From: Candidatus Nanopelagicales bacterium
GTDB taxonomy: Bacteria > Actinomycetota > Actinomycetes > S36-B12
Length of the DNA: 55,522 bases
Direction: 5' to 3'
NCBI GenBank assembly: GCA_018402075.1
Contig: JAGYJP010000009.1
Coordinates: forward strand, 1-55,522
Within the stretch, counting starts at the first letter, position 1; each line of letters begins with the position of its first letter. Positions 1 to 55,522 of this stretch are shown piece after piece. A model generated the notes under the pieces. It was given only the letters and a program-made list of their open reading frames with translations. It ran no database searches and had not been told where the DNA came from. Made by a program: the position numbers and the translations under genes.

Positions 1-59
1 AGTACATTACTTACAATTTTTTGGCAACTAGACCAGGATCCGAGCCGAATTAGCCGTAT

Positions 60-509
60 TTATTGCTCAGTATTTCGGGCAACGCACATGGACTCGAGCC
101 ACAGGGCCGAAACCACCACCAACACTGAACCGGTTGCGGCAAGGAAAGCCGCGATCATGGCCGACCAGCCTGCCGGGGTCGATGAATTCGAAATGGATGC
201 AAGTGCCACGCCAAGGTAGAACCCGCCGATCACCGCACCCGTTCGACTCGCTGCCATGGCGAGCACGGCAATCCGTGCGGCGGCCAACGGCGGGAATGGT
301 TTTTCACCCGGTAACCGTTGCAACCGCGGTTTGGCGAAATATGTCCAGAGGGCGAAACTGATTCCAAAAATCCACATGGCGGCCGCCGCCAATCCGGGAA
401 CGGGAAGTGATCTACCGGTTTGGCCTTGGAGCACAATGGTGATGGCCCAACCGATGGCGCCCAGTACTACGAAAATGACAACGAGGTGGGAAACCTTTGT
501 TTGCTGCAT
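60..509 (-). CDS. DUF3180 family membrane protein
   Basis: A 149-residue integral membrane protein with about four hydrophobic segments (near residues 8-28, 37-57, 75-105 and 115-138). This topology, the length and the position directly after folK match the DUF3180 family of actinobacteria, whose function is unknown. The start abuts the folK stop, so it is probably the last gene of the folate operon. Bases 1-59, downstream of its stop, show nothing I can name. The family call rests on context and topology more than on a motif. Confidence 0.8.
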   Translation of the reverse strand: MQQTKVSHLVVIFVVLGAIGWAITIVLQGQTGRSLPVPGLAAAAMWIFGISFALWTYFAKPRLQRLPGEKPFPPLAAARIAVLAMAASRTGAVIGGFYLGVALASISNSSTPAGWSAMIAAFLAATGSVLVVVSALWLESMCVARNTEQ

Positions 510-1027
510 TAGGCACCAAGCCTTTCGGTGAGTTGCACAAGTTGTTCACGCGCACTTGGCAGCGAGTCGACCGTGCCGTGCCCCGGTAGCGCGCGGAATT
601 GCTGGGGCAGGTCAATGTCAGTCCACGGCACCGTGACAAATGAGCGTTCGGCGGCACGTGGGTGCGGGATGGTGAGTTCTTCGGTGTCCAGGTGCACCGG
701 CTGATCACCGTCCCACATGGCGATCAGATCAAGGTCAAGTGTGCGCGGACCCCACCGAACCTCGCGGGTACGACCGAATTCATTCTCGACCCGATGCAAC
801 TCCTTCAGCACCTGATGCGGTGTGAGGTCCGCTTGGAATACCGCGATCGCGTTGGTGAAGTCACCCTGCTCAACCCCACCGACCGGCGCTGTTCGGTAGA
901 GGTGGGATGCACCGATACACGTCCACGATATTGCAAGTTCGGCATATGCATTTTTCAGGGTGTCAATGGGGTCATGCAGATTCGCACCGAAAGCAACGAC
1001 AAATGTTCCGGTATTTGCCGTGTTCAT
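509..1027 (-). CDS. folK: 6-hydroxymethyl-7,8-dihydropterin pyrophosphokinase
   Basis: HPPK transfers pyrophosphate from ATP to 6-hydroxymethyl-dihydropterin, the step before dihydropteroate synthase in folate synthesis. The 172-residue protein has the HPPK signature WGPRTLDLDLI near residues 112-122, an early FGANL motif, and a later IPHPRAAERSFV stretch, all family hallmarks. Its start overlaps the end of the folP-folB fusion by 4 bp (ATGA), which implies translational coupling. Length is normal for the family. Confidence 0.95.
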   Translation of the reverse strand: MNTANTGTFVVAFGANLHDPIDTLKNAYAELAISWTCIGASHLYRTAPVGGVEQGDFTNAIAVFQADLTPHQVLKELHRVENEFGRTREVRWGPRTLDLDLIAMWDGDQPVHLDTEELTIPHPRAAERSFVTVPWTDIDLPQQFRALPGHGTVDSLPSAREQLVQLTERLGA

Positions 1028-2199
1028 GATCGGTGTTTGTAGCGACTGACGACAACATCTGCGAAGTCACCCTCGATCGGGGCATCGGGTTTGTGAACGC
1101 GGATGTGTGCGGACACTACCTGCGGGAAGGTGAGACAGTCCTGTGCCACCAACTCGGCGAGTTTCTCAATGAGATCCAGTGGCTCACCGGTGATGCGAGC
1201 CCTGATGGCATCTGCGACCTCTGCGTAATTCACCGTGTCGGCGAGGTCATCGGTTTGGGCAGCGTGCGCAATGGACAAACCCAAAGTCGCATCGATGGAA
1301 AAATACTGTCCCTGCTCTTTTTCATGAGCCAAGACACCGTGATAACCAAAATCACGCACCCCGAAGAGTTCGATCCGGTCCTGGGCAATATGGGGGTCAA
1401 CGGCGTTGAGGGCAAAATAGGCATCGAGGGTCTCCCGCACCTGGTGAACACGCACACCCCAAGCTCCCTTGCGAAGAACCTGTGCTGCAATAACGGCGGA
1501 AGCGGTATCGCGATCCCGCTCAGGGCGCGGGGATCCGTCTTCTTCGGCAAGGAGTGCACCGAGGAATCTCTTGCGTGAAACGCCCACGAGGACCGGGAAA
1601 CCCAAAGCTTGGAGCGCATCGAGTTGATGCAATAACTCCCAATTATGTTCAAAAGTCTTTCCAAACCCGATACCCGGATCGAGAACAATGTTGTTTCTGG
1701 CGACTCCGGCAGCAAGTGCTTTGTCAACCTGCTGGTGAAGTTCGGAGCAAACATCTGTCACGACATTGGCGTACGCGGTGTTTTCCTGCATGGTCTTGCT
1801 GGGACCGCGCCAGTGCATGAGCACTACCGGCACACCCAACTGCGCCACGGTGGTCAACATGTCTGGGTCCGCCAACCCGCCGCTGACATCGTTAATCATT
1901 TTGGCGCCGGCAGTGACAGCTGCTCGGGCAACCTCGGCGCGCATGGTGTCGATGGAGACATACATGCCGCGTGCCACGAGTTCTTCAATCACGGGAATCA
2001 CTCGGGTGAGTTCCACCTCCGCGCTAATCCGCTCAGCGCCGGGGCGGGTGGATTCCCCACCAACATCGACGATCGACGCGCCCTCCGAGATCATCTGCTC
2101 GGCTCTGCTGACTGCGTCGACCACATTGGCGTACTGACCACCATCGGAAAATGAATCCGGGGTGACATTCAGAATCCCCATGATCACCGGCGGGTGCAT
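1024..2199 (-). CDS. folP: Dihydropteroate synthase-dihydroneopterin aldolase fusion
   Basis: A bifunctional folate enzyme of 391 residues. Residues 1 to about 270 are a dihydropteroate synthase: the start IMGILNVTPDSFSDGG, then GGESTRPGA, INDVSGG, LDPGIGFGK and GVSRKRFLG are the pterin- and pABA-site motifs. Residues about 275-391 are a dihydroneopterin aldolase (FolB) with RIELFGVRDFGYHGVLAHEKEQG and a VNYAEVA segment. In most actinobacteria folP and folB are separate neighbours; here they form one frame with no internal stop. It lies between folE (3 bp away) and folK (4-bp overlap). It would join pterin and pABA, and also make the HPPK substrate. Confidence 0.94.
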   Translation of the reverse strand: MHPPVIMGILNVTPDSFSDGGQYANVVDAVSRAEQMISEGASIVDVGGESTRPGAERISAEVELTRVIPVIEELVARGMYVSIDTMRAEVARAAVTAGAKMINDVSGGLADPDMLTTVAQLGVPVVLMHWRGPSKTMQENTAYANVVTDVCSELHQQVDKALAAGVARNNIVLDPGIGFGKTFEHNWELLHQLDALQALGFPVLVGVSRKRFLGALLAEEDGSPRPERDRDTASAVIAAQVLRKGAWGVRVHQVRETLDAYFALNAVDPHIAQDRIELFGVRDFGYHGVLAHEKEQGQYFSIDATLGLSIAHAAQTDDLADTVNYAEVADAIRARITGEPLDLIEKLAELVAQDCLTFPQVVSAHIRVHKPDAPIEGDFADVVVSRYKHRS

Positions 2200-2202
2200 G
2201 AA

Positions 2203-2817
2203 CTAGCGCCCGTGGGAAATCAGGGCCATGGCCTCAGCCCGAGTTGCCGCGTCGCGCAGACTGCCGCGCACAACACTCGTGGTGGTCACCGCACCTGGCT
2301 TGCGCACGCCGCGCACAGACATGCACATGTGCTCTGCCTCAATAATCACAATGGCACCGCGCGGTTCGAGGATCCGCATGATCGAATCGGCAATCTGCGA
2401 AGTCAGACGTTCCTGAACCTGGGGTCGGTGCGCAAATACGTCTGCAACCCGAGCCAGCTTGGACAACCCGGTAATGCGACCATTTTCATTTGGAATGTAC
2501 CCAATGTGCGCAACACCATAAAAGGGAAGCAAGTGATGCTCACAGATACTGTTGATTCGAATGTCTTTGACGATCACGAGTTCATCGTGGCCTAGATCGA
2601 AAGTAGTGGTGAGGACTTCATCAGCACTCTTATGCAAACCGCCAAAGATTTCCGCGTATCCGCGAGCCACCCGAGCAGGTGTGTCCACGAGACCATCGCG
2701 ATCGGGGTTCTCCCCAATTGCAATTAACAGGTCACGGATTGCTTTTTCCACCCCGGCGTGGTCATAGGGGGCAACAGAAGCCGGCTCGGGAATACTGATC
2801 GGATTGATGTCGCTCAT
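2203..2817 (-). CDS. folE: GTP cyclohydrolase I
   Basis: Converts GTP to dihydroneopterin triphosphate, the first step of folate synthesis. The 204-residue protein has the zinc-site cysteines C92 (ICEHH) and C165 (HMCMSVRG), the substrate motif [11 protein letters not shown], and an [11 protein letters not shown] region near residue 48. It stands first in the folate run, 13 bp after the ftsH stop, as is usual in actinobacteria, and is probably cotranscribed with ftsH. Confidence 0.96.
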
Positions 2818-2829
2818 TACGCTATTGAA

Positions 2830-4815
2830 CTAGATAGCAGACTCTGGAGTATCCGGTGTCTGAGATTCGGAGACAACAACCTCGACAGATTTTCTCTCCA
2901 CCGGTGCGCGTTCAAGAGCGGCAACTTCCACCGGTCCCCGTAAATCTGGTGCCCGGCGCGCTGAACCCGTCCAGGCATTTCTTGGTTCCCGCAGATTCAA
3001 TTCACGGAAAATTTCCTCGATCTCGAACTTGTCCAGGGTTTCGCGTTCCATGAGCGCCACCACAATTGCGTCGAGGGCATCGCGGTTTGCCACGAGGAGG
3101 TCATATGCCTCTTGGTGTGCTGACTCGATGAATGCACGCACTTCCTCGTCAATGGCGGCGGCAACTTCTTCGGAGAAGTCACGGGAGTGGCCCATATCGC
3201 GACCCATGAAGACTTCGCCGCTCTCCTTGCCGTACTTGATAGCGCCCAAACGCTCGGTCATGCCGTACTGCATGACCATGGCGCGAGCAACGGCCGTGGC
3301 TTTCTCAATGTCATTTGAGGCACCCGTGGTGGGGTCGTGGAAAATCAATTCCTCGGCGGCACGACCACCGAGCATGTATGCCAACTGATTGAGCATTTGG
3401 CTGCGGGTGGTGGAGTACTTCTCTTGATCCGGCAAAACCATGGTGTAACCCAGGGCGCGACCGCGAGGCATGATGGTGATTTTGTGCACGGGATCGTTGC
3501 CGGGCAGGGCGGCAGCAACAAGGGCGTGGCCGGCTTCGTGGTAGGCGGTGATCAAGCGTTCTTCGTGGTCCATGACCCGAGTGCGTTTTTGTGGACCGGC
3601 GATCACCCGATCAATTGCTTCATCCATGATCACGTTAGTGATTTCGGTTTCACCACCACGGGCGGTGAGCAGAGCCGCTTCATTCAAAACATTGGCGAGA
3701 TCGGCACCGGTGAAGCCCGGGGTGCGGCGAGCAACCGCCATGAGATCAACTTCGGGCAGAATCGGCTTGCCTTTGGCATGTACTTGCAAAATTGCAAAGC
3801 GACCGTTGAGATCGGGACGCTCCACACTAATCTGGCGGTCAAAGCGACCCGGGCGCAGAAGTGCCGGATCCAGAATATCGGGGCGGTTGGTGGCCGCGAT
3901 CATGATGACACCGCCGGAGACATCGAAGCCGTCCATCTCCACGAGCATCTGGTTCAGGGTTTGTTCGCGCTCGTCGTGGCCCCCACCCATGCCGGCACCG
4001 CGGTGGCGACCAACAGCGTCAATTTCATCCATGAAAATAATGGCGGGTGCATTTGCTTTGGCCTGCTCAAAAAGATCGCGCACGCGGCTTGCACCCACAC
4101 CGACAAACATTTCGACAAAATCGGAACCTGAAATCGAGTAGAACGGAACACCCGCTTCACCTGCCACCGCCCGCGCGAGCAGGGTCTTGCCGGTGCCGGG
4201 TGGACCGTAGAGCAAAACTCCCTTAGGGATTTTGGCACCAACCGCTTTGAACCTCTCAGGGTCGGCCAAGAAGTCTTTTATTTCCTCGAGTTCTTCGACG
4301 GCTTCGTCCGCTCCTGCGACATCGGCAAAGGTTGTCTGCGGCATATCTTTTGTGATCATCTTGGCTTTGGACTTGCCAAAGTTCATGATCCGCGAACCGC
4401 CGCCCTGCATTTGGCTGAAAATAAACACCATGATCAGCACGAGCAGAATAAATGGGAGGAGGGAAACGAGTAACGTAATCAGAATATTTTCACTGGGAAC
4501 AACAACGTTGTAGCCACCGGGCAAAGCACCGGAGTCCGCTTTCAGTTGCAGCATTTCCTGCAGGATCACACCCTGCCCGGTGACATAGGTGGAGCGAACG
4601 GTGTCACCGTTTTTCAACACAAGTTCCAGGACTTGATCGCGATCGGTGATGGTGGCGGTGTCGACATTGCCATTGCGAATTTCCGAGATGGCCACGCTGG
4701 TGTCCATTTGCTCGGGTGCACCAGCACCGGAGACCAGACTGGATCCCACCAGCACAAAAATCACTGCCATGGCGATCCAGAAGAAAGGACCGCGCAGGAT
4801 TCGCTTGAAATTCAC
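2830..4815 (-). CDS. ftsH: ATP-dependent zinc metalloprotease FtsH
   Basis: A membrane AAA+ protease that degrades misfolded and regulatory membrane proteins. The 661 residues comprise an N-terminal transmembrane helix (about 11-29), an extracytoplasmic segment, a second helix (about 111-134), the AAA domain with Walker A GPPGTGKT (204-211) and Walker B FMDEID (261-266), and the zinc motif HEAGH at 426-430. The start is GTG at 4815; a GAGGAA stretch sits almost on top of it, so initiation looks weak or atypical. The tail after about residue 610 is the usual low-complexity actinobacterial extension. The 100 bp up to hpt hold no gene. Confidence 0.96.
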
Positions 4816-4915
4816 TTCCTCACGGTACTACGCGCCCGTGGGGGCATTCGCCCCGATACCGAGGGTTACGCCCACGGCGAAAGGCGTACCTGTGGGAAAC
4901 AAGCCGGCGGAATTC

Positions 4916-5470
4916 TCAGGATGTGTACACGTGCGGGGCAAGAGTTCCCACACACCGAAGGTTCCGATACTTCTGGGCATAGTCCAGACCGTAGCCGACC
5001 ACGAACTCATTCGGGATATCAAAGCCCACATATTTGGCGTCTACCCGGACTTTCATGGCATCGGGTTTGCGCAGCAGGGTGAACACTTCAATGGACTTGG
5101 GCTTGCGTGACCCAAGGTTTTTGAGCAACCAGGTCAGGGTGAGACCGGAGTCGAGAATATCTTCCACCAAGATCACGTGGCGACCTTCGATATTGGCATC
5201 GAGATCCTTCAGGATCCGAACCACACCACTGGATGTCGTGCCGGAGCCATAGGAGGAGACGGCCATCCAGTCCATTTCGACATGGCGGGGCATGGCTCGC
5301 GCCAAATCCGCCATGACCATGATGGCGCCTTTGAGAACACCTACGAACAGGACTTCTTCGTCGGGGTAATCAGCATGGATGGTGTCCGCCAACTCTTGGA
5401 TGCGACCGATGAGTTGCTCTTCTGTTAAGAGAACGTGTTCAAGATCGGCAGCGAGGTGGGCAGAATCCAT
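4916..5470 (-). CDS. hpt: Hypoxanthine phosphoribosyltransferase
   Basis: Salvages hypoxanthine and guanine to IMP and GMP using PRPP. The 184-residue protein has the PRPP-binding loop VILVEDILDSGLTL (near residues 100-113), the early LFVGVLKGAIMVMADL segment, and the YVGFDIPNEFVVGYGLDY region near the C-terminus. The ATG at 5470 has a good Shine-Dalgarno (AGGAGAACAGT). The tilS-hpt-ftsH order is conserved in Gram-positive bacteria. Confidence 0.95.
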   Translation of the reverse strand: MDSAHLAADLEHVLLTEEQLIGRIQELADTIHADYPDEEVLFVGVLKGAIMVMADLARAMPRHVEMDWMAVSSYGSGTTSSGVVRILKDLDANIEGRHVILVEDILDSGLTLTWLLKNLGSRKPKSIEVFTLLRKPDAMKVRVDAKYVGFDIPNEFVVGYGLDYAQKYRNLRCVGTLAPHVYTS

Positions 5471-5496
5471 ACTGTTCTCCTCTTGTGTCGAAGATA

Positions 5497-6510
5497 TTAG
5501 GTTGAGAGGTAGAAACGTAGCCTGTCATACTCGCGAACCGCACACACACCCAATGGCAGAGCAATGACTCCTTGGCCATGCCAGTCAGTGATCAGAGAGT
5601 CGATTACCTGTACGTGGTTGTAAGTCAGTGGTGAGGATTCCCGCTCCACCGCAGCGCACATTGCATACATTCGACGAATCACGCGACTTCGGACTGCCTG
5701 TGGAAGTTGGGCAAGGGAGTCGATGCCCACATGTTGTTCGCTGCCTTCAGGAAACTCCTGCGCTACCAGAAAATCCGATGCGAACTGCTCAAGTGCGGTG
5801 TCGTCGGATCGGGCAAGATCCGCGGTGCGCACCAAACTCGCCACCACCCCCGGACCGAAATCCTCGGTTAAGCGGTGCATGTGTTCGCGCATGCGCACCC
5901 GCGCGAAATCATTGTTCAGATTATGTGGATCGGTCCAGGGGTCAATTCCTCGCGGAATCAGCAACTCCCGCACAGCCACTTCGATCTCGGTCCGCGTATT
6001 TCCGAGAAAAGGTCGGTACCACGGGTGATCAACCGCTGCCATGGCGCTCAGTGAGTGAGCGCCAGCGCCGCGCAGTAATCGCAGCAGGACGGTCTCGGCT
6101 TGGTCGTTTGCGGTGTGCCCGAGCAGAATTGGAACACCCTGAGCTGCATTTTTTAGGGCTTCCCGACGAGCACGGCGGGCAGCAGCTTCCATTCCACCGT
6201 CACCGGCGACATCTACCGGAATAACTCGAGCACTGGTGGCCCCCAGTGCGGTTGCCTGCTCCGCCGCAGTCCGCGCAATCTCCGCCGAGTTCCCCTGAAG
6301 TTGGTGATCCACGGTCACCGAATGCACCCCGAAACCCGAACGTTCACCCACCCAACAGGCCACCGCGGTAAGAATAAGTGAGTCCGGTCCGCCGGAACAC
6401 GCAACAACAACCGACCGGGTTTCAGCCGGAATGTTCGCGCGTACCGCGGTGCGTAGCGCGAGGACGGTGGGAGATGCCCATGTCCCCGAGTCCGAAGCAC
6501 CCGAACTCAT
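5497..6510 (-). CDS. tilS: tRNA(Ile)-lysidine synthetase
   Basis: Adds lysine to C34 of tRNA-Ile(CAU), so that it reads AUA and is charged with isoleucine. The PP-loop ATPase motif SGGPDS lies about 40 residues from the chosen start, followed by VDHQL and HTANDQAETVLLRLLRGAG, typical of TilS. I chose the ATG at 6510 because it overlaps the upstream stop as ATGA; an in-frame start at 6594 would overlap the upstream gene by 88 bp. The product is 337 residues, consistent with the shorter actinobacterial form that lacks a long C-terminal domain. Confidence 0.93.
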   Translation of the reverse strand: MSSGASDSGTWASPTVLALRTAVRANIPAETRSVVVACSGGPDSLILTAVACWVGERSGFGVHSVTVDHQLQGNSAEIARTAAEQATALGATSARVIPVDVAGDGGMEAAARRARREALKNAAQGVPILLGHTANDQAETVLLRLLRGAGAHSLSAMAAVDHPWYRPFLGNTRTEIEVAVRELLIPRGIDPWTDPHNLNNDFARVRMREHMHRLTEDFGPGVVASLVRTADLARSDDTALEQFASDFLVAQEFPEGSEQHVGIDSLAQLPQAVRSRVIRRMYAMCAAVERESSPLTYNHVQVIDSLITDWHGQGVIALPLGVCAVREYDRLRFYLST

Positions 6511-7523
6511 GGGTGGTGCTTCTTCATGCGTTCCCGCCACTCGCTGGGGTTTTTGATTTCCGCCAGGGTGGGAAGTGACTCGGGTGAATCCCACACCTGG
6601 TTGAAACCGGACATTCCCAAATGCTGCACACTCTCGCGAACGAACACGGCGCCATTGCGGTACTGATCGAGTTTTTCATTCATGCCGAGCAGGTGCGACA
6701 CGAATCCCTTGTTCTGGTCCCGCTTTGCTTCGAACCCCTGCCTAATCTTTGCGACGGATGGGATCAGTCGAGGTCCACCAAGATCCATGATGTAATCCGC
6801 GTGACCCTCGAGGAGGGTCATGAGCGCGCTGATTTTGAAGTAGACCGCCTTTTGTTCATTGGATTGCACTAACTCGAGAATGCTGGCATCGCTGCGCCGT
6901 GCCAATTCGTACACGATCCGGGCAACGCGCAGCGCCAATTCTTGAGTGGGTAGTCGGGATGCTTGCACGAACTCTGCGATCAAGTCCAAGAAATACTGTT
7001 GCATCCAGGGAACCGCACCGAACTGCACGCGGTGCGTTTCCTCGTGCAAACACACCCACATGCGGAAATCGCGTGGCTTAACTTTCAGCGCTCGTTCGGT
7101 CTTGACAATGTTCGGCGCGACAAGGAGCAGCCGCCCGGGTTGGGTGAACGCTTCGTATTGGCCGAGAACTTTTCCAGATGCCCATCCCAAAGCCAGCCCC
7201 GCCTGAATCGCACCGGCACGGTCGCCGAGGGGGTCGAGGAAAGATGAGTCCTTCTGGACGAAATCAATGACATGCTGCATGCCGATTGCATTGGACTCAA
7301 CCCAGCCGGCTCGGTCAACAATGACCGCGGGTAATGCATCTCCGGCATCAAGTTGGGTGAGTTCCTTGACGTGGCGGGCGGCACTTGTGGCGTAACGCTT
7401 GAGATCGCGCACAGCTTTACTTGCTTCACCCAGCGGAATATTCGGGCCGGTCGGCATGGTGCGCTCGGCAGCGGAATTTAATAACCCCCAGTGCGGGATG
7501 TCAGCGATCGTGATGGTGGTCAT
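6507..7523 (-). CDS. Zinc-dependent metalloprotease, DUF2342-like (HEETH)
   Basis: A 338-residue protein of the actinobacterial zinc-metalloprotease-like family often described as coenzyme F420 biosynthesis-associated. The putative zinc motif HEETH occurs in CLHEETHRVQF, with a later LLEGHADYIMD segment that would supply more ligands. No signal peptide is visible, so it is probably cytoplasmic; substrate and true function are unknown. The ATG at 7523 lies just after the dacB stop (7528) and is preferred to 7592, which would run into dacB. The dacB - this gene - tilS order is conserved in actinobacteria. Confidence 0.88.
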   Translation of the reverse strand: MTTITIADIPHWGLLNSAAERTMPTGPNIPLGEASKAVRDLKRYATSAARHVKELTQLDAGDALPAVIVDRAGWVESNAIGMQHVIDFVQKDSSFLDPLGDRAGAIQAGLALGWASGKVLGQYEAFTQPGRLLLVAPNIVKTERALKVKPRDFRMWVCLHEETHRVQFGAVPWMQQYFLDLIAEFVQASRLPTQELALRVARIVYELARRSDASILELVQSNEQKAVYFKISALMTLLEGHADYIMDLGGPRLIPSVAKIRQGFEAKRDQNKGFVSHLLGMNEKLDQYRNGAVFVRESVQHLGMSGFNQVWDSPESLPTLAEIKNPSEWRERMKKHHP

Positions 7524-7527
7524 GTGG

Positions 7528-8844
7528 TTACCCACACCCGCACTTGGCCAGTGACGCGGCCATTCGATCCATGGTGGTGCGAGCACTCGCAATTGAAGGA
7601 ACCTTGTTGCCCATCATGACGAACACCAACAGCCGTCCGCTGCGATCCTTGATGGTTCCCGCCAAACTCGAAACACCCGTCAGTGAGCCGGTCTTGGCGC
7701 GCACCACACCCGCACCAGCGCGCGTTCCCCTGGAGTCAAACCGGTCGTCCAGTGTTCCCGTTTCCGCGGCAATGGGTAGACCCGTTGCGATGGATGCCCA
7801 TTGCGGTTGGTCACCGCGCACCATGTCGGTGAGAACCTGACCGAATACTTCGCTCGAGGCGCGATTGCGGGTGGACAAACCACTGCCGTCAAAAAGCTTC
7901 AGGTCGGCTGTGTCAATTCCCTTGGACGCGAGCACCGAAGTCATGGCCCGAGCCCCACCGGCAAATGAACCTTCGCCAGCGACTTTGACTCCAACTAAAT
8001 GCGCGAGGATCTCTGCGACATCGTTATCTGAATCGAGCAACATGACACCAACAATGTCTGACATGGGCTGAGAGAACACCGATGTCAGCTCGGTTGCGGT
8101 AGCGGGGGTTGCCCCCGCACGAATTTTGCTCACCGAAATTCCCTGATTGCGCAGGCGTTGCGCGAACAACTGGGCGGTTTGTTTGGCCGGGTTGCTCACT
8201 CGTGCCACCGATCCCGGGTTCACACGAGCACCGCCCACCGCGAGTGCACTGACCGGCGCTGCCACACCCAAACGCGGATAGGTGCTTTTCCACGCCGGTC
8301 CTAATGCGGGCCCGGTGAACAGGGAGTCATCGAAAATTAATTGAATTTTTCCTTGCCCGCGACTCTTGAGTGCCTGTGCGGTTTTCTGCGCGAGTGCTTT
8401 GAGCGATCCTTCGCCTTTTGCCCGTGGCATGAGTGGGTCCCCCGCTCCGACCAGGTACACCGAGTTGCCTTGCACCTTGACCGGGGTACTCACCCGGTGA
8501 CTCGGTCCGAATGCGCTGAGCACGGCGGCCGCGGTCAACACCTTGATCACTGACGCCGGAATTCTCTTGACGCTGGACTTATCCGTATATAACGCGCGTT
8601 CGGTCACCGGATCAATCACCAGCATGGAGAACGCACCCACCGAGGGTGAGTCGGCGAGCTTTCCGACAGCGCGATCAATTCCGGTGGATGTGGGAATCGG
8701 TGCGCTCTGACTCAGTGGGGAATACACCGGTGGCACGGGCCCGGTCGGCGGAGCCGCGAGCGCCACCTGCGGGTTAATCAACAGTGCAAACGCGAGGACA
8801 CTGGTGAGTGAGCCCACGATTGATCGGCGCGCAAGAAGAGACAT
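7528..8844 (-). CDS. dacB: D-alanyl-D-alanine carboxypeptidase/endopeptidase (PBP4 type)
   Basis: A peptidoglycan-trimming S13-family enzyme secreted across the membrane. An N-terminal signal segment spans residues about 10-30. Active-site motifs are SVIK (in [10 protein letters not shown]) near residue 103, SDN (in [10 protein letters not shown]) and KTG (in [10 protein letters not shown]). The length of 438 residues is normal for the class. It is divergent from ppa across 48 bp, so this gap should carry both promoters. Confidence 0.93.
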
Positions 8845-8892
8845 CGTCCCTACTCTAAGTCACCTTCGATCGGGGCCACTATTGTTCAGGTC

Positions 8893-9381
8893 ATGGAGCC
8901 TCTGGAATTCGACGTCACCATTGAAATCCCAGGGGGCAGTCGCAATAAATACGAAGTCGACCACCACACCGGGCGGATCCGCCTTGATCGCATGCTGTTC
9001 ACCTCCACCCGCTACCCCCATGACTACGGCTTCATTGAAGACACCCTCGGCCTGGACGGCGACCCCCTCGATGCCCTCGTGCTGGTCCAGGAACCCACCT
9101 TCCCCGGCGTGGTCATCAGGTGCCGGGCCGTGGGCATGTTCCGCATGACCGATGAAGCCGGTGGAGACGACAAGGTCCTGTGTGTACCCGCCGGTGACCC
9201 ACGCCTTGAACACCTGCGCGATATTCACCATGTTTCGGAATTCGATCGACTGGAAATCCAGCACTTCTTTGAGGTGTACAAGGATCTGGAGCCCGGAAAG
9301 TCGGTCGAAGGTGCCACCTGGACCGGTCGCACCGAAGCCGAGCAGGAGATCCACGAGTCCTGGGCCCGGGCCAAAAAATAA
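8893..9381 (+). CDS. ppa: Inorganic pyrophosphatase
   Basis: Hydrolyses pyrophosphate to phosphate. The 162-residue soluble family I enzyme has the metal-binding signature [10 protein letters not shown] near residues 56-65, with [12 protein letters not shown] just before it and the KYEVD motif near residue 19. It lies divergent from dacB, the typical actinobacterial arrangement. Confidence 0.97.
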
Positions 9382-9388
9382 ATCCGTC

Positions 9389-9418
9389 TTGACACCCGGT
9401 CCGCTCTGTACGTACATT
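9389..9418 (+). promoter_or_regulatory. Candidate promoter of the TacA-TacT pair
   Basis: A perfect -35 box TTGACA (9389-9394) is followed after 18 bp by TACATT (9413-9418) as a plausible -10. The GTG start at 9483 lies about 58 bp further on, with a Shine-Dalgarno GGAGAGGTAGGG near 9462-9473. This is a sequence-match call only. Confidence 0.55.
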
Positions 9419-9428
9419 GTGCGTACAG
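9406..9428. promoter_or_regulatory. Inverted repeat over the -10 box, candidate antitoxin operator
   Basis: CTGTACG (9406-9412) and CGTACAG (9422-9428) form a perfect 7-bp inverted repeat around a 9-bp centre that includes the proposed -10. Related GCG(T/G)ACA-like half-sites recur downstream to about 9458. Ribbon-helix-helix antitoxins such as TacA typically autorepress by binding such arrays, so this is a likely operator. Confidence 0.5.
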
Positions 9429-9482
9429 ATAATGCGCGGACACATATTGTGCGGACATCCTCGGAGAGGTAGGGAAACCAGC

Positions 9483-9788
9483 GTGAGCACTCTTGCTTCC
9501 CATGAATCCGATCCACGGGAGCGCCGGATTAATATTCGGGTTTCTGCCGCCAATTTAGAACTTATTCGCCAGGCAGCACATCTGAGCGACCAAACAGTCA
9601 CCGACTTTGTGCTCACCAATTCAGCGGTCGCCGCCGAGCGAGTACTCGCCGACCGGCAAGCATTTGCCCTCACCGCCGATTCCTGGGCCGATCTAGATCG
9701 CCAACTCAATCGGAATGTGATCTATAAACCACGATTACGCGAACGCCTCGCCGTTGCTAGCCCATTTGTAGATCAGTCACATTTGTAG
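9483..9788 (+). CDS. TacA-type (DUF1778) antitoxin
   Basis: A ribbon-helix-helix antitoxin of about 101 residues. The N-terminal part RRINIRVSAANLELIRQAA is the DUF1778 DNA-binding fold, followed by the helix around TDFVLTNSAVAAERVLADR; the C-terminal part with ADSWADLDRQLN would wrap the toxin. GTG at 9483 is chosen because it follows a strong Shine-Dalgarno and begins just before the conserved domain; a longer in-frame ATG at 9417 lies inside the promoter. The last codons run into a 17-bp tandem repeat. Confidence 0.85.
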   Translation: MSTLASHESDPRERRINIRVSAANLELIRQAAHLSDQTVTDFVLTNSAVAAERVLADRQAFALTADSWADLDRQLNRNVIYKPRLRERLAVASPFVDQSHL

Positions 9789-9813
9789 ATCAATCACATT
9801 TGTAGATCAATCA
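9763..9813. repeat. Three tandem copies of a 17-bp repeat between antitoxin and toxin
   Basis: Three head-to-tail copies of CATTTGTAGATCARTCA (9763-9779, 9780-9796, 9797-9813); copies two and three are identical and copy one differs at one base. The first copy and half of the second are coding; the antitoxin stop TAG (9786-9788) lies in copy two, and the rest fills the gap before the toxin ATG at 9826. Since 17 is not a multiple of three, copy changes alter where the antitoxin frame ends. Confidence 0.9.
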
Positions 9814-9825
9814 ATAGACCACTCG

Positions 9826-10332
9826 ATGACGCACAATTTCACGGTACCTCGAGTGCTCGCTGCGACGGATGACACTAGTGCGTTCAACTGCGGCGATCAA
9901 GAAATTGACACCTGGTTCCGCGAATTCGCCTATATGAATCAACGGGCGGGCATGACCAAAAACTTCATCAGTTTGGCGGGTGAATCCATTGGCGGATTCT
10001 ATTCCCTTTCAACAGGTGGTCTTTCCCAAGAAGATGCCTCGGCACGAGTGACAAAGGGTGTTGCACGACATTCGATTCCCGTAATTATCTTGGCGCGAAT
10101 GGGCGTGGACCTCTCCGGTCAGGGACACGGGCTCGGAACCGCACTACTCACCGATGCCTGCCTACGAGTTGCCAGCATTAGCGAAGATGTGGGTGTTCGA
10201 GCCTTCATCATCCATGCAAAGAACCAACAGGTGCGGGATTTCTATCTGTCCTTTGCAGAATTCGAGCCATCCCCAACCGATCCCCGTCACTTGATTCTGC
10301 TCATGAAGGATCTTCGGGCAGCGATCCACTAA
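9826..10332 (+). CDS. TacT-type GNAT acetyltransferase toxin
   Basis: A 168-residue GNAT-fold protein matching TacT toxins, which acetylate the amino group of charged tRNAs and block translation. Visible features are FNCGDQEIDTWF near residue 20, the acetyl-CoA loop QGHGLGTALLTDA near residues 98-110, and RDFYLSFAEFEPSP near the end. It follows the TacA-type gene by 37 bp. No good Shine-Dalgarno precedes its ATG, which suggests low translation or coupling to the antitoxin. Confidence 0.86.
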   Translation: MTHNFTVPRVLAATDDTSAFNCGDQEIDTWFREFAYMNQRAGMTKNFISLAGESIGGFYSLSTGGLSQEDASARVTKGVARHSIPVIILARMGVDLSGQGHGLGTALLTDACLRVASISEDVGVRAFIIHAKNQQVRDFYLSFAEFEPSPTDPRHLILLMKDLRAAIH

Positions 10333-10441
10333 ACCCCGATCCCAAGAGTCACCCTCATAAATCAAACTTTGGGACTTAGGGCCCAATAACTACTGGCTCT
10401 TGGCGGGAGAAACACCCTAAAAGTGGGCCTACCGTGGAGAT

Positions 10442-11707
10442 ATGAAAAAGCTCCTCGTCCTCGGTGGGGGAACCGCCGGCACCATGTCCGCAAATCGCCT
10501 GAGTCACAAACTCAAAGACTGGCAGGTCACCGTCATTGACCGCGATGACAAGCACCGCTATCAACCGGGCTTCCTGTTCATGCCATTCGGCACCTATTCA
10601 CCCGAGCAGGTGACCAAGTCACGTCGGGAGGCTTTGAACAAAAATGTTGAATTGGTGTACGGCGAAATCGATCGCGTTGTCCCCGAAGAGAGCAAGGTTG
10701 TTCTCGCAGACGGCAAGGAATTCGATTATGACTACCTGATTATTGCAACCGGTGTCAGCCCTCGCCCTGATCAGACAGATGGTCTTGCCGAAGGAATCAC
10801 CAACAACGACGCCGTTCACGAGTTCTATACATTCCACGGCTCGGTTGCACTCGCAGAAAAACTCAAGCGATTCACAGGTGGCAATGTTGTGATCAACATT
10901 GTCGAGATGCCGATCAAGTGTCCCGTGGCGCCACTTGAATTCGCATTCCTGGCCGATGACTTCTTCAAGAACCAGGGAATACGCGATTCGGTCAACATGA
11001 CCTATGTGACACCACTGGGCGCTGCTTTTACCCAACCGATTGCCGCCAAAGCATTTGGTGCGACTCTGGATGAAAAGAAGATCAGCGTTGAACCGGACTA
11101 CATGCTGATGGAAGTTGATAACGAAACAAATGAAATTGTTTCCTTTGATGAGCGCCGGGTGCCATTTGATCTTTTAGTGTCGATTCCCATCAACATGGGA
11201 CAGGACTTCCTGGCTCGCTCTGGTTTGGGTAATGAACTCAACCTGGTGCCGGTAGACAAGTTCACCCAACAGTCCACCCAGTACGAGAACATCTTTGCCC
11301 TCGGAGACACGAACAACATTCCGGCGTCCAAAGCTGGATCGGTTGCTCACTTCGAAGTTGATGTTTTCGTTGAAAACTTCCAGCAACACATTGCGGGCAA
11401 GGAAATGACCCACCGGTTTGACGGACATGCCAACTGCTTTATTGAAACAGGCGGTGGCAAGGCGATGCTGATCGACTTCAACTACAACGTGGAACCACTC
11501 CCCGGTAAGTACCCCTATCCGATTGTGGGACCCATGAGTCTGTTGAAGAAAACCCGCATGAACCACGTAGGAAAAATGGCCTTCAAGTGGGTGTACTGGA
11601 ACATCTTGATGCCAGGGCGCCAAATGCCCGTGTCCGCTCAGATGACCCTCAGCGGCAAAGAAACCGATCTCCTCACCGAAAAACAACTCGCCAAAGTTGC
11701 GAACTAA
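10442..11707 (+). CDS. sqr: Sulfide:quinone oxidoreductase-like flavoprotein
   Basis: An FAD enzyme of 421 residues expected to oxidise sulfide at the membrane face and reduce quinone, leaving persulfide or polysulfide. The N-terminal dinucleotide motif is VLGGGTAGT (7-15); IATGVSPRPD and NIFALGDTNNIP are the other FAD-binding blocks. The two redox cysteines of SQRs appear to be present: C160 in PIKCPVAPLEF and C332 in HANCFIETGGGKA. The C-terminal part is hydrophobic and amphipathic, as in monotopic SQRs. The next two genes are sulfur-carrier proteins, which supports the call. A flavocytochrome c subunit is the alternative, but there is no cytochrome neighbour. Bases 10333-10441 hold no gene. 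Confidence 0.85.
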   Translation: MKKLLVLGGGTAGTMSANRLSHKLKDWQVTVIDRDDKHRYQPGFLFMPFGTYSPEQVTKSRREALNKNVELVYGEIDRVVPEESKVVLADGKEFDYDYLIIATGVSPRPDQTDGLAEGITNNDAVHEFYTFHGSVALAEKLKRFTGGNVVINIVEMPIKCPVAPLEFAFLADDFFKNQGIRDSVNMTYVTPLGAAFTQPIAAKAFGATLDEKKISVEPDYMLMEVDNETNEIVSFDERRVPFDLLVSIPINMGQDFLARSGLGNELNLVPVDKFTQQSTQYENIFALGDTNNIPASKAGSVAHFEVDVFVENFQQHIAGKEMTHRFDGHANCFIETGGGKAMLIDFNYNVEPLPGKYPYPIVGPMSLLKKTRMNHVGKMAFKWVYWNILMPGRQMPVSAQMTLSGKETDLLTEKQLAKVAN

Positions 11708-11722
11708 CCGAAAGGAAAAATC

Positions 11723-12037
11723 ATGCCAACAACAGTTATTGAAGGCCACGAAGTAGCGGTCGACGACGAAGGCTTCCTCACCGAATACGACCAGTGGGAT
11801 CCGGAAATTGCCAAGGCGCTCGCCGCCGCAATTGATGTCCCCCTCACCGACGAGCACTGGCAGGTAATCAACTTCTTGCGCGAAGACTTCAAGGTCACCG
11901 GCGCCACACCAACGCTGCGTCGCGTGTCCAGTGAAGGTGGCGTTGACACCAGGCGCCTCTTCGCCCTATTCCCCAAGAAGCCGGCCAAGAAGATGTCCTA
12001 TATCGCAGGTTTGCCCAAGCCTGCCGGCTGCGTCTAA
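11723..12037 (+). CDS. DsrC/TusE-like sulfur carrier with a single C-terminal cysteine
   Basis: A 104-residue DsrC/TusE/RspA-family protein. The family C-terminus GLPKPAGCV carries the penultimate sulfur-carrying C103. The second cysteine of true DsrC, about ten residues earlier, is absent (the position is Tyr/Ser), so it should act as a one-cysteine relay like TusE rather than form the DsrAB trisulfide. HWQVINFLREDF in the middle is also a family hallmark. It lies 15 bp after sqr and 15 bp before the DsrE-like gene. Confidence 0.9.
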   Translation: MPTTVIEGHEVAVDDEGFLTEYDQWDPEIAKALAAAIDVPLTDEHWQVINFLREDFKVTGATPTLRRVSSEGGVDTRRLFALFPKKPAKKMSYIAGLPKPAGCV

Positions 12038-12052
12038 AGAGAGATGACACAC

Positions 12053-12565
12053 ATGAGCACAGCAACAACAGAAATGTTGATTCCAAATTTCGGCGACGAT
12101 AAAGAAACCGGGCGCAAACTCGCCATCATTATTTCCAAGGGTTCACTCGACATGGCCTACCCCGGATTGATTCTGGGGAATGCGGCTCTCGGTGAGGGCG
12201 TCGAAGTGGAATTGTTCTTCACCTTCTGGGGCTTTGACATCATTACCAAAAGTCGTATGAATGACCTGAAGTTCTCTCCGGTGGGTAACCCAGCAGCACA
12301 CATGCCAGCGGCATTGAGCCCACTTCCCGGTGTGACCGCCATGGCGACCCACGCCCTGAAGAAGTCCATGTCGGATTTGGATATTCCACCGGTACCTGAA
12401 TTCCTTGATCTGGTGAAAGCATCCGGTGCTCGCATCTGGGCATGCCGACTCAGTGCTGACATGAACCACCTCACGGAGTCCGATCTTTATGACGGAGTCG
12501 ATGGAATCATCAACGCAAGTGATTTCATTGAAATGACAGACGGGGCTCAGTTGCTGTTTATCTAG
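12053..12565 (+). CDS. DsrE2-like sulfurtransferase family protein
   Basis: A protein of about 170 residues of the DsrE/DsrF/DsrH-like fold, closest to the DsrE2 group: SKGSLDMAYPGLILGNAA, FFTFWGFDIITKSRMNDL, GNPAAHMP and IPPVPEFLDL are typical blocks. It contains one cysteine (in IWACRLSADM), the likely persulfide site. The ATG at 12053 has GAGAG at the right distance; an ATG at 12044 touches that sequence and is less likely. With sqr and the DsrC-like gene it probably forms a persulfide-transfer chain. It converges on mog with only 17 bp and no terminator between. Confidence 0.85.
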   Translation: MSTATTEMLIPNFGDDKETGRKLAIIISKGSLDMAYPGLILGNAALGEGVEVELFFTFWGFDIITKSRMNDLKFSPVGNPAAHMPAALSPLPGVTAMATHALKKSMSDLDIPPVPEFLDLVKASGARIWACRLSADMNHLTESDLYDGVDGIINASDFIEMTDGAQLLFI

Positions 12566-12582
12566 TGCGTTGATTATTGAGC

Positions 12583-13077
12583 TTATTGAGATTGCGCTGG
12601 GTGATCTCCACCATTGATTTGATCCAATGCATGCATGATGACCTGCGCAATCACGGCAACCGAGTCTTTTGCTCCCCCGGGGGAGCCGGGTGCATTGATC
12701 ACAATTGATGTGTTGATCTGACCGGCAACCCCGCGGGACAACATGGCGGTGGGAATGCCGTGCGCTGCACCGAATGCCCGGATCGAATCCGCAATGCCCG
12801 GGATCTCGCGATCCAGTAACGGCACGGTGTACTCGGGGGTGTTATCCGCCGGGGTCAATCCCGTTCCCCCCGTTGTGATCACGAGGTCGTGTCCGGAATT
12901 AACGGCTTGGGTGATTGCCTGGCTGACTCCGGGGCCATCGGGAATTATCACCGTCGGTGAACAGGTGAATCCAAGTTCGCTCAGCGCAGCGGTCATGATT
13001 TCACCGGAGGTGTCTTCACGGATGCCGGCAGCCGCGCGGGTGGAAACGGTGATCACCTGGGCCCGGTAGTTAGGCAT
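12583..13077 (-). CDS. mog: MogA/MoaB-family molybdopterin adenylyltransferase
   Basis: Adenylates molybdopterin ahead of molybdenum insertion. The 164-residue protein contains TTGGTGLTPADNTPE, the MoCF_biosynth signature, plus STRAAAGIREDTSG near the start and INAPGSPGGAKDS near the end. ATG at 13077 overlaps moaC by 8 bp and has GGGAAG upstream; a longer start at 13140 would lie deep in moaC. Last gene of the moeA-moaC-mog operon. Confidence 0.92.
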   Translation of the reverse strand: MPNYRAQVITVSTRAAAGIREDTSGEIMTAALSELGFTCSPTVIIPDGPGVSQAITQAVNSGHDLVITTGGTGLTPADNTPEYTVPLLDREIPGIADSIRAFGAAHGIPTAMLSRGVAGQINTSIVINAPGSPGGAKDSVAVIAQVIMHALDQINGGDHPAQSQ

Positions 13078-13549
13078 GTGCTTCCCGGGTCCAGTGACCG
13101 GAGCGACCACCTTTTTTCTCGCGCAACTCCACACATTCAATGCGGGCCATGCGATCTCGACCCTTCACCATGTCGATCAAGGCAAGTGCACCCACCGAAG
13201 CTGCGGTGAGTGCCTCCATTTCCACCCCGGTTCGGTCAGCGGTCATGACGGTCACCAACATGGCAACACCCTTGTCCGTGATCTCCAGCAGAACATCTAC
13301 GCCGTGAATCGCAATCGGATGACACAGGGGAATCAGATCACTTGTTTTCTTGGTCGCGGAGATCGCGGCAATGCGAGCAACCGCGAGGGCATCTCCTTTG
13401 GGCATGTCACCTGCCCGCAGTAAAGCAATCACTTCGGGTGAAATGGAGACGAATGAATAAGCCGTGGCACTGCGTTCGGTCACAGTTTTCTCAACCACAT
13501 TGACCATGTGGGCATTGCCCTGATCATTGAGATGCGGGAATGCATTCAA
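13070..13549 (-). CDS. moaC: Cyclic pyranopterin monophosphate synthase
   Basis: Works with MoaA to turn GTP into cyclic pyranopterin monophosphate. The 159-residue protein contains KTSDLIPLCHPI, MEALTAASVGALALIDMVKG and the ending VELREKKGGRSG, all MoaC hallmarks. It overlaps moeA by 4 bp and mog by 8 bp, so the three genes form one transcript. Confidence 0.96.
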   Translation of the reverse strand: MNAFPHLNDQGNAHMVNVVEKTVTERSATAYSFVSISPEVIALLRAGDMPKGDALAVARIAAISATKKTSDLIPLCHPIAIHGVDVLLEITDKGVAMLVTVMTADRTGVEMEALTAASVGALALIDMVKGRDRMARIECVELREKKGGRSGHWTREAHA

Positions 13550-14763
13550 GATAATTCACCTCTCACATCAATCACTTCAACTTGTTGTCCACTGGCAATA
13601 CTGTCAACTCCCACCGGAATAACAACCAGGGCATCAGCCTGAGCCAGTCCACCAAGAACATGTGACCCCTGCCCCGTTCCCACAAGTTCAACCTGCCCCT
13701 GCGCAAGGTAGCGAGCTCGCGCAAACTGCACCTTATTTATTGGTGATCTCAGTTCACCGATGAGCGTTGCTGAGTGCTGCGGGCGCTGTAACTGCTTCAA
13801 TCCCCGCATCTTACGAATTGCTGGACGAATAAAGGTTTCAAACGAAATATAAGCGCTCACCGGGTTTCCCGGTAGCGTTATGATCGGGATTGCCGGCTGG
13901 CCGACACTGCCGAAACCTTGGGGCATTCCGGGTTGCATAGCCACTTTATGAAACTGCGCAGTTCCCAGTTTCAGGAATGCAGACTTAACGGGATCGTAGG
14001 CACCCATACTCACGCCACCGGTTGTGATGATGAGATCAGCTCGGTGTACCTGATCCTCAAGGATCCCAATTAAGGTCTCTTCGTCATCTTGCACGGGTGG
14101 AAGTCGATAGGCCGCAGCTCCACTGTCATTAGCGATTGCGGTGACGAGGAAACTATTTGAATCCGAAATTAGCCCAAATTTGAGTTCAGTTCCTGGTTCA
14201 ACAAGTTCGCTGCCCGTCGCAAGTACAGCAACGCGTGGTTTGGGGATCACTGAAATAACCCCGTGGCCAACTGCGGCGATCAACGCGATTTGGCGAGGGC
14301 CAATGAACGTGCCTCGTGGGAGAACAAGGTCTCCCGCTTTAACATCCTCTCCTTCGCGCCGGATACAACTTCCCGCTACAACTGACGCCCTGATCACCAC
14401 GTCCTCGCTACCACCGTCAGTACTCTCAATGGGAATTACGCTGTCTGCACCAGCCGGAACCGGTGCACCGGTCATGATTCGGATGGCCTGACCGCTTCGC
14501 AAAGTTTCCACGGACTTGAACCCGGCCGGGATATCGTCAATCACGGGGAGCGTGATCGGTGAACTCTCACCTGCATTCACCAAATCCGAGGCAATTACCG
14601 CGTACCCATCCATGGACGAGTTATCAAATGAAGGAAGCGGCCAACGTGCATAAATATCTTGGGCCAGCACACATCCATTCACATCTGAGATTGGCATTTC
14701 CATTGGGGGAAGTTCGCTGACACTGTCAAGAACGAGGTCAAGGTACTCCGCAACGCTAAGCAT
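13546..14763 (-). CDS. moeA: Molybdopterin molybdotransferase
   Basis: Inserts molybdate into adenylated molybdopterin. The 405-residue protein contains PLPSFDNSSMDGYAV near residue 42, the MoCF domain with TTGGVSMGAYDPVK, MPGMPQGFG-type residues, LPGNPVSAYISFE, and a C-terminal beta domain. First gene of the moeA-moaC-mog operon. The 165 bp between it and the divergent 14929 gene hold no other gene and must carry both promoters. Confidence 0.95.
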   Translation of the reverse strand: MLSVAEYLDLVLDSVSELPPMEMPISDVNGCVLAQDIYARWPLPSFDNSSMDGYAVIASDLVNAGESSPITLPVIDDIPAGFKSVETLRSGQAIRIMTGAPVPAGADSVIPIESTDGGSEDVVIRASVVAGSCIRREGEDVKAGDLVLPRGTFIGPRQIALIAAVGHGVISVIPKPRVAVLATGSELVEPGTELKFGLISDSNSFLVTAIANDSGAAAYRLPPVQDDEETLIGILEDQVHRADLIITTGGVSMGAYDPVKSAFLKLGTAQFHKVAMQPGMPQGFGSVGQPAIPIITLPGNPVSAYISFETFIRPAIRKMRGLKQLQRPQHSATLIGELRSPINKVQFARARYLAQGQVELVGTGQGSHVLGGLAQADALVVIPVGVDSIASGQQVEVIDVRGELS

Positions 14764-14928
14764 GCGACAACTCTACGCGCTGAGACTCGGCGAAATAAGG
14801 GTTTACCTCAGCACATCAAGTTTCTTGGCCTAATGGGCCATCTGCTGGGCAAGCCAAGTGCCAACCTCGCTGCGGGGGTCCCATTCGGCTGGTATCATTG
14901 CGTAATTCATAACCACAGGGAGTAGCCC

Positions 14929-15177
14929 ATGTCCATCGAAAGTGAAAAAGCAGCTGAGGTACTTCGTACCGTTTGGCAAGGAACCCCGGGATCCATGACT
15001 GAAATGGATGAGGAGTGCACGCCGAACAAAGTATGTCGGAATATGAAAGATGTTTCTTTTGATGGATTCGCCGAAGAAGGTGTGGACATGGCTACCGCAT
15101 GGAAGAACAAGTTGGCCAGAGAAGGCAAGCTCGGTTCAGCTTCGCTGGGAGACCTCGTTCTGGGCCAAGTGGACTAA
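14929..15177 (+). CDS. Small protein of unknown function ahead of coxD
   Basis: An 82-residue acidic protein that I do not recognise. It has a CX5C pair (ECTPNKVC, residues 30-37) that could bind a metal or form a disulfide, a central DVSFDGFAEEGVDMATAW, and a lysine-rich helix. No signal peptide or membrane helix. ATG at 14929 follows a GGGAG Shine-Dalgarno. It ends 5 bp before coxD, so it is probably the first gene of the coxDE transcript and may be a CO dehydrogenase maturation factor (inference from position). Confidence 0.6.
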   Translation: MSIESEKAAEVLRTVWQGTPGSMTEMDEECTPNKVCRNMKDVSFDGFAEEGVDMATAWKNKLAREGKLGSASLGDLVLGQVD

Positions 15178-15182
15178 ATTAC

Positions 15183-16043
15183 ATGGCGTTTGAAGAACTG
15201 ACAGTTCCGCAGCTCACCAGCGATCTGGCGGATCGTGGCTATATCGCCGATCGTGGTTTGGCAACATCACTACTACTGTCACTCAAACTCGGTAAGCCTC
15301 TGCTCCTTGAAGGCGAGGTAGGCGTTGGTAAGACGGAACTTGCCCGCACGGTATCCGCGATGCTGGGCCGGGATTTAATTCGACTGCAGTGCTACGAGGG
15401 CATCGACATGCACCAAGCCCTCTACGAGTGGGACTACGCGCGTCAAATGCTCTTCGTACGTTCGCTAGCCACAGACAACGCCTCTGACGAACAACTTTTC
15501 GGTCCGCGGTTTCTGCTTGAGCGACCGCTACTGAAAGCCGTTCGATCCGGGGATCAATGTGTTCTCTTGATCGATGAAATCGACAGAGCCGACGATGAAT
15601 TTGAAGCGTTCCTTCTTGAGTTACTGGGTGATTTCCAAGTTACCATCCCCGAGGTAGGAACGATTCGAGCGCAAACCCGGCCGATTGTCATTCTTACCTC
15701 AAACCGAACCCGGGAACTCCACGATGCCCTGAAGCGCCGATGCCTCTACACCTGGATTGGGTTCCCCGAAAGCGAACGCGAAATCGCGATTGTCAAATCA
15801 CGACTCCCAGGGATCGGTCCAGCTCTTGCTGATCAGGTCGTCCATGCAGTCAACCGACTTCGCGCAATGGATCTCGAAAAAATTCCGGGTGTCGCAGAAA
15901 CTATTGACTGGGCCGAAAGCGTCAGCGCACTAGGTGCAAAAACCCTCACTGCTGAAGTCGCCATTGACACTCTCGGTGCTGTTGTCAAGGATCGCGATGA
16001 TTTGGAGTTTGCCTCTCGAAGTATTCAGGATGTCATCTCTTAG
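15183..16043 (+). CDS. coxD: CoxD-like MoxR-family AAA+ ATPase
   Basis: A 286-residue MoxR-type ATPase. Walker A GEVGVGKTE lies near residues 43-51, Walker B is LLIDEIDRADDEFEAFLLE, and LTSNRTRELHDALKRRCLY is sensor 1 with the arginine finger. In Oligotropha, CoxD is needed to insert sulfur into the Mo-Cu site of CO dehydrogenase. ATG at 15183 is chosen because it begins the conserved domain 5 bp after the previous stop; 15099 would overlap that gene. It overlaps coxE by 14 bp. Confidence 0.9.
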   Translation: MAFEELTVPQLTSDLADRGYIADRGLATSLLLSLKLGKPLLLEGEVGVGKTELARTVSAMLGRDLIRLQCYEGIDMHQALYEWDYARQMLFVRSLATDNASDEQLFGPRFLLERPLLKAVRSGDQCVLLIDEIDRADDEFEAFLLELLGDFQVTIPEVGTIRAQTRPIVILTSNRTRELHDALKRRCLYTWIGFPESEREIAIVKSRLPGIGPALADQVVHAVNRLRAMDLEKIPGVAETIDWAESVSALGAKTLTAEVAIDTLGAVVKDRDDLEFASRSIQDVIS

Positions 16044-17163
16044 CGGGTTCGACGAACTTCTCGTAGAGTTCGGTCAAACACTCAGACACGCAGGAATATC
16101 GATAGGTTCGGACGACATACTGACTTTCTGCTCAGGAGTTTCCCAACTCGATGTCAGCGACCTGATGGACGTTTACTGGGCTGGCAGGGCCACCATGATC
16201 CGGCGTCAAGATCAAGTTCCTGTTTACAACGCAGTCTTCAAGTTATTCTTTCTCGACATCGATGAGGCCAACACTGACGCCCGAAAACTCACCCTAAGGT
16301 CATCATCCACCACTGGTGCCACCCTCGAGATTCCCAATACTGAAGAGGGTATTCCCGGTGATATCAGCCCTGATGAAATCAAACTCGGTTACCTAGCGAG
16401 CACCTCCGATATTTATCGCTTCAAGGCTTTTTCCGAGTGTTCCGAAGATGAAATTCGCCAGGTACGAAAACTCATCTCCCGGATGCGCGTTACCCCACCT
16501 GTGCGCCGAACTCACCGGAGCACTCGCAGTCGTAAAGCCGCCCGACTCGATCTTCGACGCATGGTGCGCGAGAGCATGCGCAAACTTGGCGAGCCCCGCG
16601 ACCTCGCCTACAAGAAGCGAAAGAACAAGTTACGTCCATTGGTGCTGATCCTTGACGTATCGGGCTCAATGGCCGACTACTCCCGCAACCTCCTGCAGTT
16701 CGCTTATTGTGCGCGGCGCGCAAATGCCAAAGTGGATGTGTTTTGCTTTGGCACTCGTCTTACCCGAATCACGCGCTCCCTCGATCGCCGCAACCCTGAT
16801 GAGGCAATGCGCCTGGCTGGCGAATCGGTATTCGACTGGGACGGTGGTACCCGCATCGGTGACTCGATCAAGTCATTCACCAAAGATGCTCGACGGTCCC
16901 GACTAGGCCGTGGCGCGGTTGTTGTCATCTGCTCAGACGGACTTGACCGGGGCGAACCGGCGGCTTTGTCTCAAGCCATGGAAAGTCTTTCTCGAATTGC
17001 TTACCGAGTTATCTGGGTTAATCCGCATAAGGGCGATGTCGTGGATTATGTGCCGGCATCACTTGGCATGCTGGTGGCTGAACCTTATATAGACGAGGTG
17101 TACTCAGGTCACAATCTTGCTAGCCTTGAGCGACTGGCCAACCGACTCTCGAAAGTGGGGTAA
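16030..17163 (+). CDS. coxE: CoxE-like von Willebrand factor A domain protein
   Basis: A 377-residue soluble protein with a C-terminal VWA domain; the metal-binding MIDAS motif is DVSGS at residues 209-213, preceded by KLRPLVLIL. The N-terminal part includes VPVYNAVFKLFF, and the region before the VWA domain is rich in arginine. VWA proteins paired with MoxR ATPases act as metallo-chaperone machines, and CoxE is linked to copper incorporation into CO dehydrogenase. The ATG at 16030 overlaps coxD and is preferred over an upstream frame inside coxD. Confidence 0.9.
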   Translation: MSSLSGFDELLVEFGQTLRHAGISIGSDDILTFCSGVSQLDVSDLMDVYWAGRATMIRRQDQVPVYNAVFKLFFLDIDEANTDARKLTLRSSSTTGATLEIPNTEEGIPGDISPDEIKLGYLASTSDIYRFKAFSECSEDEIRQVRKLISRMRVTPPVRRTHRSTRSRKAARLDLRRMVRESMRKLGEPRDLAYKKRKNKLRPLVLILDVSGSMADYSRNLLQFAYCARRANAKVDVFCFGTRLTRITRSLDRRNPDEAMRLAGESVFDWDGGTRIGDSIKSFTKDARRSRLGRGAVVVICSDGLDRGEPAALSQAMESLSRIAYRVIWVNPHKGDVVDYVPASLGMLVAEPYIDEVYSGHNLASLERLANRLSKVG

Positions 17164-17165
17164 GC

Positions 17166-17462
17166 GTGAGATTCAGTGTTTCAATCCAAGCCGAGGGTGA
17201 TCGCGAGGTCACTCTTGAAGAAGTTGTTGAATTGGCCGATGCCGTTGCAGTTTTGAATGGAATCGCCTCGGGCTACGGCACCATGGGTTACGGCGCACAA
17301 ATAGTTGTGGAAGCTGATAGCTCGAGTGAAGCGGCCGATAAAGCAATACAACAATTCACACAGGCTGTGGGAAAGACTTCGCTGCCTTTATGGCCGATTA
17401 CCCGAGCGGAAACCCTCGGTGAAGACGAGGACTATGGCGATCTGGATAGTGACCTGCAGTGA
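17166..17462 (+). CDS. Small conserved-looking protein after coxE, unknown
   Basis: A 98-residue protein of unknown function starting at GTG 17166, 2 bp after coxE. The first 75 residues alternate beta-strand and helix patterns (FSVSIQAEG, LEEVVELADAVAVL, YGAQIVVEADSSSEAADKA), suggesting a compact ferredoxin-like alpha/beta fold. The tail is very acidic (GEDEDYGDLDSDL). No cysteine, signal or membrane segment. Position suggests a role beside CoxD/CoxE. Confidence 0.65.
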   Translation: MRFSVSIQAEGDREVTLEEVVELADAVAVLNGIASGYGTMGYGAQIVVEADSSSEAADKAIQQFTQAVGKTSLPLWPITRAETLGEDEDYGDLDSDLQ

Positions 17463-17887
17463 TACGCCTCGGTAGTTTGGCCGGTTATGCATTCGAAGGT
17501 CCACGCACCCTTGCCGGCTGGACTCCCCCAAAAGAGCCAGCTGTTTACGCCATCCTCACCAAGTCAAAGCCGGAGCCCTCACAGGAATTTTCAGTGATCT
17601 ACGTGGGACACGCCGATGACCTCTCACAAGTTGGGTTTCCATTCAAACACCGACGAACAGCTGCTTGGTTGGAGCGGGCAGGTAGCAAATTCAACCTGCA
17701 TGTGTGCTGGCTGAATGCCCCCGGGAGCAACCGCTCGCATCGAGAACAGATAACGCGCGATCTGGCGTCGGTGTACAACCCAAGTTGTAACGAAGAAAAA
17801 TTCGACAAAGCTTGGAAAGCCGAATGGATTGGAACCTACGACGCCCCCGTTACCGATCCACTCACGACCGGTCGTAAACCGAATTAA
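17459..17887 (+). CDS. GIY-YIG-like domain protein in the cox cluster
   Basis: A 142-residue protein overlapping the previous gene by GTGA. The pattern VYAIL, then IYVGHADDLS, an arginine pair (KHRRTAAW), and SVYNPSCNEEKF resembles a GIY-YIG fold (paired VYA and YVG strands, later Glu and Asn). The catalytic set looks incomplete, so it may bind rather than cut nucleic acid, or have another role. Its link to CO dehydrogenase is positional only. It converges on the membrane-protein genes with 11 bp between stops. Confidence 0.55.
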   Translation: MIRLGSLAGYAFEGPRTLAGWTPPKEPAVYAILTKSKPEPSQEFSVIYVGHADDLSQVGFPFKHRRTAAWLERAGSKFNLHVCWLNAPGSNRSHREQITRDLASVYNPSCNEEKFDKAWKAEWIGTYDAPVTDPLTTGRKPN

Positions 17888-17898
17888 TCTGTCTCGAG

Positions 17899-18258
17899 CT
17901 AATCTATGTCGACACCCATGGCCTCGATCATGCGCGTGCGCCTGACTCCCATTGCTGGTCGATTGACACCATCTGCTTCATGGTCTGCATGAACGAAGGT
18001 TGCTCCATTGACTATCCCCTCGCCCATGCCGTACAACAAAGGAAGCGCACCAGCAACAACACGACCAGTGGTGTTTATGGATGTCAGACCTGGTTCAATT
18101 AACGCCGCATCATTTTTAATCGCCCACACTAATTCGGCCGATTCTTCGAGATTAGCAGCGACTTTCTTCAATTGCGATCCAACAATGAACAGGTAGATCG
18201 CTAACCCTGCAATAAGCAAAGCGACGTCAATGACTGACCACCACTGCAATGAACTCAT
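17899..18258 (-). CDS. Small one-helix membrane protein 5 of the cox membrane array
   Basis: A 119-residue protein with one N-terminal helix (about residues 8-26) and a soluble remainder beginning QLKKVAANLEESAELVWAIK, an amphipathic stretch, then GRVVAGALPLLYGMG. No cysteines and no known motif. It starts within the stop of the preceding small gene (ATGA overlap), so it is translationally coupled. Last of five such genes downstream of coxG. Function unknown. Confidence 0.75.
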   Translation of the reverse strand: MSSLQWWSVIDVALLIAGLAIYLFIVGSQLKKVAANLEESAELVWAIKNDAALIEPGLTSINTTGRVVAGALPLLYGMGEGIVNGATFVHADHEADGVNRPAMGVRRTRMIEAMGVDID

Positions 18259-18530
18259 GAGCGCACCTTGTCCAGTACTCGTCCGAGGAATAAATGATGT
18301 TCAAGACCCTCCGCCAAAACTGCTTCCACGCCACCTGCGGTTACGCCAATGAGCGCGGTATCAGCGGTGTTGTTCTTGGCCGCCTGTAGCGTCGCCTTTA
18401 TTTTTACCACCCTTGTGTGAATGCGATGCACGAATATCACAAGAAGCGTGAGTAGTGCGGCTACCGCCACGACAACCACGATTCCTAAGACATTTGCGAT
18501 CATCCATAACTGTTCGGTTTGGGCATCCAT
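18255..18530 (-). CDS. Small one-helix membrane protein 4 of the cox membrane array
   Basis: A 91-residue protein with a strong helix (about 12-34, IANVLGIVVVVAVAALLTLL) followed by a basic stretch HRIHTRVVKIKATLQAAKNN and a glycine-rich tail. The topology matches its neighbours: an N-terminal anchor, then an amphipathic helix with an NT-type turn. Good Shine-Dalgarno AGGAGGATGAC. Function unknown. Confidence 0.75.
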   Translation of the reverse strand: MDAQTEQLWMIANVLGIVVVVAVAALLTLLVIFVHRIHTRVVKIKATLQAAKNNTADTALIGVTAGGVEAVLAEGLEHHLFLGRVLDKVRS

Positions 18531-18531
18531 G

Positions 18532-18786
18532 TCATCCTCCTAACCTGGTACGGCCGCGCTTGAGCCCAGCGATGACTGCCAATGCAGATGTAATTGTTTC
18601 GTTGAGGCCCGCAAGTCCAGCGGTATTTGTCTCAGCCTGCTCCAAACCCTCGAGGATGTTGCCAGCTTGGGTGCCAATTCTCCATGCAATTACCAGAATC
18701 GGAATAACGAGTGCAACCACAACGAGAACCACAACCAGCCCAATGATGTAGCCGATTAGCCAGCCTTCATGTCCAGAGAAATCCAT
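18532..18786 (-). CDS. Small one-helix membrane protein 3 of the cox membrane array
   Basis: An 84-residue protein with one helix (about 10-34) then GNILEGLEQAETNTAGLAGLNETI, an amphipathic helix, and a basic C-terminus (GLKRGRTRLGG). Strong Shine-Dalgarno AGGAGGGTTC before ATG. No cysteine or catalytic motif. It resembles the flanking genes in layout more than in exact sequence. Function unknown. Confidence 0.75.
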   Translation of the reverse strand: MDFSGHEGWLIGYIIGLVVVLVVVALVIPILVIAWRIGTQAGNILEGLEQAETNTAGLAGLNETITSALAVIAGLKRGRTRLGG

Positions 18787-18795
18787 GAACCCTCC

Positions 18796-19023
18796 TTAGA
18801 TCGAATTGGCAAAGTCGCGGACAGGGGCCAAACTCGCATTAACCGATGCGACTACCGGAACAACGGTCGACGTCTGGGCGGCAATAACCTGAACTCCACC
18901 GTCGAGCGTGTCCAAGGTCTTCTCGGTCGCGGCAAGATGTCCAATGGCGCGAGAAAGACCGAGGGCGGCGGCACCGATAATCAGTGCTCCGAGAATGAGC
19001 GTAATAACTGCATCAATTGGCAT
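18796..19023 (-). CDS. Small one-helix membrane protein 2 of the cox membrane array
   Basis: A 75-residue protein with an N-terminal helix (about 4-24) then SRAIGHLAATEKTLDTLDGGVQVI. The TLDGGV segment is shared with the next upstream gene, suggesting common ancestry. Strong Shine-Dalgarno AGGAGAAGTT. It could be membrane-anchored with a short helical tail lying on the membrane. Function unknown. Confidence 0.75.
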   Translation of the reverse strand: MPIDAVITLILGALIIGAAALGLSRAIGHLAATEKTLDTLDGGVQVIAAQTSTVVPVVASVNASLAPVRDFANSI

Positions 19024-19031
19024 AACTTCTC

Positions 19032-19286
19032 CTATCCCAGCAACTTAGAAACCGGACCGGCATAGCGCACCGCACCGTTGGCCACTTCTTTTATGACAAC
19101 ATCTGTCGTTGCAAGTAACTCTGGCGTGTTGTGTAACGCACCAATGAGTGCCACGCCACCATCGAGGGTGTCTTGCGCCGCAGCACGGATTTGCTCAAGC
19201 GCCGCGAGTAGCCGGTTAAGCAGCATAACCAGCAGTGGCACCACCACAATGAGGAGAATTAGATTTCCCCACATCCATAGACTCAT
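19032..19286 (-). CDS. Small one-helix membrane protein 1 of the cox membrane array
   Basis: An 84-residue protein with a helix at about 4-25 (WMWGNLILLIVVVPLLVML) then LLAALEQIRAAAQDTLDGGVALIGAL. DTLDGGV is nearly identical to the segment in gene 2, evidence of duplication. Shine-Dalgarno GGAGGTAATTAA is strong. It follows coxG by 15 bp and is surely cotranscribed with it. Function unknown; a role in fixing CO dehydrogenase or CoxG at the membrane is an inference. Confidence 0.78.
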   Translation of the reverse strand: MSLWMWGNLILLIVVVPLLVMLLNRLLAALEQIRAAAQDTLDGGVALIGALHNTPELLATTDVVIKEVANGAVRYAGPVSKLLG

Positions 19287-19301
19287 TTAATTACCTCCGG
19301 A

Positions 19302-19889
19302 CTAACGGCTAGGTGCCGATTGATAGGGCAGGAAGAACCGGGCAAATACTCTTTTCACAGCCATGGAAAAAGCACTGAAACCAATTGCGAGACCACTGGC
19401 CGCCTTGGGCCCCCCAACTGACATTGGGTCGCGACCTTCGGCGATCGCGGTCATCCGCATTTTCATGGATCCCGCGGTTTGGGTCACTAGAACCCCGGTG
19501 AAGTCTTTAACCAATCCGCGACCGTACTGAGCCGCGGCGCCTGAAATGGCAAGGTCCATGCTCATGTTTACCCGTGTCTGGCCACCAAGTGGAACGAGAG
19601 AGATGTCTAGCATTGCACTAGCTGACCCGCGACCCTTTTTGTCCGCGCCGGAAGCATCGAGCACGATCACCTTTCGAGCGTCGTCGCGGCTCTTAATTTT
19701 GACCACTCCCGTGAACTCCAACTTCACCGGACCAGCCGAGATTGTGACATCTCCACGGTATTCGTCGTCACTCACCTTTTCGGTGAGGTCCGCACCGGGA
19801 ATGCACGCTGCAACCAGGGGAATGTCATCGAAGAAATTCCACACTTGTTCGACCGGCTGATCCATGTCGAAGGTTTGGGTAATTAACAT
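19302..19889 (-). CDS. coxG: CoxG, SRPBCC-family CO dehydrogenase membrane partner
   Basis: A 195-residue protein. Residues 1-150 form the SRPBCC/CoxG lipid-binding fold (VEQVWNFFDDIPLVAACIPG at the start, GDVTISAGPVKLEFTG, YGRGLVKDF). The C-terminus about 160-190 is hydrophobic and basic (AIGFSAFSMAVKRVFARFF), a likely membrane-binding helix. CoxG is needed for membrane association of CO dehydrogenase in Oligotropha and has been reported to carry menaquinone to the enzyme in mycobacteria. Strong Shine-Dalgarno GGGAGGTTCC; 7-bp overlap with the XdhC-YHS gene. Confidence 0.9.
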   Translation of the reverse strand: MLITQTFDMDQPVEQVWNFFDDIPLVAACIPGADLTEKVSDDEYRGDVTISAGPVKLEFTGVVKIKSRDDARKVIVLDASGADKKGRGSASAMLDISLVPLGGQTRVNMSMDLAISGAAAQYGRGLVKDFTGVLVTQTAGSMKMRMTAIAEGRDPMSVGGPKAASGLAIGFSAFSMAVKRVFARFFLPYQSAPSR

Positions 19890-20839
19890 GGAACCTCCCG
19901 CTTGATGAATTTTTCTGGATCTTTTTCAAACGCCACCCGACACCCAGGGGCGCAGAAGTAGTAGGTGACTCCGTGATATTCGAAGGGCCTGTTTTCGGGG
20001 ACTGAGGCAACCGTCATATTGCACACCAGGTCGATTACCTCTTCAGGTTCCACCTTGGTTGACTGATTCACCAGCACCGGTCGTAATTCTCCCGCCGCAC
20101 GCCTTTGGACTAATTCGCCAAGGATTGCCACAGCTATTTCCCGATGCGTGGTATGCCCAAGATCCAGCCCTACCGGGACGTGAACGGATGACAATTTTTC
20201 CGAAGAGACACCACGATCAAGCAGGTAGCCCTTAACAGCTTCCCCACGCTTGGCCGAGGCCACCAGCCCGATAAATGCAGGACTTCCGGCCAGAGCGGTC
20301 TCCAAAACTTCTTCATCGCCATGCCCCTGCGTAGCCACAATCACGATGCTGCCCGAGTGCACCATGTCGGCGGTGAATGCCGACCCATCAATTAACTCGC
20401 CCCGCCAGCCCACACCCCGAACTAGTTCCAACAGGGTCACGGCCATGGGTGAGCGGCCAACAATCACCACTTCGGGTGCGACGAGAACCGGCTCAATATA
20501 GAGCTGCAGTGCCCCTTCGCTTTGGCACGACATGGGAATCGTCAGAACCCCATCCGGGATGTGCATGTCGGCGAAATCATCATCTTGACCGAGCCAGATC
20601 AAAGAGGGTTCACCCGCAGCCAGGACTCTTTTCGCTTCTCGGATCACAACCGGCTCAGCACATGCGCCACCAATCCAGCCGTGCAGTTGCCCATCAGAGG
20701 TGATTACCGCTTTTGAACCATGCTGGCCCGACGATGGTGGCTTACGCCAAACGACTGTGGCAAGCGCATAAGACTGTCCGGTGCGAGCAAGTTGAACCGC
20801 AAACTCCATGATGTCCATACTGCTGTTAGTTTCATTCAT
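19883..20839 (-). CDS. XdhC/CoxI-family protein fused to a C-terminal YHS metal-binding domain
   Basis: A 318-residue two-part protein. Residues about 10-250 are an XdhC/CoxI protein: the loop GWIGGACAEPVV carries C60, and VVIVGRSPMAVTLLEL begins a Rossmann fold ending in VGLDLGHTTHREIAVAIL. XdhC proteins bind Moco and deliver it, sulfurated, to molybdenum hydroxylases. Residues about 268-312 are a YHS/TRASH-like domain with C273 (DLVCNMTV) and C296/C300 (YYFCAPGC), a set known in copper and heavy-metal proteins. It lies 1 bp after coxL and overlaps coxG. It could bring copper to the Mo-S-Cu site (inference). Confidence 0.88.
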   Translation of the reverse strand: MNETNSSMDIMEFAVQLARTGQSYALATVVWRKPPSSGQHGSKAVITSDGQLHGWIGGACAEPVVIREAKRVLAAGEPSLIWLGQDDDFADMHIPDGVLTIPMSCQSEGALQLYIEPVLVAPEVVIVGRSPMAVTLLELVRGVGWRGELIDGSAFTADMVHSGSIVIVATQGHGDEEVLETALAGSPAFIGLVASAKRGEAVKGYLLDRGVSSEKLSSVHVPVGLDLGHTTHREIAVAILGELVQRRAAGELRPVLVNQSTKVEPEEVIDLVCNMTVASVPENRPFEYHGVTYYFCAPGCRVAFEKDPEKFIKREVPC

Positions 20840-20840
20840 A

Positions 20841-23225
20841 TTAATCGCTCAGCACCGGTGGCATTCCCGAGATATTTTTTCCCGTTTGCAGTGCTTCATA
20901 GACGCGATTAGGCATGAGTGGCATGTCAACATTGCGAACACCTGTGTGCTCAATGGCATTCATCACCGCGTTCACAAACGCGGCGGGCCCAGCCACCGTC
21001 GCGCATTCACCGACACCTTTGGCCCCGATCGGATGGTGGGGGCACGGAGTAACCACCTCATGCAGCTCGAAACCGGGGGTCTCCCACGAGGTGGGAATGA
21101 GATAGTCCATGTAGTTGGCTCCAATGCAGTTACCTTCTTCATCAAAGGTGATGTACTGCATATTCGCCATTGCGTACGCTTCGGTCAGTCCGCCCATTAC
21201 CTGTCCTTCGACAATCATTGGGTTAATGCGCACACCGCAGTCGTCCACGGCAACGAAATTCAGGACATCCCATACGCCAGTTTGTGCATCGACTTCTACT
21301 TTGCAGAAATAGGCTGCGAACGGCCAGGTCAAGTTGGGGGGATCGTAATAAGACGTATTCTCTAATCCTGGTTCCAGTCCGTCTGGGACGTTGCTATACG
21401 CAGCGAGTGCGCAATCTTGAATGGTCACGCCGCGTTCTTGATTACCACGGATATAAAACCGCCCTAACTCCCACTCAATGTCTTCTTCAGAAACTTCAAG
21501 AAGATGGGCTGCGATTTTGCGTGCCTTCGCCCGAATTTTGCGAGAAGCCATGGCGACGGCTGCACCAGCAACGGGTGTTGATCGGGACGCATAGGTTCCC
21601 ATTCCGAAGGGAGCCGTGTCAGTATCGCCCTCTTCTACCACAATGTCATCGGCAGGAATTCCGAGTTCGTGAGCCACGATTTGCGCCCACGTGGTCTCGT
21701 GACCTTGACCTTGAGTCTTCGCACCCGTTCGCAGGATTGCCTTACCTGTCATGTGTACGCGCAACTCAGCTGAGTCGAACATCTTGATACCGATGATGTC
21801 GTACTCCCGACTATTTCCGGCACCGAGTGGCTCGGTCATGGTGGAAATTCCGATACCCAGTAACTTTCCGCGCTTGCGAGCTTCTTCTTGCTCCTGCTTG
21901 AAGGTGCTGTACCCGATTGCCTCCAAGCCAACGTCAAGGCATTTCCCGTATTGACCGGAATCGGTGAGGAAGCCAAAAGCGGTGCGATAAGGGAACATGT
22001 CGTCGCTGACCAAGTTCACTCGACGGAACTCTGCTTGATCCATGCCCAAGTCATTCGCGGCCGCATGCACCATGCGCTCCTGGAAGAACATAGCTTCGGT
22101 GACCCGGAATGAACACCGATATGCCACACCTCCCGGCGCCTTGTTCGTGTAATAACCCTCACTGACAAGGTGGGCTGCGGGTATGTCGTAGCACGCAAAT
22201 GCTGAGTGCATCAGACCAATTTTGAACTTGGTAGGTTGAGCATCCGCGAAGAATGCACCGTGATCAGAGATCGTGTGCATGCGCATTCCCAGGATTTTTC
22301 CGTCTTTTCGGAGGGCCAACTCTCCCTCAAGGTAAACATCCCTACCAAAACCGGTAGAAATCAAGTTACTTGACTTGTCTTCAACCCACTTGACGGGGCA
22401 TTCGGTCAGAATTGATGCAAGAATCGAAATCACGTATCCCGGATAAATGGGAACCTTGTTTCCGAAGCCGCCACCAAGATCGGGGGAAATAATCCGAATC
22501 ATGTGCTCGGGCAACTCAGCAACCATGGCTACGGCAGCACGAACAATGTGAGGTGCCTGCGAGGTCATGTAGACGGTTAATTTCCCGCTGGATCGATCAT
22601 AATCAGCGATTGAACCGCAGGTTTCCAATGGCGACGGATGCGAGCGCGGATAGTGCAGATCCATCTTTGACACGACGTCCGCCTCAGCGAATGCCCGGTC
22701 GGTTGCTTCCTTATCGCCTATCTCCCAGTCGAAAATCTTATTTGACGTTTGGTTTTCTTTGTCGTCGCGGATCAGGGGTGCATCGGGGCTCTGAGCCTGA
22801 ATCGGATTAACAATCACCGGTAATTGTTCGTACTCAACCACGATCTTGTCGAGTGCATCTCTGGCGATATACGGGTTGTCTGCTACAACCGCCGCAACCT
22901 CTTGCCCCTGAAAACGAACCTTGTCTGTTGCGAGCACTGCTTGAGTGTCATAAGAAAGGGTTGGCATCCAGGCCAGGTTTCGTGCAGCCATGGTCTCTCC
23001 GGTCATGACCAGTCGAACTCCAGGAACCTCCCAAGCCGCACTGGTATCAATGGATTTAATGCGGGCGTGGGCAACAGGGCTACGCAGGATTTCCACGTGC
23101 AACATGCCGGGCAACACAATGTCGTCGACATAACGGCCCTTGCCACGAATAAAACGGTTGTCTTCTACCCGGCGGCGGCTCGCACCCATTCCACCAATTT
23201 TGAGTTCGTCAAGCGGTGCCATCAT
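20841..23225 (-). CDS. coxL: Aerobic CO dehydrogenase large subunit, form I
   Basis: The molybdopterin-cytosine-dinucleotide catalytic subunit that oxidises CO to CO2 at a Mo-S-Cu site. The form I signature AYRCSFR is at residues 368-374, with C371 as the copper-binding cysteine; form II enzymes have AYRGAGR instead. Other Mo-hydroxylase blocks are [18 protein letters not shown] near the start, [24 protein letters not shown], and [18 protein letters not shown] near the end (active-site Glu). ATG at 23225 overlaps the coxS stop as ATGA; the longer start 23264 would overlap it more. The 794-residue length is normal. Confidence 0.97.
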
Positions 23226-23755
23226 GCCTCCTGATTTTGTTCGCGCATTTTCTTTGCAGCCCAAAGGACTGACTTAACGATGTTTTGGTATCCGGTGCAG
23301 CGGCAGAGGTTGCCAGACAATGCCCAACGAACTTCGTCTTCGGTTGGATCGGGATTTCGCTCAAGAAGCGCCTTGGCTGAGATCATCATGCCGGGCGTGC
23401 AAAATCCACATTGGAGACCGTGCTCCTCTTTGAAACCTTCTTGAATGGGGTGCAATTCGCTAGCCGTTGCAAGACCTTCCACCGTTTCTACTTCTCGGCC
23501 ATTTGCCTGAACAGCCAAGACGGTGCAGCTCTTCACGGGACGGCCATCCATTAAAACGGTGCACGCGCCGCAACCGGACGTGTCGCAACCACTGTGCGTT
23601 CCGGTGAGTTGCAATGCTTGGCGCAACAGGTGCGCGAGAAGTAGCCGTGGCTCCACATCGACGGTTCGGTCAGTTCCGTTTACATTAACCGTGATCCGGC
23701 GAACTTCCACTCCTGCAGCAGGAGCTGCCTGTACTTCGTCATAGAGGCTTGTCAT
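23222..23755 (-). CDS. coxS: CO dehydrogenase small iron-sulfur subunit
   Basis: A 177-residue subunit with two [2Fe-2S] clusters, passing electrons from the molybdenum site to FAD. The N-terminal ferredoxin-type cluster is in [17 protein letters not shown] with a fourth cysteine in KSCTVLA; the C-terminal cluster is in QCGFCTPGM and [12 protein letters not shown]. An N-terminal extension of about 15 residues is present. It lies between coxM (2 bp) and coxL (4-bp overlap), the M-S-L order of form I operons. Confidence 0.97.
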
Positions 23756-23757
23756 GT

Positions 23758-24630
23758 TCAGGCTGCTTTCTGCTCGCTGTTGGCAATGTTGGACAGTATT
23801 CGAGTGACAAATGTTTCCACGATGTGGCGTTTATAAGAGGATGATCCTCGGTGATCGGTGCGTGGCTCCGCGGCCGCAGCAACTGCTTCGGCTGTCTGTT
23901 TAATGCTCTCTTCATTCAGAGACTTACCCACCAGTACCGAGATTGCGTCATTTGCATCGATGGTCCGACCTCCAACTCCAGCAAGGGCACATCCGGCTCG
24001 CGTCACGACGTCACCGTCAACGTCCAGGGCTACGGCAACCGAAGCCGTGGCGAAGTCACCAACGCGACGCTCCAACTTGAGGTAACCCCCGAGAGCTTTA
24101 CCTTGTGCCGGTGGAACGGTCGCTTCTACCGCGATCTCATTGAATGCGAGCGCATTGACGAACGGTCCAAGGACAAAGTCACTTGCTGCGATCTCCCGGC
24201 GACCATTTGGTCCCTGTGCAATGATTTTTCCACCAAGGGCAATCATGGTTGCGGACCAATCGCCCTGTGGGTCAGCGTGGCACAGTGAACCAACAAAAGT
24301 TCCCCGGGTACGCACGATTGGATCCGCAACAAGGGACGCTGCCTGCGCCAAGGTCGGGAAGTTGCCGAGAATTGTGCTGAATTCCAGATCCTCGTGTCGG
24401 CAAAGAGCACCAATGCGCAAAGTGCCGTCGGCATCAATACGGTGGTATTCCAAGCCGGGAATCCCATTGATGTCGACTACGCGCGCGGGAGAGGCGAAAC
24501 GAAGTTTGAGCATGGGGATCAGGCTTTGGCCTCCGGCCAACACTTTTGCCTCTCCACCATTTTGGTCAAGGATCGCAATAGCTTCTTCGACAGAAGTTGG
24601 TGCGTCGTAGGAAAATCGTGACGGGTACAT
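23758..24630 (-). CDS. coxM: CO dehydrogenase medium FAD subunit
   Basis: A 290-residue FAD-binding subunit of the CO dehydrogenase. [13 protein letters not shown] (FAD pyrophosphate loop, near residues 32-44) and [17 protein letters not shown] (second FAD motif near 110) are canonical. The ATG at 24630 has the strong Shine-Dalgarno GAAGAGGAGCAA and begins [11 protein letters not shown], the usual N-terminus; an in-frame start at 24750 would cross the small upstream gene. First of the structural genes. Confidence 0.96.
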
Positions 24631-24646
24631 TTGCTCCTCTTCTGCT

Positions 24647-24877
24647 TTAGTGACCGGTGTCGGGAATGGCTGTTGGCATGGAATCTGCATCGGGATCGGG
24701 GCGTGGCTCTTGGTGCGGCGGCCATGGGCCTTGAACAGGCTGGCCCGCAACTTTCAAAAATTCAACGAACTGTGGAAAAGCCCACACCGTTGGGCTCTCG
24801 CCAGTTTTCGGGGAGTTTTCAATGAGAGCAAACATGCGCGGGTTTCCGCGCTCCTGCCCTGAGGATTCAACCGGCAT
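24647..24877 (-). CDS. Small proline-rich protein ahead of coxM, tentative
   Basis: A 76-residue reading frame ending 16 bp before coxM, with AAGGGG at 6-7 bp before its ATG. The sequence has a central hydrophobic patch (VWAFPQFVEFLKVAG) then a proline- and aspartate-rich tail (PWPPHQEPRPDPDADS). It matches no family I know. Good ribosome site and operon position argue for translation; small size and odd composition argue caution. An internal ATG gives a 62-residue form. The 105 bp between it and the next gene (24878-24982) hold no gene and should carry the cox promoter. Confidence 0.45.
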   Translation of the reverse strand: MPVESSGQERGNPRMFALIENSPKTGESPTVWAFPQFVEFLKVAGQPVQGPWPPHQEPRPDPDADSMPTAIPDTGH

Positions 24878-24982
24878 ATTTAGCCCCTTCAGTTGACTTG
24901 GTTCCTTGGAAATCTGGCCTCATCTAAATTATTACAAGAGTAGGCCGCGAATAACGGATCCGCAGTAAAAATCCAAAATACT

Positions 24983-25840
24983 TTATTGCCGATGAACCGC
25001 AATGGCTTCGGCCACAATCGCAACCGCGATTTCTTCGGGCGTGGCAGCCTTGATATCGAGGCCTGCCGGTCCATGAACTCTGGACAGATCAGTAATGTCA
25101 CGATACGCCAGCCAATCGGCCCGGGAGTTCTGCATTGCCACCGAGCCCAGTGCACCGATATACCCCGCCTCACTTGCCAACGCGGCCATCAGGCAGCCCG
25201 ATGAAACTTCGACATCGTGACCCATCACTACCACGGAATCCACTCGAGACAGGGTGGCGGCCAACCCGGCCACTGCGTCGGGGCGCGGCTCGATAGCAAC
25301 CTTCCACTTCATTAATCCCGCCTGCGCGGCCAGCGCGTCTGCGATAGGGCCGCTACCGGCAATTATCAATCGGGGGACTGGTGCGAAGACGGTTGTAATC
25401 GAGTCAGTTTCGACGGTCACCAATGGCCGCGCATCCGCGCCGGCGGCCTCAATATGGATGGCCGTGACCATGTCGTCCGACATTGTTGCCACCACAACTA
25501 ATGGGCTGTGATTGAGTAAGAGTGACCACGTCTGGGATGGAAACTGTTCCGCTGGGACTACGAGGAACTTGACCGGGGTCCCTGTAGGAATTTCACAGAT
25601 GGGGCTTTCCAGCTCGCTCACCACATGGTGCACCAAACGACCTGTGGACAGGTGTCGGCCTGCCGCGTCGGTCAGCAAACCGTCAAAGGCCCCAAAGGAT
25701 AATCGGCCAATCCTTCCTCCACCCGGGGTTAAGGCGAGTGCCTGATCAGACGCAGTCGGCACCAGCATCCAGGCGACATCGGCTCGTGTGCCCGACCGGA
25801 CACATGCCGCGACACTCAAAGCGATGTCATACAAAAGCAT
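24983..25840 (-). CDS. Divergent XdhC/CoxI-family protein lacking the usual cysteine
   Basis: A 285-residue XdhC-like protein. The C-terminal Rossmann domain is well preserved (RLIIAGSGPIADALAAQAG, GYIGALGSVAMQNSR, VHGPAGLDIKAATPEEIAVAIV). In the N-terminal domain the conserved SGGC-type loop is replaced by SFGAFDG (residues 48-54), so the cysteine of XdhC is gone. The ATG at 25840 has AGGAAAAGGTG upstream; a TTG at 25870 is the alternative. It is divergent from a canonical XdhC across about 120 bp. It may be a partner subunit of the canonical protein (inference). Confidence 0.8.
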   Translation of the reverse strand: MLLYDIALSVAACVRSGTRADVAWMLVPTASDQALALTPGGGRIGRLSFGAFDGLLTDAAGRHLSTGRLVHHVVSELESPICEIPTGTPVKFLVVPAEQFPSQTWSLLLNHSPLVVVATMSDDMVTAIHIEAAGADARPLVTVETDSITTVFAPVPRLIIAGSGPIADALAAQAGLMKWKVAIEPRPDAVAGLAATLSRVDSVVVMGHDVEVSSGCLMAALASEAGYIGALGSVAMQNSRADWLAYRDITDLSRVHGPAGLDIKAATPEEIAVAIVAEAIAVHRQ

Positions 25841-25917
25841 CACCTTTTCCTGAATTTGTATCCATACCAACCTTTACCGGATAACGAGATGATAGCCAAG
25901 CAGCAGTGCAATATAGG

Positions 25918-25951
25918 TTCTTTGAACAATTCGATAGCAAAGAATTAGACT
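25918..25951 (+). promoter_or_regulatory. Candidate leaderless promoter and inverted repeat before the xdhC gene
   Basis: TTGAAC (25922-25927) and TAGACT (25946-25951), spaced 18 bp, make a plausible promoter; the ATG at 25961 is 9 bp past the -10, so the mRNA could be leaderless, which is common in actinobacteria. TTCTTTG (25918-25924) and CAAAGAA (25938-25944) form a 7-bp inverted repeat within it, a possible regulator site. Confidence 0.4.
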
Positions 25952-25960
25952 TGGGTTACC

Positions 25961-27064
25961 ATGCGAGAAGTAATCACTGAACTATTAGCCTCATATCAAT
26001 CCGGTGGCGCTGCGATAGCGACCGTTGTCCAGACTTGGCGCTCCGCCCCAAGACCGGCTGGAGCATCAATGTTGGTTACTCCCGAGGGTGAAGCCGTTGG
26101 CAGTGTCAGTGGCGGGTGTGTGGAAGGTGCTCTATTTGAAGTCTGCACCGAAGTAATCGCAGATGGCATTCCCCGATTTGAACATTACGGGGTCAGTGAC
26201 GATGATGCATTTGCGGTAGGACTGACCTGTGGCGGAATCCTAGAAGTCTTTATTGAGCCAGTAAATCAAGATACTTGGCCAGAGTTGCCTGAGGTAGCCG
26301 CTCGGATTGACCGAGGGGATCCTGTCTGCGTCGCAACGATCATCAAGGGTCCCCATTTTGTTGGCCGCCATTTAGTTATTTATCCTGATTCAACATTAGG
26401 TTCACTGGGGACGGATCGCCTCGATGACACGGTTCGAGACGATGCCCTCGGCATGTTGGCCGCCGGGCTCACGGGAACAATTGAATATGGGCCCGAGGGT
26501 GAACGCCTCGGTGAAGGATTAACCGTATTCGTGGCGAGCTTTGCCCCACCGGCGCAAATGTTTGTTTTTGGTGCCATCGATTTTTCAGCAGCACTGGTTC
26601 GGGTTGCCAAACTCCTCGGTTATGCCGTGACCGTGTGCGATGCCCGTCCTATTTTTGCGACGGCCAAGCGTTTTCCTGAAGCCGATCAGGTTGTAGTTGA
26701 TTGGCCACACCGTTGGCTTGAGCAGCAGGAAGTTGATGAACGAACGGTGATAGCCGTTCTTACCCATGATCCAAAGTTTGACGTCCCCGCTCTCAAGGTC
26801 GCGCTGGGCACCAAGGCTGGCTATATAGGCGCAATGGGTTCACGGCGTACGCACGACGATCGAATCACCCGGTTACGTGAAGCTGGCGTTCCCGATTCTG
26901 AAATTGCGCGCATACATTCACCAATCGGTCTTGATATTGGCGCTCGTACCCCTGAAGAAACCGCAATCAGTATCTGCGCCGAGATTGTTCAGCACCGCTG
27001 GGGCGGCGGCGGTCAACCTCTCGCGCAGACCACGGGTCCGATTCACCAAGGTGCCCCGCGTTGA
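25961..27064 (+). CDS. XdhC/CoxI-family Moco chaperone
   Basis: A 367-residue canonical XdhC/CoxI protein. N-terminal APRPAGASMLVT and GSVSGGCVEGALFE carry C53; the C-terminal Rossmann part has FVFGAIDFSAALVRVAKLLGY, VLTHDPKFD, GYIGAMGSRRTHDDR and HSPIGLDIGARTPEETAISI. Such proteins hold and sulfurate Moco for Mo hydroxylases such as CO dehydrogenase. It overlaps moaD by a TTGA, so cofactor maturation and MoaD synthesis are coupled. I leave the gene symbol open because coxI and coxF cannot be told apart here. Confidence 0.92.
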   Translation: MREVITELLASYQSGGAAIATVVQTWRSAPRPAGASMLVTPEGEAVGSVSGGCVEGALFEVCTEVIADGIPRFEHYGVSDDDAFAVGLTCGGILEVFIEPVNQDTWPELPEVAARIDRGDPVCVATIIKGPHFVGRHLVIYPDSTLGSLGTDRLDDTVRDDALGMLAAGLTGTIEYGPEGERLGEGLTVFVASFAPPAQMFVFGAIDFSAALVRVAKLLGYAVTVCDARPIFATAKRFPEADQVVVDWPHRWLEQQEVDERTVIAVLTHDPKFDVPALKVALGTKAGYIGAMGSRRTHDDRITRLREAGVPDSEIARIHSPIGLDIGARTPEETAISICAEIVQHRWGGGGQPLAQTTGPIHQGAPR

Positions 27065-27303
27065 GTATCACAGTCAATTTATATGCAGCCGCGCGTCATG
27101 CAGCAAAGCACAATTCCATTGTCGTGGAAGCTGCATCACTTGCGGAACTCAAAGCTGAGTTGATTCAAAAAATTCCCAGCTTGGCATCGGTAATCCCGCA
27201 ATGTTCCTTTATTGTCGATGGCCATTCATTTGGAAAGTCGGGCGACTGCGATGTTCATTCGGGTCAACAAATCGATGTTATGCCGCCATTTTCCGGAGGA
27301 TGA
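27061..27303 (+). CDS. moaD: MoaD-like molybdopterin synthase small subunit
   Basis: An 80-residue ubiquitin-like sulfur carrier ending in PPFSGG, the C-terminal GG that becomes a thiocarboxylate for molybdopterin synthase. TTG start at 27061 overlaps the previous stop. The convergent moaA and nearby moaE make MoaD more likely than ThiS. The moaA stop follows 2 bp after this stop, with no terminator between. Confidence 0.9.
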   Translation: MSITVNLYAAARHAAKHNSIVVEAASLAELKAELIQKIPSLASVIPQCSFIVDGHSFGKSGDCDVHSGQQIDVMPPFSGG

Positions 27304-27305
27304 AA

Positions 27306-28313
27306 TCATCCGCCGATTGCACTCATGGGGCGGTCCGGCTTGATAAAGTTGGGGTCATTTATTCCGTGACCCGGTAATTTGGATTTGACAACCGACTCAA
27401 TAATTGCCTGCACTCCTGTATGGATATCAGACTGTGGAAGGCCCGATCGCAATACCGCACGCACATCGGTTTCGTCACGGGCGAAGAGGCAGTTTCGAAA
27501 CTGGCCGTCGGCAGTTAACCGCAATCGATCGCACGCTGCACAGAACGGCCGGGTGACGCTCGCGATAATCCCCACTGTTTCCGGGCCCCCGTTAACGTAA
27601 AACTCTTCGGCTGGCGCAGACCCTCGACTTGGAACTGGGGTCAATTCAAATTCACGTTCAAGTTCACTCTGGATTTCATCTGCCGTGACCATGACTGGAC
27701 GAGCCCACAGGTCACCAGCATCCAGCGGCATTTGCTCAATGAAACGAAGGTTCCAGTCGTTTGCCAATGCATGTCGCAGGAGAGGGATTGCTTCATCGTC
27801 ATTCACTCCCTTGAGCAGGACCGCATTAACTTTGAGCGGCGTAAGCCCGGCCGCCTTGGCCGCCTCGATTCCTTCAATGACGTCATGGAATCGATCACGG
27901 TGAGTCATCTCCTTGAATCGAACAGGGTCAAGGGTGTCCAGTGACACATTGACGCGCGCGAGCCCAGCATCTTTGAGTTCCTGAGCAACCTCCGCCAACC
28001 GCAATGCATTTGTTGTCAGGGAAATTCGCGGCGGTTTGGGTAATTCATTTATTCGACGAACAACATCGACGATGTCCCGACGCAGGAGCGGTTCACCACC
28101 GGTCAGTCGAACCTGGGTGATACCAGCATCAACACAAAGGCCAATTACAGTGACAAGCTCATCGGTTGTAAGGAGTTTCTCGTTGGCGATCCAGTCCGAG
28201 AAATCTGCAGGCATGCAGTAGGTGCAGCGAAGTGAGCAACGGTCGGTGAGTGACACGCGCAAATCACGATGCACACGACCATAGGTGTCAACGAGCGGTT
28301 GAGTCCCACTCAC
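27306..28313 (-). CDS. moaA: GTP 3',8-cyclase
   Basis: A radical SAM enzyme that cyclises GTP in the first Moco step with MoaC. The N-terminal cluster is C26, C30 and C33 (RCSLRCTYC); the second cluster is in RPFCAACDRLRL and FRNCLF. TGGEPLLRRDI and the ending IGG are also typical. I prefer the GTG at 28313, which overlaps the moaE stop (GTGA); a GTG at 28328 is possible. Length of about 335 residues is normal. Confidence 0.94.
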   Translation of the reverse strand: MSGTQPLVDTYGRVHRDLRVSLTDRCSLRCTYCMPADFSDWIANEKLLTTDELVTVIGLCVDAGITQVRLTGGEPLLRRDIVDVVRRINELPKPPRISLTTNALRLAEVAQELKDAGLARVNVSLDTLDPVRFKEMTHRDRFHDVIEGIEAAKAAGLTPLKVNAVLLKGVNDDEAIPLLRHALANDWNLRFIEQMPLDAGDLWARPVMVTADEIQSELEREFELTPVPSRGSAPAEEFYVNGGPETVGIIASVTRPFCAACDRLRLTADGQFRNCLFARDETDVRAVLRSGLPQSDIHTGVQAIIESVVKSKLPGHGINDPNFIKPDRPMSAIGG

Positions 28314-28735
28314 GCGCAATTCACCCACTCGTCAGTCCCATCGGCAAAAAACTGATGCTTCCACACGGGAAGTTTCTCTTTAATGAGGTCAACTAAAGCA
28401 CCCGCCGCCATGAATGCCTCACTGCGGTGTGAACTAGCCACAACCACAACCAATGCAGCCTGTCCAATGGGGATCTCCCCCACCCTATGGACTGCGGCTA
28501 TTGCAGTCACGCTGGAGTCTGCCGCAAAGTCACTGACCGCGGCCTCCAAGACCTTCTGTGCGGATGGGTGAGCTTCGTAGGTCAAAGAAACTACTGACCG
28601 CCCGTGGTCGTGGTCTCGGACATCTCCGCTGAATAAGACAACCGCCCCAGTGGTTGAATCACTTACCAACGCTTTTATCGCCTGAGCGTCAATCTCCGAC
28701 TCGGTCACTTCGGCATGGTGAACGACAGCTGGCAT
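28310..28735 (-). CDS. moaE: Molybdopterin synthase catalytic subunit
   Basis: A 141-residue MoaE that, with thiocarboxylated MoaD, forms molybdopterin. VVLFSGDVRDHD, LTYEAH, AAVHRVGEIPIGQAALVVVVASSHRSEAF and LVDLIKEKLPVWKHQFF are hallmarks. ATG at 28735 is chosen; a longer frame starting at 28963 runs across the divergent neighbour and is rejected. Only 22 bp separate this start from the divergent 28758 gene. Confidence 0.93.
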   Translation of the reverse strand: MPAVVHHAEVTESEIDAQAIKALVSDSTTGAVVLFSGDVRDHDHGRSVVSLTYEAHPSAQKVLEAAVSDFAADSSVTAIAAVHRVGEIPIGQAALVVVVASSHRSEAFMAAGALVDLIKEKLPVWKHQFFADGTDEWVNCA

Positions 28736-28757
28736 AGTCCGCTCATTATGGTGGAGC

Positions 28758-29309
28758 ATGGTCGATTTAGCCAATACAGCCGGTCTCATTCTTGCCGCAG
28801 GCAGTGGCCAAAGATTCGGTGGACCTAAAGCACCATTCGTATTCGAAGGCGAACGTCTCGTTGATCGTTCGGTGTCCTTATTGCGCGAATCCGGGCTCGA
28901 TCCAGTAATTGTTGTGCTCGGCGCGTGGGTCGGTGACGTCAACGATGCCGATACCGTGATCAACGCAAAATTCGACAGCGGTCTGAGTAGTTCACTCTCC
29001 GTGGGCCTTGATTACATACAGATTCATTACCCTGATGTTTCCGCGGCGATCATCACTTTGGTTGATTTACCGAACCTACAATCATCGACTCTCAGATTAT
29101 TGGCTGAATCAGATAGTGAACTCGCACAGGCGCACTATCGCGGCGAACCCGGACACCCGGTGAAAATTGCCGCACGCTACTGGAATGACCTACTCACAAG
29201 TATTAGTGGGGACAGTGGGGCAAAAGCCTTCCTGCGCAACAACAATGCGCGCGCCATTGACATTGACGATCCAGGAATAGTGAAAGACTTGGATCGGATT
29301 CCGCAATAG
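28758..29309 (+). CDS. mocA: MocA-like molybdenum cofactor cytidylyltransferase
   Basis: A 183-residue nucleotidyltransferase. The start GLILAAGSGQRFGGPKAPFVFEG is the NTP-binding loop of MocA/MobA-like enzymes, VDLPNLQSSTLRLL is the metal-binding LVDxP block, and RGEPGHPVKIAARYW is typical of MocA. CO dehydrogenase uses molybdopterin cytosine dinucleotide, so a MocA is expected here; the enzyme needing bis-MGD (formate dehydrogenase) would need a MobA not seen here. A different nucleotidyltransferase role is possible but less likely given context. Confidence 0.82.
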   Translation: MVDLANTAGLILAAGSGQRFGGPKAPFVFEGERLVDRSVSLLRESGLDPVIVVLGAWVGDVNDADTVINAKFDSGLSSSLSVGLDYIQIHYPDVSAAIITLVDLPNLQSSTLRLLAESDSELAQAHYRGEPGHPVKIAARYWNDLLTSISGDSGAKAFLRNNNARAIDIDDPGIVKDLDRIPQ

Positions 29310-29318
29310 TTAGATCAA

Positions 29319-29792
29319 CTACCGCTTGACCACATTTCGCTTACCGGCAGCACCCATATACACGGTTAAGAGTTGAACGGATTCTTCACCCTTGTTGACT
29401 CCGTTGTAATTGGTTTTCACAGCCTGCATGAATGAACTACCGGCCGGAAACTCTTTGGTGACCCCGGCTTCATATTCCACGGTGTAGGTACCCGACATCA
29501 CGTACACGAGGACTGGAATCCGGTGCAGTTGCCATCCGGTTTCTTGCCCGGGCTCCAAGGTGGTGATTGCGCTGGAGATTTCTGCCGCACCTTTTTTGGG
29601 GTAGACCACCACTTGATCCAAGACGGTGATTTCTTGGTCGATTAACAGGTCCTGGGTTCCCACCACCGACTCTGTTGTTGTCGTTTCCGTTTCTCCCTGG
29701 GCTCCGTCCTCCCCCGAACCACCACAACCGCTGAGTAGGGTTACCCCCACGAGCATCACCGAGGCAATGGACGCGATTTTTGAGTTCCGCAT
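29319..29792 (-). CDS. Cupin-domain lipoprotein
   Basis: A 157-residue lipoprotein: signal plus lipobox LLSGC within the first 25 residues, a Thr/Glu-rich linker, then a cupin barrel (ITTLEPGQETGWQLHRIPVLVYVMSG, with an EFPAGSSFMQ block). ATG at 29792 gives a proper lipoprotein signal; a longer start at 29870 would hide it. Probable extracytoplasmic sugar- or small-molecule-binding or sensory role, not assignable. Confidence 0.8.
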   Translation of the reverse strand: MRNSKIASIASVMLVGVTLLSGCGGSGEDGAQGETETTTTESVVGTQDLLIDQEITVLDQVVVYPKKGAAEISSAITTLEPGQETGWQLHRIPVLVYVMSGTYTVEYEAGVTKEFPAGSSFMQAVKTNYNGVNKGEESVQLLTVYMGAAGKRNVVKR

Positions 29793-29843
29793 TCGGCCAA
29801 CGTAACAGATTGGTAACGAGCGCGCAGGAAGGCTGAGGAATAC

Positions 29844-30548
29844 ATGCAGATTTTCCCCGGATTTCTGCACCCGAGCCGGGGGGTCCCACTCACCCGGTGG
29901 CGATCTGAGCGGCGCTGGACCTCAAAACCATCCACCCTGTTTGTTCTGATTTTGGGCCTGTGGCTATTTGGCACCGGCGAAGCGCTCTTGGTGATCGCGG
30001 ATCTGGGCGTGGGGCCCTGGACCGTTCTCGCCCAAGGAGTCTCCACCCGGACACCATTAGATATTGGCGCCGCCACCTTCCTGATTAGTGTGTTGGTTCT
30101 GCTGGCCTGGATACCACTGAAAGAACGGATTGGTCTTGGCACAATTGCGAACGCAATCGTGATCGCAACCGCCCTGCAGGTCATGAGCTCGGTGATCCCG
30201 CATCCGGAGAACCCGGTGATTCGAATCGGTGCAGTTGTTGGGGGGATTGCATTGGTGGGAATCGGCAGCGGGTTGTATCTCACCACCAATCTCGGACCGG
30301 GCCCCCGAGACGGCATGATGACCGGGATTCACCAACGAACCGGGTGGCCGGTTGCGAGGGTGCGATTGGGTATTGAAGTCACCGTTTTGGTAATTGGTTG
30401 GTTCCTCGGTGGAACGGTCGGGCTGGGAACCGTTCTGTTCGCGATCCTTATTGGACCATTTGTCGGTTATGGACTGAAAATCGTTGGAAAACTCGCTGGG
30501 GCAAAAGAGGTTATTCTCAGTACCGATGAACCGGAATTGGACGCATAG
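29844..30548 (+). CDS. YczE/YitT-family integral membrane protein
   Basis: A 234-residue protein with about five transmembrane helices (about 32-55, 73-91, 98-118, 126-145 and 171-205). GTGEALLVIADLGVGPWTVLAQGVS and LTTNLGPGPRDGMMTGI are the repeated loops typical of the YczE/YyaS group. Function unknown. Divergent from the lipoprotein; the photolyase follows 9 bp later. Confidence 0.8.
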   Translation: MQIFPGFLHPSRGVPLTRWRSERRWTSKPSTLFVLILGLWLFGTGEALLVIADLGVGPWTVLAQGVSTRTPLDIGAATFLISVLVLLAWIPLKERIGLGTIANAIVIATALQVMSSVIPHPENPVIRIGAVVGGIALVGIGSGLYLTTNLGPGPRDGMMTGIHQRTGWPVARVRLGIEVTVLVIGWFLGGTVGLGTVLFAILIGPFVGYGLKIVGKLAGAKEVILSTDEPELDA

Positions 30549-30557
30549 GCTCATGCC

Positions 30558-32075
30558 ATGACGGGCTCAGAACGTGCGGTTGTTGTCACCTTTGATCAAC
30601 TGTCGCTGACACACGGTGCACTTGCAACAGCCGATCCCGCAAGCGATCACGTATTGTTCGTGCAGACCCAGTCCATGTTTGAATCACGTGCTTGGCATGC
30701 ACAACGAGTCTTCTTTCTCCTTTCCACGGCAGCTCACTTCGCAGAGGAGCTTCGCGGTCGCGGATTCACCGTCACCTATATTCGGGCGGCAACTTTCACT
30801 GAGGGTGTGACCGAGTTTCGTGCGGCGAATCCAGATACTCCGATTCGAAGCACCTCACCCACCTCCCATGCCATGTATACACTCATGACCCAATTGGGAA
30901 TTGAGCTCACACCCAATGATCTTTTTCTCACCTCACCAGATCAATTCACCCAATGGGCCAAGGGTTACAAGTCACTCACCATGGAGTACTTCTACCGGTG
31001 GCAACGCAAAAGACTTAATATTTTGATGGATGGCGATTCACCCGTTGGCGACCAGTGGAATTTCGATGCGGATAACCGGTTGCCGCCACCGCGCCCCAAA
31101 AAAGGTCAGCCACCACACGAGTGGCCCACACCACCACACTTTGAGTGGGATGCAATTGATTCTGAGGTATTGCTTCAACTACCCGAATTTCACACCTGGG
31201 GTGCGGCACCCGATGGCACCTGGGCAACCACCCGCAATGGCGCATTAACTGCACTTGACCACTTTGTCACCCATTCACTTGCTGACTTCGGTCCCTATGA
31301 AGATGCCATGCCCACCGACACCTGGACGGTGAATCATTCGCTACTGAGTCCCTATTTGAATGTGGGGTTGCTGCACCCGGAAGAAGTTGTTCACGCGGCT
31401 CTCACGCGTTACGAACAAGGTGGCATTCCGCTGTCATCCATTGAAGGCTTTGTACGTCAAGTAATTGGCTGGCGGGAATACATCAACGGTGTGTATTGGC
31501 TTTTTGATTCGGAGTACCGCAACAACAACCAGCTCCATGCGAATCGGAAGCTCCTCCCGCTTTTTACCGATTCAAGTCGGACACACATGAACTGCATGCG
31601 AGAAGTTGTTGCCGATGTAGAAAAGAGATCCTGGACTCACCACATTCCCCGCCTCATGCTCCTGGCCAACCTCGCCCTCCTCACCGATGTTGAACCCGAA
31701 CAGATGCTTGAGTGGATGCGCACCTCTTTTATCGATGCAGCCGATTGGGTCATGGTGCCAAATGTCATTGGCATGGGAATGCATGCCGACGGTGGCCGCA
31801 TGATGACAAAGCCCTATGCCGCTGGTGGCGCGTATATCTCCCGCATGAGCAACTACTGCGGACCATGCGCATACGACCCGAAGAAGCGGACCGGAGCGGA
31901 TGCCTGTCCCTTTACCACCCTGTATTGGGATTTCCTTGATCGCCACCGCGATCAATTCGCCGGCAACCACCGCATGGGCCAACAGATTCGCGGTCTGGAC
32001 CGCCTCACCGACCTTCCCGAAGTTCGAGCCAGGGCGCAAGACGTCCTCACCGGCCTTGACAATGGCATGATGTAA
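30558..32075 (+). CDS. Iron-sulfur bacterial cryptochrome / (6-4) photolyase
   Basis: A 505-residue FeS-BCP family protein that repairs UV (6-4) photoproducts using FAD and light, or acts as a photoreceptor. The four [4Fe-4S] cysteines are C346 (MNCMREV), C434 and C437 (NYCGPCAY), and C450 (DACPFTT), with the same spacing as Agrobacterium PhrB. IEGFVRQVIGWREYINGVYW and LMLLANLALLTDVEPEQM are other family blocks. It suits a sunlit or surface habitat. Possibly cotranscribed with the membrane gene upstream. Confidence 0.92.
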   Translation: MTGSERAVVVTFDQLSLTHGALATADPASDHVLFVQTQSMFESRAWHAQRVFFLLSTAAHFAEELRGRGFTVTYIRAATFTEGVTEFRAANPDTPIRSTSPTSHAMYTLMTQLGIELTPNDLFLTSPDQFTQWAKGYKSLTMEYFYRWQRKRLNILMDGDSPVGDQWNFDADNRLPPPRPKKGQPPHEWPTPPHFEWDAIDSEVLLQLPEFHTWGAAPDGTWATTRNGALTALDHFVTHSLADFGPYEDAMPTDTWTVNHSLLSPYLNVGLLHPEEVVHAALTRYEQGGIPLSSIEGFVRQVIGWREYINGVYWLFDSEYRNNNQLHANRKLLPLFTDSSRTHMNCMREVVADVEKRSWTHHIPRLMLLANLALLTDVEPEQMLEWMRTSFIDAADWVMVPNVIGMGMHADGGRMMTKPYAAGGAYISRMSNYCGPCAYDPKKRTGADACPFTTLYWDFLDRHRDQFAGNHRMGQQIRGLDRLTDLPEVRARAQDVLTGLDNGMM

Positions 32076-32077
32076 CC

Positions 32078-32299
32078 ATGGTGGAGCCGGTCCCTCAAGA
32101 CGTGCGTGAGTTACGCAGACTCAAATTTTCATCGGTCCTTCAATTGATTGCGGCGGTCTTCTTCTTTGTCGCAGGGGTAATCGGAGGGGTGTCCAGTGGT
32201 TGGGGATTCGTTCCATTTCTGCTTTTTGCACTGGGTCTAGCGAATATCGCACTGTTTACGGTGACGCGCAAAGCAATTGCTTCACGAACCAAAAGCTAA
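32078..32299 (+). CDS. Small two-helix membrane protein, unknown
   Basis: A 73-residue protein starting 2 bp after the photolyase stop, with hydrophobic helices near residues 18-40 and 44-63 and basic ends. No recognised family. Coupled by position to the photolyase. Its end overlaps the convergent transporter gene by 18 bp. Confidence 0.65.
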   Translation: MVEPVPQDVRELRRLKFSSVLQLIAAVFFFVAGVIGGVSSGWGFVPFLLFALGLANIALFTVTRKAIASRTKS

Positions 32300-33118
32300 T
32301 AACCCGGCAGCGCCCAGGGCAAGTACCACTCCCACGCCTTGGATCGCATTCATGCGCTCGTTAATCACAACCCGGGCGAGGACAACCGTGGCCGCCGGAT
32401 ACAAGGAACCCAACACCGCCACGACGGAGAGCAGCCCTCGCTGGCTGGCCAACTGAAATAGACCATTCGCAAACGCGTCGAGGATGCCTGCCGAAGCCGC
32501 GAGTAACCACGGAAACGCTGTCCTATTGAAGGAGCGAACAACAAAAACAACAAACGCGATCATAATGACGGTGGAAACCCAGCGACCAAGGGTCGCCACC
32601 CACACACCGGAATCCTTGGGAGCCAAACCGAGTGCAGTGAGGTACATACCAATGGCAACACCCGATGCGATCGCCAGCACGATTGCAATCGGTGGTGTTT
32701 TGCCATGGTGTTGCGACTCCCTGCTCACCAAAATAACCGCCACCACCGCGAATGCCATGCCTAGATAGGCCCACGCGGTAGGTTGCTCACCGCGAAAAAC
32801 ACCGACTACAACCGGGATGGCACCACTCATGACGGCGGTGATGGGGGAAACAATTCCCATCTGCCCTCGCACCAAGGCGGCATACAGCAATGCGATTGCA
32901 ATGGAACCGATCACGCCCGTCACAAGCGCATAGCCAATTAACTCGGTGGATAACTCCCCAGGAATAATCGTGAGCGCGAAAATCGTGATGACAACGGCAC
33001 CCGCTGGATAGGAAACAGCGAGGACCTGAGCGGTTCCGGCCCGCCGAGCCGCTAAACCACCAACAAAATCGGCGACACCCCACGAGAGACTAGAAATAAG
33101 TGCAAGCAGCGCGGCCAC
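32282..33118 (-). CDS. EamA/DMT-superfamily transporter
   Basis: A 278-residue permease with about ten helices in two EamA repeats (each about 130 residues). LSWGVADFVGGLAARR at the start and PAATVVLARVVINERMNAIQGVGVVLALGAAGLL near the end are the DMT signatures. Exported or imported metabolite cannot be told. It overlaps the convergent small gene by 18 bp. Confidence 0.88.
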   Translation of the reverse strand: MAALLALISSLSWGVADFVGGLAARRAGTAQVLAVSYPAGAVVITIFALTIIPGELSTELIGYALVTGVIGSIAIALLYAALVRGQMGIVSPITAVMSGAIPVVVGVFRGEQPTAWAYLGMAFAVVAVILVSRESQHHGKTPPIAIVLAIASGVAIGMYLTALGLAPKDSGVWVATLGRWVSTVIMIAFVVFVVRSFNRTAFPWLLAASAGILDAFANGLFQLASQRGLLSVVAVLGSLYPAATVVLARVVINERMNAIQGVGVVLALGAAGLLAFGS

Positions 33119-33177
33119 TTGTACCTACCTCTCCCGGGAATATCAGTCGTGCGGGAGTCGAGGCTACGGCACGGTGG

Positions 33178-34839
33178 CTACCTGATTCGGATCGGCTTGG
33201 CCAAGGTGGCGACCGGATAGGTGGTCGTTTGATCTGAACGTGGCGTGTAGACGGCTTTCAAGGTGTAAAGCCCAGCGGGGAATGTCCGCGGAATCCGCTT
33301 AATCTTCTTTGCGGCTCCCGCAGGGTTGATCCACTTCCCCTTGGCAATGACAAGAACCTCAAGGCCTGCCGAATTCACCAGGACCATGCGGACTTTGCCC
33401 TTGACCGCGGTGTTGCTCACAACCACTCGGAATAACTTGCTCTTGCCCCGCTTAGGCGCCTTGGCGCCTTTGAGTGTCGCCGTGACCCCAGGTATCAACT
33501 GAACGGTTTGCCCACCCACGACCGGTGTCGGTGGCAACTTCGGTGGAAGACCATCGATGGATAGACGGGCGCTCGTGTCCGCGGATACAGATGTTCCGTT
33601 GAGGTTGGTCGCTTTGACCGAGATGCGAATGTATTTGCTTGCATCCGATTCGGTGACGACATAGGTGGCGGCGGTGGCGCCAGATATTGGTTGGCAGGAG
33701 GCATTCGTATTCTCCGCGCAACGCTCCCATTGATAGACGTACGTCGTGGGCGCATATCGCCAACTACCGGAGCTCGCCGTAATGGTTGACCCGGTTGCCG
33801 TGCTGGTTGCCGTCAATGTCGGATCAACATTCGGTACAGGCACAACCCCGCTCAGCAAACGATTGAAGTTGTTAGCGGTTTTACCGGTAAACCAAATATT
33901 GCCATCTATTCCCGAGACAATTCCAAACGGACTTGTATTTGCCGCAGGCAAAATAAATTCCGTGGCCACTCCCGAAGTTGTGATTCGACTGAGTCGATTA
34001 GCACCCGGTTGAGTTACCCAGAGATCCCCTCCAGCACCCAATGTGATCTGTTGCGGTTGTGATCCAGCGGTGGGGAGGGAGAACTCCGCGAGTAGACCTC
34101 GCACCGTCATGCGACCAACTCGATTTGAATCACGTTCGGTGAACCACAGGTTGTTATCGGTTCCCACGGTTATGTCCGTTGGCGCCGAATTGGAATTGGG
34201 CAGCGAATAGGGGGTGACCACACCAGAGGTTGTCATGCGCGCAATGGCATTTCCTGTTTGGAGGGTGATCCACAGTGCACCATCTGGTCCGGTGACCAGT
34301 GCCGTGGGTCCGCTGTCCGCGGGCAGGGGGAATTCAGTGATAGCTCCGGTGTTTGTGATTCTGCCAATTTTGTTAGTAGCAAACTGGGTGAACCACATGG
34401 CACCGTCTGGTCCGGTGGTGATTCCCATGGGTGCCGAGTTAGCCGTGGGAATATCAAATGACTGATACTGATTATTTTCCACATTGAAAACGCCTATTCG
34501 ATTGCCCAGTCTTTCGGTCAGCCACATGCGGGAATCTGATCCCAGCGCAAATGCATGGGCTCCAGCATTGCCACTTGCATTAGGAATAGGTAACGTGGTG
34601 ATCACACCCGCGGGAGTGGCTTTTCCGACTTGGTTCACCCCGCTCATGGCAATCCACATATTCCCGGCGGCATCGAGGGCAACTCCCTCAGGAGCGGAAT
34701 TTGCAGTAGCAATAGGAAATGTTGTGACATCGCCGGTTGCGGCCTGCGCTCCAGTTGTTGCCGTTACAAACCCAACACCGCTCACAATCAGACCGAGGGA
34801 GACGGATGTGGACACGAGGCTTCGAATCTTTGTCTGCAT
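33178..34839 (-). CDS. Secreted beta-propeller protein (Vgb-like NHL repeats) with C-terminal Ig-like region
   Basis: A 553-residue exported protein. A signal peptide spans residues 1-34 (cut near AQAATG). Residues about 36-320 hold six to seven repeats of about 42 residues containing a GPDGAMWFT-type strand and NKIGRITNTG-type turn, as in Vgb/NHL propellers. Residues about 340-430 form an Ig-like domain (SSGSWRYAPTTYVYQWERC), and the C-terminus is another beta-rich domain. It is named after virginiamycin lyase only by fold; nothing shows lyase activity. A surface carbohydrate- or ligand-binding role is likely. Confidence 0.82.
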   Translation of the reverse strand: MQTKIRSLVSTSVSLGLIVSGVGFVTATTGAQAATGDVTTFPIATANSAPEGVALDAAGNMWIAMSGVNQVGKATPAGVITTLPIPNASGNAGAHAFALGSDSRMWLTERLGNRIGVFNVENNQYQSFDIPTANSAPMGITTGPDGAMWFTQFATNKIGRITNTGAITEFPLPADSGPTALVTGPDGALWITLQTGNAIARMTTSGVVTPYSLPNSNSAPTDITVGTDNNLWFTERDSNRVGRMTVRGLLAEFSLPTAGSQPQQITLGAGGDLWVTQPGANRLSRITTSGVATEFILPAANTSPFGIVSGIDGNIWFTGKTANNFNRLLSGVVPVPNVDPTLTATSTATGSTITASSGSWRYAPTTYVYQWERCAENTNASCQPISGATAATYVVTESDASKYIRISVKATNLNGTSVSADTSARLSIDGLPPKLPPTPVVGGQTVQLIPGVTATLKGAKAPKRGKSKLFRVVVSNTAVKGKVRMVLVNSAGLEVLVIAKGKWINPAGAAKKIKRIPRTFPAGLYTLKAVYTPRSDQTTTYPVATLAKPIRIR

Positions 34840-34903
34840 GATTTACATGGTGCCACGACATCTGTCGTACACCAAAGATTCATTTTCCTAGGCGTGTTGC
34901 CAC

Positions 34904-34933
34904 GATCCCACGTGAAGACTCTCACATGGGATC
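34904..34933 (-). terminator. Hairpin downstream of the DUF2202 gene
   Basis: GATCCCACGTGA (34904-34915) and TCACATGGGATC (34922-34933) form a 12-bp stem with a 6-base loop. The single mismatch becomes a G-U wobble only in RNA copied from the minus strand, so it suits the 3' end of the DUF2202 mRNA. No U-tract follows, so it is a processing or rho-assisted end rather than a classic intrinsic terminator. Confidence 0.5.
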
Positions 34934-34961
34934 GCGCAGTTGGGACCGCTCGATTCTTTAA

Positions 34962-35474
34962 CTATCGGGCCAAGTTCCGCTCGAATGCATCGAGGTGGCG
35001 ATACGACCCGCGTAGCAGGGAGTTTAGAACTCGCTCAACGTCTGCGGCTGAGTTGACTTCCAAGGAATCCTTGAGATCCGCGATATCGAGTTTTTCAATT
35101 GTGACTCCGACTTGCAGGGCCGCGGTGCGTGATTCCAGACCATCTTTGACCAACTTGTTGTAGAGGGCCTGCAGATTGGGATCATCGAACACACCTAGCT
35201 TGTCTCCTACCGTTGGATCCTTGATGTTGTAGGTATCGAGTAGGTCGCGCACGGCTTCCATGTGGGTTAATTCGGCTCTAGCGATATTCTCAAAAACCCG
35301 AAGTGAAAAAGCCTCTCCCAGAGTCACGTAGACATCGTGTGCCAACTTTTCCTCAGCCACCATGTATTGCAACGACTTCGCGTCCACACCGGGTGCTGCT
35401 TGAGCCACTCCTGCGGTGAAAACCATGGGCACAGAAAGCCCTACTGCTACCAGTGATTTTGTTAGGTTTTTCAT
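34962..35474 (-). CDS. Secreted DUF2202 ferritin-like protein
   Basis: A 170-residue DUF2202 family protein with signal peptide (residues 1-27, cleavage after AQA). The ferritin-like diiron residues appear in YMVAEEKLAHDVY and FENIARAELTHMEAV, with RHLDAFERN at the end. Presumed metal binding; function unknown. ATG at 35474 with AGGAG 8 bp before is preferred to a GTG at 35483. Confidence 0.86.
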   Translation of the reverse strand: MKNLTKSLVAVGLSVPMVFTAGVAQAAPGVDAKSLQYMVAEEKLAHDVYVTLGEAFSLRVFENIARAELTHMEAVRDLLDTYNIKDPTVGDKLGVFDDPNLQALYNKLVKDGLESRTAALQVGVTIEKLDIADLKDSLEVNSAADVERVLNSLLRGSYRHLDAFERNLAR

Positions 35475-35603
35475 GTCACTCACTCCTCTTAACTCACTAC
35501 TTGGGAAATCTTCTTATATTTTTATTCTCCGCTTCCCGGTGAGTGGTGTCGCGCGCAGAAGGTAAGGGGAATGTAAGGAAAAAATCAAAAAAATAAGAGT
35601 GAG

Positions 35604-36635
35604 CTAATAACTCGGCCAGGTATCAGATACGCGATAACCCTCCGGCCACGGATCACTTGGATCCCGGTACAACTGACCGGTGCCATAAATAAACGCCTGA
35701 CCAGCAATGGTGGGAATAATCGCTGGTATTCCTTGCAGATCAATTGCGGCACGCACGGTGCACGTGAACTCAGAGCCAATGATTGACCGACCAACAAAGT
35801 GATCACCCACCGCCAACTCACCCCGTGAGTGCAATACCGCCATGAGTGCGCTGCATCCGGTACCTGTTGGTGACCGATCCAATTTCCCTGGGTTGATCAC
35901 ACAGACATTCGTTGAAGTCAGGACACCAGCTTCATTGCGATCAAGCGGTCCGGTGAAATAGGTAAAGGAATGGTGGGTCCACTCAGGTAATTCCGGGTGG
36001 CGAAACTCCAACTGCTCGTTCGCCGCAGCCCTGATCGCCATGCCTAAGCGAGCAAGTTCACCTGCTTCACTGGGAACCAATTCGAAACCGAGTGCGCGTG
36101 CATCCGTCATGACGAAACTGTCGCCACCAAAAGCCGTGGTCACGTTGATACCACCCATGCCCGCAACTTCAATTGTGGCGCTGGCATGCATGACAAAACT
36201 AGGAATATTCTCAAGCTCTACCGATGTCACCTTTCCGCCTGCGCAGTGGGCGCGCACCCTGACCAAACCCGCAGGTGCTTCAAGAATTAATTCCGTCACA
36301 GGTTCCACCATGGGCACAATTCCGGTTTCCAAAACCACCGTGGCGACACACATGGCATTCGAACCTGACATGGGTGGCGTGTCAGCCGGCTCCATAATGA
36401 TGAAACCCACGGCAGCCTGGGCAGACTTCGGTGGCACAAGCAGGTTGTAATGGCGAAATACCCCGCCACGTGGTTCATTGAGAAGAAAATTTCGTAAGGA
36501 ATTATCGTGTGCAATAAAACGAGACTGCTCCCAGATTGTGTCACCGGGAGGTGGTGCCACTCCCCCAACTACGACATCGCCCACTTCACCTTCGGCATGT
36601 ACGTGAACAACATGCACAACATTTCCGGTTTTCAC
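35604..36635 (-). CDS. Proline racemase-family protein with altered active site
   Basis: A 343-residue proline racemase / hydroxyproline epimerase family protein: VGDVVVGGVAPPPGDTIWEQ near the start, GGDSFVMTDARALGF and VINPGKLDRSPTGTGCSALMAVL later. At the first catalytic site the usual MCGH is MSGSN (Ser90); at the second the usual SPCGTG is SPTGTG (Thr257) with a cysteine four residues on (C261). Thus neither canonical catalytic cysteine is kept, and racemase activity should not be assumed; a dehydratase-like or different activity is possible. GTG at 36635 is chosen because the conserved start follows it and the upstream gene ends at 36643. Confidence 0.82.
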   Translation of the reverse strand: MKTGNVVHVVHVHAEGEVGDVVVGGVAPPPGDTIWEQSRFIAHDNSLRNFLLNEPRGGVFRHYNLLVPPKSAQAAVGFIIMEPADTPPMSGSNAMCVATVVLETGIVPMVEPVTELILEAPAGLVRVRAHCAGGKVTSVELENIPSFVMHASATIEVAGMGGINVTTAFGGDSFVMTDARALGFELVPSEAGELARLGMAIRAAANEQLEFRHPELPEWTHHSFTYFTGPLDRNEAGVLTSTNVCVINPGKLDRSPTGTGCSALMAVLHSRGELAVGDHFVGRSIIGSEFTCTVRAAIDLQGIPAIIPTIAGQAFIYGTGQLYRDPSDPWPEGYRVSDTWPSY

Positions 36636-36642
36636 CGGGGCA

Positions 36643-37227
36643 CTAGGACATTCGCCAATTGCCAGTAGCCGTGACGGCAATGTATTTGGTGCCCGGTGGC
36701 AAAACCACCCGACCGGAGTACGCCCCCGTTTCCTCGACCAGTGCGAATCCACTCATGCCCTTGCCCGAAATAGGGAACACCTTGAAATCACCCTGGCCCT
36801 GGTGGGTGAACTTCTTGGTCACAGCTCCGCGGGTTGGTTTTTTCAATTGAATCACCATGGAAGTTGAGCCGCGGGTGACTCGGGGAGCACTGGCAAGTGG
36901 TTTTACCGTGATTGTCCACGGACCCGTTGTCTCAACTTTCGCTCCCACAATGGGCTTGAACTCCTTTTCCTGGAACACGGTTCCTGACCAAGGTCCGGTG
37001 GAATCAACCCACGGGAAAGTCTTTCCCCCTTTGCGAAGTACCGGTTTGGCCACCACGGGTCCGGCAGCGCTCATGGAAATCTCCACGATCGAAGACTTCG
37101 TGATGCTGCTCAGGGCAACGGTGGCATTGCCCTCTCCCGAAACCGTTTGGTTCGCGGCCGCACCGCTTGGAGCAATAAGGAGCAGAGAAACCACCAGTGC
37201 CAGAATTGCCGTGCCGTGAATTTTCAT
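36643..37227 (-). CDS. Secreted protein of unknown function
   Basis: A 194-residue protein with a clean signal peptide (residues 1-25, cleavage near GAAANQ). The mature part is beta-rich with two related segments: STGPWSGTVFQEKEFKPIVGAK and ETGAYSGRVVLPPGTKYIAV, suggesting an internal duplication. No cysteines. Family not recognised. It lies 4 bp after the membrane hydrolase gene and probably shares its mRNA. Confidence 0.72.
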   Translation of the reverse strand: MKIHGTAILALVVSLLLIAPSGAAANQTVSGEGNATVALSSITKSSIVEISMSAAGPVVAKPVLRKGGKTFPWVDSTGPWSGTVFQEKEFKPIVGAKVETTGPWTITVKPLASAPRVTRGSTSMVIQLKKPTRGAVTKKFTHQGQGDFKVFPISGKGMSGFALVEETGAYSGRVVLPPGTKYIAVTATGNWRMS

Positions 37228-37231
37228 GGGG

Positions 37232-39259
37232 CTAATTCAAAATCGGGTTGAGGCCTTCGCTGACGATGCTGTGCAAGTGCGCTTCGTCGACCGGGTGACC
37301 CACATACTTGGTGGCGTTCTCCAACACCTTCGCCTTGGCCTTGTCAATTTCGTGCCCGGGCTTGGCCTCAGCAGCGGTCCAGTCCCGATACAACTCCCAC
37401 GCCAATTCACGCTGGCGCAATGCAATATTGATGCGCGACATTTGATCTTCGTCAGCTGGCAGACGCCACGTTCTACTGATGGCCGTTGGAAGAACGGTGC
37501 GGTAATCGTGCCCGCCTTCGGCGAATGTGCCAGGCGTGGGAACGAGTGCGTTCAGCATGTCGAGGAATGTCATCATGAAGGTGGTGAACGGCACCCACGT
37601 GGTGTGCGTCGGTGTACCGAGTGGGCGAATGTCCTGCGGACCCAGCCAGTCGGGCCTGCGCCACAACACCTGCGAGCCGAACTTGGGAATGGGATCGTCG
37701 CCATTCATGAGTAACAGGAATCGCACTTTTTCCAATTCCGATTCCGGCAATTCAACCCAGTCCTTGAGGTTGCGTGGCAGGAAGATACTGGCGGGACCAA
37801 CAGATGGAGCCTCGGCAATGGTTCGATCTCCCCACAACTGCTTGCGCCACTTGGTCGCCGAGGGTGTTCCGATCCACACCGCAGCTTCTAGCCCGGTTCC
37901 TTCCAAGCCCGCAGCCCCGAGACCACTGAACATTTCCTCGCTGACCTGTGAACCCAAACTCTCGCCAAAGAGGAAGAAGCGAGGTCGCTTGTCCTCGGGC
38001 ATGGCCAAGAGTCGTTCAACAATGCCGTGCATGACCATGCGAGTTTGATAGGTACCTTCATCTACCTTGGTCAGCGACAAAGCCGAAGGGAGAACGGAGT
38101 ACTGAATCGCAGCGGAGGCGCAGTCACCACCGGTCAAATACTCAAAGGTTTCATTGGCCACGTAGTTGACGTAACCCGAGCCGGTCGGCGAGAACAGGGC
38201 AAAAGCCTTGCGGTTCAAAGCGCCGGTGCGATCAATTTCGTTCAGCAAAACTTGGGCGCGTTCTTCTTCGGTTGCTGCAATATCGAGTGACCCGTAAACC
38301 CGAATCGGTTGTTTAGCGTCAGTGATCTTCATGACGCTGTTAATGGTGGCGGGCGGTAGAGCCATGCTCAACCAACGAGCACCTTCACGCGTTTGTTTGC
38401 CCCAGGCGAGTCCTGACTGTGGTGATCCGGTGACCTCGGGAATATCAGGCGGGGTCAACAGACCGGGTTCAATGCCGCCGCCGCCCTTGCTTAACAGGGT
38501 GTCCACCTGGCCCACGGCAAACCAACCGGCACCAATAAAAATTCCCATGCTGGTTAACCGACCGAGTGTGCGGTGATCCTGGGGCTGCCCGCCCAAAGCA
38601 AAACTTGCACCTTTTGCGAGTGTGTTGGTCAACGCCGATTCAACGAATGACAGACCTAGGGTCACCGCAGCGACTCCCACGCCGATTCCTGCAGCTTTCA
38701 CCGGAGTGACCTCACGTACCTGATCCTCGAAGAAGAACTTTCCTTTGAATTCAATCGAGCCGGGAACTTCGCCGTAGTTGGCGGAGCCCGGAAGGGCCTT
38801 CCACGGTTGAGTGGAAGCCCAGGCTGCCGCCCCAGCAACCGCCGCCACCGCGACGTGATAGCGGGTGGGGCCTGAATTGAAGTTCTTTGATGTCGCGGTG
38901 GACAGAGCACTTGCTCCAGCGGTGACAGCAATGCCCTGTGCAACCAGACGACCAATTGCCCGACCATGTGTTTCGTGTTCTTTCCACTTCAATAGGTAGG
39001 AAGCGCCAGCACCCGCGGCACCTGCAACACCGGCAACGATCAATCGAGATCGAGCGGATGGTTCGTCTGTGTGGCCGAGGCGCGAAGCCACCGAAGTGAG
39101 AACGGCATCGGCCGCGCTGTAGACCTGATATGCGATACCGGAAGATGTTCCGGTGATGATGGCCTGATCGGTTGAACCACGAGTCAAGAGATTCGGTTGG
39201 AAGGATCGACCAATGGCGATCGCCGCCCCGATAATGCCCGCGCTGGCTGACCTATCCAT
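37232..39259 (-). CDS. Membrane alpha/beta-hydrolase (Abhydrolase_9 type)
   Basis: A 675-residue membrane protein. The N-terminal half (to about 270) has several hydrophobic helices and FQPNLLTRGSTDQAIITGTSSGIAY, as in the N-terminal domain of this family; the C-terminal half is an alpha/beta hydrolase with the nucleophile elbow FGESLGSQ near residue 430. An esterase- or lipase-like role is suggested; substrate unknown. Confidence 0.84.
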   Translation of the reverse strand: MDRSASAGIIGAAIAIGRSFQPNLLTRGSTDQAIITGTSSGIAYQVYSAADAVLTSVASRLGHTDEPSARSRLIVAGVAGAAGAGASYLLKWKEHETHGRAIGRLVAQGIAVTAGASALSTATSKNFNSGPTRYHVAVAAVAGAAAWASTQPWKALPGSANYGEVPGSIEFKGKFFFEDQVREVTPVKAAGIGVGVAAVTLGLSFVESALTNTLAKGASFALGGQPQDHRTLGRLTSMGIFIGAGWFAVGQVDTLLSKGGGGIEPGLLTPPDIPEVTGSPQSGLAWGKQTREGARWLSMALPPATINSVMKITDAKQPIRVYGSLDIAATEEERAQVLLNEIDRTGALNRKAFALFSPTGSGYVNYVANETFEYLTGGDCASAAIQYSVLPSALSLTKVDEGTYQTRMVMHGIVERLLAMPEDKRPRFFLFGESLGSQVSEEMFSGLGAAGLEGTGLEAAVWIGTPSATKWRKQLWGDRTIAEAPSVGPASIFLPRNLKDWVELPESELEKVRFLLLMNGDDPIPKFGSQVLWRRPDWLGPQDIRPLGTPTHTTWVPFTTFMMTFLDMLNALVPTPGTFAEGGHDYRTVLPTAISRTWRLPADEDQMSRINIALRQRELAWELYRDWTAAEAKPGHEIDKAKAKVLENATKYVGHPVDEAHLHSIVSEGLNPILN

Positions 39260-39491
39260 CTATTCCCCACCTTCGACTTAGTTGCTATCAGCGGTCACTG
39301 TACCCCGATCACCCTGCTCGGTGTGAAGCGGTTTCCCAAGTACTTCTCAGGGATTTCGGTGGATCCCGTGGCTGCCAATTCGCCTCCACAGCACTCGTGT
39401 TTCGCCATTGCGGTGGACAAACGCGAAGGTGGCGCGGATTTTTTGTGCATTAGTGAATGATCCACAGGAATTATGGAAGTCCGCTCGAATT
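39260..39491. other. Non-coding or decayed segment, nothing identified
   Basis: About 230 bp between the hydrolase start and the antitoxin-like gene. Frames on the minus strand (39295-39495 and 39347-39547) are short and overlap each other and the antitoxin gene; none matches a toxin family convincingly. It may be promoter DNA for the hydrolase plus gene remains. Confidence 0.5.
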
Positions 39492-39809
39492 TCACTCGGT
39501 ATTTTTAGCAGATTGTGGAAGGGACTGGCGAAATTCATCCACACCATCGGTCACACTTGTTTTCCCGTTGGCAACGTGGGCATCGACTTCCCGTTCCCCC
39601 GCTTGCCAATTTTTCTCCCAAAACCACTTTTCAGTTGCAGGAATAGCCAGTGCCGGTCGGAGTTCAATGACCCCGTCTTCGCGCTCGGTGAGCTCCACCT
39701 GAGCTCCAGGGTCGTCAAGTCGATATTTGGCTCTCACAGTTTTTGGTAGGGCAATTAACCCGCGAGATTGAACGCTCACGAGCCCATGAAACAAATTGAC
39801 TTCACCCAT
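39492..39809 (-). CDS. AbrB/MazE-type antitoxin-like protein, apparently orphan
   Basis: A 105-residue protein whose residues 8-50 are a SpoVT/AbrB swapped-hairpin DNA-binding domain (GLVSVQSRGLIALPKTVRAKY, then EDGVIELRPA). The C-terminal half, with WFWEKNWQAGEREVDAHV, resembles the toxin-binding tail of AbrB-type antitoxins. No complete toxin gene follows. ATG at 39809 is 6 bp past a TACTCT that could be a -10, so it may be leaderless; GTG at 39827 is an alternative. Confidence 0.72.
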   Translation of the reverse strand: MGEVNLFHGLVSVQSRGLIALPKTVRAKYRLDDPGAQVELTEREDGVIELRPALAIPATEKWFWEKNWQAGEREVDAHVANGKTSVTDGVDEFRQSLPQSAKNTE

Positions 39810-39918
39810 AATGACAGAGTAAATCACTGCGGAATGACAGTTGAGCGGTAAGTCCGCACAATGCTCCCTTGGTTCCTTGGTCTAGGCCCCCACTCAAACG
39901 TATGGCAGTATGTAGTGC

Positions 39919-40137
39919 GTGAAACGAACCACTATCTACCTGCCCGAGGATATGAAATCGCGGCTTGAGCACGAGGCCTCCCGCCGGCAGATCACCGAAG
40001 CAGAACTCATCCGTCGAGCTGTGGACAACGAGTTGCATCGCAGGGCTCCGCGCGGCGGGATCATGTCTGGTGCACCCAAAGACGGGATCACCGGAGCCAA
40101 TCTCCACGAGCACATGGAGCGATTCGGGCAGTACTGA
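39919..40137 (+). CDS. Ribbon-helix-helix (CopG-type) antitoxin-like protein, apparently orphan
   Basis: A 72-residue protein: residues 1-40 (KRTTIYLPEDMKSRLEHEASRR, then TEAELIRRAVD) form a CopG/Arc ribbon-helix-helix domain; the tail includes ANLHEHMERFGQY, a likely toxin-binding part. Start is GTG at 39919 without a clear Shine-Dalgarno. The next gene is on the other strand, so no toxin partner is present. Confidence 0.75.
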   Translation: MKRTTIYLPEDMKSRLEHEASRRQITEAELIRRAVDNELHRRAPRGGIMSGAPKDGITGANLHEHMERFGQY

Positions 40138-40155
40138 GTGTGGTGGCCGCGGCGG

Positions 40156-40446
40156 TTACCCCAACGAATCGAGATAGGCATCGAGGCGTTCCTGGGTCCA
40201 CTCCAGGTCGAGTGCCTCCGACCGCTGCTGGGCTGCCTCAACAGGATCCCCGCCGAATTCCTCCCAGGCTGAACGCGTCCAGCCAGCCATGTAGTCGTCG
40301 GCACTTGATTCCCCCAGCCTCATGGCGGCTTCATCTATTGCTTCTTGGAAGCGCTGCGGTAGTTGCACCTTGGCAACTTCTTCGCCCTGACGGGCGGCCA
40401 CCATGGACGGGATTTCACGCCAGAAGGTCACCTGAATTTCGGACAC
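40156..40446 (-). CDS. PF13769-type protein of C1 operons (misnamed virulence factor)
   Basis: A 96-residue protein of the small family labelled virulence factor: IQVTFWREIPSMVAARQG at the start, LPQRFQEAIDEAAMRLG in the middle, and SADDYMAGWTRSAW. To my knowledge, homologues in other bacteria sit with methylene-THF reductase, corrinoid methyltransferase and corrinoid activator genes, so a C1 role is likely. Here it ends the formate dehydrogenase operon, 27 bp after fdsD. Function unknown. Confidence 0.75.
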   Translation of the reverse strand: MSEIQVTFWREIPSMVAARQGEEVAKVQLPQRFQEAIDEAAMRLGESSADDYMAGWTRSAWEEFGGDPVEAAQQRSEALDLEWTQERLDAYLDSLG

Positions 40447-40473
40447 TTATATTCCTTAGGTAGTGGGTTGAAT

Positions 40474-40686
40474 TTACTGGGCTAATTGAGCAAGGGCTCC
40501 GCGGACGTCGGCGGAAACTTCTTCGGGGTGCTTGTGGGCGTAGTCGGTCAGTGTTGTGATCATGGCCGGAGCCCAAAATGACTTGATGTGAGCGCCCGTT
40601 GCCTTGGCAACGTGAGCGCGGTCGGGAATGTTCCTGGCAATCTGGTCGGCCATTTTGACCAGAGCGTGGGGATCGTGCTTGGTCAC
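40474..40686 (-). CDS. fdsD: Formate dehydrogenase delta subunit
   Basis: A 70-residue FdsD-family protein (PF11390-like): KHDPHALVKMADQIARNIPD at the start and HIKSFWAPAMITTLTDYAHKHPE, both hallmarks. FdsD is needed for assembly or activity of NAD-dependent molybdenum formate dehydrogenase. It overlaps the fdsA stop by 4 bp. Confidence 0.92.
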   Translation of the reverse strand: MTKHDPHALVKMADQIARNIPDRAHVAKATGAHIKSFWAPAMITTLTDYAHKHPEEVSADVRGALAQLAQ

Positions 40687-43481
40687 GCGATCACCATGGC
40701 GGTCGAAGGCTGCACCTGGACGGCGGTGACTTTGTACTCCGGACAGTTGGTTGCCCAGTCGGAGTTGTCGGTGGTGATCACATTGGCACCACTGACCGGA
40801 TAGTGGAAGGTGGTGTAGACGACGCCGGCGGGGACTTGATCGGTAATGCGTGCACGGAGTCGCGTTGCCCCAACTCGACTGGAGACCTCAACCCACGAAC
40901 CGTCGGCGATTCCGCGTTCGAGGGCATCTGATTCGTGAATATCGAGAACGTCTTCCTGGTGCCACACCACGTTGTTGGTGCGCCGGGTCTGGGCACCCAC
41001 GTTGTATTGGCTCAGGATTCGACCGGTGGTCAACAGAAGTGGGTACTTGCGCGTGCTGCGCTCGTCGGTGGGGACATAGGGGGTGGTAATGAATTGGCCT
41101 TCGCCGCGCACAAACTTTTTCACGTGCATGATCGGGGTGCCGAGCGGTGCATTGTCATTGCACGGCCACTGCACACTGCCAACTTTGTCGAGCTTGGCAA
41201 ATGAGACACCGGCGAATGTTGGCGTGACCATTGCGATTTCATCCATGATCTCACTGGCGCTGTTGTAGTGCATGTCGTAACCCATGGCTTGGGCGAGGGC
41301 GCAGGTGACTTCCCACTCAGACATGCCGGTTTGCGAAGGCATGACCGGGCGAACCCGGTTGATGCGACGCTCGGCATTGGTGAACGTGCCGTCTTTCTCG
41401 AGGAAAGATGTTCCGGGTAGGAACACGTGCGCGTACTTAGATGTTTCATTGAGGAATAGATCTTGCACGATCACCATGTCCATGGCACTCAGTGCAGCCA
41501 TGACGTGCTCGGTATTGGGATCGGACTGAGCAATGTCCTCGCCCTGGATATAAATCCCGCGGAATGTGTTGGTCAGCGCCGCGTCCAACATATTAGGGAT
41601 GCGCAAACCAGGTTCGGCTCGCATCTCGGTTCCCCACAAACTGGCAAAGAGTTCGCGCGTTGAGTCGTCCGACACGTGGCGGTAACCACTGAATTCGTGC
41701 GGGAAAGAACCCATGTCACAGGCACCCTGAACATTGTTTTGTCCGCGGAGCGGGTTCACACCCACCCCGTTACGACCAATGTTTCCGGTGGCCATGGCGA
41801 GGTTCGCCATGGACATGACCATGGTGGACCCTTGGGAATGCTCGGTCACCCCAAGGCCGTAATAAATAGAAGCGTTGGGCGCACTGGCGAATAAGCGAGC
41901 TGCGGCACGCAACTCCTCGGCCTTGACACCGGTCACGGACTCCAGAGCCTCGGGGCTGTTCTCGGGCAGGGAGATGAAATCGCGCCAGGCGTTGAAGGAC
42001 ACCGTGTCGCAGCGGTCCTGCACAAAACCTGTGTCCACCAAGCCCTCTGTGGCCACCACGTGGCCCATGGCATTAACGATCGCCACATTGGTTCCGGGGC
42101 GCAACTGTAGGTGATGCGCGGCTTTAATGTGAGGGGTTTCCACCAGTGCGATTCGGCGCGGATCAACAACAACAAGTTGAGCACCCTTGCGCAAAGTGCG
42201 TTTCATGCGGGAAGCAAAGACCGGATGAGCGTCAGTTGGATTCGCACCAATCAGAAGGATGACATCGGATTCCTCAACGGACTGGAAATCCTGCGTACCG
42301 GCACTGGTGCCAAATGTTTGCTTGAGACCGTAGCCGGTTGGGGAATGACACACCCGTGCACAGGTGTCCACGTTGTTGTTACCGAAACCAGCACGAATCA
42401 GTTTCTGAACTACATAGACCTCCTCGTTGGTGCAGCGCGAGGAAGTAATGCCACCAATGGAGTCGATTCCGGATTCGGCTTGGATCAACTTGAGCCGGTC
42501 AGCGGCAAAACCAATGGCTTCGTCCCAACTCACTGCTTTCCATTCGTCGGTGATGGACTCGCGGATCAAGGGTTCGGTCACTCGATCAGCGTGGGATGCA
42601 TAACCCCACGCGAAGCGACCCTTCACACAGGAGTGACCAGCGTTCGCGCCACCGTCCTTGTCCGGAACCATGCGGACCAATTCATTGCCGCGAAGTTCAG
42701 CAATAAATGAACAGCCCACGCCGCAGTAGGCGCAGGTGGTCTTGACCTGTCGGGTCGGAACACCCAACTCAATGACGGTTTTCTCCTGCAAAGTCGAAGT
42801 GGGACATGCCTGCACACAAGCACCACAGGAAACGCACTCACTATCAATGAACTTCAGGCCCTCACTCGCAGAGACCTTGGAACCGAATCCGCGACCGGAA
42901 ATGGTGAGGGCAAATGTCCCTTGGATTTCATCGCAGGCACGCACGCAACGACTGCAGGCAATGCATTTGGATTCATCGAAAGAGAAATAGGGATTGGAGT
43001 CATCGGTGGGGGCATCAAGGTGATTGGCACCTTCGTATCCGTAACGAACATCGCGCAGGCCCACAACACCGGCCATGTCTTGAAGCTCACAGTCACCATT
43101 GGCCGGACAGGTTAAGCAATCCAGCGGATGATCGGAGATGTACAACTCCATGACACCCTTGCGCAACTTGTCGAGCTTTGGTGACTGCGTGGTCACCGAC
43201 ATTCCCGACTCACATGGAGTGGTACATGATGCGGGAGTTCCTTTACGGCCGTCGATTTCCACCAAACACAGTCGGCAGGAACCGAATGGATCCAGTGAAT
43301 CGGTGGCGCACAACTTGGGAACCACTTGACCGGCGAGGGCCGCGGCGCGCATCACAGATGTACCTGCGGGAACATCAATGAGATTGCCATCAATATTGAC
43401 GGTGACGATCTCGGTCGAATCAATATCGGGTGTGCCCAGATCTGAGGGCACATTGACACGATCCGGGGGGAAGATGCTCAC
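40683..43481 (-). CDS. fdsA: NAD-dependent formate dehydrogenase catalytic alpha subunit
   Basis: A 932-residue subunit that oxidises formate to CO2 at a bis-MGD molybdenum (or tungsten) site. The N-terminal [2Fe-2S] cysteines are C58, C69, C72 and C86 or C90; a His/Cys cluster is in DHPLDCLTCPANGDC; two [4Fe-4S] clusters use C173, C176, C179, C183 and C216, C219, C222, C226; another uses C250, C253, C257 and C285. The catalytic residue is a cysteine, C378, in RVCHSPTGYG, not selenocysteine. It overlaps fdsB by 4 bp. FDH here feeds NADH to the respiratory chain. Confidence 0.95.
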   Translation of the reverse strand: MSIFPPDRVNVPSDLGTPDIDSTEIVTVNIDGNLIDVPAGTSVMRAAALAGQVVPKLCATDSLDPFGSCRLCLVEIDGRKGTPASCTTPCESGMSVTTQSPKLDKLRKGVMELYISDHPLDCLTCPANGDCELQDMAGVVGLRDVRYGYEGANHLDAPTDDSNPYFSFDESKCIACSRCVRACDEIQGTFALTISGRGFGSKVSASEGLKFIDSECVSCGACVQACPTSTLQEKTVIELGVPTRQVKTTCAYCGVGCSFIAELRGNELVRMVPDKDGGANAGHSCVKGRFAWGYASHADRVTEPLIRESITDEWKAVSWDEAIGFAADRLKLIQAESGIDSIGGITSSRCTNEEVYVVQKLIRAGFGNNNVDTCARVCHSPTGYGLKQTFGTSAGTQDFQSVEESDVILLIGANPTDAHPVFASRMKRTLRKGAQLVVVDPRRIALVETPHIKAAHHLQLRPGTNVAIVNAMGHVVATEGLVDTGFVQDRCDTVSFNAWRDFISLPENSPEALESVTGVKAEELRAAARLFASAPNASIYYGLGVTEHSQGSTMVMSMANLAMATGNIGRNGVGVNPLRGQNNVQGACDMGSFPHEFSGYRHVSDDSTRELFASLWGTEMRAEPGLRIPNMLDAALTNTFRGIYIQGEDIAQSDPNTEHVMAALSAMDMVIVQDLFLNETSKYAHVFLPGTSFLEKDGTFTNAERRINRVRPVMPSQTGMSEWEVTCALAQAMGYDMHYNSASEIMDEIAMVTPTFAGVSFAKLDKVGSVQWPCNDNAPLGTPIMHVKKFVRGEGQFITTPYVPTDERSTRKYPLLLTTGRILSQYNVGAQTRRTNNVVWHQEDVLDIHESDALERGIADGSWVEVSSRVGATRLRARITDQVPAGVVYTTFHYPVSGANVITTDNSDWATNCPEYKVTAVQVQPSTAMVIA

Positions 43482-45061
43482 ACGCTTTCCTTTCGACGTT
43501 GTGACTCCGGTTCGAAATCTTCAGGGAATTTATGGAGGGCACTCAGCACGGGTAGCGGCGTGAGCCCACCCATGGCGCACAGTGATCCGTCACGCATGAC
43601 CTCACACAGATCCTCCAGTAATTCCTTGTTACCTGCACTATCCTGCCCGCGAACGATCAAGTCAATGACTTCGACTCCCCTGGTTGACCCAATTCGGCAC
43701 GGAGTGCACTTTCCGCAGGATTCCTCAGCGCAGAATTGCATGGCGAATTTCGCCTGGGTGGCCATGTCCACGGTGTCGTCGAAAACAACCAAACCGCCGT
43801 GGCCGAGCATGGAATTGGCGGCAGCTAATGATTCATAGTCTGCGCTGATATCGAGTTCAGCCTCAGAAAGATATGCACCGAGGGGTCCGCCGATTTGCAC
43901 GGCGCGAATGGGACGGCCGGTTCGCGTTCCGCCCCCGAAACCCTGGACTAACTCGCGCACACTCACCCCGAAACCGGTCTCCACGATTCCACCCTGAGCA
44001 ATATTGCCCGCGAGTTGAAAAACAGATGTTCCCTGTGATCGTCCCGTTCCCAGCGCGGCATAAGCCTCTGCACCCCGGGACATGATCGCGGGAACGCTAC
44101 CAATGGAAATGACATTGTTAATGACCGTGGGAACACCGAAGAGACCTTCAAGTGCTGGCAGCGGTGGCTTGGGGCGAACCATGCCACGCTTTCCTTCCAG
44201 ACTTTCCAGCATGGCGGTCTCCTCACCGCACACATAGGAGCCGGCACCCACCCGCACGTGAATATCAAATGCAAAATCAGAACCCAAAATGGAACTACCC
44301 AAGATGGAACTACCCAGCCACCCCTGCTCACGGGAGAGTTCAATGGCCCGCTGCATGGAATGAATGGCCGCCGGGTATTCACTCCTTATATAGATGTATC
44401 CGGTGTCAGCGCCAACGGCAAAGCCCGCGATCAACATTCCCTCAAGAAGGGTGAAGGGATCTCCCTCCATCAGCATTCGATCGGCGAAGGTGCCGCTATC
44501 GCCTTCGTCGGCGTTGACCACAACGTATTTGTGGGTGGCAGTCCCCGCCGGCGCTCCGGCGTGGGCGGTGGCAACAGCATTGGCCACCGTTTTCCATTTA
44601 ATACCGGTGGGAAAACCCGCCCCGCCTCTGCCGCGAAGACCAGATTCGGTGACCTGTTCAATTGTCGCGGCGGCTCCAGCAGCCATTGCCGCCTTCAGAC
44701 CACTCAAGCCGCCGTGGGCCACAAAGTCTTCAGGGGATGCGGGATCAACAATTCCCACCCGTTCAAATGTCCAGCGCTCCTGGCGAGCGAGCCACGGGAG
44801 TTGATCGGTGATTCCTAAATACAGATCGGAGTTCATGTAATCGCCGGTGAGCGCTAATGCCGGGATGTCTTGTGGCTGAACCGGACCAAGAGCGTGACGA
44901 ATACCGTCAACTTCAATTTCCACCAACGGCTCCAACCAGAGCAGGCCGCGAGAACCATTGCGAACGATCTCAAAGGATGGGTGCGCTGCACCGAGCGCCG
45001 CGGCAACTCGATCAGCACCCACAGATACCGCGGCGCTATCACCTGGAATGAAAACCTTCAT
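43478..45061 (-). CDS. fdsB: Formate dehydrogenase beta subunit (NuoF-like, FMN and NAD site)
   Basis: A 527-residue subunit with a thioredoxin-like N-terminus and a NuoF-type domain: GLRGRGGAGFPTGIKWK (FMN/NADH loop), NADEGDSGTFADR, CGEETAMLESLEGKRG, and the cluster ESCGKCTPCRIG. A five-residue tandem duplication gives GSSILGSSILGSDF, where relatives have one SILG-type unit. The Shine-Dalgarno AAGGAG lies 13 bp before ATG. The lack of other nuo genes shows it belongs to formate dehydrogenase, not complex I. Confidence 0.94.
   Translation of the reverse strand: MKVFIPGDSAAVSVGADRVAAALGAAHPSFEIVRNGSRGLLWLEPLVEIEVDGIRHALGPVQPQDIPALALTGDYMNSDLYLGITDQLPWLARQERWTFERVGIVDPASPEDFVAHGGLSGLKAAMAAGAAATIEQVTESGLRGRGGAGFPTGIKWKTVANAVATAHAGAPAGTATHKYVVVNADEGDSGTFADRMLMEGDPFTLLEGMLIAGFAVGADTGYIYIRSEYPAAIHSMQRAIELSREQGWLGSSILGSSILGSDFAFDIHVRVGAGSYVCGEETAMLESLEGKRGMVRPKPPLPALEGLFGVPTVINNVISIGSVPAIMSRGAEAYAALGTGRSQGTSVFQLAGNIAQGGIVETGFGVSVRELVQGFGGGTRTGRPIRAVQIGGPLGAYLSEAELDISADYESLAAANSMLGHGGLVVFDDTVDMATQAKFAMQFCAEESCGKCTPCRIGSTRGVEVIDLIVRGQDSAGNKELLEDLCEVMRDGSLCAMGGLTPLPVLSALHKFPEDFEPESQRRKESV
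44288..44317. repeat. 15-bp tandem duplication inside fdsB
   Basis: Two 15-bp copies, 44288-44302 and 44303-44317, that differ at only two positions, encode SSILG twice in frame. This indicates a recent in-frame slippage or duplication in the loop before the FDIHV strand. Confidence 0.85.
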
Positions 45062-45081
45062 GGGTTTATTTATACTCCTTT

Positions 45082-45588
45082 TTAGGATTTCGCCAATAGT
45101 GAGGTGACATGCTCAGCGATTATTTCAGGGGTCACGCGACCGATTAACTCACCGTTGATCATGGCCGCCGGCCCTAATGCACAGTTGCCCAAACAAAAGA
45201 CTTCGGCGGTTTCGACACTGGCATGAGCAAACTCCTGCTCCTGAACGTGATGCCATTGGCCCTCAAGTTCTCGGGAGCCCACAGATTGGCAGGCTTCGGC
45301 ACCACAAATTCGCACCGAAACGGCAGCCGGGGGAACGGTGCGTAAATCGGAGTAGTAGGTCAACACACCAAAAACCTCAGCACGCGACACATTGCAGAGT
45401 TCGCCAATTGCGCCGATACTCGATTCGGGGACGTAACCAAAATGTTCCTGGATCCGTTGCAAGCACCGAAGCAAGGATCCATCTTCTTGGGACAGATCTG
45501 CAATAAGCACGCGAATTTCTGCATCGAATTCACCTTCGGGGCGGCGGGTATCCACCTGATCGCGCTTCTTCTTGCCGGTCTCGCTCAT
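45082..45588 (-). CDS. fdsG: Formate dehydrogenase gamma subunit (NuoE-like)
   Basis: A 168-residue [2Fe-2S] subunit: CLQRIQEHFGYVPESSI and EVFGVLTYYSDLRT are NuoE-type blocks; the cluster cysteines are in ICGAEACQSVG and FCLGNCALGP. ATG at 45588 overlaps the fdhD stop as ATGA; an in-frame start at 45600 is less likely. It accepts electrons within the FDH complex. Confidence 0.94.
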   Translation of the reverse strand: MSETGKKKRDQVDTRRPEGEFDAEIRVLIADLSQEDGSLLRCLQRIQEHFGYVPESSIGAIGELCNVSRAEVFGVLTYYSDLRTVPPAAVSVRICGAEACQSVGSRELEGQWHHVQEQEFAHASVETAEVFCLGNCALGPAAMINGELIGRVTPEIIAEHVTSLLAKS

Positions 45589-46457
45589 GCCGCAACCCAT
45601 TCCTGACCGCTGTAGATGTTCATGCGACCTTCGCGCGCAAACCCAATGAGTAGTTGATCATGTTGACGCGCAAGTTCAACGGCCAGGCTGGTTGGCCCCG
45701 AGACGGCGACAATTGCACCGATAGAGGCCGTGAGTGCCTTCGCCACAATTTCATAAGAAACACGGCCACTGACCACAAGTATGTGATCGGTGAGTGGGAG
45801 TAACTCGCTGGTGAGGGCATGGCCAATTACTTTGTCCACGGCGTTGTGGCGCCCAACGTCTTCGCGCACAAAGAGGACTTCATTGCCAGGTCCCACCAAT
45901 GCGGCGGCGTGCAATGCCCCGGTCATGTCGAACATTTTCTGCCGAGACCGCATTTGTTCGACAAAGTGCAATGCGTGCCGGGGATCAAATCTCCACTTGT
46001 CGGTGTGCAGTGGTGCAACCGGACTCTTGAATTCCTCAAGAACATCTGCACTACACACCCCGCACGATGAACTGGTGATGTACGCCCTGGGACGCGGTGG
46101 TGTGACATCGGTGGACAGCGTAACCCGAACCGAGTCAACTTCCTGCTCGGTAATGTCTTCAGCGTCTACTTCAAAATCTGTACCGACCGCCCGCAACCGT
46201 GATGACCCAGCGAATGCGCGCATGGAGGTGATCTGTGAAGCGTTGGTCAAACCGGCTTCGCTCACCAACCACCCGGCAGCGAGGTCGAGATCGTGTCCCG
46301 GGGTACGCATGGTGGTAGCCAGCACTTGATCACCCAACAGGATTGTCAGGGGGGCTTCGACCACAACGCGGTCAATCTTGTCCACCCGAATTTGGTGTGA
46401 CCCGTCCTTCTCACTCTCCACCCGGAGAGTTGAGAAGGGTCGGGTGGTTTGGCTCAT
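45585..46457 (-). CDS. fdhD: Formate dehydrogenase sulfurtransferase
   Basis: A 290-residue FdhD that passes sulfur from a cysteine desulfurase to the Mo cofactor of formate dehydrogenase. The SSSCGVCSADV motif carries the persulfide-transfer cysteines; GHDLDLAAGWLVSEAG and EDVGRHNAVDKVIG are other signatures. It overlaps fdsG by 4 bp and lies 2 bp after fhs. Confidence 0.94.
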   Translation of the reverse strand: MSQTTRPFSTLRVESEKDGSHQIRVDKIDRVVVEAPLTILLGDQVLATTMRTPGHDLDLAAGWLVSEAGLTNASQITSMRAFAGSSRLRAVGTDFEVDAEDITEQEVDSVRVTLSTDVTPPRPRAYITSSSCGVCSADVLEEFKSPVAPLHTDKWRFDPRHALHFVEQMRSRQKMFDMTGALHAAALVGPGNEVLFVREDVGRHNAVDKVIGHALTSELLPLTDHILVVSGRVSYEIVAKALTASIGAIVAVSGPTSLAVELARQHDQLLIGFAREGRMNIYSGQEWVAA

Positions 46458-46459
46458 GG

Positions 46460-48142
46460 TTAAAACAGCCCCACAATCGTCCCGTTGACCAGATCAATGC
46501 GCTCACTTGACGGCACTTTCGGCAGTCCCGGCATGGTCATGACATCGCCACAGACGGCCACAATGAATCCGGCACCGGCCGAGAGTCGCACCTCGCGGAC
46601 ATTGAGGCTGTGTCCGGTGGGGGCTCCCTTCAATGCCGGGTCGGTGGAAAATGAATACTGCGTCTTGGCAATGCACACTGGGAACTCGGGGTACCGCTCC
46701 TGAAGTTCCTTGAGTTGGGCACGTATTTTGGCATCGGCGGTGACTTCACTGGCTCCGTACACCCCGGTCGCGATCGCTTCGATCTTTTGCAACAGGGTGA
46801 GCTTGTCTGCATACACAAAGGATTCGTGCGGCTCCGTTGCCGGACGCGCATCCTGGTCACATATGCCAGCGACAACTTCTGCCAGTTCAGATGCTCCAGC
46901 ACCACCGTTGGCCCAGTGGGTCGCTACAACAATGACGACACCCTTATCTTCAACATGCTTTTTCAGGAGCGCAATTTCCGCATCTGTGTCGGCGGTGAAG
47001 TGGTTGATGGACACCACAACAGGAAGGCCATAAGTGTTTTGGATGTTGTCCAAGTGTTTGTCCAGGTTGGCAAAGCCCGCTTCTAATGCTTCAAGATTTT
47101 CCTCGCTCAGATTCTTGGGATCTGCTCCCCCGTGAAACTTGAGGGCGCGCACGGTGGCAACGATCACTGCAACAGACGGGTGAATGCCGGCAGCACGACA
47201 CTTGATGTCAATGAATTTCTCGGCGCCGAGATCAGCGCCGAAGCCTGCCTCGGTCACAACGTAATCCGCCAACTTCAACGCATTGGTGGTGGCGATTACC
47301 GTGTTGCACCCGTGCGCAATATTGGCAAAAGGCCCACCGTGCACAAATGCGGGTGTTCCTTCAAGGGTTTGTACCAAGTTCGGTGACAGTGCGGCCTTGA
47401 GTAACACGGTCATGGCGCCTTGGGCATTGAGTTGACTCGCCAGTACCGGCTCCCTGTCGCGGGTGTAGCCAACAACAATTCGACCAATTCGCTCGCGCAG
47501 ATCTTCAACGTCAGTGGCGAGGCAGAAAATCGCCATGATCTCGGATGCAACGACAATGTCAAAGCCGTCTTGACGTGGGTAGCCGTTGCCCGGGCCACCC
47601 AAGGCGATCGTGATGTCACGCAGGGCGCGGTCATTCATGTCCAGGACGCGCTTCCACGTCACGCGGCGAACATCGATACCGAGTGCATTGCCGTGGTGAA
47701 TGTGATTGTCAATTAGTGCAGCGAGGAGGTTATTAGCCAACCCGATTGCATTGAAATCTCCGGTGAAATGCAGGTTGATGTCTTCCATGGGAACAACTTG
47801 GGCGTAGCCACCACCGGCAGCACCACCCTTCATGCCGAACACCGGACCAAGGGATGGCTCACGCAAACACACCATGGTGTTCTTGCCAATCTTGCGCAGG
47901 CCATCGCCCAACCCGACCGTGGTGGTTGTCTTGCCCTCGCCCGGAGGTGTGGGGCTAATTGCGGTGACCAACACCAAGCGGGACGACGGGCGCTCGGGCA
48001 ATGTGCTCAACCAGCCAAGGTCAATTTTTGCCTTGGTGCGGCCATATGGTTCGACTGCCCCGTCGGGGATATTCAACTCACTCGCAATCTCCGCAATCGG
48101 GCGCAGGGTTGCAGCTTGAGCAATATCAATATCTGACGGCAT
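46460..48142 (-). CDS. fhs: Formate--tetrahydrofolate ligase
   Basis: A 560-residue enzyme interconverting formate, THF and ATP with 10-formyl-THF. The nucleotide loop is [18 protein letters not shown], and [25 protein letters not shown] and [13 protein letters not shown] are typical. ATG at 48142 follows AGAGGAAATTT and is 13 bp after etfA; 48181 is rejected as it overlaps that gene. Placed between etfA and the formate dehydrogenase genes, it most likely runs towards formate plus ATP during methyl-group oxidation. Confidence 0.95.
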
Positions 48143-48155
48143 AAATTTCCTCTGG

Positions 48156-49112
48156 TTAGTTTGTGGCCTTAAGCTTTTCAATCAGAAGCGGGAGAAACGT
48201 GTGCACATTATCCACAACAACATAGTCGGCGAACCCCATGATGGGCGCTTGAGCATCTGTATTGATGGCTATCAGGGTCTTGGATGATTTACACCCAGCA
48301 ATATGTTGGGTTGCACCGCTGATTCCACAGGCGATATACAGATCGGGTGCCACCTTGGTTCCGGTTTGCCCCACCTGTTCGGCATGGGGGCGCCAACCCG
48401 CACTGGTGACCACTCGAGAGCAACCCACCGCACCGCCGAGAACTCCGGCAATGTCCTCGAGCATGCTGAATGCGTCGGGGCCATCCATGCCGCGCCCACC
48501 GGAGACAACAACCTTGGCCTCTGCCAGTCCGACACCGCCCGCACTTGAGCCAACGCGATCTTCAACGCGAACCAGAACATCGCCTTCGGCTAATGGCACC
48601 TCGAATTCACTCACGGAAAGGGGAACCGAGGCAGCAACGGCTGCAAATGAGTGTGCCTGAACCGATGCAATAAGAACCGGCGCTACAACAACCGCTTCCT
48701 CGAGCATGTTGCCGGCCCAACGTGCACGAATAACGTCCGCACTGTCAGCACCGGTCAACACAATGGAAACACATTCACTTGCGAACGGTGCATCCATGAG
48801 TGCAGCGACGTGGCTGAGAACTTCATTGCCCCGAGGGGTGCCCCCGGCAAGTACTGCGCGAGGCGATGTCTTTTCGATCAAGGAATGCACCGCTCGTGCA
48901 TGTGCACGTGGGGTGAAGTCCAACAGATCCGCGTGATGTCCCGCGTGAACTGCGGTTGCGCCGTAGGCAGCAATCTCGCCGGCGAGTTCCTTGCCACCGG
49001 GCCCAACGATTACTGCCTGGACATCTGAATCCAGTGCGGTTGCAGCGGAAATCGCTTGAAGTGAGATCGGGTCAATTTCGCCTCGGTCATGGTCAACATA
49101 CACAACAATCAT
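48156..49112 (-). CDS. etfA: Electron transfer flavoprotein alpha subunit
   Basis: A 318-residue Etf[32 protein letters not shown] and the FAD-site block [23 protein letters not shown], then [17 protein letters not shown]. Overlaps etfB by 4 bp. It takes electrons from the dehydrogenase encoded upstream and passes them to the quinone pool through ETF:quinone oxidoreductase, which is not in this window. Confidence 0.93.
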
Positions 49113-49867
49113 GTGAGGACTCCGATCTGCTTAAGAACATCAACCAAAGCTGCGGCGGCTTCGTCGCCGGAACCCAGTGATGTTGCACCCTTTGCTTCTC
49201 GCTCGGGAATGGTGAACTTCTTGGTGGTGATGCGCGGCTCGGCGAAAGTGACCTGCTTGATGTCCACGGACTTCTTTCGAGCTTTCATGCGCCCCGGCAC
49301 AGATGCGTATCGGGGGATATTGAGTCCGTCCTTCACCGTGATGACCGCGGGGAGCGGAACCGTGTAGACCTCGCGGGTGGAACCCACCGCGCGTTCGCAG
49401 GTGGCGATACCGCCTTCGATTTTCAGGCCCTTGACCGAGGTCACGACCGGAAGACCCAACCTGTGTGCAACGCGGATACCTGTTTGCGAGCCGCCGTAAT
49501 CGGCACTCTCCGATCCCATGATCACGAGATCGTAGGTGGTGTCCTCGGCGCTAATTGCTTCAGCCAGAGCACTCGCGGCTGCCTGCGGATCCGGCTCAAC
49601 ACCGTTGGTGTCAATGAGAACTGCGCGATCGGCACCAATGGCCAACTGCTCCCGAATTTGTTCTTCACCGTCCACATGACCCATGCTGAACAACGTGACC
49701 GAACCGCCATTGGCTTCGACCAGTTGAACAGCTGCCTCCACTGCGCATTCCTCGTGCGGACTCAAACCGAAACCCAATTTGGATGTGTCAATGGCCATGC
49801 TGTCGGGGGTGAGCACAATCGCACTCCCGAGCAGCGGTACCCGCTTAATGCATACGGCGATTTCCAT
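49109..49867 (-). CDS. etfB: Electron transfer flavoprotein beta subunit
   Basis: A 252-residue EtfB: GFGLSPHEECAVEAAVQL, LVIMGSESADYGGSQTGIRVAHRLGLP, and RYASVPGRMKARKK near the end, matching the family signature around the FAD-binding loop. Its ATG touches the upstream stop (1-bp overlap). The pairing with a dimethylglycine-type dehydrogenase suggests dedicated ETF. Confidence 0.94.
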   Translation of the reverse strand: MEIAVCIKRVPLLGSAIVLTPDSMAIDTSKLGFGLSPHEECAVEAAVQLVEANGGSVTLFSMGHVDGEEQIREQLAIGADRAVLIDTNGVEPDPQAAASALAEAISAEDTTYDLVIMGSESADYGGSQTGIRVAHRLGLPVVTSVKGLKIEGGIATCERAVGSTREVYTVPLPAVITVKDGLNIPRYASVPGRMKARKKSVDIKQVTFAEPRITTKKFTIPEREAKGATSLGSGDEAAAALVDVLKQIGVLT

Positions 49868-52386
49868 TAGGACATGATCCGTTCGTTTGTTGGATCGAAG
49901 AGACCAGCGATACCCACGCGCTCCACGAGCACGGGGTAATGCTCGCCCAGGTATTCGACCAGGAGTTCGGTACCTTCTTTGGCATATTCCGGTGGGAGGT
50001 ACGCCATCAGAATGTGCTTGCCGAGTGAGGGTGCACTACCTGCACTGGTGGCAAAGGAACGGCGACCCTTGGAGTCGGTGATCGGCTTGCCGTCTTTTGT
50101 CAGAATTGGCTCGCCACCGAGCATGTAGCGCTTCTCGCCGGTGGAACTGGTGTGATCCACCACGGTCAACCCGCACATGACCGCGGCGACCGGCTGTTCG
50201 CGGTGCACAAGGTGCGCGGCTTTACCAATGAAGTCAGCGTCCTTGACCTTCTTCATGGCCATGCCAGCTTCCAACACCGTGTACTCCGAGTCGAGTTCGG
50301 CACCATATGCACGGTAGCCCTTTTCGAGACGACCGGTTGTGCCGTACACACCGATGCCCACCGGGATCACACCGAATTCCTGGCCGGCTTCCCAGATTGC
50401 ATCCCAGAGTTTCAATCCTTGTTCAATCGGAATGTAGAGCTCCCAGCCCAGGTCACCGACATAAGAGATTCGCGATGCCAACACGAGTTGGGTACCGATT
50501 TCAATGACGCGACAGGTACCGAAGGGGAAACCTTCATGGGACATGTCGGCGCTGGTGACCTTCTGCATGATCTTGCGGGCGTTGGGACCCCAGACTCCGA
50601 TTGTCGAGTACGCCGAAGTCAGATCCGTGATGGATGCGGTGCCATTTTCGGGCAGCAGATCGCGGAACCACTTGAGGTCTGCCATGCCGTGCGCGCCACC
50701 GGTGACAACGCGGAATTGGTTTTCACCAAGACGCATAATCGTGAGGTCGGACTGGTATCCACCCTGTGGCTTGAGAACCGGCGTGTACACAACCTTGCCG
50801 ATTGCTACATCCATTTGGCGCAATGCGGCCTTCTGCACAACATCGAGGGCTGAAGGTCCGGTCACGTCAAACATGGCGAAGGCGGAAAGATCCACGAGTC
50901 CTGCGGTCTCACGCATTTGCAGGTGCTCGGCGTTGATAATGGGTGACCACCAGCGCGCTTCCCACTCAGAGGTGCGAGGCATGACGGCATCGCCAAACTT
51001 TTCCACCAACGGTGCATTGGATTCGTACCAGAATGGACGCTCCCAGCCAACACCTTCGTAGAACACCGCGCCCAGTTCCTTCTCGCGTTCGTAGTAGGGC
51101 GAGAGGCGGACATTGCGGTTACTCGCCCACTGCTCAGCCGGGTGCACAATTCCGTAGGTCTTGTTGAAGCCCTCGGATGTGCGCGCACGAATGTGGGTGC
51201 GGGTCTTGTGGTGATCGTAGAAGCGAGCCACATTGGACTGGTGCAGATCGATTTCGGGTTCGCCGAGAACCATCCACTGCGCCAACATGCGTCCAACTCC
51301 TGGACCTTCCTTGATCCAGACCGCTGCGGCTGACCACAACCCCTTGACCTCTGGTGTTTCACCCAGAATCGGCATGCCATCTGGTGTCAATGACAGCAGT
51401 CCGTTGATGGCGTATTTCTGTCCCACGGTTTCATTACCGATGATCTGCGGCATGATTTCATAAGCGTGTTCATCTTGTAGATCGAAGTCTTTCTGGGTGA
51501 ACGGCATTTCGGTTGGCGAGAGTGCCGCTTCGGCATTGGACGGAATTTCATCTACGTCATGCAGGATCGGACGGTGGGCATAGGAACCAACTTCAAGTCC
51601 GGTGCCGTGCTGGCGCTCATACATATTGGTGTCCATGTCGCGCACGATCGGGTACTCAATGTCACCTTTGGCATCCGCGAACTCCGGGACGGGGCCAATG
51701 TCTTTCATCTGGTGAACGGCGGGTGTCAACGGAATGTGAGCACCGGCCATGGCCGCGATCTTGGGGCTCCAGCAACCGCAGGCAATCACAACCGTGTCCG
51801 TCTTGATTGTTCCCTTGTCGGTGACAACGGCACTCACGCGCCCGTTGGTTACTTCAATGTCAAGAACCTCAGTGTTGGCTGACACGGTGAGTGCGTTCAA
51901 TGCCATTGCTTTTTCACGCATGATTGTGCCCGCGCGGAGTGAGTCAACGACGCCAACACTTGGGGTGTAGAAACCACCGAGGATGATCGATTCATCAATG
52001 AATGGCACGAGTTCTTTCACGCGAGCCGGCGTGATGATCTCGGTGTCCTCGACTTCATAGGACTTGGCCGATGCCATGCGACGGTGCAGTTCCTGCACGC
52101 GCTCTGGTGTGCGGGCAACCTCAATGCCGCCGCACTCGGTGAACACACCCATTTCCCGGTACTGGCGCACGCTGTCCGCGGTCAGCTGGGTGATTTCCTT
52201 GCCGTGGTCTACCGGGAAAATAAAGTTGGATGCGTGTCCGGTGGATCCGCCAGGGTTGGGCAGTGGTCCCTTATCCACCTGAACAAGATCGCGCCAACCC
52301 AGATCAGCAAGGTGGAAGGCAACGGAGTTGCCCACAATTCCTGCTCCAATAATTACGGCCTTTGCGGAGCTGGGTAGATCACTCAT
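49867..52386 (-). CDS. Dimethylglycine/sarcosine dehydrogenase-like FAD and folate-binding protein
   Basis: An 839-residue flavoprotein. The N-terminal half is a DAO-type FAD domain (AVIIGAGIVGNSVAFHLADLGW, GSTGHASNFIF for flavin attachment or binding), then a linker domain, and the C-terminal half a GcvT-type folate-binding domain (TGPSALDVVQKAALR, GWELYIPIEQGLKLWD, GAELDSEYTVLEAGM). Such enzymes demethylate dimethylglycine or sarcosine, passing the methyl group to THF as methylene-THF and electrons to ETF. ATG at 52386 has AAAGGGAAACAC; 52401 is less likely. Which substrate it prefers is not visible. Confidence 0.88.
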   Translation of the reverse strand: MSDLPSSAKAVIIGAGIVGNSVAFHLADLGWRDLVQVDKGPLPNPGGSTGHASNFIFPVDHGKEITQLTADSVRQYREMGVFTECGGIEVARTPERVQELHRRMASAKSYEVEDTEIITPARVKELVPFIDESIILGGFYTPSVGVVDSLRAGTIMREKAMALNALTVSANTEVLDIEVTNGRVSAVVTDKGTIKTDTVVIACGCWSPKIAAMAGAHIPLTPAVHQMKDIGPVPEFADAKGDIEYPIVRDMDTNMYERQHGTGLEVGSYAHRPILHDVDEIPSNAEAALSPTEMPFTQKDFDLQDEHAYEIMPQIIGNETVGQKYAINGLLSLTPDGMPILGETPEVKGLWSAAAVWIKEGPGVGRMLAQWMVLGEPEIDLHQSNVARFYDHHKTRTHIRARTSEGFNKTYGIVHPAEQWASNRNVRLSPYYEREKELGAVFYEGVGWERPFWYESNAPLVEKFGDAVMPRTSEWEARWWSPIINAEHLQMRETAGLVDLSAFAMFDVTGPSALDVVQKAALRQMDVAIGKVVYTPVLKPQGGYQSDLTIMRLGENQFRVVTGGAHGMADLKWFRDLLPENGTASITDLTSAYSTIGVWGPNARKIMQKVTSADMSHEGFPFGTCRVIEIGTQLVLASRISYVGDLGWELYIPIEQGLKLWDAIWEAGQEFGVIPVGIGVYGTTGRLEKGYRAYGAELDSEYTVLEAGMAMKKVKDADFIGKAAHLVHREQPVAAVMCGLTVVDHTSSTGEKRYMLGGEPILTKDGKPITDSKGRRSFATSAGSAPSLGKHILMAYLPPEYAKEGTELLVEYLGEHYPVLVERVGIAGLFDPTNERIMS

Positions 52387-52404
52387 GTGTTTCCCTTTCA
52401 TGTG

Positions 52405-52431
52405 GCCTCGACCATCGAGGCTTTTCTTTTT
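52405..52431 (+). terminator. Intrinsic terminator facing the plus strand
   Basis: GCCTCGA (52405-52411), loop CCA, TCGAGGC (52415-52421), then TTTTCTTTTT: a stem and U-tract that would end transcripts moving on the plus strand, the antisense of the operon. On the minus strand it forms only a hairpin in the 5' leader of the dehydrogenase gene, without a U-tract. Confidence 0.6.
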
Positions 52432-52442
52432 CCAGTGGTGGG

Positions 52443-53078
52443 TTAAAAAGCTCGGGCTATCTCGGCTTCGAATTCGGTGACATGCTTGCTCATTACGTTG
52501 AAAGCTCGATCCGAGTCCCCCTGGATAATCGCTTCCAGTAATTCCTTATGTTCCAACACGGCTTGACGCAGGTGGCCAACTCGGCCTAAACCGAGATTCC
52601 AAATGCGCAGCGAGTGGATGTAATACCGGTCAAGGTCATTTGCAAGGTATGCATTCTGTGTTGCTCGGTAAATCAATTGGTGTATCTGTGAATCCAAATC
52701 TATGAGAGCCCGCTCCTGCTCGCGAAGGTCCCCTCGCTCCAACTCCTCGAGTTGAGCCAGTGCCCCCCGAAATTGGATGAGGTCTGCTTCACTGCGACGT
52801 TCGGCCGCCAAGCGTGCTGCCAGGGGCTCAAGTTGGGCCCGCACCTCACTCATGGCTCTGAGGTTGCGGGGGTCCACTCCGGCTACAAACGTGCCGCGAC
52901 GGGGAAAGACCTCAATCAGGTGCTCCGCCGCGAGGGCACGAATTGCCTCACGGATGGGGGTGCGTCCCAACCCAAGGGTTTCCTGCAGCTCCGGCTCGGA
53001 CAGGCAGTCACCGGGAGCTAATTCCCCCGTGCAAATGAGGGTGCGCAAACCCGCATACGCCTCATCGGTCAAAGTCAC
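52443..53078 (-). CDS. GntR-family regulator (FCD type)
   Basis: A 211-residue regulator with an N-terminal winged helix (LSEPELQETLGLGRTPIREAIRAL) and a C-terminal FCD ligand-binding domain (DLDSQIHQLIYRAT and SDRAFNVMSKHVTEFE, with metal-site His/Asp). It sits between the activator and dehydrogenase genes and probably controls the C1 operon in response to a methylated amine or a product. GTG start at 53078. Confidence 0.9.
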   Translation of the reverse strand: MTLTDEAYAGLRTLICTGELAPGDCLSEPELQETLGLGRTPIREAIRALAAEHLIEVFPRRGTFVAGVDPRNLRAMSEVRAQLEPLAARLAAERRSEADLIQFRGALAQLEELERGDLREQERALIDLDSQIHQLIYRATQNAYLANDLDRYYIHSLRIWNLGLGRVGHLRQAVLEHKELLEAIIQGDSDRAFNVMSKHVTEFEAEIARAF

Positions 53079-53085
53079 GGTACAG

Positions 53086-53102
53086 ATATATCAGTAATAT
53101 AT
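53086..53102. promoter_or_regulatory. Palindrome at the GntR promoter, candidate autoregulatory site
   Basis: ATATAT (53086-53091), CAGTA, ATATAT (53097-53102) is a perfect inverted repeat starting 8 bp before the GntR start codon at 53078. Its AT-rich arms would overlap a -10 for a near-leaderless mRNA, so binding by the regulator could block its own transcription. Confidence 0.45.
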
Positions 53103-53176
53103 GAGTTTGCGCAAGGGGTTCGATGATTTTGATGCGGATCCGTTGGGAATGCCCCCTGCAAGGGAGACCCTGGAAA

Positions 53177-55057
53177 TTACACCGGGAACGCAAGCTCCTC
53201 GACAAACCGGTCATTGAAGTCTTCGCGCTCCGAGAGTTCCACGTAATGCACCAATTTGGTGAGGGAGCGGGCACCATTGCGCTCTGAGCCGGAGAGCAGC
53301 ACCATTTTGGCTCCCTCGCCCGCGACATTGCCCGCGCTGAGGATTCGAGTGGTGGCAATGTTTGGTACCAGACCAATTGCTTTGGCATTTTTGGCTGACA
53401 GGTAACTACCAAATGATCCGGCGAGCAACACTTGCTGGACATCCTTCTGTTCGATTCCGTATTCCTCCAACAAAATTGCCCAACCGGTAGAGATTGCGGC
53501 CTTGGCGAATTGCAATTCGCGGACATCGCGTTGCGAAAGAAAGATCTCACTCTCCCCTTCGTGACCCGATGTCAGCATGAACACACGTTCCGCACCGCGC
53601 ATGATCAATCGGTCAGCGAGGGTCGGGCTGATTGCCTGGGCGGCTTCGTCGGTGACAAAGCGACCGGATTCATCAAGTAAACCCACCTTGACCAATTCGG
53701 CGACCGCGTCTACCAAACCGGAACCACAAATACCCACTGCGGGTTTGTCGTCAATTGTTCCAAGCGTCACGGAATCGAGTTCAATCTTGACAACTTCAAT
53801 TGCTCCGGGGGCTGCCCGCATTCCACACTTAATGGACGCTGCCTCAAATGCTGGGCCAGCAGGTGCCGCGGTTGCGAGCAATCTCTCCGAGTTACCGAGG
53901 ATCATTTCGCAGTTCGTGCCGACGTCAATGAATAGGCGCACGCGTTGATCGCGATCCATGCCGGATGCAAGTGCTCCCGCGACAATGTCCCCACCGACAT
54001 AGGCTCCTAATGCCGGGAAAAGTGTCGCGCGTGCCTGCGGGTTGACCTTGAGGCCTAGTTCGTGGGCTCGAACATCCGGGTATTCGTCTGCCGCCAAAAT
54101 AAATGGCGCAACACCTAGTGGCTCGGGATCAATTCCGAGGGCAATTTGCACCATGGTGGCATTACCCGCAACTGCCACTTGGTACACGTCCAGTCGATCA
54201 ACACCAGCTTCCTCACAGACTTCACCGGCAAGTTGATCGAGGGTCTCGTGGGCGAGACGCTGTAAATCAAAAAGTTTTTGTGGATCCAACATGGTGGCAC
54301 TGATTCGACTGATGACATCGGCACCAAATTGCTGTTGCATGTTCAACATGGATGCAACCGCAAGAGGCATTCCATTGGAGAGATCCAACAGGGTGGCAAC
54401 AACCGTGGTGGTGCCTAGGTCAAACGCAATTCCATACAACTTGTCAGATGTATCTCCCGGCTCCACCGCAATGAGAATGTCGTCTACAACAACAGCGGTG
54501 ACTTCAAAATTCGCCTTCCGCAGCAGCGCGGGCAGGGTGCGCACGACCATGGGATCCACGTTGGTGGTCATGTCGGTGATGCCATCAAGAACCCGGCGCA
54601 AATCCGGACGTTGATCAACAAGATCAGGTTCGGCTAATTGCAGGAATCTCTTGAGCAAGGTTGGGCGGTGAATTACTTGACGGCCAACACCAACCGTTGA
54701 TGCTTTAGGTCGGGTGGTCAGCTCAGGTACATTGACCTTTAGATTTGTAAACGCACAAGCCTGGCACGCAAGGCGCCAACCCTGTTCGAGTTCCTCTTCG
54801 TTGAAAGCCCGGGCATCAGCGGTACCGTGTGGAATATCCCCCGAAATAATTTGCACTTTGCATTTGCGACAGGTGCCGTGGCCACCACAGGTTGAGTCCA
54901 CCGCAAGGGCATTCCAACTGGCGACATCGAAAACCGTCACACCTAACGGAACACGAGCGGTTTTTCCCGAAGGTTGAAATTCAATTTCAACGCGCGTCGG
55001 TTCCTCGACGGTCGGGTGTTCCGGATGCGGAATAACCGGACCCTGCGCTAGCGACAT
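53177..55057 (-). CDS. Corrinoid-activating ferredoxin/ASKHA protein (RACo/DUF4445 type)
   Basis: A 626-residue protein with an N-terminal [2Fe-2S] ferredoxin domain (C57, C63, C66, and C98 or C101) and a C-terminal ASKHA ATPase domain (GIAFDLGTTTVVATLL, DLGTT 213-217; GNATMVQIALGI; IDVGTNCEMILGN; GICGSGLVDAVAEL). Such activators reduce inactive Co(II) corrinoid proteins to Co(I) with ATP, a need of corrinoid methyltransferase systems. The 53079-53176 gap holds the GntR promoter. Confidence 0.92.
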   Translation of the reverse strand: MSLAQGPVIPHPEHPTVEEPTRVEIEFQPSGKTARVPLGVTVFDVASWNALAVDSTCGGHGTCRKCKVQIISGDIPHGTADARAFNEEELEQGWRLACQACAFTNLKVNVPELTTRPKASTVGVGRQVIHRPTLLKRFLQLAEPDLVDQRPDLRRVLDGITDMTTNVDPMVVRTLPALLRKANFEVTAVVVDDILIAVEPGDTSDKLYGIAFDLGTTTVVATLLDLSNGMPLAVASMLNMQQQFGADVISRISATMLDPQKLFDLQRLAHETLDQLAGEVCEEAGVDRLDVYQVAVAGNATMVQIALGIDPEPLGVAPFILAADEYPDVRAHELGLKVNPQARATLFPALGAYVGGDIVAGALASGMDRDQRVRLFIDVGTNCEMILGNSERLLATAAPAGPAFEAASIKCGMRAAPGAIEVVKIELDSVTLGTIDDKPAVGICGSGLVDAVAELVKVGLLDESGRFVTDEAAQAISPTLADRLIMRGAERVFMLTSGHEGESEIFLSQRDVRELQFAKAAISTGWAILLEEYGIEQKDVQQVLLAGSFGSYLSAKNAKAIGLVPNIATTRILSAGNVAGEGAKMVLLSGSERNGARSLTKLVHYVELSEREDFNDRFVEELAFPV

Positions 55058-55081
55058 GGGGTGATCCTGCCCTACTTCCGG

Positions 55082-55522
55082 CTACTTGGCTTCTTTGGCG
55101 CGGTGCATGGCAATCCAGTTGGCGCCCCATTCGTCATTGCCCATCATGAGGTCCGCGGCACGAACAGCTGCGACATTGCTCGCGGTGCGCGAATCCATGA
55201 TTGCACTGGTTAATCCGGCTTTCATTGCCATGGGTAGAAAGACCGCATTGAGTGTGTGGCGATCTGGCATGCCGAAGGAGACATTGGATGCACCGAGGGT
55301 CATATTCAACCCGAATTCATCGCGAATCAATTCAATTGTCTTCATGGTTCGAACAACCATCTGCGAATCTGCGCCAATTGGCATGGCCAGTGGGTCAATC
55401 ACAATGTCTTCAATGGGAATCCCGTATTTTCCGGTGGCCTGCTCAACAATGTAACGAACGAGTTCAAGCCTGCGCTCGGGTTCTTCTGGGATTTCGAATT
55501 CATCGTTTGGAAGGGCAATGAT
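55082..55522 (-). CDS. Methyl-THF:corrinoid methyltransferase, 5' part outside the window
   Basis: At least 147 residues; the reading frame is open to the window edge. The frame carries PEEPERRLELVRYIVEQA, DIVIDPLAMPIG and GLNMTLGASNVSFGMPDRHTLN, the TIM-barrel pterin-binding family of methyltransferases (MtgA/AcsE/MetH-like), related to folP by fold. SNVSFGMPDR is typical of methyltransferases, not of dihydropteroate synthase. It starts the visible operon, 24 bp before the activator gene. Confidence 0.87.
   Translation of the reverse strand: MIALPNDEFEIPEEPERRLELVRYIVEQATGKYGIPIEDIVIDPLAMPIGADSQMVVRTMKTIELIRDEFGLNMTLGASNVSFGMPDRHTLNAVFLPMAMKAGLTSAIMDSRTASNVAAVRAADLMMGNDEWGANWIAMHRAKEAK

Follow-up and report, generated by a model that had tools for sequence, protein, structure and literature searches.

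Five small membrane proteins, P1–P5, encoded behind coxG in an actinobacterial CO dehydrogenase (CODH) operon have homologues at [NiFe]-hydrogenase loci, and sequence comparison suggests that they are probably the CODH-linked version of a five-part membrane dock for CoxMSL and CoxG that also serves [NiFe]-hydrogenases. The array bears on the question of how soluble CODH and high-affinity hydrogenases are linked to the membrane and its quinones. With a homologous module at both enzymes and a natural swap of the CoxG tail within one order, that question becomes directly testable. The genes lie in the window, the whole stretch of 55,522 nucleotides that we analysed (Candidatus Nanopelagicales bacterium, GenBank assembly GCA_018402075.1, contig JAGYJP010000009.1), where the operon occupies the minus strand in the following order:

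23758..24750, minus strand: coxM, FAD subunit (domain match)
23222..23755, minus strand: coxS, iron-sulfur subunit (domain match)
20841..23264, minus strand: coxL, form I Mo-CODH large subunit with an AYRCSFR loop (TIGR02416 and translation)
19883..20839, minus strand: XdhC/CoxI-type maturation factor with a C-terminal YHS domain (profile/domain match)
19302..19889, minus strand: CoxG (SRPBCC), 195 aa, with a basic amphipathic end and no transmembrane (TM) tail (PF06240, E 7e-17)
19032..19286, minus strand: P5, 84 aa; opens the array, with an N-terminal TM helix and a conserved RYAG.V.KLL end
18796..19023, minus strand: P4, 75 aa; N-terminal TM helix followed by invariant R25 and H29
18532..18786, minus strand: P3, 84 aa; TM helix and amphipathic stretch, conserved GL.RGR.RLGG end; P2 paralogue
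18255..18530, minus strand: P2, 91 aa; C-terminal end with the CODH-type signature EGLEHHLFLGRVL.KVR
17899..18258, minus strand: P1, 119 aa; start overlaps the P2 stop (ATGA)

The AYXCSFR loop, a coxL score of 1122.8 bits with the form I model TIGR02416 (whose cut-off is 991.15) and the presence of coxM and coxS mark this as a form I Mo-CODH operon. All five open reading frames that a preliminary description had placed behind coxL and coxG (75–119 aa, 17899..19286) are present, and none of the products matched a Pfam or NCBIfam model above the curated cut-off. Shine-Dalgarno-like stretches, inspected by eye, precede P5, P4, P3 and P2, and the ATGA overlap joins P2 to P1, in agreement with the earlier statement that all but the coupled last gene have ribosome sites. 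P4, a paralogue of P1, has a conserved SVN.SL.PVR.F at its C-terminal end, and P1 contains the conserved motifs AGALPLLY..(A/G)E.IV and PA...RR.R (35-row alignment).

The same five-gene order recurs beside form I coxL elsewhere. We searched with each protein (tblastn) at the best 80 of 253 coxL matches, a choice biased to close relatives, and found CoxG followed by P5-P4-P3-P2-P1, all complete, at 58 loci; in the remaining 22 a contig end cuts the operon short of a full array. An array that is complete and ordered wherever contig edges do not cut it is not a product of chance. Among these 80 loci, the closest coxL with a plausible group label (98%, L003) is also from Candidatus Nanopelagicales; two at 99% (L001, L002) are labelled ‘uncultured bacterium’ and Bifidobacterium breve, the latter surely wrongly. 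Records of the culturable genera Kineosporia (L064), Actinomadura (L055) and Planosporangium (L069) carry the operon as well. Median gaps from CoxG onward are 12, 10, 12, 2 and −4 bases (58 loci), and P2 abuts or overlaps P1 at 57 of them. When the window was compared with L003, L004, L007, L010 and L011, dN/dS of P1–P5 was 0.02–0.13 in the 19 of 25 gene pairs with computable dS; dS was saturated in the other six (8 of 30 when CoxG is included), and most of the remaining dS values exceed 1. Each family has 18–28 invariant columns (35-row alignments of the window with 34 of the 58 loci). We conclude that the P1–P5 genes are real and under purifying selection. Beyond these loci, at least 6100 of the 7997 candidates scored met E 0.001 as P2-type proteins, and no Pfam domain occurs in any of the 120 matches listed, pointing at a large unannotated family.

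An N-terminal membrane helix in each protein, as first described, is borne out by hydropathy and charge pattern (59 rows per family) and, for P2 and P1, by AF2 helices. Mean K+R counts are 0–0.24 in the N-terminal flank of the helix versus 1.6–4.3 in the 20 residues behind it (59 rows per family), so that by the positive-inside rule P1–P5 are all predicted to cross the membrane once, N-out/C-in, with cytosolic tails. CODH is located on the cytosolic side. The AF2 monomer of P2 is one long helix from residue 3 to 90 (35-row alignment; modest confidence, mean pLDDT 77, pTM 0.41), which may represent a TM helix running into a cytosolic stalk; that of P1 has a helix from 3 to 54 and is otherwise poorly defined (35 rows; modest confidence, pLDDT 66, pTM 0.32). 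The amphipathic stretch originally assigned to all five is clear in P1 (mean z 2.1) and P3 (1.9), moderate in P4 (1.1) and P5 (1.0) and weak in P2 (0.5). Likewise, the absence of cysteines holds in the window only: Cys is present in P1 of 32, P4 of 24, P2 of 5, P3 of 1 and P5 of 0 of 58 loci, and is merely not conserved. The 35-row alignments have no invariant Cys anywhere and neither an invariant His nor an invariant charged residue within the TM helices; we therefore rejected a haem or FeS carrier, for lack of the invariant Cys and His. A search of the PDB with the five profiles returned solely designed coiled coils and chance matches. For P1, P3 and P4 the profile matches, to designed helical barrels or coiled coils, are weak and may reflect composition only; P4 gave the best designed coiled-coil match (E 1.7e-6), with no single stretch passing.

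We then asked how the array is distributed among coxL lineages. In a CoxL tree of 51 rows, which sampled 24 of the 80 loci, the window falls into one clade (clade A) with the sampled loci and L113. In clade A, a contig edge truncates L134, and L133 shows P5 and P4 alone of the short set near CoxL; L069_b and L071_b, both second copies of coxL, received the array label by default, the array belonging to the other copy. In clade B, a lineage apart (L130, L143, L144), the arrays are divergent and stand before coxM. The array was absent from the fetched stretch at 16 further form I loci of the phylum (L131, L132, L135–L142, L145–L150), all 16 with AYXCSFR, and at 20 loci of the window’s order with CoxL at 55–59% (L202–L221), all 20 of which carry AYACSFR and hence are form I. 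As it was not seen at these 36 other form I loci, we rejected the array as a general part of form I CODH.

Draws of 296 genomes from the phylum and 166 from the window’s order are less biased tests than the 80 loci. Among the 166, 50 have P2, 49 have a CoxL of clade A at 80% identity or more and 45 have both; P2 was found in 0 of the 36 genomes with only 55–59% CoxL (Fisher p 4e-30 and 7e-20, not corrected for kinship). The two genes share a contig in 37 of the 45 genomes, 1.4–2.4 kb apart, and lie on different contigs in eight; nine genomes have only one of them. A contig break inside the operon was seen in the seven one-gene genomes fetched (G376, G447, G408, G405, G404, G369, G399; G370 and G466, with partial matches, were left out of this check) and in two of the eight with the genes on different contigs (G409, G335).

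The distribution of the array is mirrored by the form of CoxG. CoxG ends in a true TM helix (best 19-residue hydropathy 2.15–3.25) at 22 of 22 array-less loci of the 55–59% clade where CoxG was found (L135–L138 and 18 of the 20 loci L202–L221). Clade-A CoxG has a short amphipathic tail, with a mean hydropathy of 1.14 and one of 59 above 1.6 (1.75), and CoxG of the clade-B loci L130 and L143 stops before any tail and so lacks a TM tail. The count covers loci with CoxG in the fetched stretch and thus omits the array-less L131, L132, L139, L140, L142, L147, L148 and L150 as well as L204 and L217; no CoxG was found at L134 (contig edge) or at the array-bearing L144. The rule is not strict: at L141, L145, L146 and L149 the array and a CoxG TM tail are both missing, so that an anchor is not always needed or something else provides it. 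We conclude that the array is present where CoxG lacks a TM anchor and absent where CoxG has one, with four loci having neither. A membrane link appears to matter for CODH, as suggested by Oligotropha coxG mutants, which are reported to grow sevenfold more slowly on CO and to lose particulate CODH (PMC4240915).

The array is not confined to CODH. The P2 profile matched in 29 of the 296 phylum genomes, at 11 CODH/CoxG loci, at 15 [NiFe]-hydrogenase loci and, in three cases, beside a DUF255 protein; a hydrogenase was assigned where a small or large subunit gene was in view, the surroundings being read, and the tally leaves out a second, weaker match in G273. Each of the six strongest matches (E below 1e-40) shares its contig with coxL. 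Given the homologous sets at hydrogenase loci, we rejected the view that the array is unique to CODH. At one of these loci, L119, profiles built from CODH rows alone recovered P3 (3e-18), P5 (8e-15), P2 (3e-14), P1 (4e-13) and P4 (1e-8). Its HhyL best matches HofG of the actinobacterial-type hydrogenase (5aa5; 470 bits versus 185 for the next), and HhyS of L129 best matches HofK (350 versus 144). L119 contains NifU, a CbiA/NifH-like ATPase, P5 (92 aa) and P4 (84 aa), plus a P3-P2-P1 trio, and from this gene content we read it as group 1m. Four others (L123, L127, L129, L159) have the order HhyS-P3-P2-P1-P5-P4-HhyL, with L106 the same up to the contig edge; judged by gene order, these four look like group 1l. 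Lying between the HhyS and HhyL genes, the five homologues are likely to be structural parts of that hydrogenase. P1 in the 1l-like loci was found by the iterated profile only, and shares with L119 P1 a stretch of the type YL.K.AFGVRA.E.QTG..GP.V.R.N.SL. Profiles for the wider loci were widened by iteration, which inflates E-values of included rows; gene calls in high-GC loci were mechanical, and some labels are unsure (mixed P1/P2/P4 in L163–L165 and L167; a P1 segment that is out of frame in L117 and L124).

An HhyL query matched in 42 of the same 296 genomes. Of its matches, 19 rows reached at least 788 bits (two of them cut by contig ends), and at 15 of these 19 top loci the fetched stretch contains at least three array-type genes. 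L161 and L162, of the same array-bearing hydrogenase clade, have no array in the fetched stretch, and nor do L166 and L186, which lie at contig edges; shorter fragments of that clade were left uncounted, both those without an array (L187–L189) and those with array genes (L190 (G230:C75), L127, L126, G123:C19). The array was found in the fetched stretch at 0 of 26 canonical 1h-like loci with HhyL at about 40% and no closer HhyL beside it (L151–L158, L168–L185). The contig of L175, which is among these 26, bears a CODH-type array at another place (L144), and HhyL genes at about 40% in L117 and L124 adjoin an array at loci that also hold a closer HhyL. Plasmid records yielded 12 hydrogenases at 40–43% identity. 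The hydrogenase-linked sets had no CoxG within the stretches fetched, and by analogy with HucM of Huc the module may there also have to give quinone access.

The P3-P2-P1 trios at L111, L114 and L115 adjoin a protein of about 1600 aa with an N-terminal DUF255 (PF03190 in all three), with no CODH or hydrogenase gene in view. We rejected these neighbourhoods as evidence of a third enzyme, since their trios group with CODH-type arrays in a tree of joined array segments (36 rows). In one genome (G176), the CODH locus L133 has only P5 and P4 of a short set, and the trio is found at L115; this division and the tree grouping make a split array the likelier explanation of the DUF255 trios, at least in G176. 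In the same tree, the CODH sets of clade A, those of clade B and the 1l-like hydrogenase sets each form a single clade (100/100), and clade-A sets, L112/L113 and the DUF255 trios group together (100/99); the 1m-like sets do not resolve as one clade. Thus, module lineages follow enzyme type. The P2 C-terminal motif EGLxHHLFLxRVL is present in clade-A CODH, L112/L113 and the DUF255 trios (which read EGLQHHLFLTRVM), and was not seen in the hydrogenase or clade-B P2 sets compared. An enzyme-specific motif at this end suggests that the tails bind the partner and that the helix and stalk are generic.

We compared the five families with each other by profile–profile alignment (hhalign), with CODH rows alone and then with hydrogenase-linked rows added. 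CODH rows alone linked P2 and P3 (97%, E 1e-11); the links of P4 to P1 (37%) and of P5 to P2 (37% over 16 columns only) were weak, and none appeared between P5 and P4 (2.4%) or P2 and P1 (1%). With the added rows, the pairs reached 98.6% (P1–P4), 98.3% (P2–P3), 96.9% (P2–P5), 95.5% (P3–P5), 92% (P3–P4), 76% (P2–P4), 61.7% (P4–P5) and 54% (P1–P3), and remained low for P1–P2 (5%) and P1–P5 (9%). The strong pairs are therefore P2/P3 and P1/P4, followed by P5 with P2 and with P3, and these links indicate that the five probably descend from a single ancestor. Duplication had been suggested from DTLDGGV-type segments in P4 and P5; the duplication stands, and we rejected that pair as the main link because of its 2.4% with CODH rows only.

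What the sequences directly support is homology, a conserved operon, a topology read from charge, lineages specific to each enzyme and the swap of anchors; from these we infer complex formation, docking and any contact with quinone. Each protein would cross the membrane once, N outside and C inside, its helix continuing as a cytosolic stalk. The enzyme-specific C-terminal ends would bind the soluble dehydrogenase, CoxG or both, and the five proteins would form a hetero-oligomeric dock that holds CoxMSL and an untethered CoxG at the cytoplasmic face. CoxG could then carry menaquinone over the short distance between bilayer and enzyme. In the related CODH clade that has no module, CoxG would be tethered instead by its own C-terminal TM helix, and in other genomes the module would serve [NiFe]-hydrogenases, apparently of group 1l/1m type (HylTM1-5 and kin). 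The array is best read as a portable dock, possibly also a quinone conduit, that is common to CO and H2 oxidisers and replaces the CoxG anchor. A membrane dock or quinone-handling complex for CODH had been proposed at the outset, and the ties of the array to one coxL clade and to a CoxG without anchor fit that proposal; its restriction to CODH did not hold. A bolder version, which we put forward tentatively, is that a one-helix protein, duplicated repeatedly, gave rise to a portable five-protein connector which probably includes a path for quinone; it would have been fitted to at least two unrelated trace-gas enzymes, Mo/Cu CODH and [NiFe]-hydrogenase, and have replaced the TM anchor of CoxG in CODH.

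The main rival to the dock is a quinone conduit, in which menaquinone would pass from the bilayer to the enzyme through a hollow hydrophobic stalk built from the five helices, as it does through HucM in Huc, and docking would be a by-product. The hydrogenase-linked sets without CoxG in the fetched stretches speak for it, as the module may itself connect enzyme and quinone pool there, as do the clearly amphipathic post-TM stretches of P1 and P3, the weak matches of P1, P3 and P4 to designed coiled coils or helical barrels (perhaps composition only) and the precedent of HucM itself, an amphipathic coiled-coil tube with a hydrophobic lining (PMC10017518). However, a proposed quinone carrier, CoxG, is already encoded in the CODH operon, P2 is barely amphipathic and the HucM chain is absent from the PDB matches of the five profiles, so that we regard a conduit as unlikely. 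It is less likely again that the five are assembly or quality-control factors that leave once the enzyme is built. The operon does include a maturation-type XdhC/CoxI gene, and the relatives at L119 adjoin NifU and a CbiA/NifH-like ATPase, but each of the five is a predicted membrane protein that lacks a catalytic motif, their genes separate those of the S and L subunits in L123, L127, L129 and L159, and the exchange for a CoxG TM tail points to anchoring. A module that moves ions or a small molecule, or senses the state of the membrane, with a regulatory link to the redox enzymes, seems more doubtful still: five one-helix proteins could conceivably form a pore, but their TM helices have no invariant charged residue and the genomic link is to enzymes. 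Mere position, with unrelated small membrane genes behind coxG, could draw on the failure to find the array at the 36 other form I coxL loci fetched, but is scarcely credible given the array at 58 of 80 loci (contig ends cut the others), 45 of 49 genomes with clade-A CoxL, 0 of 36 of the other clade and the recurrence of homologous sets at hydrogenase operons.

The preferred reading, a dock shared by two enzyme systems, touches several known ones. CoxG is likewise proposed to bring CODH to the membrane (PMC4240915; PMC6794299) and, unlike P1–P5, is an SRPBCC protein; it is described as the CODH quinone carrier in PMC13240472, which cites Kropp et al. 2025, and PMC6794299 calls electron input from CODH unclear. 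HucM of the group 2a hydrogenase Huc, 188 aa in four copies and peripherally membrane-associated (PMC10017518), resembles our candidate in function, as a helical stalk linking a soluble trace-gas oxidiser to the membrane and menaquinone; no HucM chain was among the PDB matches of the five profiles, where we assumed its presence in the PDB set from the Huc entries 7utd and 7uus. Group 1h enzymes are reported to be membrane-associated, and the membrane link of Hyd-1h is left to an unknown partner in PMC7174314.

The closest counterparts are described in PMC9561532. There, citing Ortiz et al. 2021 for the group 1l [NiFe]-hydrogenase, five short predicted transmembrane proteins are named HylTM1-5, with genes between those of the hydrogenase small and large subunits, and group 1m clusters are said to have two small single-TM proteins of 82–92 aa, an FeS assembly protein and a CooC-type ATPase. 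The 1m pair agrees with P5 (92 aa) and P4 (84 aa) beside NifU at L119, which belong to the same families as window P5 and P4; that description has only two small proteins, whereas L119 also has the P3-P2-P1 trio across the hydrogenase genes. Like HylTM1-5, window P1–P5 are five short proteins in one run, each predicted to be transmembrane. The sequence comparison covered the sets at loci that are 1l-like by gene order only, to which P1–P5 are clearly homologous, and they are putative homologues of HylTM1-5 themselves. Unlike HylTM1-5, the window array stands behind coxG in a cox operon and not between hydrogenase subunit genes, with block order P5-P4-P3-P2-P1 versus P3-P2-P1-P5-P4 in 1l-like loci, and has CODH-type C-termini. 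The array had at first been taken for the best candidate for an undescribed system, which does not hold for the hydrogenase-linked five, as HylTM1-5 were already named. We found no paper in the openly licensed literature searched that ties the five proteins to CODH, and prior notice elsewhere is possible; the link to CODH appears to be new and would join two enzyme systems.

The XdhC-YHS gene lies between coxL and coxG in the window:

19883-20839, minus strand, XdhC-YHS gene

It was not found between coxL and coxG in the array-bearing loci L007, L016 and L021-L024, and is therefore outside the conserved block formed by coxG and the array of five short one-helix membrane proteins (P1-P5). Some close relatives carry an extra CoxG-like gene (~34-35% identity) upstream of coxM:

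L005, 5760-6302, second CoxG-like gene
L197, 6013-6555, second CoxG-like gene
L201, 5603-6145, second CoxG-like gene

At six loci of other genomes, the short array is adjoined by longer relatives of its proteins, ~200-330 aa in mechanical ORF calls and mostly in the sequence P3-type, P1-type, P3-type:

L112, 2755-4868, longer array relatives
L113, 6355-8283, longer array relatives
L117, 11052-13281, longer array relatives
L124, 4759-6875, longer array relatives
L125, 10828-12937, longer array relatives
L144, 15983-18554, longer array relatives

These proteins appear to form an outer layer around the P1-P5 module, to which they would belong.

The coxL reading frame of the window was delimited by taking a TTG as start:

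20841-23264, minus strand, coxL ORF, 807 aa

Because the 5′ end of this ORF falls within coxS, and many relatives have one stop codon somewhere within the aligned coxL stretch, translation probably begins further downstream than this TTG. The active-site loop reads AYRCSFR in the window coxL and in the clade-B loci checked (L130, L143 and L144), and AYACSFR in the coxL clade with TM-tailed CoxG (L135-L140, L150 and L202-L221). Two coxL genes from different clades occur in each of the fetched stretches L069 and L071, one with the array and the other of the array-less type.

CODH-type P3-P2-P1 trios at L111, L114 and L115 adjoin a ~1600-aa protein with a DUF255/thioredoxin domain at its N-terminus. 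The array of genome G176, which contains L115, may be divided over two loci, since its CODH locus, L133, has only P5 and P4. Both a P3-P2-P1 trio and the P5/P4 pair are present in three group 1m-like [NiFe]-hydrogenase clusters (L119, L121 and L128). For clusters of group 1m, PMC9561532 notes two small proteins with TM segments.
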